From: Paramacrobiotus metropolitanus
Taxonomy: Eukaryota; Tardigrada; Eutardigrada; Parachela; Macrobiotidae
Length of the DNA: 25,583 nucleotides
Assembly: GCF_019649055.1 (NCBI RefSeq)
Contig: NW_026570630.1
Location: forward strand, 1-25,583
Direction of reading: 5' to 3'
Shown here: positions 1 to 25,583 of the stretch, piece by piece
Layout of the letters: every line of letters starts with the position of its first letter
Position numbering within the stretch: the stretch's first letter is position 1
Program-made: the position numbers and the translations under genes
The notes under the pieces: model-generated
Seen by the model: the letters and a program-made list of their open reading frames with translations, nothing else
Databases searched by the model: none
What the model was told of the DNA's origin: nothing

Positions 1-1605
1 ATGGTCTAAGTTGCCATATAAATGGGACAGTCTACGTTCCTTTCTTTTACTACCTTTTGTGTATGTGATGGTGCTGATGTGTATGTGATTACTTCTCGCA
101 AGGATCTGGTAAAAAGAAGGCCGGTGATGCTTTTTCATATCACGTGGCAGCGGTTGTGATATGACGGCCGTTCTGTGATATGTAACTTTTAAGGATAGCC
201 GTAACACGGTTATTTTACCTATACTTATCATTTGGGGAGGCCAGATGCCATCAAATTTACGTAGTTATGCATCGCTGAGAGTTGCAATCATTGCCGCTCT
301 ACAGTAGTATGGGCTACTGGCGAAGTAGCCGGTTGCTTAACCGCCCGAGGTGGCTGCACGGGGTGGCCACGCCTACAGATACGGTACGGGAAGTCACCTC
401 GCGTGTGGAGTTGCACTGCTGCTGCTGCTGTATCGTAACTATTTTGTAGATTCCCTTCGAATACGAGTACATACTAGAGTCAACGTACTGTATTAATTTT
501 ATACTTACGTGCTCTGGTGAGGCCCATCAGATCGCCGTAAATGAAGTCTACGGCTCTATGCAAAAACTGGTGCCATCTTTACCTTTTTAGTTTATATTAT
601 AATATTTGTTGGTACCTAAACATAATTATGAATTTAGTTTTATTTTCTATGGTCATAGATTTTCCCGAAATTTTATCCGTCGAACAATGGAATGTTCAGT
701 GCTAGGTGAGTGAACTTTGGCACGTGGCCGTGCTATTTGAAGAACCGTCGGCCCCTAATATTGGAACAAGTTACGGACCGTACGATTTCTGCAAAATTAC
801 AGTTTCTTCGTGGTCCTTTTTACATCGCATTATTTTTATCAGATATTTATTAATAATAAACTTCCAGGCGTTGGTGCTAGGTTTGGTGAAATTTTTAATT
901 TTTCTTATGAACTCTACCGTGGTGCCTAGTGCTTACTAAATACCTGCTAGTTCTAGCCCTGTAGTAACACGGGTTGCATTAATGACGCACGGTTATGTTG
1001 AAATTTGAATTATTTTTTCTAATACTTTTACCGTGTACGAAGCAATTAGTATTATTAAGCAATAGTAGTCAATATATTTATTTGTTAATAACTAACGATT
1101 TAAACGCCTGATGACTAAGACGCTGGAAAGAATATAAGCCGCGGACCTGCACTGAATATATTTTAAACGTTAATAAGGAAACTCGAAAGAGACCATGTTT
1201 AATATTACCGTATTTATACGTAATACGTTCTATATTAAGCAAATTGAATTTCTAATATGAGTTATATAGTTAAAAATTGTAATTTTTGTATTATAGTTAC
1301 TAATATGAGTTATATAGGTACTTCGGAGGAATTGCAAGCCGCATTTTGTAACTTGTGTTTGTGGCTGAATTATGTAGTATTTTTTTGTGTATGTGCAGTT
1401 ATAATAACTTTTGTTTTCAATAATTGTTGAAATTTAATTTTTTTTATTTAATATGATTTACACAATGTTTATGTATTTATTTTAAATTTTTTTATTTTTC
1501 TTGGTAATTAGATATTCCTTTATTAATAATTCTAGTGATTGCTTTGTAGAGTGCGGGCTTTATGCAAAATAGAATATACATGTTCTTAATAATCCTTGAT
1601 ATTTT
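1..1605. other. AT-rich non-coding stretch
   Basis: I see no convincing gene here. The sequence is AT-rich after about 560 and has many stop codons in all frames. A five-unit CTG run lies at 416-430. A 17-bp direct repeat (TAATATGAGTTATATAG) occurs at about 1253 and 1302. A possible two-exon micro-gene at 687-929 is described under findings but is too weak to call. Confidence 0.5.
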
Positions 1606-1729
1606 TTTATTGTTGTTCTCATTTACTGTTAATTCAAAAATGTATTTACTGATGTTTGAGTTATTTATTTATTGTTGTTTTTATTTACTATTAATTAGTA
1701 AATGTATTTATTCATGTTCAAGTTTTTTA
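1606..1729. repeat. 62-bp tandem duplication, two diverged copies
   Basis: Two adjacent copies of about 62 bp (1606-1667 and 1668-1729) share the order ATTGTTGTT, ATTTACT, TAATT, TGTATTTA and ATGTT at a constant offset of 62 bp. The copies are AT-rich and differ at several sites, so this is an old local duplication. A 70-codon open frame from 1562 crosses it, but its composition (Phe, Leu, Ile, Tyr only from AT-rich codons) does not suggest a real protein. Confidence 0.55.
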
Positions 1730-2034
1730 CTCAACTTTGTGTTAATTTATTCACAATATAGATATATACAGTAGCCAGCATCGTTTACAAAAATTCGTTA
1801 ACATTTTTTATTTTTGTTGTTAAAAACCTTATTCACAGTAAAGGCTAAGTTTCCATTTTTTTGCTGCAAGCTTTTCTTTGTTTTTTATTGTTGAGTAGAA
1901 CTGTGGACTGTCAGGATGACCGCCTTGGCATCTCTGGTATATATGTATACAGATATCTCCGGTATAAAGATTCCTGGCATGAAGGTTTTATAATTTTTCA
2001 TGTGAAAGTATACGAGTGGATTAGTGGAAGTGAC
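1730..2034. other. Non-coding spacer before the hAT-like element
   Basis: No gene or structured feature was recognised. The sequence is AT-rich with a short TATATATGTATAC-type tract near 1940. The last 12 bases (2023-2034) include AGTGGAAG, which nearly matches AGTGGAAC just outside the far end of the next element and may be its target duplication. Confidence 0.4.
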
Positions 2035-2918
2035 TAGAGCCCTGCACGAGCAGCAATAGTGCTGCTCGACTCGCTCGTTTCAGCTTTCTGAAACTTCCTG
2101 TTCGCTCAGCTCGCTCGCGCCCAAACCGCCGCTCGCTCAACTCGCTCGTTTTCTAATTTTTCTTTGCTTCCGCTCGCTCAACTCGCCCGTAATTTTATTT
2201 TGGCGAATCGGCTCGCTCGGGAGATCGGCAAAAATTTAATTATCATTTTGCACGAATCATGTAATTATACCAAACTTTTCACCAACACGAAAACTCAGTA
2301 AGTGTAATAGGATGCTCAGCGACAATTTACCGATTTGTACTCTGCGGTTTACCGATTTTACAGGTTTACCGATTTGTACTCTGTGGTCGTTAGAGACAAT
2401 CACTTTTCTCTCCATACTTGTAGTCCATTTCATTACAGTTTCATTTTTCGCTAATACCTTTCTCTAATTTTCAAATGGATATAGTTTTCTTGATTTAGTC
2501 TGAAACAAATTCGTATAATAGAATGCCCGAAAATTAAAATGCACCTTTCTTAGGAAGCATTCAGCTTATTCATAAACCCGTCAAATAATGTTTTTGTTGG
2601 CTAGAGAATATCAAAACACAATCCCGAGTCCCAACCGGTCTAAGAAATTTAATAAAGCACTTCGCGCGAAGCGCGAAGGTGACGGTGGTTTAAGACTGTT
2701 TTCAGGTCGGTCAATGTAATTTTGTACTATAAACTTCTCCAGCTCGCACAATGTCAGCCTGTAGGCTCGCGATCGCTCGCACCCGACCATCCCGGTCGCT
2801 CGGCTCGGTCGCAATTTTTTGTCTGTTGCTCAGCTCGTTCGAAAATTCGCAAAACGATGCCTGCTCGCTCGAAGTGCTCGTGAGCCGAGTCGAGCGGCTT
2901 GGCTCGTGCAGGGCTCTA
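2035..2918. mobile_element. hAT-like non-autonomous DNA transposon
   Basis: Perfect 17-bp terminal inverted repeats begin TAGAGCCCTGCACGAGC at 2035-2051, with the exact reverse complement at 2902-2918. A TAGAG-type terminus is typical of hAT elements. Dense GCTCG/CTCGCT short repeats lie just inside both ends (about 2050-2220 and 2755-2905), the kind of subterminal array that hAT transposases bind. The 884-bp interior holds no transposase. It has a nested direct repeat TTTACCGATTTGTACTCTG at 2326 and 2365. The likely 8-bp target duplication is imperfect: AGTGGAAC follows the right end, while AGTGGAAG precedes the left end with four extra bases between. Several open frames cross the right arm but are by-products of the repeats. 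Confidence 0.75.
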
Positions 2919-2944
2919 AGTGGAACAAATAAAAATACTTTATG

Positions 2945-3907
2945 TATCGGGTGGCCGAACAAAATGGCCGTCTAATTTACCAAGGTGCAGTGGCCCAATC
3001 TGTTGTCTGAATGGCAGTCAGTGTTTTAAGTTCATTCGAAAGAGCAATCTTTAGGACGTACACAATTTATGTCAAACTGACCTTATGTCAAGGTCTGACT
3101 TTATAGTAAATTGTTTTGGAAAACTAGGTGGACATTAAGGATGTCCCGGAAACGAAAATTCGAGTTTCCCTATTTTTAAAACAAAAATTGCTGTCATATT
3201 TAGCGAAGTACATTGATGTGTGTCACATTGCAGTTTCTGGAAGAGAGCTTGTTCCTTGGATTTTACAGCTAAAAGTTGTGACTTTCTTGAGACCCTGTTC
3301 GGCCTGGAAACGGGAGAGCGCAGGCCACGAACATGAAATTCTCATGAAAAGAGCAAGTAGAATTTTGAAAACCAGTACCTTAATAAAACTTGGAGTAACT
3401 TTTTAGATCGAACTCGTTTTTGCAATAGCTATGTCTTAGCTACGTTTATCAGCTAAACCGACATTTTTTGTTGCTCCCCGTCGTGCAGCAAAAAATTATA
3501 TCGAAAATATATGAAACAGTCAGGTTAATAACTTCCAACTTTTTCAAAAAGTACCGATATGTTCTAACCGAACAGCTTATCCTGCGCAAGCACGATGTCA
3601 ATAATTTTTTTTAACTGAAACACGATGTCATTCTCTAGATAAATCAGTTGAAAAATTTTAAGAAGCTTTTGTGGGAAGAAATGCCGCAAGATTTTGAGTT
3701 CTGCGAGCGGGGACACGGTAAATGTTTACACGATTCATTTGGTCCCTTTGTTGACGAGAATGTCTCAATTTTTCTAAACAAATTTTGCTGCATTCAGTAG
3801 TAAATAAAATTCTCTATCGAAAAAGTATAAACAATTTGTCATGCGGTTAACGGTTTGCGAGAAACAAACTAAAAACGAAGACAGCCATTTTCATCACCCA
3901 CCCGGTA
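2945..3907. mobile_element. Possible decayed mariner-like element
   Basis: The sequences at 2945-2970 and 3882-3907 are inverted repeats matching at 20 of 26 positions. Read inward, both start TA, then a GGGTGG core, and end AAAATGGC. Starting with TA fits a Tc1/mariner target duplication, but nothing further in pairs. The 963-bp interior has one 92-codon open frame (3128-3406, plus), which I do not recognise and which lacks visible DDE-type transposase motifs. The repeats are diverged, so this could be chance plus shared composition. Confidence 0.35.
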
Positions 3908-3921
3908 CAGTACTGTACCGG
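3902..3921. repeat. 20-bp perfect palindrome
   Basis: CCGGTACAGTACTGTACCGG equals its own reverse complement over all 20 bases. It overlaps the right end of the possible mariner-like element. The core AGTACTGTAC recurs at the ends of the foldback element at 20061-20279. Confidence 0.8.
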
Positions 3922-4007
3922 TACAAGACAATTATCTGATTTTGCGTTATAGTGTGACGTTTTTACGCTCGCAGTATTATGTAGTCTAATCTTGGCAAAC
4001 TGTGGTT

Positions 4008-4343
4008 TTAAAAAGTGTGAAAGTTGTACTGTATTAGTGTAAAAGAACGGTTCACTGTAAAAGAATCTGCCGGCACATGTGGTGTTTCCAGGCCTGTGCG
4101 TTCGAGCGTTTCGTTTTGGTGCTGTTGCAAGGAAATAATACCCTTGGCATCTGGCGCACTCTTCTTTTGCGTTACAGGATTAATCTGCATTATTTGCTAT
4201 TGATGGCTGTTTGCAGATTTCTTTACTACTTCCTTTAATTTGATAAACTCCATTCTCTTTCTGAGCGAAAATGTTCTAACTGCCGATCTGTGATTCTTGA
4301 GGGCGGAGAAAGACGCTTCCGCTTTGAAAGAAATTGTGGTCAT
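4008..4343 (-). pseudogene. hAT-type transposase C-terminal (dimerisation) remnant
   Basis: Read on the minus strand from ATG at 4343, a 48-codon segment contains AEASFSALKNHRSAVRTF followed by an Arg/Lys-rich helix. This resembles the hAT C-terminal dimerisation region, whose core is a Glu-Arg-Ser-Phe-Ser-x-Leu-Lys motif followed by an LR-x-x-M helix. In hAT transposases this region mediates dimer formation in the nucleus. The frame stops at TAG (4199-4197) and continues in the same frame for another 63 codons to 4008. That tail is not recognised. No catalytic domain was seen at higher coordinates, so this is a fragment. The match is by eye and covers about 30 residues. It is not obviously part of the hAT-like element at 2035-2918. 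Confidence 0.4.
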
Positions 4344-4941
4344 AGCACACAGATTGCCTTTCTCGCATCAATAAGACTGAATCCATTACGTAAGTAAAAT
4401 TTTCTTGAGCTGCAGTTTAACTACCGCGGCCGGTACTAAAAATGCAATCAGCGTGCATTTAATAAATAATAATCGAACAGGATTGCCTACAGTAAAACGG
4501 GGTAAAGACTGTCGCTCCTAGACCTGTAGCCTGTCACTCCTAGTCCTGTAATATAGTCATGCTACGCTTCGGTCATGCAGTGCCCGCAAAAAGCGAGTGC
4601 ACTTACCTAGTAAATCAATTAATCATCTGTGGCATTTTATTCATTTTCATGAAGTTTACTACTTCAACTACGAAGTATTTGTTGTTACAACAAGCTCAAC
4701 CTCGGCCTCCGGCCTCGGTTGAGAATTTTTAGAATTGAGAACGGAATTTAACTGGATCGGAAATGCGGCTTGTTTTGAATTTGTCACTGTCGTCATTAAG
4801 TACTCAGTGCTATAGAATTCAGCTAAGTCAGTTAGTTATTTCGGCAGACGGTTGAAAGTGTAAATTATGTTTCCTGTAAATCGTCGTCTACAAAGGTTAA
4901 GCCAAATAACATATCAGCCAAAAATATTATTAATAACATAT
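4344..4941. other. Non-coding stretch
   Basis: No gene was recognised. A short direct repeat (CCTGTAG/CCTGTAA with CACTCCTAG) lies near 4520-4550, and a GC-rich imperfect inverted repeat (CTCAACC ... GGTTGAG) at about 4694-4722 could form a small hairpin. Confidence 0.4.
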
Positions 4942-5100
4942 CGGCAAAATCCCTCCTCTTCCGTCTGACCAAAAAAATTCCCCTTTTTCGTATGACCGGC
5001 GAAAATTTTTACACCTCTATTCTGACCGGCAAAAGTCCCTGTACTTCTATCTGACCGGCGAAAATCCCTTCCCCTCTGTCTCACCGGCAAAATTGCCCTC
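4942..5100. repeat. Degenerate 29-bp tandem repeat, about 5.5 units
   Basis: Units start with CGGC(A/G)AAA, continue with a pyrimidine-rich block and end TCTGAC. By eye they begin at 4942, 4970, 4997, 5027, 5056 and 5085 (partial), giving lengths of 28, 27, 30, 29 and 29. Sequence divergence between units is high while spacing is kept. No coding meaning is evident. It lies about 180 bp left of the first promoter-like copy. Confidence 0.7.
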
Positions 5101-5283
5101 GGAAATTATATCTTCCAGTCGGGAATTCGCACGTAACAGGGACATTTATTGTGCTCATCGTATTCCCTTCTTTTTAGTATTACGTACTTATGCTAGTCTT
5201 TGTATGTGCCTTCCCGTTAAGGTACAGTTACCCTTTCCTTCTTTCCGCCAATTAAATAACATGCCGTTCACATAATATTATGC

Positions 5284-5580
5284 CACGTGTTAGCAGTTTC
5301 GTTCGAAAAATTATACACTACACCAATCCGCCAATCAGCTATTAGTTACCTTATGTTAAGCCACTCAGCAAAATTTGTTTTGGTCATGCTTTGTAATTCG
5401 AATGGCGAGAAGATCGAAAAACCAAAGTCGTAAGGACAGATAACACGATTTAAGCGTTCCTTAAGCTATCTTGGTAAATTCAGCGCCGAAGGGATAGGTG
5501 AAAAATGAAGAAAAACGGTGAAGTTAGCTCTGTATATAAATAATAGCAATTGTAAAAATATGTACATGTACAGAACCAGG
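5284..5580 (+). promoter_or_regulatory. Promoter-like duplicated segment, copy A
   Basis: This stretch is a diverged direct repeat of 5727-5984 plus 6702-6760 at an offset of about 437 bp. Shared blocks in order are TTCGAAA, AAGCCA(C/A)TCAGC, AAGATCGAAAAAC, AAAGTCGT, GAGCTAT or AAGCTAT, AAAAACGG, GTTAGCT and, beyond the point where the transposon interrupts copy B, ACATGTACAG. Copy A has a CCAAT sequence at 5331 and a TATA-like TATATAAA near 5533. I see no gene starting downstream of copy A. It is useful as an approximate uninterrupted version of copy B. Confidence 0.5.
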
Positions 5581-5726
5581 CTACCAGCCACGTTACTGTC
5601 CCAGTAATCAGTCTGTTTTACGTTACGCCTTTCCGCATTTCTGTATTTCCACTATATCCACAATATTACCAGCATAATACTAACGGTGTAGTGCTCTTTG
5701 GCTCATAAGTGTCGTTGTACCGCATG

Positions 5727-5984
5727 CTGTCAGTCAGCGGTTTTCTTTCGAAACGTTTCGCATTTCCGCAAATACTCTTTTAATTTCTTACGATAAGCCA
5801 ATCAGCGAAATTCTTTTCGAACGTGTTTTGTAAAATGGAGGACGAAAAGATCGAAAAACGAAAGTCGTTGACGCAAACTACATGCTTTTAGCGATTTTTT
5901 GAGCTATTGTGTAAAAATTAGTGTCGTACGGTGTAGGAGGAGATGTTGGGCAAAAAAACGGCTCAGTTAGCTTTGAATAGTACT
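5727..5984 (+). promoter_or_regulatory. Promoter-like duplicated segment, copy B (upstream part)
   Basis: This is the second copy of the duplicated segment, with a CCAAT box (GCCAATCAGC) at 5798. The homology with copy A stops at GTTAGCTTTGAAT near 5978 and resumes after the transposon at about 6702. In the pre-insertion arrangement the CCAAT box would lie roughly 170-180 bp upstream of the TATA box that precedes the gene at 6796. Regulatory function is inferred from position and motifs only. Confidence 0.45.
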
Positions 5985-6701
5985 ACTCGAAACGCACTTT
6001 AAATGCGTTCTGTAAGATACAGAGCCGGGAGTTCTGTAAAAGTGAATCTACCAATGGCACAGCGCTTAATCTTACAGAGCGTTACAGAGCAACGAGACCA
6101 CAACTCAAAATTTTCCAGTTATGTGGTCGAAACTTTCAGCGTACAGCGAGTTTCGCACTCACATCACAAAATGATTATTCACAAATAGATGGTCGATATA
6201 GGCGTTGTTTATTTTAATTTTAGCTAGTGTAACGTTTTATTGCGGATCCAGTGATGTCAAAACTGGAACAATCAGCGCTAGAAGTATCACTCATAGACTG
6301 ATAGACTTGTATGTTTAAAGGCCGAACTTGTATCATCCGAAGACTGTGGTTGCCTAGGCGCGGAACGCGTTGGGCCAGGCGTTAGTGATTTAAAGAAAGT
6401 TAGACAAAGACAATTAGAAACCAGGTAAAAACCAGAAAACCACTAAAAAGATGTTCGGGTTCAAGGGTAGCAAGTAGCAACTAGCAAGGGAAAATATTTT
6501 GTTATTGCATACACTTGGTGAGATCGACCTGCACTTGTGGTGAAAAATGCGAGTTCTGTATCGTAACGGAGCAGGAGAGTTCCTTTTAGATACAGAACAC
6601 TTTAACTCGGCCGTCCAATCAGAGGTAGGGGGGTGTGATCGAAAAATTACAGAACTTCCGGCTCTGTATCGTACAGAACGCATTTAAAGTGCCTTTCGAG
6701 T
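5985..6701. mobile_element. DNA transposon with 55-bp terminal inverted repeats
   Basis: The arms 5985-6039 and 6647-6701 are inverted repeats matching at 52 of 55 positions. Both read inward from ACTCGAAA through GCACTTTAAATGCG to AGTTCTGTAA. The 717-bp element also has internal short inverted copies of TTCTGTATC (about 6551 and 6588). No transposase is encoded; the open frames starting MRSVRYRAGSS on both strands are simply the two arms translated. No clean target duplication was found, although TAGCT occurs on both flanks. The long arms would fit a Mutator-like or similar family, but I cannot assign one. The insertion interrupts the copy-B promoter-like segment. Confidence 0.8.
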
Positions 6702-6709
6702 CTAGCTAA

Positions 6710-6717
6710 TATAAAAT
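6710..6717 (+). promoter_or_regulatory. TATA box candidate
   Basis: TATAAAAT lies 79 bp upstream of the ATG at 6796 and only 8 bp outside the right end of the transposon. The equivalent place in copy A carries TATATAAA. A start of transcription near 6740 is inferred, which would leave a 5' leader of about 55 nt. Confidence 0.45.
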
Positions 6718-6795
6718 AACAACGTGATACGCAGATACATGTACAGTATCCTTCAGCATTGCCATAGCCGAACGTGGACGGTACGGCTATCTGCC

Positions 6796-6856
6796 ATGAG
6801 TTGGCCGATTTCTGGATTCACTGCGCGCGTTTCGATGCTCGTGCTGGGGCCAAACG
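6796..6856 (+). CDS. Exon 1 of the pentapeptide-repeat gene
   Basis: This exon of 61 nt has an ATG start with G at -3 and codes for MSWPISGFTARVSMLVLGPN plus one base. It ends at the donor GTAAGC (phase 1). The single base G joins TT of the next exon to make Val. Confidence 0.6.
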
Positions 6857-9800
6857 GTAAGCTGAAATTTTCCATTTTATTGCACTCTGATTTATAGAAA
6901 TGAGCTGTAATAATAAATTATTGCGTATTTGCGATATCGTGTTTTGTCGTGCCACAGTCGTGGAGAACATAGTCATGCTGTAACAGCTGTATGCACACAC
7001 CGACGAGTAAACCACGAAGTAGTGCACAATAGGGAGCTGGACTATCACGAAAGCCATTACATACGCAATCAACCGGGCCTCACCAATCTGTACCCACTAT
7101 CCGGAAACAACTAAAGATCAAAATTACATCAGGTCAAGATTTTTTGGATTTTTGTAATTCCGTAATTTTTGCTGGCGCTTTCTTTATTGCAGTTTGTGGC
7201 GCTGTGTGTGCCCTGTATTACTTGAAATCATTGGATGGGATTAACGGTGAACAGGTTAGCCCCCCCACGTATGCTGTTCAAAGTGGTCGCCGACTGAGGT
7301 ACTTTTCGGATGGTTGGTTTCGGAAATCCAGTTTTCGAGATTTTCAAACTTTCCTTCGACTGTTCTCACTTTTTGTGAATTATTCTGTCATAGTGGTATC
7401 AGTTTAATTGCTCCTCAAATTCCTTGGCAGCAAATCCCGCGTTGAACGTGCGAAGGTGAGCAGGAATGCGCGAAGGAGCACAGAGAACTGCAGCGTCTTG
7501 ATTAGTGTGCAAATTAATAATATGGTAATTATATTATGTATATCTGGTAAAAGCTGTTGAAAATAGATGTTTTTTTCACAGTACGAAGTGTACATGTGTT
7601 TTATGATTTCATAAAAAAAATGTATAAGGATTTAGGTTGATAGAGTAGCGAGAACTATATTTGGATGTTATAAGGCAAAGAGATGAGTTCGCAATGCTTT
7701 CCTGTTTTGCAGATGGCTTTCATGTTGACGATGGACCACCTGTTGCGCGTTCGCGAGATCCATGGCCCCGTTCAACCTGGGATGGTTACAGTTTTCAAAA
7801 TAAAGTACAAATTTGGTAAGTCGCAAAAAAAACCGTAAAACCTGTTGCTGCGATTGTCGTGAAAGTTTTAGTTTTGCTTTGGAAAACAGGACGTTTTGGT
7901 TTCACGTGTGGAACGCACTGCGATTTGTTTGCAAGTCAAACATATTTGTATGAGTGGGTTTTCTGTGCGTTTGTACAAATGCGGTTGTGGTAAACTTATT
8001 AATTATCCAATTATTAGAAATACTATTTATCAATTTTTTCAAATTAGTTGCTCAAAAATATTATTAGAAGCTTGAGCCACTGTACTGCCATATTTTTCTG
8101 TCGATTGCATTGCAGGAGCTGCGTTCAGCCACTGCACTATAAGCGGCTTTTCCTGAATCTGGCGGCCCTCTAAGCGTTCCTTATTTAACACCCGTCACCG
8201 AATCCAATATCAGAAAAATTTTGTTTTTCGTCCATTAAATAAAAAACATAAGTAAATTATTATTAATTATGAATTAATTATAGATTGTTTGGATTAGTAA
8301 AAAGATATTACGCGTATCTTAATTATGGATATCTATACGTAGATAAATTAATATTATGGATAGAATAATAACAGATAATCTGCTAGAAATAAATAGATGC
8401 ATGATGATTGTATAATTAAATTTTATGTTGATCATTAATTAGTAAATCAGTTAGAAACAATTGTGAATTAGCGTCAGCATACGAGTAATTACAGAATAAA
8501 AAAAACTTGTAGCTTTTGTTTTTGTAGCCACCCACCAACCATGGCTTACAAATCAATCCACCGCGTGGGATTTTGTAGAGAACGTGGGAGCTGCCGGTTT
8601 TGGAGGTTGTTTACGAGGAGTCATCAGTGTGCGTCCGGTTAACCCTGGTCTGGTATGGCGCTCTCTGGCAGGTCAAACCCTCCACTTGTACTCGCGTGAC
8701 GACAGCCGAAGGGTATTGAGTTGGCTGATCTCTTTGCAGTAAGTACTGTACGAGCAGCGATCCTCACAAGTCGCACCGAAGAGTATTTTTTTATTATTTT
8801 TATTAAATAGGTACCATACGCTTCAAGTCGTGCGCGGGTTTGTGGAAGTCAAGCGCGTGGTGATCGGCGCGATGGACCACATGGATGGCAGCGAGGAGTT
8901 GCATCCCCCACAGATTCCGATGCTGGTGCCGGGGTTATGGCCACTGGACGGTCTCCTGGGCGAGCTCGCTCCAGGCGTTTCATGGGAGTCACTAGAAGCG
9001 CAGTTAGCTGGTTGGGATGCTGCTGGGATTGTTCCGGGTTGGATTGCGGCTTTGGGAAATGCCGCGCTGGACAACGTCGCGCTGGACAACGTCGCGCTGG
9101 ACAACGTCGCGCTGGACAACGTCGCGCTGGACAACGTCGCGCTGGACAACGTCGCGCTGGACAACGTCGCGCTGGACAACGTCGCGCTGGACAACGTCGC
9201 GCTGGACAACGTCGCGCTGGACAACGTCGCGCTGGACAACGTCGCGCTGGACAACGTCGCGCTGGACAACGTCGCGCTGGACAACGTCGCGCTGGACAAC
9301 GTCGCGCTGGACAACGTCGCGCTGGACAACGTCGCGCTGGACAACGTCGCGCTGGACAACGTCGCGCTGGACAACGTCGCGCTGGACAACGTCGCGCTGG
9401 GCAACGTCGCGCTGGGCAACGTCGCGCTGGGCAACGTCGCGCTGGACAACGTCGCGCTGGGCAACGTCGCGCTGGGCAACGTCGCGCTGGGCAACGTCGC
9501 GCTGGGCAACGTCGCGCTGGACAACGTCGCGCTGGGCAACGTCGCGCTGGGCAACGTCGCGCTGGACAACGTCGCGCTGGACAACGTCGCGCTGGACAAC
9601 GTCGCGCTGGACAACGTCGCGCTGGACAACGTCGCGCTGGACAACGTCGCGCTGGACAACGTCGCGCTGGACAACGTCGCGCTGGACAACGTCGCGCTGG
9701 ACAACGTCGCGCTGGACAACGTCGCGCTGGACAACGTCGCGCTGGACAACGTCGCGCTGGACAACGTCGCGCTGGACAACGTCGCGCTGGACAACGTCGC

Positions 9801-10386
9801 GCTGGACAACGTCGCGCTGGACAACGTCGCGCTGGGCAACGTCGCGCTGGGCAACGTCGCGCTGGACAACGTCGCGCTGGACAACGTCGCGCTGGGCAAC
9901 GTCGCGCTGGGCAACGTCGCGCTGGGCAACGTCGCGCTGGACAACGTCGCGCTGGACAACGTCGCGCTGGGCAACGTCGCGCTGGGCAATGTCGCGCTGG
10001 GCAACGTCGCGCTGGACAACGTCGCGCTGGACAACGTCGCGCTGGGCAACGTCGCGCTGGACAACGTCGCGCTGGACAACGTCGCGCTGGGCAACGTCGC
10101 GCTGGGCAACGTCGCGCTGGGCAACGTCGCGCTGGGCAACGTCGCGCTGGACAACGTCGCGCTGGACAACGTCGCGCTGGACAACGTCGCGCTGGGCAAC
10201 GTCGCGCTGGGCAACGTCGCGCTGGACAACGTCGCGCTGGGCAACGTCGCGCAGGGCAATGGGGTGCCGGATGAGAATGCCCTGATGGGGAATCCTCCAG
10301 TCGCCGACGGAGCGTTGCAAGGAGTGCAGCCTTTGGAGGCATTCGTTGGTGGGCTTCAGGTCGCCCCGTTGAATTTTCACTTGTAA
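6796..10386 (+). CDS. Five-exon gene for a protein with 80 VAL(D/G)N repeats
   Basis: Exons 6796-6856, 7193-7254, 7713-7815, 8528-8738 and 8811-10386 total 2013 nt and join without a stop into 670 residues. Intron phases are 1, 0, 1 and 2. Each intron has a GT donor (GTAAGC, GTTAGC, GTAAGT, GTAAGT) and a T-rich acceptor. The ATG has G at -3. Residues 1-229 are non-repetitive. An early hydrophobic, Cys-containing stretch (about residues 12-34) could be a signal or anchor segment. Residues 35-200 look globular and match no family I know. Residues 230-629 are the pentapeptide array, and residues 630-670 are a Gly/Pro/Leu-rich tail. The GC-rich exons contrast with AT-rich introns. Function is unknown; an extracellular or scaffolding role would be a guess. 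The second exon is the least certain because of its weak donor. Confidence 0.7.
7193..7254 (+). CDS. Exon 2 of the pentapeptide-repeat gene
   Basis: This exon of 62 nt follows the strong acceptor TTTCTTTATTGCAG. It codes for a hydrophobic start (CGAVCALYYL) and ends on a codon boundary at CAG/GTTAGC. The donor is weaker than the others, but the phase fits both neighbours exactly. Confidence 0.5.
7713..7815 (+). CDS. Exon 3 of the pentapeptide-repeat gene
   Basis: This exon of 103 nt follows CCTGTTTTGCAG and ends at GTAAGT in phase 1. It begins with ATG, so it could also serve as an alternative translation start. It codes for a Leu/Arg/Val-rich segment ending FKIKYKF. Confidence 0.65.
8528..8738 (+). 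CDS. Exon 4 of the pentapeptide-repeat gene
   Basis: This exon of 211 nt follows TTTTGTTTTTGTAG and ends at the consensus donor GTAAGT in phase 2. It is open throughout and codes for a Trp/Gly/Val-rich, apparently globular segment ending LSWLISL. The next intron is only 72 nt. Confidence 0.7.
8811..10386 (+). CDS. Exon 5: pentapeptide-repeat array and C-terminus
   Basis: This exon of 1576 nt starts with the G that completes a Gln codon across the intron. About 83 residues of unique sequence with acidic, Pro and Trp content lead into the 80-unit array at 9061. A 41-residue unique tail ends in NFHL and TAA at 10384. No frame disruption occurs over 1.2 kb of repeat, which supports both real coding and good sequence accuracy. 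Confidence 0.75.
9061..10260 (+). repeat. 15-bp minisatellite, 80 exact-length units
   Basis: The unit GTCGCGCTGGACAAC is repeated 80 times in 1200 bp with no length variation. Only one position varies commonly (A or G in the fourth codon), giving Asp in 54 units and Gly in 26. Apart from that there is a GCC first codon in unit 1, one synonymous AAT (unit 62), and a CAG plus AAT change in unit 80. Such homogeneity points to recent expansion or ongoing conversion or unequal crossing-over. All six frames are open across the array because the unit contains no stop in any frame. Confidence 0.98.
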
Positions 10387-10417
10387 TTTGTTTATTTAAG
10401 TGACTTGGAAAGATGGA

Positions 10418-10423
10418 ATTAAA
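10418..10423 (+). terminator. Poly(A) signal candidate ATTAAA
   Basis: ATTAAA, the commonest variant poly(A) hexamer, lies about 30 bp after the stop of the repeat gene. T-rich sequence follows within 50 bp. Confidence 0.45.
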
Positions 10424-10439
10424 TTCACGGAATTTGTTT

Positions 10440-10875
10440 GAGAAAGGTTTATGGTATTTAATATAAAGGTGATGGTCAGAATTTAGCGCACCGCCGTTTT
10501 CCGTGCTCTCTTGTTTGTTCTAACTGATAAACATGATTTTCAGTCAAACGGTAATGCATTCCGTCAGGCAGTAGGTGCATCTAGACATCTTGTACACGCT
10601 TAGGCATTTGCTTACTTGTCCGTCTGACTAAGGAGTGGATATCAAACCATGTACAGACTGTAGTTGTCTACTTCGGTAATGTGAGCATGAGTATAATCAT
10701 TCTGACTGTAAAACTACGTAGACGGATCTGATACGTCCATTCGCTGCTAGCAAGAATTACACGATGCACAGGCAAAGTAAGGACAAGTTACTACTAAGTT
10801 GGCAGAATTCTTACGGTCCCACCTGTGCGGTATCAGCGGTTAGCTAGGCATGCACGTATCAAAAGAATGTCGTCA
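10440..10875. other. Intergenic stretch
   Basis: No gene, inverted-repeat element or tandem repeat was recognised. CCGTCAGGCAG and CCGTCTGACTA occur near 10560 and 10620 but do not form a clear repeat. Confidence 0.4.
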
Positions 10876-11096
10876 TCAGCCGACAAAACTAGCAATTGTG
10901 CTCCTTGCACAGCTAATGTTGTGGAAAGCAAGATTTGCGTAAACCTGAAGCTGCATTTTAGTTGCCGCCGGAAATTGTTGTCTGCACACTTCACATAGGT
11001 TATCTGTCGCAACCACATCGCCGTTATTAACGCTTTCTGGTTCTCGCTGTAGTACTCTGATTGATTTTAGAGTGTCTGCACTGTACGCTATCCTTT
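10876..11096 (-). CDS. Possible last exon of an unrecognised minus-strand gene
   Basis: On the minus strand a strong acceptor (a T-rich run ending TTTTCAG) sits just above 11096. The frame beyond it is open for 73 codons to TGA at 10876. The peptide has a protein-like composition and a Cys-x-x-Cys pair (NLCEVCRQQF) about two-fifths of the way along, with two more residues that could bind metal later (a His and a Cys). I do not recognise the family. No preceding exon could be tied to it with confidence. It might be a terminal exon, a transposon relic or a chance open frame. Confidence 0.3.
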
Positions 11097-11136
11097 CTGA
11101 AAACGATATGAAAAAACCAAAAGCGCGTGCGTGCAA

Positions 11137-11876
11137 ACTGCGGCACCAGTAGTGCGGAATGCTTATCCTTCAATTATTACTGGCATAGTTTTAAATTTGA
11201 GATGACCAGTGACCACCACTCTCGTCAACAAACGACCTAATATCCATGAACAGTTCACGGATCATGAGAATTTCCATTATTTTGGCAACTGTCCTGTGAG
11301 TACAAAAAAGCAAACGTTGTAGTAACACATGGTAATAAAAGTTAAACAAAGGATAATTAGGCTAAGATAATCTGGTCATCAAGCTATGTCTGGTCAAATA
11401 CCCACTATAAATATGACGCTACTTTCGTGCACATTGTACAGCGTTCCCACGCCCTGGCGCAGCCGTCGCCTACTCCGGTAGCCGATGGTACTGCTCCGGT
11501 TAAATACTGCACAGTGCACACTGCTGCTTTTCTCCAGACTGAACAAAGGTCCCTCGCTGTCACCGTTGCACACATCGGGCGCCCCACCACCCTACTCACA
11601 CAGGTCGACGATCGTGATACTAGTGTTGGTTTAGGTGCCGGTGACGAAGTCGATCGCGCCAGCGCAATCATCCACATCTGGAATTATGGATTCAGTATTG
11701 GCACGGTAACGTAGCTTAACTAGGAAACAGCTGGCCCAGCTGCAGGCGAACTTGCGATTTCCAAACCTCGTTAGTGGGTAACTACATTGTAGCATAAAAA
11801 AGATGGAAACGCCTGTCGGTCCGTGGTTCTGAAGCGTAATAACATATTCAACAACCAGTGTACAACAGGAATACGA
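11137..11876. other. Intergenic stretch with a GC-richer island
   Basis: 11405-11720 is GC-richer and open on both strands for about 90 codons (11427-11714 plus, 11405-11677 minus). Neither frame resembles a known family, and no splice sites or start context clearly favour one. I make no gene call. Confidence 0.35.
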
Positions 11877-11879
11877 GTA

Positions 11880-12829
11880 CAGAGGGTGAGCCACCCACAT
11901 TGGCACACTTTTGGTAGAAAATTTTTTTAAATTTTTTTGTCAAGTTTATCCCAAATCTCCTGATGCAGTTTTGTTACCTCGTCTTCTTTGAACGTAAAAC
12001 ACCTAATTGCTTTTGATTATCAGGTATTTGTGAGCCACGGGATTCGAACTTCCAACGGCGACCAGCGAAAAAAATGCGATCAAAACGTTTCACTTCCTGG
12101 TTCTGTTTTAGAGCGATTATAAAATCAGGGAATGATTTTTTTTCGTCGGATTTTTGTTGCAACTATAGAAGAGGGTTGAAGAAATATACATAAGTGCAAC
12201 ATATGGCCGGAAAAACAAACTTTGGCTTTGAGGCAGGCAAAACAGGCATTTTGTCTACTTCCGGGTATGCAGTTTTTGAAAAGTTTTCTGTGTAGGCCGT
12301 TAATAACTCGAAGGCTGGCACCCCAAATGCTTGAACTGTCCCAACGTGAATAACATTGTGATAAGGCATGTATCTAAAAGTTATGCTGAAGTTTTGAGCA
12401 GCAACAAGCATTTGGTAACAGAAAGGCAGGGATTTTAAGGACTTCCGGTCGAATTCGGGTTTGGGCTGGGTTAGGGCATCCGGGAAACTGTAGTCGTTGC
12501 CCGATTCAAGCCAAACAAGTTTTAAGTGATGCAGAAATAAGTGGGCAACACTTTTTAAATTCATTTCAATGCATGAAGTCGAGAACGGGAATTTTGAGAA
12601 AATTTTACCTGAAACGCGTATCAGTTTTGAAACGCACTGTTCTAGTACCACGTTCCAGGTTTTTAATTCCTATAAATCAAGCAGTTTTCTTGACTGACAT
12701 TGTTTTGGCTTATAATATACAGAATAACCTGGGCTATCAGAAACAATATTGGGAGCAGCCGTAGGTAACAAACAACATTCAAAAAAAATTATTTTGAGCA
12801 GTGTGCCAATGTGGGTGGCTCACCCTCTG
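11880..12829. mobile_element. Tc1/mariner-type non-autonomous element
   Basis: Sequence 11877-11909 is an exact 33-bp inverted repeat of 12800-12832. It contains the TA dinucleotides at 11878-11879 and 12830-12831, as expected for a Tc1/mariner target duplication. The element proper then starts CAGAGGGTGAGCCACCC and ends with its reverse complement, matching the CAG start and GGGTG core common in that superfamily. The arms are identical, so the insertion may be fairly recent. The 950-bp interior codes for no recognisable DD(E/D) transposase. Confidence 0.8.
12163..12651 (-). CDS. 162-codon open frame inside the mariner-type element
   Basis: This is an open frame of 162 codons on the minus strand within the element at 11880-12829. 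It shows no transposase motifs (no helix-turn-helix plus DD(E/D) arrangement that I can see) and no repeats. Composition is plausible for a protein (Phe, Leu, Lys, Pro, mixed charge). It could be a captured fragment, a decayed cargo gene or a chance frame. No function is proposed. Confidence 0.25.
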   Translation of the reverse strand: MVLEQCVSKLIRVSGKIFSKFPFSTSCIEMNLKSVAHLFLHHLKLVWLESGNDYSFPDALTQPKPEFDRKSLKSLPFCYQMLVAAQNFSITFRYMPYHNVIHVGTVQAFGVPAFELLTAYTENFSKTAYPEVDKMPVLPASKPKFVFPAICCTYVYFFNPLL

Positions 12830-12832
12830 TAC

Positions 12833-13236
12833 ATTCAATCGTACATTCAATGCAAAGTCTAATCATTTTAATTAGAGTATATCCGCGCAGGCGTATTGAT
12901 GTCGGCAGTGAATGCTGTCGAGTGTCTATTAGTGACCCAGCGTTACTATTTTTGCGCAAGGGGTTTGGATGCCATGGATGGGATCTTTATTTCGTGGAAA
13001 AAATTTTTCCAAAAAGTGGGGGGAGTATTGTAAACACGACCCTTCAGTGGGATTTTTATTTCGGGGTGGTCTTCTAAAGCGGGGAGGGTCACTAATTGCT
13101 AATTTGCGGTAAGTAATTATGTAATTCAGCAGCACTGAGTTCGAACATAAAAGCGGTTTTGTTTCGCAATATACAGCATGTACATTTTTTTAGTCAAAGG
13201 TTGTAGTTTCTTTTTGTAATACCTGAATTTGGATCT
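12833..13236. other. Intergenic stretch
   Basis: No gene was recognised. GGGATGGATC-like and TTTTATTTCG(T/G)GG short direct repeats occur at about 12985 and 13055, suggesting a local duplication. Confidence 0.35.
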
Positions 13237-13461
13237 ATGGTGCTGGCCAAACCTCGACACAATGCACATCTTAATGCGGCGTCAATGCGGTTGCGGCGTC
13301 AATGCGTCCTCCAGGCACAGCGGGCGCGCGCAGTTGGCGCACTTTCGGAAATCAGTGGGTTTGTTAAGAACGCATACGGTGATGTCGTTGTCCCTGATAC
13401 TACGAATAAAATTATTCGTAGTTGCTGCGCAATTGTAAATATCAGTTTGCATAACAAGTAA
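13237..13461. other. Ambiguous open region, possible exon on either strand
   Basis: On the plus strand a 74-codon frame runs from ATG at 13237 and would end at a good donor (CAA/GTAAGT, 13456). On the minus strand the opposite frame carries a cysteine cluster (FRKCANCARPLCLEDALT). That vaguely recalls the Cys-rich C-terminus of piggyBac-type transposases but lacks several of its cysteines. ACGAATAA and TTATTCGT near 13400 form a short perfect hairpin. I cannot decide between these readings, or rule out that neither is real. Confidence 0.2.
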
Positions 13462-13501
13462 GTCAATATCATAACTTATAAGTGTCATTTTGCATTGGAA
13501 G

Positions 13502-13560
13502 TGTCAGTTTGCAGTTTGTTTTGTTTGTCAGTTTGCATGTCAGTTTGCAGTTTATTGTAG
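13502..13560. repeat. Short GTCAGTTTGCA repeats
   Basis: GTCAGTTTGCA occurs three times (about 13502, 13528 and 13539), with related ATCAGTTTGCA just upstream at about 13440. It is a small, irregular direct-repeat cluster. Confidence 0.5.
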
Positions 13561-13594
13561 TTTCAGTTTTCATCTACAATTCTGCATAACAACG

Positions 13595-13655
13595 ATGGCT
13601 GACCGCAGAGTATCAGTTTTAAGTTCGATAGTGAAAAGCGTTGAATGTCTGAAAG
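13595..13655 (+). CDS. Possible first coding exon, 20 codons
   Basis: An ATG with A at -3 and G at +4 (ACGATGG) opens a 61-nt segment coding for MADRRVSVLSSIVKSVECLK. It ends at the donor GAAAG/GTAACT in phase 1. A strong acceptor (ATTTTTTCATATGCAG) at 13919 would join in phase but reach a stop after 12 codons. The full gene, if any, is not visible. Confidence 0.25.
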
Positions 13656-13699
13656 GTAACTACCACAATGTCATAATGTTATGCCTCTATGTGCACTGA

Positions 13700-14631
13700 A
13701 CTTGATCCAGGAAAGGCGAGGTCAACGCTGACGCGAAACTGCACTGCTGCACTAAAAAAGGAGGCGCCTCATACAAATTTCATAAACATTAGCACATAAA
13801 CAAGTACAAGCACAAGCACATTTGCCAACTGTTCTTATCATCGCATAACATTCTGCTTTCCAAACAACAGTTAACCCAAAATCTTTAACTATCTCTCATG
13901 CCAATTTTTTCATATGCAGTCAGGGGCATTGAATCAGCGTGGAGTTTAAGCTTATAATTAAGTATTCTGTTTTTGGTGCCTGCTTTTCACTTTGAGCTGG
14001 TTATATTAAGCCTGCACATGTATGATGTAAACATTAATTTAACATATAACCGCTCATTCGAATACATCAGGATGCGAATTATGCCGTCGGTTACGAAATT
14101 TGAATTATGATGTTGCCAATTAAAAGATAACTTTATTATTCACATATCTATTGGAAGTGTACCGATATTATTGGACATTATGGATGACCACTGGGTAAGC
14201 GTTCGGAGCTGATATACAACACATATTATACGTACAGATACTGATTAGGGCACCAGTGCCTGAGCTGCGCACATTAGCCCATAGTACTGACATAATTGGG
14301 ATTATGTTGTATGACTTCACTATGCGTTTGTACGAGTGTTCCCTGTTGTACTAGCGATGACGTAGTATATCCGTGTTCTTATCGGTAGCCTCCGATCAGA
14401 AGCTGCGCTTCGTCGTCGGCTAGCATCGGTCAGTGTGTGAGAAGTTACGGTGTGACTGAGTTGGAGTGAACATCAATAAGATTAAAACGAGTAACATCAT
14501 TGTGATTCTGTTGGTGTTTGTGTTGTGAGTGACCTTCGTTTAGGGAAAGCAGAAGTGTGTACCTAGGCGGAAGTTACTGTGTTGGTATTCCTGTAGTGTG
14601 GTAGCGTGTGTAGTGAGAGTGTGTTTTTGTA
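13700..14631. other. Non-coding stretch
   Basis: No gene was recognised. 14340-14480 is GC-richer, with short inverted repeats (for example ATCGG ... CCGAT near 14380). A CTAG occurs near 14351 on the side where the Helitron remnant would end, but no convincing Helitron terminus could be identified. Confidence 0.35.
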
Positions 14632-15698
14632 CATCTGTTGTCTACGGAAGTGGGCAACCTATCAACACCAATCTCCGAGTTCCTTCTCTGCTGACTGCGG
14701 TCAGGTTGGTCGTAGTACACGCGGTGCGTGTATTATGTCAGTACAGTAAGTTAATAAAGTTCAGCGGATTGTGTTTAAATCCGGGTGCCAGCCGAATTCA
14801 CCTGCGGGAAACATTAACGGATAAACCATCGGGTCACAATGCGGACGAAGTGGTGAGATCCGAGATGGGCGTTCCTGTTTTGAGTACACAATGATGTCTC
14901 GATGGACAGGAGGTTCACCGTCCGGAGACAAAAACTGCAGCAACTTCGCCAGAGCGGGGGTCATTATACCGTCGTGGATCGTCGGCATTCGCTTTCAAAA
15001 ACACCAAGGATATGTCACGCATTTCAGCAGGTAGCCCTTCACTCTCGCGGTAAACATCACTCATATGACGAAATAAGTGAGCGTACGGATTACAGTCGGA
15101 CAGAATTCGCTGTATTTTGGCCATAATGAGAGGGTTGCATTCTTTGTTGATAGGCCGGCTTACGCGTTGTTTGCGCTTCATCTGAATCGATGAAATAGAG
15201 GCCTGCTTATTTGGCAGTTGCTTCGCTGATAGGACGGGCTGCTCCTACAAAGTGATGTGCTTGGCCGTGTATGCGAAAGCAGTACGGTCCGTATCCAGGT
15301 GGGACAGAAAGATTTGCACCGAACGAATCAAACGCATTAACACTGTTGAATTTCTGATGTGCTCACGGTTTTTCCGATTCCGCATTCCGGCCCGTCAGCA
15401 GTTCAATTAGCCCATTGGGAACATTCAGTTCATTCAAATCCACCTTTCCCTTGTGACAGCATTTAAAATTCTTTTCGGTATGGAAACTACGCGCATCACC
15501 GAACGGATATAACAGGTCCATGGTGCCGAGGGAATGCAAGGATACTGCAGACTCAGCTGTTAAACTACGTCCAGCTCTCAAGGGAGAAAGAGCAGGCTGC
15601 TGCCCATTCCGGACTATCACTTTTTGTACATGCGCAACAGGTTCCTGGGTAGCAACGGGAAAATCATCGTCCCTGCTCAATACACTGAAGATTTCCAC
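14632..15698 (-). pseudogene. Helitron Rep/helicase N-terminal region, broken
   Basis: Read on the minus strand from 15698, successive blocks match the Helitron-like N-terminal region (Helitron_like_N family). They are FKCCHKGKV with a following Leu-rich block (15470-15370), a FNSVNAFDSFGA ... GPYCFRIHGQ block (about 15350-15260), a FIDSDEA block (about 15190), NPYAHLFRHM with DDPRRYNDPRSGEVAAVF (15090-14930), then RDIIVYSK and YPLMFPAGEFGW (about 14890-14780). In intact elements this region precedes the HUH nickase and Pif1-type helicase of a rolling-circle transposon. It is interrupted by TGA (15365-15363), TAA (15209-15207), a frame change near 15180, another near 14930 and TGA near 14763. 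Weak similarity continues in another frame to about 14632. The HUH and helicase domains are missing, so this copy cannot work. Confidence 0.75.
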
Positions 15699-15759
15699 AA
15701 TATCGTTATTGCCACTAAATAACCAATAAACAAAATGTACATAATGTCGGTAAATTATG

Positions 15760-16662
15760 TTATTCGCGGATTAATTGTGTTACGACCACGGAGATTTATG
15801 GCCGTGGACAGCGGCTGTCGTGGTTATCAATGTGCATGGTCTGCATCCTCGTTAGTACGAGTATTAACTATGACCATATGTGTGTGAAGATATTTATGTC
15901 TTTACCGTATCGTTCCTTATCTCATGTGTAAGATCGCTGACTGCTGGTCAAGTGGGAATAATGAGGAGGCAGGATGAATGTGGCCTGCAGATGTGGTTAA
16001 TGTGAAATGTAGTGATGGGATTGGTGCGTGTGTTTTTATAGCTTTGTGGCTGTCTGCAAATATGAGCGTGTTATGCGAGTATGCATACTGATGTGGGATA
16101 TAAGTTAATGCAACTGTGAGAAGACGGCACAGTTGTCGGGAGTGCAGCTGTCATGGAGGAAATAAAAGTTAAGCTTTTTCCCTTAGTGAACGTTGTGGTG
16201 GTAGACGTAGTACATTAAGGGTTTTATATCAATTGCAAAAGCAATTCACACACATCCAGTTATGTCATAATTATGTAATTTCAAAAGTCTCACATACTTA
16301 ACTGAAATCGAATCTGTATGCGTAGGGACAGTAGACCCAGCAGTGACAACTGTAAGAGGGATACTGTCATGTACGTAGCGGCGGTGAATACTTTATTAAT
16401 ACAACTGTTCGCTACCGAGCCAACCAGACAACTAATCGCTAAACAAGGCGACAACAATGGACAATAGATACGACGTTGCTACGGCACATTAGCCATAGCC
16501 ACAGGACAACAATTCACGAGATACTTTCCACTCGTACGTCGCTGTACAAGTACGTACAGTCATACACTACAGATACTTGTACCGATGATTGATCTTCGTC
16601 TGCAACAGAGATACATGGCTGATGGCTTCTTAGGAATCAGCAGAACGCAGCAATAGAGTTAC
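15760..16662. other. Non-coding stretch
   Basis: No gene was recognised. Around 15781-15830 short GC-rich inverted repeats (CCACGG/CCGTGG, GACAGC/GCTGTC) could fold. AATAAA occurs at about 16161. Nothing links it clearly to the Helitron remnant. Confidence 0.35.
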
Positions 16663-16786
16663 CTTCGGGCTCGAGACCTGTTGGCTTCCTGACGATTCGT
16701 TCGTGCGCTGGAAGTCTTATGCGCGTTCTCTGCCGTCTACTACGCGACTGAAGTTGGGCAGTCAAACGTTTCCTCGGCCGACCCAT
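16663..16786 (-). CDS. AT-hook-like coding exon
   Basis: On the minus strand ATG at 16786 opens a 41-codon segment starting MGRPRKRLTAQLQSRSRRQR, very rich in Arg and Lys, ending at a GTAACT donor. GRPRKR is an AT-hook core, which binds the minor groove of AT-rich DNA. Basic N-termini of this type also occur on Helitron proteins, and the Helitron remnant lies about 1 kb downstream on the same strand. Even so, the phase of the only nearby acceptor does not fit. It could be the start of a decayed Helitron protein or of an unrelated gene. Confidence 0.3.
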
Positions 16787-16945
16787 TATAATACAGACTT
16801 TACCAGCGTTTTTCAAAATTCCTAGCAGAACTGGGAGAGAAACCGCGTTGAAAAACAGAACAACCTCCACCTGGAGAGTTGAATGCATATTGTGTAATGC
16901 TGGGAATTTCAAAACTATAGGTGACATCTCGTAGTAAAAGCACAC

Positions 16946-17852
16946 CCACAGTCAGAGAGTTACGTTAGCGAGCCAGCACCGCTTAACTCGGCGGCTACTT
17001 GAACAACGGGTTTTCGTCGTTTGCGAATTTCCCTTAGGTTTTGCATGTTAAGTTGTTCCTTTAAATCCTCTCAAAATTGTTTTGTTTTTGCCGAATCTGA
17101 TTGTTTTGTACAAATCTACACATTAAGGGCTATCGAATGATACCTAGATGTTTATGTTTGGCCCAGTGGATCAGTGACTTAGACCCTGACACATACTGTA
17201 ACAGTAGCCGATCTGGCTGCTGTTCTAGTGGGTTGGCGTGTTGACCGTACCACGATGTTGTGTGGGCTGTTGGGATGAAAGGTTGGCACGGCCGGCAAAG
17301 ATGCTGGCCGGGACTGCTTTTACTGACGTAACACAATTACTGAACGTAACAACGGAAGTTCACGGCATGTTTAATGACAAGAACAATGCAAAACAGGGAG
17401 TAAGGTTTAGGCAAGAGTTTAACAAGCGGAACACGCTGATCAAGCTGATGCAAGCTGTAACAAGCAAAGGCAAGACTGAATTCTAGAAATTGTGAAGAAG
17501 AGCAGCTAGCCGATAAAACGGACAGAAATTCATAACGCAATGATGAATCATAACTGGGTGGTCTTATGGTTGTACAATTTCTATCGCTACATCCCTCACG
17601 GTAGCGATGAGATATACCTGTCTCATCAAGACAATACAAAAGAAAAAGAAATTAAGAAAGAAAGTGAAAAAGGTTAAATGCGGTTAAATACTGGTTGTGC
17701 TTGCATGGCGTGTCCGGAGGGGCAAGGAACTGGTGCGGCGCCACGGTACGGTGTGTGCTGTTAAAGGTGATCATGGCAGTGGTTCCGGCTGGTCCGGTCA
17801 GTGGATACTTTCGTAGTTTTCCTCCAGCTCAGGATCCGCTAATTTGGTTCCC
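16946..17852. other. Non-coding stretch
   Basis: Open frames of 70-100 codons exist on both strands at 17130-17640, but none resembles a known protein. A hairpin with an 8-bp stem (ATCGCTAC ... GTAGCGAT) lies at about 17582-17608. TGTAACA at 17197 and 17456 would be possible LTR starts only if the LTR were 1.7-2.0 kb long. Confidence 0.35.
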
Positions 17853-18804
17853 TCACGGTATCCGAAAATTTTCCGCGTTCGTCCGGCGTTGTGGGGATGG
17901 AATGGAAACATCGACAAAAGTTAGTGTAGCAGTAGGTATGCTTAGCAACAGCGGGCTTGTGAACAATGGCTGATAGAATGGAAAAGTGCGAATATACTCC
18001 AGTGAAGCATCCAAATCATCGACCGACAGTGCACGTTTGGCCGATCTGGGCGGTAATGTACTCGTACTAATGATTTCGCGATCTGCGTTAGGTACAGCCA
18101 CTAACGAAGGCGTTTTTGACGAGGTATCGGAGCTTTCGTGCAGTGCTAGTGCATTTGCGTTTGGGAAAATAATCTGTTGCGTTGCGTCTCATTAATCGTT
18201 TGTAGAAAGAAGATTGACGAATACTTTGAACGATAGAAATCATTTCATTTAATTTTTGTTTCGTTAGCGTTGATGGTGAACAGTTAATTTGAGGTACTCT
18301 CTGCATTTCAGAATTGTTCACTGACTGAGATGGGTGCTCCTTCTCAGCAACAGACGGTGATGCCGGTGCTGTCAAATCATCGGAAATTTCGTTCAATAAG
18401 GTTTCACATAATTCAAGTTTTTGCGGAATCGTGTTCGCTAATGCGCTAGAATTTGACGAATTCAAGACGTTAGCATTTACTCTTGCAGTGCCTGCAGTTT
18501 TTATGTACGGTGTGCGTGGTTTTAAAATATCAGGTGTGCGCATTTCTTCATGTTGCTTATTTAATAATTTTTTGCATCAAGTTGCCGGGTCATCTGAGCG
18601 ACTACTGTACAAGGTATCTTCAGAGAGGCTATAGAATACGGGAAGTACATAGTTACAGCCATACGGTCCGCCTTTCCAGTAGGAACTCATTCTTTTCCAC
18701 TGGTCACTGTACAAGAAGGACATTCCTTTTCGCTCCAGCATGTTGTCAGAGGCGTACGACTGCGCCTGGTGCGTACGGTCCACACAGGACGTACTTGCAC
18801 CCAT
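17853..18804 (-). pseudogene. Unrecognised minus-strand gene, broken
   Basis: On the minus strand ATG at 18804 opens 75 codons to TGA (18579-18577). The same frame then continues another 162 codons to 18088. From about 18170 a second, overlapping frame continues with protein-like composition (ESSDTSSKTPSLVAVPNADR, then DDLDASLEYIRTFPFYQPL) to a stop at 17853. Read as one gene with an in-frame TGA and one frame change, it would give roughly 310 residues. The middle has Ser/Thr/Pro-rich low complexity and then a basic segment (SFYKRLMRRNATDYF). I do not recognise the family. It may be a decayed host gene or a transposon-borne gene. Introns instead of breaks are possible but no good splice pair was seen. 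Confidence 0.4.
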
Positions 18805-19151
18805 TGCATGCCGTTGTTGCCTCTCTCGGTGTACGTATGTGTGCTACTGCACTGTACTCATCCGCTGAAGCGGATATACGCGGCGCATACACTGAGCTAT
18901 ACTTGCTCTCTCGTTCCTCTCTCGCAGTATGATTCAGCGTTCATACGCTCGCGTTGGATTGAGTACAGTCTGCGCATCACACAGCTGATACGACTGGCCT
19001 GCAGCACGCACGTGGTTGCCGCCAGCATTCTTTCTTCAACGCCTTGACAGACACTCAAGAACCCTGTTAGCATCCACTTGTTACTTTTGGCCATACGTGC
19101 CTTTGTTCTTGCTTTCCCTGCTATCACGCAGCATTGTTCACTTTATTTGTC

Positions 19152-19205
19152 AATAAAGCACACTCGTGATCTCCTCGCCAGGGTCTGTTACATGGTAAGC
19201 AGATC
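19152..19205 (+). mobile_element. Possible 5' LTR end and primer-binding site
   Basis: AATAAA (19152-19157) is followed by a short tail ending TGTTACA at 19192 and then TGGTAAGCAGA. Many Ty3/gypsy LTRs end TGTTACA and are followed at once by a TGG-initiated primer-binding site. TGGTA-GCAGA also resembles the complement of the initiator Met tRNA 3' end with one extra A. The matching 3' LTR is outside the window and no LTR start could be fixed, so this is a proposal. Confidence 0.35.
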
Positions 19206-20704
19206 GTCTGGTTTACTTTCCCACGGAATCTTTGAAGAGACGGTGAAGGCTTCATCCAAGGAGAACTCGTCAGAAACCTTTCAGTCACTGCCAGATCGAC
19301 TGCTAAAGCAGCCGCTGCCTTGACTGGGATCAGAACAATCTTGCTGTCTTACAGCTGCGGAAAAACGAGAATCACTGAAGTGGTTCCTCCCACAGCTGGT
19401 GAGCTTGGTACTTTGTCTCTTCCACATTGAAGAGCAGAATCTCACTCCCAAACGTACGAACTTTCTTTCTCCCAACTGACGGATCAGACTCAAACGAGAG
19501 TCTGCAGCGCGAAGGATTACTCCAAATATACGGGGGCCTTCGGTTTGAACACCGACCTGCAACCCTATCCGCGGATTTCAGCACGGAAACAACGGATTTC
19601 CGACCTCGGACGGAGGAAACCGAGCAGAACCAACACTGGTAAAGTAACGGTTCTAGGTCGATTTTAGCCGAAACTAGGTCGGCTTTTCACTTTGTAGCGG
19701 TAGAAAACAATTTCTATCCGTAAATTTAAACTTTTTAACGGTTTAAAAGTAATTTCTGACGGAGAAACCAACTCGGAATTTTACTTTGGTCGAGAACCGA
19801 CCTGCAGGTCAACGAACCTGTCTAGACAGTTAGTCAAAGGCTAACCGGCAACAGGTCGAAAATTCTCTTATTTTTGGTTGCTAACGGCGTTTCGACCGCC
19901 AGAAAAATTCCTCAATTTATAAAACTTATTTCTAACGGTTAAAAATTCCGAAAATCCGACCAGATAAACTTTCTGGCCGACTAAAAATAATTTATTTTTC
20001 TACCGGAAAATAGCGCTAAAATTCTCGTACTCCCTTGTGACGTCAGAACGACCGGATTTCAGTACTGTACTGCTACCCTGCACTTGTCCATACTTTTGTA
20101 CGGTATGAGCCCACTGTACTGTAGGCGAGTGAGAGCTAAAGCCGCTCACGTTCAGTCAGCTGCCTGCAGTCTGCACGCAGTTGCAGGCCGTGTATATGAA
20201 TCGTGAACAGCGCTCATACAACGTACGTGCGCTTGCACTGCAAAATAAATGGACAAGTGCAGGGTAGCAGTACAGTACTTTAAGGGCAGCCAGTCAGCGT
20301 GCAGGGGAAAGTTCCCATAGCTTAACATAGGCGTGATTCATCGTTTTTTGTAACTTTTGCACGCGGCTCGCATTCTGTGACGTAGGCAGAAGTGCAAGAC
20401 CACTTAACCTGTTACGTCATACTGGTCAGCACAGTAGTATACGACGTACTATACCGTACTACTATTACGTACTGTACTGCACCATAGTACCGTATACTAA
20501 TACCCTGTGTACTGAGTCATCAACAGACACATCAACAACAACAACAACAACATCTCACCGAACGTTCCTGACACTCGAAAGTTCCAGAACCAAAAGAAGT
20601 TCCTGACTTCATCGAACATCTTCACATAGAAGATTGTTCGACTTTTTTTTCTCTAACTGATAAAACCTTTAAAGCTCCATCAGAGCCAACCTGGTTTGAC
20701 CACA
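19206..20704 (+). other. Long leader of the retrotransposon
   Basis: This 1.5-kb stretch before the Gag start is non-coding apart from short frames. One of 71 codons (19427-19642) has a charged, Thr/Glu-rich end but no family match. Between 19550 and 20050 it carries many GGTCG/CCGAC pentamers like those of the Gag coding region, including the 12-bp palindrome GACCTGCAGGTC (19799-19810). A CAGACTC/GAGTCTG hairpin lies at about 19480. A CAA-repeat tract (about 20531-20551) lies in the last part, as is common in translated leaders. Confidence 0.4.
20061..20279. mobile_element. 219-bp foldback element in the leader
   Basis: Sequence 20061-20091 is an exact 31-bp inverted repeat of 20249-20279, starting AGTACTGTACTGCTACCCTG. 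Further in, GTATGAGC (20103-20110) pairs with GCTCATAC (20212-20219). The whole could fold into a long hairpin. It is most simply a small inverted-repeat transposon inserted in the leader. No clear target duplication is seen, and no coding content is present. Confidence 0.7.
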
Positions 20705-21748
20705 ATGTCGAATCCCAGGGAGAACGAGTACGCCAAGAAGTACAATAAAAATTACTCGTGGCGTGCGAACACGGCCGGAACGTACTCACTCCGGTACGCC
20801 GGTCAGGAAAAGAGTCAGCCGTCCTCAACCGACTCGACTAAGTCGGCCGAAGCAAGGGAAAGGCGCAACAAACGGATCCTCTTTGCTGACTCGAATCCGA
20901 CCTCGGATGACAGTTTCGAGGACGCCAGGGATAAAACATTCTTGGACACCCAAGCTGACGAAGCAGCCCCGTGCCACCCGACCGGGGGGGATGTGGAACA
21001 GCTGCAGGCAGGGACCACATTGTCCCATGCCGACATGGAGTCGAGCTCACACAGAGCCCAAGACTCAGTAATGGCTACAAAAGCCACCGAGCTCGGACGG
21101 CAATCACCCAACAGAACGGAAGAAGTGCTGAAGCCGACTTCGTCGAACATGGACATGGCAACTGAGGAAGTTGGAGGAAAATCGCCGACCACACAGGTCG
21201 AGCGAAAATCGCCGACCAAGGAAGTCGGTAAACAACAACCGACTAGGGAAGTCGACCAACAAATGGTCGACCAACCTGCGGCAAAGGAAGTCGACCAACA
21301 GAAGGTCGACCTACCACTAACCAAACAGGTCGGACAACAATACCCGACCCCGACTGAACAGGAACAGCCGACAACGGAAGTCGGCAAAGTCCAACCGACC
21401 ACACAGGTCAAAAGCATTTCGCCAACCTTGAAAGCCGGACAACAGAAGCCGACCACGAAGGTCGGTCAACAGAAGCCGACCACGGAGGAAGCACAAAAGG
21501 AAGTCGGCAATAAGCAACCGACTAGCATGGAACACCAATCAACCGACAACAAGTCGGATGCAGGCATCCAGCCGACCAAACCGACGGCCGGAACGGAAGA
21601 TTCCGAGGTACCGCCACGAAGCGGCCCTCACCCAGCTGGATCGCCAACTAACATACCGGCACCCAACGAACGGGCCATTTCACCGTTGAGCCGACCTTCG
21701 CCACCCGGACGCGAGTCGACTCGAGTGACCGAAGCTCAAGTCGGCTAA
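20705..21748 (+). CDS. Gag N-terminal region with PT-repeat segment
   Basis: ATG at 20705 (A at -3) opens 347 codons. Residues 1-60 are basic and Tyr/Ser-rich, and 60-155 are acidic and Ser/Thr-rich. Residues about 158-275 hold roughly a dozen degenerate heptads of the type Pro-Thr-Thr-Glu-Val-Gly-x, followed by a Pro-rich end. It resembles no known domain and is probably disordered. It precedes, in the same direction, segments that clearly belong to a Ty3/gypsy Gag, so I read it as the N-terminal part of that Gag or as an extra ORF. It ends at TAA (21746-21748), while protein-like sequence goes on in another frame from about 21721. Codon choice favours CCG ACC and GTC GG, which creates many small inverted repeats. 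Confidence 0.55.
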   Translation: MSNPRENEYAKKYNKNYSWRANTAGTYSLRYAGQEKSQPSSTDSTKSAEARERRNKRILFADSNPTSDDSFEDARDKTFLDTQADEAAPCHPTGGDVEQLQAGTTLSHADMESSSHRAQDSVMATKATELGRQSPNRTEEVLKPTSSNMDMATEEVGGKSPTTQVERKSPTKEVGKQQPTREVDQQMVDQPAAKEVDQQKVDLPLTKQVGQQYPTPTEQEQPTTEVGKVQPTTQVKSISPTLKAGQQKPTTKVGQQKPTTEEAQKEVGNKQPTSMEHQSTDNKSDAGIQPTKPTAGTEDSEVPPRSGPHPAGSPTNIPAPNERAISPLSRPSPPGRESTRVTEAQVG

Positions 21749-22116
21749 GGCGACACAAAGTCGACCTGAAGATCAACTCGTCACCACATATGTTCGAACC
21801 TGGCGAACTTGGTAGTGAAAAACTCCGTCGCCAACGGATGAAGTTTTTGACGGAACAAATGCGCCAAGACCGAACAGTGCGGACGGATTCTTCACAACAC
21901 CGGTGAAGTCCCATAAGGACGGTCACGGGTACCAGGCCAGTTCACTCGAATATACAGCCAAGAAGTGGATCGCGGCTACACCGCCGGAAAAGATCGAAGA
22001 TGTCGACCTACTCCGAGCGAGATGCCGTAAACTGATCACACTGATCGTTTTGGCAGATCAAATCGTTGACTCGGCAGAAGGATCGATCCGAAACTCGGAG
22101 GAAATAGGAAAGAGAC
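21749..22116 (+). pseudogene. Gag linker segment, two frame changes
   Basis: The protein-like frame runs to TGA at 21904-21906, including a charged helical stretch (RRQRMKFLTEQMRQDR). Another frame overlaps from 21903 and continues (DLLRARCRKLITLIVLADQI) to about 22105. The reading then has to move to the frame of the ATG at 22117. Both pieces look helical and join the PT-repeat region to the coiled coil. Each change can be explained by a single-base insertion or deletion. I found no slippery heptamer at either point, so decay or assembly error is likelier than programmed shifting. Confidence 0.45.
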
Positions 22117-24600
22117 ATGGCGGATGCCAACAAATTCATCGCCACCCAACAACGGGAAATCGATCGACTTAATGCCATACTCAAACGAGTCGACCAACCG
22201 TGTCGATATGACATCGATCAAGTCGCCATACTTAATGGTAGACTTAAGCGGTCAATAGAGGCCGTCTTCAAAATCAAACGAGAACTCGAAGAGTCGCAGA
22301 AGGCGCTCGGAGAGGCACAGAAGGACTTGGCCGATGTACAAACGGCATTGGTCGCCTTGGAAATGGCAGCAGGAGCATTCCACCAGCAACTCAACTTGGC
22401 CAACGAAGAAGCCGAGCTCTATCGAAACGAAGTCGATAGATACGTGGTGGAAATCAAAAAAGCCGACAACGAAATCGACCGGTTAACGCGCTTAACCGAC
22501 CAACTGAAGCTGGAAATGGAAATCCTTTTCGCGAGAATGGGACGGCAGTACATTGACTACCATAACTCAGCAACTCCCAACCGGGGGGCAGCTGATGCCG
22601 ACCTGGTCGAAGCGAACGCTCAACTAGTTGAGCAAGTCCATGGACTGAACGATGTCCTCAAGTAGGAACAGAAACTCCGAACTCAGCTGGAGTACAGCTT
22701 GGTGGAAGCACAAAAGGTAAACGAGGCGCCACAAAGTCGCATCGTTTACCTGGAGGCCCGCGAAGTCGAATTATATGACTTCGGCGAACAGGCTGCCCGC
22801 AACATCACAGAGATGATGCGGCAGATGGATGAGATGGATACCGAAACACGGTGTCTGAGGGAGGAGAAAAAGCACCTGGAACAAAGCCGGACTGAACCCC
22901 CCTCGTATCGAACATCCATGGCACAGGAATACCCGTCGCGAACGATAAGCGACATCCTGTGGAGCAGTAACCCGACCCAGGAAATGGTAAAGAAGGAGAA
23001 CAACACCTCCTACTTTGTCGGAGTCGTAACAACCGACCCGAGTGTGGGAACAATCCCACAACCACCGACCATACCGAGTGCTTCGGAACCGGAACACAAC
23101 ACGTCGGCCGCGACACCACAAGTGGCAACGTCGAACGTGGCGACAACAACGTCGGCCGGGGCAGATACAAGCACCTCGTACGCGACGCGGACAACAACGC
23201 ACGCGCCGGTACCTAATGCATTCAGCCCGAGCAATGCATCGAGAGGAGATCGGACAACAGATTCCATACGTCTTCCAATCCCGCTACCGAGACCTGGCGC
23301 ATACGCATATCGCCCACCAAGGACGAACTCAAACCCGAACATGGGTAACCTACCCCGCCAGAACTCGCCGTTCGACTTTGAACGAGTACGGACTCGGTCG
23401 TTTAACCCGACCGACCAGCGACAGGAAGGATACAACGGGGAACAGTCGACTCGGTATCCGGAGAACAACTCCGACCAACAAGGTCGGACGCCTCCAAACC
23501 GACCTACACAAGGTCGGATGCCGGCTCAGAGAACACAGCCCAACCGGTACGGAAGAGTCTACGAACAACCGAGTGGATTCTATCCGCCGCCGCCGAGACA
23601 AAATCGAGCGCCACCTCCACAACAGAACCATTATGGAGGTCAGCTGGAACAGCCTCGTTACGGACACCAGGCTCAGGCACCGCATCCGCAACAGGACGGA
23701 TATGATGACTTGTACAAACCGGCTTGTCATCAAGAGGCATACGAAGACCAACAAGGTCAGATGCCGTACGCTAACCCGCCACCCGCCCCGGCTGCACAAC
23801 AAGTTGCGCCGGCGGCACACCCGATTCATCCGGAACTGGACCCGGCACACGTTGCCTTGGTACGAGCAAAGGCCCACGGACACAGGCAACCTATGCCGCC
23901 GTTCGATGGCGACCACACTGAGCTCCATGGGTGGCTGAAACAAATCCGAAGCCTGCATCGTCAAGCCCAACAATGGTACGAGGACGACCAGACTTTCATG
24001 TCCGACTTGGCGGTCAAACTCAAGGGCCAAGCGGAGGAATGGCACACTCTGACAGCTGCCGAAGAACCGCTCGGCGGATGGCCAGTCAACTTATGGCTGA
24101 CCAAGTTTGAGGAGCGAATTGCGGACAAAAACAAGGAAGTGAACATGATATCACTAATCAACAAACGGATATTCCGTTTCGGCGAAGAAACGCCGGAACA
24201 GTACTACGACGCAATGATGTTCATGAAGTCCCAAGTCCCCACAGTCACCGATCAGATAATCCTGTACCACCTCAAGGAGAACATCCACGAACCCAAACTA
24301 AGGGAAGCCCCGGAAATCAGGATGCCAGCGACGCCAATCGAGTTCCGCGACTACTTACGGAGCTTCGTTAACGGCAAAGAGATGTATGAGGTGCGAAAAC
24401 TACGCGAAGGCGACTACATCCGAGTTCGAGCAGCAACACCTGCACCTGCTCCAACTCCGCCACCGGCGATACCGCAACAGACCGGATATCAGCCACATAT
24501 GATGCCGGGATATCAAACTCCGACGGCACAGTACGGACAATTGAGTCCGGCGCCAATGCCACCGGTGCAACAGGCACCAGTCCAACCACCGACTTGGGCT
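22117..24600 (+). pseudogene. Gag coiled coil and capsid domain, with in-frame TAG
   Basis: From ATG at 22117 about 180 codons form heptad-rich coiled coil (Glu, Lys, Leu, Gln spacing) up to TAG at 22663-22665. The same frame continues beyond the stop with more coiled coil to about 22900. A Pro/Gln/Tyr/Arg-rich linker follows (about 23050-23870). The capsid-like retrotransposon Gag domain is at about 23886-24370. It opens with PPFDGDHTELHGWLKQI, has Trp-containing helices (LKGQAEEWHTL, WLTKFEERI) and ends near FRDYLRSF. In Ty3/gypsy elements this domain assembles the particle around the RNA. The frame itself runs to TAG at 24703, but the protein-like reading moves to another frame near 24590. 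Gag is placed in the cytoplasm by family knowledge. The TAG could come from one C-to-T change of a Gln codon. Confidence 0.75.
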
Positions 24601-25012
24601 GGAACGGTAGCGGCGAACCGGAATTCCCGGCACCTGGAACTGGAGCCCCCGTTAACAACTACGGAGGCCCAGGTTATAGCGTGGGTGGTAACCAAAACAA
24701 CATAGGTTTTGGTTATAACCAGAACCCTAACTAGGGATACTCCGCATACGGCCAGTATCTTACACAAGGATACGGGGGAGGAGGCTTTGGTCGCGGAAGA
24801 GGACGCGGCGGCGGGAATCGCGGCCGTGGCAACTTCCCTAACCGCGGCGGAGGCGGCGGCTCACAAGGCAACCGATCTCCCCAGGCACAACAAGGTGCTC
24901 GGCAAGCGACAACGTACGTCGACAAGATGGAGGCAGCCTTCTTCCAATGGACGAAGGACAAGACCTTCTCATGCAAACACTGATGTTCAACAACCATGAC
25001 GAGTCACGCTGC
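24591..25012 (+). pseudogene. Gag nucleocapsid-like region: RGG stretch and split CCHC knuckle
   Basis: In the frame of 24591 the reading is Gly/Asn/Tyr-rich. It has a TAG at 24732-24734 and then a strong RGG-type stretch (FGRGRGRGGGNRGRG) at about 24780-24830, and it stops at TGA 24981-24983. The first Cys of a zinc knuckle is at 24972. The remaining His (24995) and Cys (25010) are in another frame. Their spacing fits Cys-x2-Cys-x4-His-x4-Cys if one base is missing in the second Cys codon at 24981-24982. Both RGG stretches and CCHC knuckles bind RNA in Gag proteins. Function is predicted lost in this copy. Confidence 0.65.
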
Positions 25013-25079
25013 ATATACGGATCAGCTGACAATCCGAATCTTCGACTGGTACGACGACTGGTAACGCCGATACTCGACG

Positions 25080-25343
25080 GATGGCCCGATTGGCTCGGTC
25101 AATCCATTTTGGAGAAACATCGTGCCGCCATTACGCCCTCGCCAGCAACAGGCTGGTGGCTCGGGTAGCTCTGGCAACGGAAACCGGTCGCCCGGCCAAG
25201 AAAACGGCGGAAACCACAGGAATAGCGGAGGGAATCAACAAGGTTCCCCGGCATACAGAGAACCGTTGCCGCCCCGCCAGTCGTTGAACTCGACGCCACC
25301 CAACAATGGGCTGGCTCGGGGCAACTCCCCGGGAAACGTTTAA
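25080..25343 (+). CDS. Gag C-terminal tail, zero frame at the frameshift site
   Basis: After another frame change near 25060-25080 the reading settles into a Gly/Asn/Gln/Ser/Pro-rich tail (GSGSSGNGNRSPGQ, then NSGGNQQGSPAYREPL). It ends at TAA 25341-25343, three bases after the slippery heptamer codons. It has no recognisable domain. Its register over the heptamer (CCG GGA AAC GTT TAA) is exactly that needed for a -1 shift into the Pol frame. Confidence 0.55.
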   Translation, partial: DGPIGSVNPFWRNIVPPLRPRQQQAGGSGSSGNGNRSPGQENGGNHRNSGGNQQGSPAYREPLPPRQSLNSTPPNNGLARGNSPGNV

Positions 25344-25398
25344 GGTCGATGAGTTCCGGTGACTCAATCGACCTCCAACATCCCACCGAACCACCGGA
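25331..25398 (+). promoter_or_regulatory. Programmed -1 ribosomal frameshift signal (heptamer plus pseudoknot)
   Basis: The heptamer GGGAAAC (25331-25337) is in the X-XXY-YYZ register of the Gag frame. A 6-nt spacer GTTTAA contains the Gag stop. A stem follows: 25344-25354 pairs with 25362-25373 (11 bp with one bulged A at 25366), enclosing the 7-nt loop TCCGGTG (25355-25361). CACCGGA at 25392-25398 is fully complementary to that loop, so an H-type pseudoknot can form. The heptamer is one used by known retroviruses. The -1 frame is open from 25169 to the window end. All parts are seen directly; activity is inferred. Confidence 0.85.
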
Positions 25399-25583
25399 CA
25401 AGGATAACCCGACTAACCAACCGCTTACTTACCGGAACGAACTGAACTTCCCCATAACGGTCGAGGAAGGCACTCAACAGGTAGAAGCCATCTTCCAATT
25501 ACTCGGACTGAATGAAAATAGTTCCGAGGACGACTTCGCAAAAGCGATGTCGACCTCCACAGAAGAGGCGGAGACGGCTCGGA
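25338..25583 (+). CDS. Start of the Pol frame, cut by the window edge
   Basis: The frame entered after a -1 shift is open from the heptamer to the last base. It includes an ATG at 25349 (MSSGDSIDLQHPTEPPDKDN) and is rich in Asp, Glu, Pro and Thr. No protease active-site motif (Asp-Ser/Thr-Gly) is reached before the edge, so the call rests on position after a Gag frame and on the frameshift signal. Pol in Ty3/gypsy elements would carry protease, reverse transcriptase, RNase H and integrase in that order. Confidence 0.6.

Follow-up and report, generated by a model that had tools for sequence, protein, structure and literature searches.

Of 51 animal retroelements covered by a 2003 survey, 28 had pol in the -1 frame, and a classical slippery heptamer was present in many (PMC5009743). 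The mammalian gene PEG10, derived from a Ty3/Gypsy element, has the heptamer GGGAAAC followed by a short spacer and a 3' pseudoknot (PMC2800197). For tardigrades, a literature search in one library returned no paper pairing 'tardigrade' with 'ribosomal frameshifting', and the main text of a paper on tardigrade transposons (PMC11071193) does not use the term 'frameshift'.

We analyzed an entire contig of the tardigrade Paramacrobiotus metropolitanus (25,583 nt; hereafter the window), which carries near its end the heptamer GGGAAAC, a 6-nt spacer, a bulged stem and a loop complementary to a site downstream. Like the signals described for animal LTR retrotransposons, it combines a tandem-slip heptamer with a Pol frame that follows Gag in the -1 register (PMC5009743). 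The signal sequence, the reading frames at the boundary, a single in-register heptamer, conservation among copies and paired changes between families are the basis on which we regard it as very probably a signal for programmed -1 ribosomal frameshifting in a large Ty3/Gypsy-like LTR retrotransposon; from them we infer both the shift and the knot.

The element carrying the signal

The element is truncated by the end of the contig, before the protease. Its probable 5' LTR occupies 18744-19192 on the forward strand, with a sharp start (homology to other places begins at about 18743/18744) and an approximate end. Several places match only query positions 445-893 (about 18744-19192), a pattern to be expected of solo or 3' LTRs; it is by this homology pattern that the 5' LTR is placed, and the 3' LTR of the window copy lies outside the contig. 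Aligning the start of another copy with its end gave no LTR pair, the piece compared having ended short of the 3' LTR. The LTR is followed by a leader, by a broken Gag region starting at about 20657 (20657-25343, forward strand) and by 84 codons of the -1 frame after the heptamer (25331-25582, forward strand, open to the window end), with the protease and later domains past the contig end. As the first-pass annotation had stated, the Gag of this copy is broken. It has several frames and stops, and the signal is a relic lacking a complete Gag upstream. A pattern search for the CCHC zinc knuckle found none in the Gag of the window copy. A DNA search for other copies scored 40 of 173 candidate places, the window included, the others being 81-90% identical; the knuckle pattern occurs within 700 nt upstream in 34 of these 40, in the zero frame in the seven hits printed. 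In one copy (C205), the frame homologous to Gag is open for about 1,550 codons. A profile scan of the window's -1 frame found no Pol domain, so the Gag-Pol boundary can be demonstrated only from other copies.

The domain order in other copies is protease, RT, RNase H and integrase (PF13975; PF00078, PF17919, PF17917; PF17921, PF00665). An aspartic protease lies in the -1 frame at codons 360-450 past the heptamer in all three copies scanned, RT and RNase H lie farther downstream in two copies scanned, and integrase was found in one of these two. Two frames in the region after integrase (L041:5101-6231 and L044:4728-6164) had no Pfam match. Among the best 120 of 4678 hits, the RT relatives that bear a name include ones labelled transposon 297 or 412. 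No relative in viral contigs was confirmed. Judged by these sequence features, the element is a large Ty3/Gypsy-like LTR retrotransposon that has decayed in the window.

A stretch of about 900 codons between protease and RT in L004 and L041 (contig C41) had no Pfam match in the frames scanned, and Pol would thus be unusually long for a Gypsy element. A first look for RT_RNaseH_2 in the same genome gave 1043 candidates, 150 of them scored, which suggests a very large population of Gypsy-like elements. Of the 7991 candidates scored in a search with a 556-aa Gag piece from another copy, a single one reached E ≤ 0.001; it is a predicted P. metropolitanus protein of 372 aa. This match speaks for a tardigrade host over a nematode one; a search for SL1 gave no hit, but as the controls gave none either it carries no weight. 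Against the window's genome, residues 160-372 of this protein match several places at 95-98% identity and residues 1-205 match at up to 87%. The public 372-aa protein ends in G-N-A, as GGA AAC GCC followed by TAA would give, and the annotated gene therefore appears to end at the spacer stop. A public Paramacrobiotus protein, P0122 ('basic salivary proline-rich protein 2-like'), resembles the Gag of a related copy, has a CCHC knuckle and terminates at the spacer stop.

Other features of the window include an insert of about 210 bp (20061-20279) with long perfect terminal inverted repeats and AGTACT on both flanks, a MITE-like element within the leader that is missing in the copies compared. A 15-bp minisatellite (9063-10252; about 79 copies, 98% matches) sits in a 547-aa open frame that reads as NVALD and NVALG repeats, and part of the Gag region (22108-22665) is coiled-coil-like, with a weak BRE1 match below the cut-off.

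Signal architecture and reading frames at the boundary

The heptamer GGGAAAC lies at 25331-25337 of the window, read G_GGA_AAC in the register of the upstream zero frame, and is followed by the 6-nt spacer GTTTAA (25338-25343), within which the zero-frame TAA occupies 25341-25343. Stem 1 pairs 25344-25354 with 25362-25373, leaving a single unpaired A (25366 or 25367, which are equivalent). The 7-nt loop enclosed by these arms (25355-25361), which would be the 5' strand of stem 2, is the exact complement of 25392-25398, its 3' strand, from which stem 1 is separated by an 18-nt loop 3 (25374-25391; all features on the forward strand). Heptamer, register, spacer with its zero-frame stop, bulged stem and loop complement had been annotated correctly to the base. 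The 73-nt stretch folds at -24.7 kcal/mol (z = -3.45, with 1 of 200 shuffles equally good), values that refer to the nested structure only and leave the knot unscored. In an Rfam scan no family exceeded its cut-off (one match, E = 1).

A ribosome translating Gag would reach G_GGA_AAC with GGA in the P site and AAC in the A site, where it would be held by RNA folded 6 nt downstream into an H-type pseudoknot. The predicted knot has a bulged stem 1 of 10 bp, lengthened to 11 bp in the window and some other copies; stem 2 has 4-7 bp, loops 1 and 3 measure 1 and 18 nt, and a single A lies at the junction. A fraction of the ribosomes would re-pair on GGG and AAA and continue in the -1 frame through protease and Pol, producing Gag-Pol; the remainder would terminate 1 to 4 codons past the heptamer and yield Gag.

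The 11-bp stem with a single bulge that was first described belongs to the window copy. The eleventh pair (25354-25362) is absent in 39 of the 40 scored places (C.A in 38, C.C in one), which have 10 bp and an open top. By closing the stem, this pair, and with it the 11-bp/7-nt geometry, would leave no nucleotide for loop 1 in the window. The signal was labelled a 'retroviral arrangement'; the element that carries it is a Ty3/Gypsy-like LTR retrotransposon rather than a proven retrovirus. With its 10-bp stem 1 and open C.A top, the form present in most copies leaves a single nucleotide each for loop 1 and for the junction (an A in 38 places), as we would expect of a real H-type knot.

Simple stems are enough for some known frameshift signals. 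The heptamer and stem 1 might therefore stimulate frameshifting alone, the loop complement being a coincidental coding match that forms no functional knot, a reading that we consider unlikely. The real window contains 220 heptamers on its two strands; a stem of at least 10 pairs follows five of them, and only the one at 25331 also has a loop complement of at least 5 nt. Across 6000 dinucleotide shuffles of 18744-25583, which contained 163,459 heptamers, a stem of at least 10 pairs was combined with a complement of at least 7 nt in 18 cases and with one of at least 6 nt in 98. The chance expectation for the longer complement is about 0.02 per 220 heptamers, a frame-boundary position not yet being demanded, and this scarcity argues against a coincidental match.

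Frames in the other copies bear out the placement of a -1 signal at the Gag-Pol boundary, as do its conservation and the paired changes in family C described below. The heptamer is intact in 34 of the 40 scored places, window included; in the other six, AAAC is preceded by TGG, AAG, CGG (two places) or CCG (two places). In 14 of the 40 the zero frame runs without a stop for 549 codons or more before the heptamer, and in 19 the -1 frame does so for 583 codons or more past it; nine places have both long frames, seven of them with GGGAAAC. L009 and L016 have a changed heptamer yet long open frames on either side, so general decay does not explain the change. The overlap between Gag and the -1 frame of Pol measures exactly 25 nt in 32 of the 40 places, and GGGAAAC is the sole in-register X_XXY_YYZ heptamer in 30 of these 32, the remaining two having none. 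The earlier suggestion that related copies may be active would fit the open frames in some copies.

Copy L082 (family B, contig C25 near 1211451) has Gag in the Pol frame, as a single 3543-codon frame in which the heptamer is retained; at least one copy would thus not need the shift. The first-pass annotation had named loss of the heptamer or stem, or a frame shared by Gag and Pol, as evidence against a signal, and the copies include both the six changed heptamers and this single frame, alongside the intact majority. The C25 copy would suit a scheme in which Gag and Pol are joined otherwise, through a single frame in working copies or through splicing, with the split frames a product of decay. 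We find this scarcely credible, given that the split falls at the identical base in copies with long frames on both sides, in two families. Nor can reading through the stop lead into Pol, whose frame is a different one.

Further families were sought through RNase H matches lacking the exact hairpin, and 12 boundary pieces were compared: seven belong to family C (L090-L096), two to family B and one is nearer to family A, while two (L079, L081) have no match to the element. By blastn on 1.3 kb, similarity between families C and A is almost confined to the surroundings of the signal, the best matches being 75% over 76 nt or 69% over 84-87 nt. Family C retains the heptamer, the 6-nt spacer, the bulged stem and the 18-nt loop 3. 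Its zero frame is open to the heptamer with a stop at +10 nt in all seven pieces, and its -1 frame is open to the end of the piece in six.

Placing the zero-frame stop in the spacer, as was first done, is right for the window and for other subfamilies: the TAA recurs in all seven family C pieces and in L082 and L089. The window differs in this from its nearest copies, which stop 9 nt past the spacer position, inside stem 1, at a TGA (25350-25352, forward strand) that is the first zero-frame stop past the heptamer in 38 of the 40 scored places. A 21-base pattern matches 259 places with at most 3 mismatches (reversed-pattern control, 1), and in this search, which demanded the spacer TAA, the TAA was without mismatch in all of the best 100 of the 259 matches. 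The spacer stop of the window is thus established elsewhere in the wider family, and it is the nearest large subfamily that stands apart. The idea that the spacer TAA is a private mutation of the window copy was rejected because other subfamilies carry TAA at the same place.

At 25349-25352 the window reads AUGA, a -1-frame ATG overlapping a zero-frame TGA. In 35 of the 40 scored places this TGA (+19) is the first zero-frame stop and the overlapping ATG (+18) the first in the -1 frame. Such an arrangement favours termination-reinitiation, in which Gag would end at the TGA and the same ribosome, held by the hairpin, would restart at the Pol-frame AUG and make a separate Pol. We judge this highly improbable. 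The first -1-frame ATG of family C lies 96-111 nt downstream in all seven pieces, the ATG is absent in L101 and L105-L107, which retain the heptamer and stem, and reinitiation leaves unexplained why an in-register heptamer falls within the 19-28 nt overlap in five of the seven family C pieces. Frameshifting and reinitiation may also coexist in the subfamily that has AUGA in stem 1 instead of the spacer stop, with heptamer and knot intact, the former providing Gag-Pol and the latter free Pol; we hold this to be very unlikely. If true, the AUGA subfamily would have been caught moving between decoding modes, with sister families in the same genome that are frameshift-only.

The frameshift claim rests on the boundary and the protease. 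In 33 same-strand heptamer/RNase H pairs, 3.9-4.9 kb apart (62 of 150 scored RNase H rows typed against at least 174 distinct heptamer places), RNase H falls in the -1 frame in 12 cases, the zero frame in 10 and the third frame in 11. The 12 of 33 is at chance level and does not favour one continuous Pol frame; indels over 4-5 kb in decayed copies are the likely cause. A hand-picked set, in which RNase H was in the -1 frame in 6 of 7, had been taken as support and was dropped after this wider count. Of the RT pieces in four longer loci, those of L041 and L045 are in the -1 frame, as is one of three pieces in L043, and that of L044 is in the zero frame. In L045 both the RT piece and the stretch ahead of it are in the -1 frame. 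A single continuous Pol frame is plausible; given L045, nothing demands a second frame change between protease and RT, and decay is the likely explanation of the other frames. In several family C copies the distance from heptamer to RNase H is 4060 (zero frame), and in others it is 4059 (-1 frame).

Conservation and paired changes

The diversity profile was computed from 38 copies (window, L017 and L040 left out). Mean pairwise diversity is 0.015 for the 75-nt signal versus 0.086 across 2.7 kb, with 0.46% of 75-nt intervals as low. By part, diversity is 0.000 in both arms of stem 1 and in the 3' strand of stem 2, 0.015 in the 5' strand of stem 2, 0.022 in loop 3, 0.025 in the heptamer and 0.076 in the spacer. 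The zero value for the 3' strand of stem 2 is a further point against a merely coincidental loop complement. Third positions of Pol have a diversity of 0.025 in the signal versus 0.202 at offsets 81-299 and 0.125 at 300-1499; 31 of 457 downstream intervals of 16 third positions are as invariant as that of the signal, so the low value backs, rather than proves, an RNA constraint. Over 404 nt, the window copy itself shares just 83-90% identity with the others. Within the signal it departs from L004 at 6 of 68 positions, which lie in the spacer, the top pair, the bulge and loop 3, and this rate is about the same. 'Recent decay', which had been read from the intact signal, does not follow.

Base pairs were tabulated in 69 rows, 43 of them distinct; L080 (family B) was dropped, as indels interrupt its signal, and 20 of the 69 rows were selected for matching GGGAAAC, making the table uninformative on heptamer conservation. 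Stem 1 has 9 or 10 of its 10 pairs in every row (9 in four), with L017, L089, L097 and L107 each breaking one pair. Among the 43 distinct rows, the nine fixed pairs of stem 1 are standard in 99.0% of cells, compared with 22-55% for slid partners; row shuffles gave a mean of 97.4%, and none of 2000 reached the observed value. Pairs altered on both sides are not exceptionally numerous, 1965 of 2000 row shuffles reaching the observed count. Loop 3 is 18 nt long in 67 of the 69 rows and 17 nt in two, the 3' strand being placed by pattern.

Between families A and C, stem 1 pair 6 changes from A-U to G-C (G-U is also present) and pair 7 from U-A to G-C, with the bulge shifted by one base. Pair 5 goes from G-C to G-U in some pieces, and the top pair from C.A to U-A. 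In stem 2, pair 6 changes from U-A to C-G and pair 2 from C-G to U-G, and pairs 1 and 7 are lost. The alignment for compensatory changes that the first-pass annotation had proposed gives a positive answer for stem 1, where pairs 6 and 7 are doubly changed, and a mixed one for stem 2, with one double change and lost outer pairs. At its core this covariation amounts to a single deep split, with double changes that match and some G-U forms besides, and counts of this kind are inflated by related rows.

Stem 2 has its full seven pairs in the window; of the 39 other scored places, 38 have them too. In family C it is reduced to four or five of seven pairs, which counts for a stimulator made of stem 1 alone; it keeps four in L101 and five in L103. 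The pairs that remain point the other way. In the 43 distinct rows, 264 of 301 stem 2 cells are paired versus a shuffle mean of 255.9 (0 of 2000 as high). Pairs 4 and 5 are standard in all 43 rows, against 40 rows for pair 3 and 42 for pair 6, which appears as U-A 32 times and as C-G 10 times. At pair 2, seven rows carry a U-G instead of a break, and four are broken. The frameshift signal with a predicted pseudoknot remains our preferred reading.

Comparison with known frameshift systems

The locus would extend the documented retroelement frameshift signals to a tardigrade. The mechanism proposed is ordinary, and the value of the system lies in the material: 259 related sites in a single animal genome that vary in heptamer, spacer, bulge and both stems. 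Such natural variants could show what stem 2, loop 1 and the position of the stop each contribute to -1 frameshifting.

Compared with the signals of animal LTR retrotransposons, the host here belongs to the Tardigrada and the predicted knot is backed by related families in one genome. The element differs from them also in its Gag of about 1,550 codons and in the roughly 900 codons between protease and RT. The likeness to PEG10 lies in GGGAAAC, a short spacer and a 3' pseudoknot, which is a predicted one here; in PEG10, a domesticated gene, the spacer measures 5 nt (PMC2800197), whereas the element described here is multicopy and has a spacer of 6 nt. With knots of the IBV type the predicted structure shares a long stem 1 of near one helical turn, and with those of the MMTV/SRV-1 type one unpaired A where the two stems meet, comparable to their wedge A (PMC5009743). 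Unlike either, the knot predicted here would unite both features, and would add to them a bulge in stem 1.
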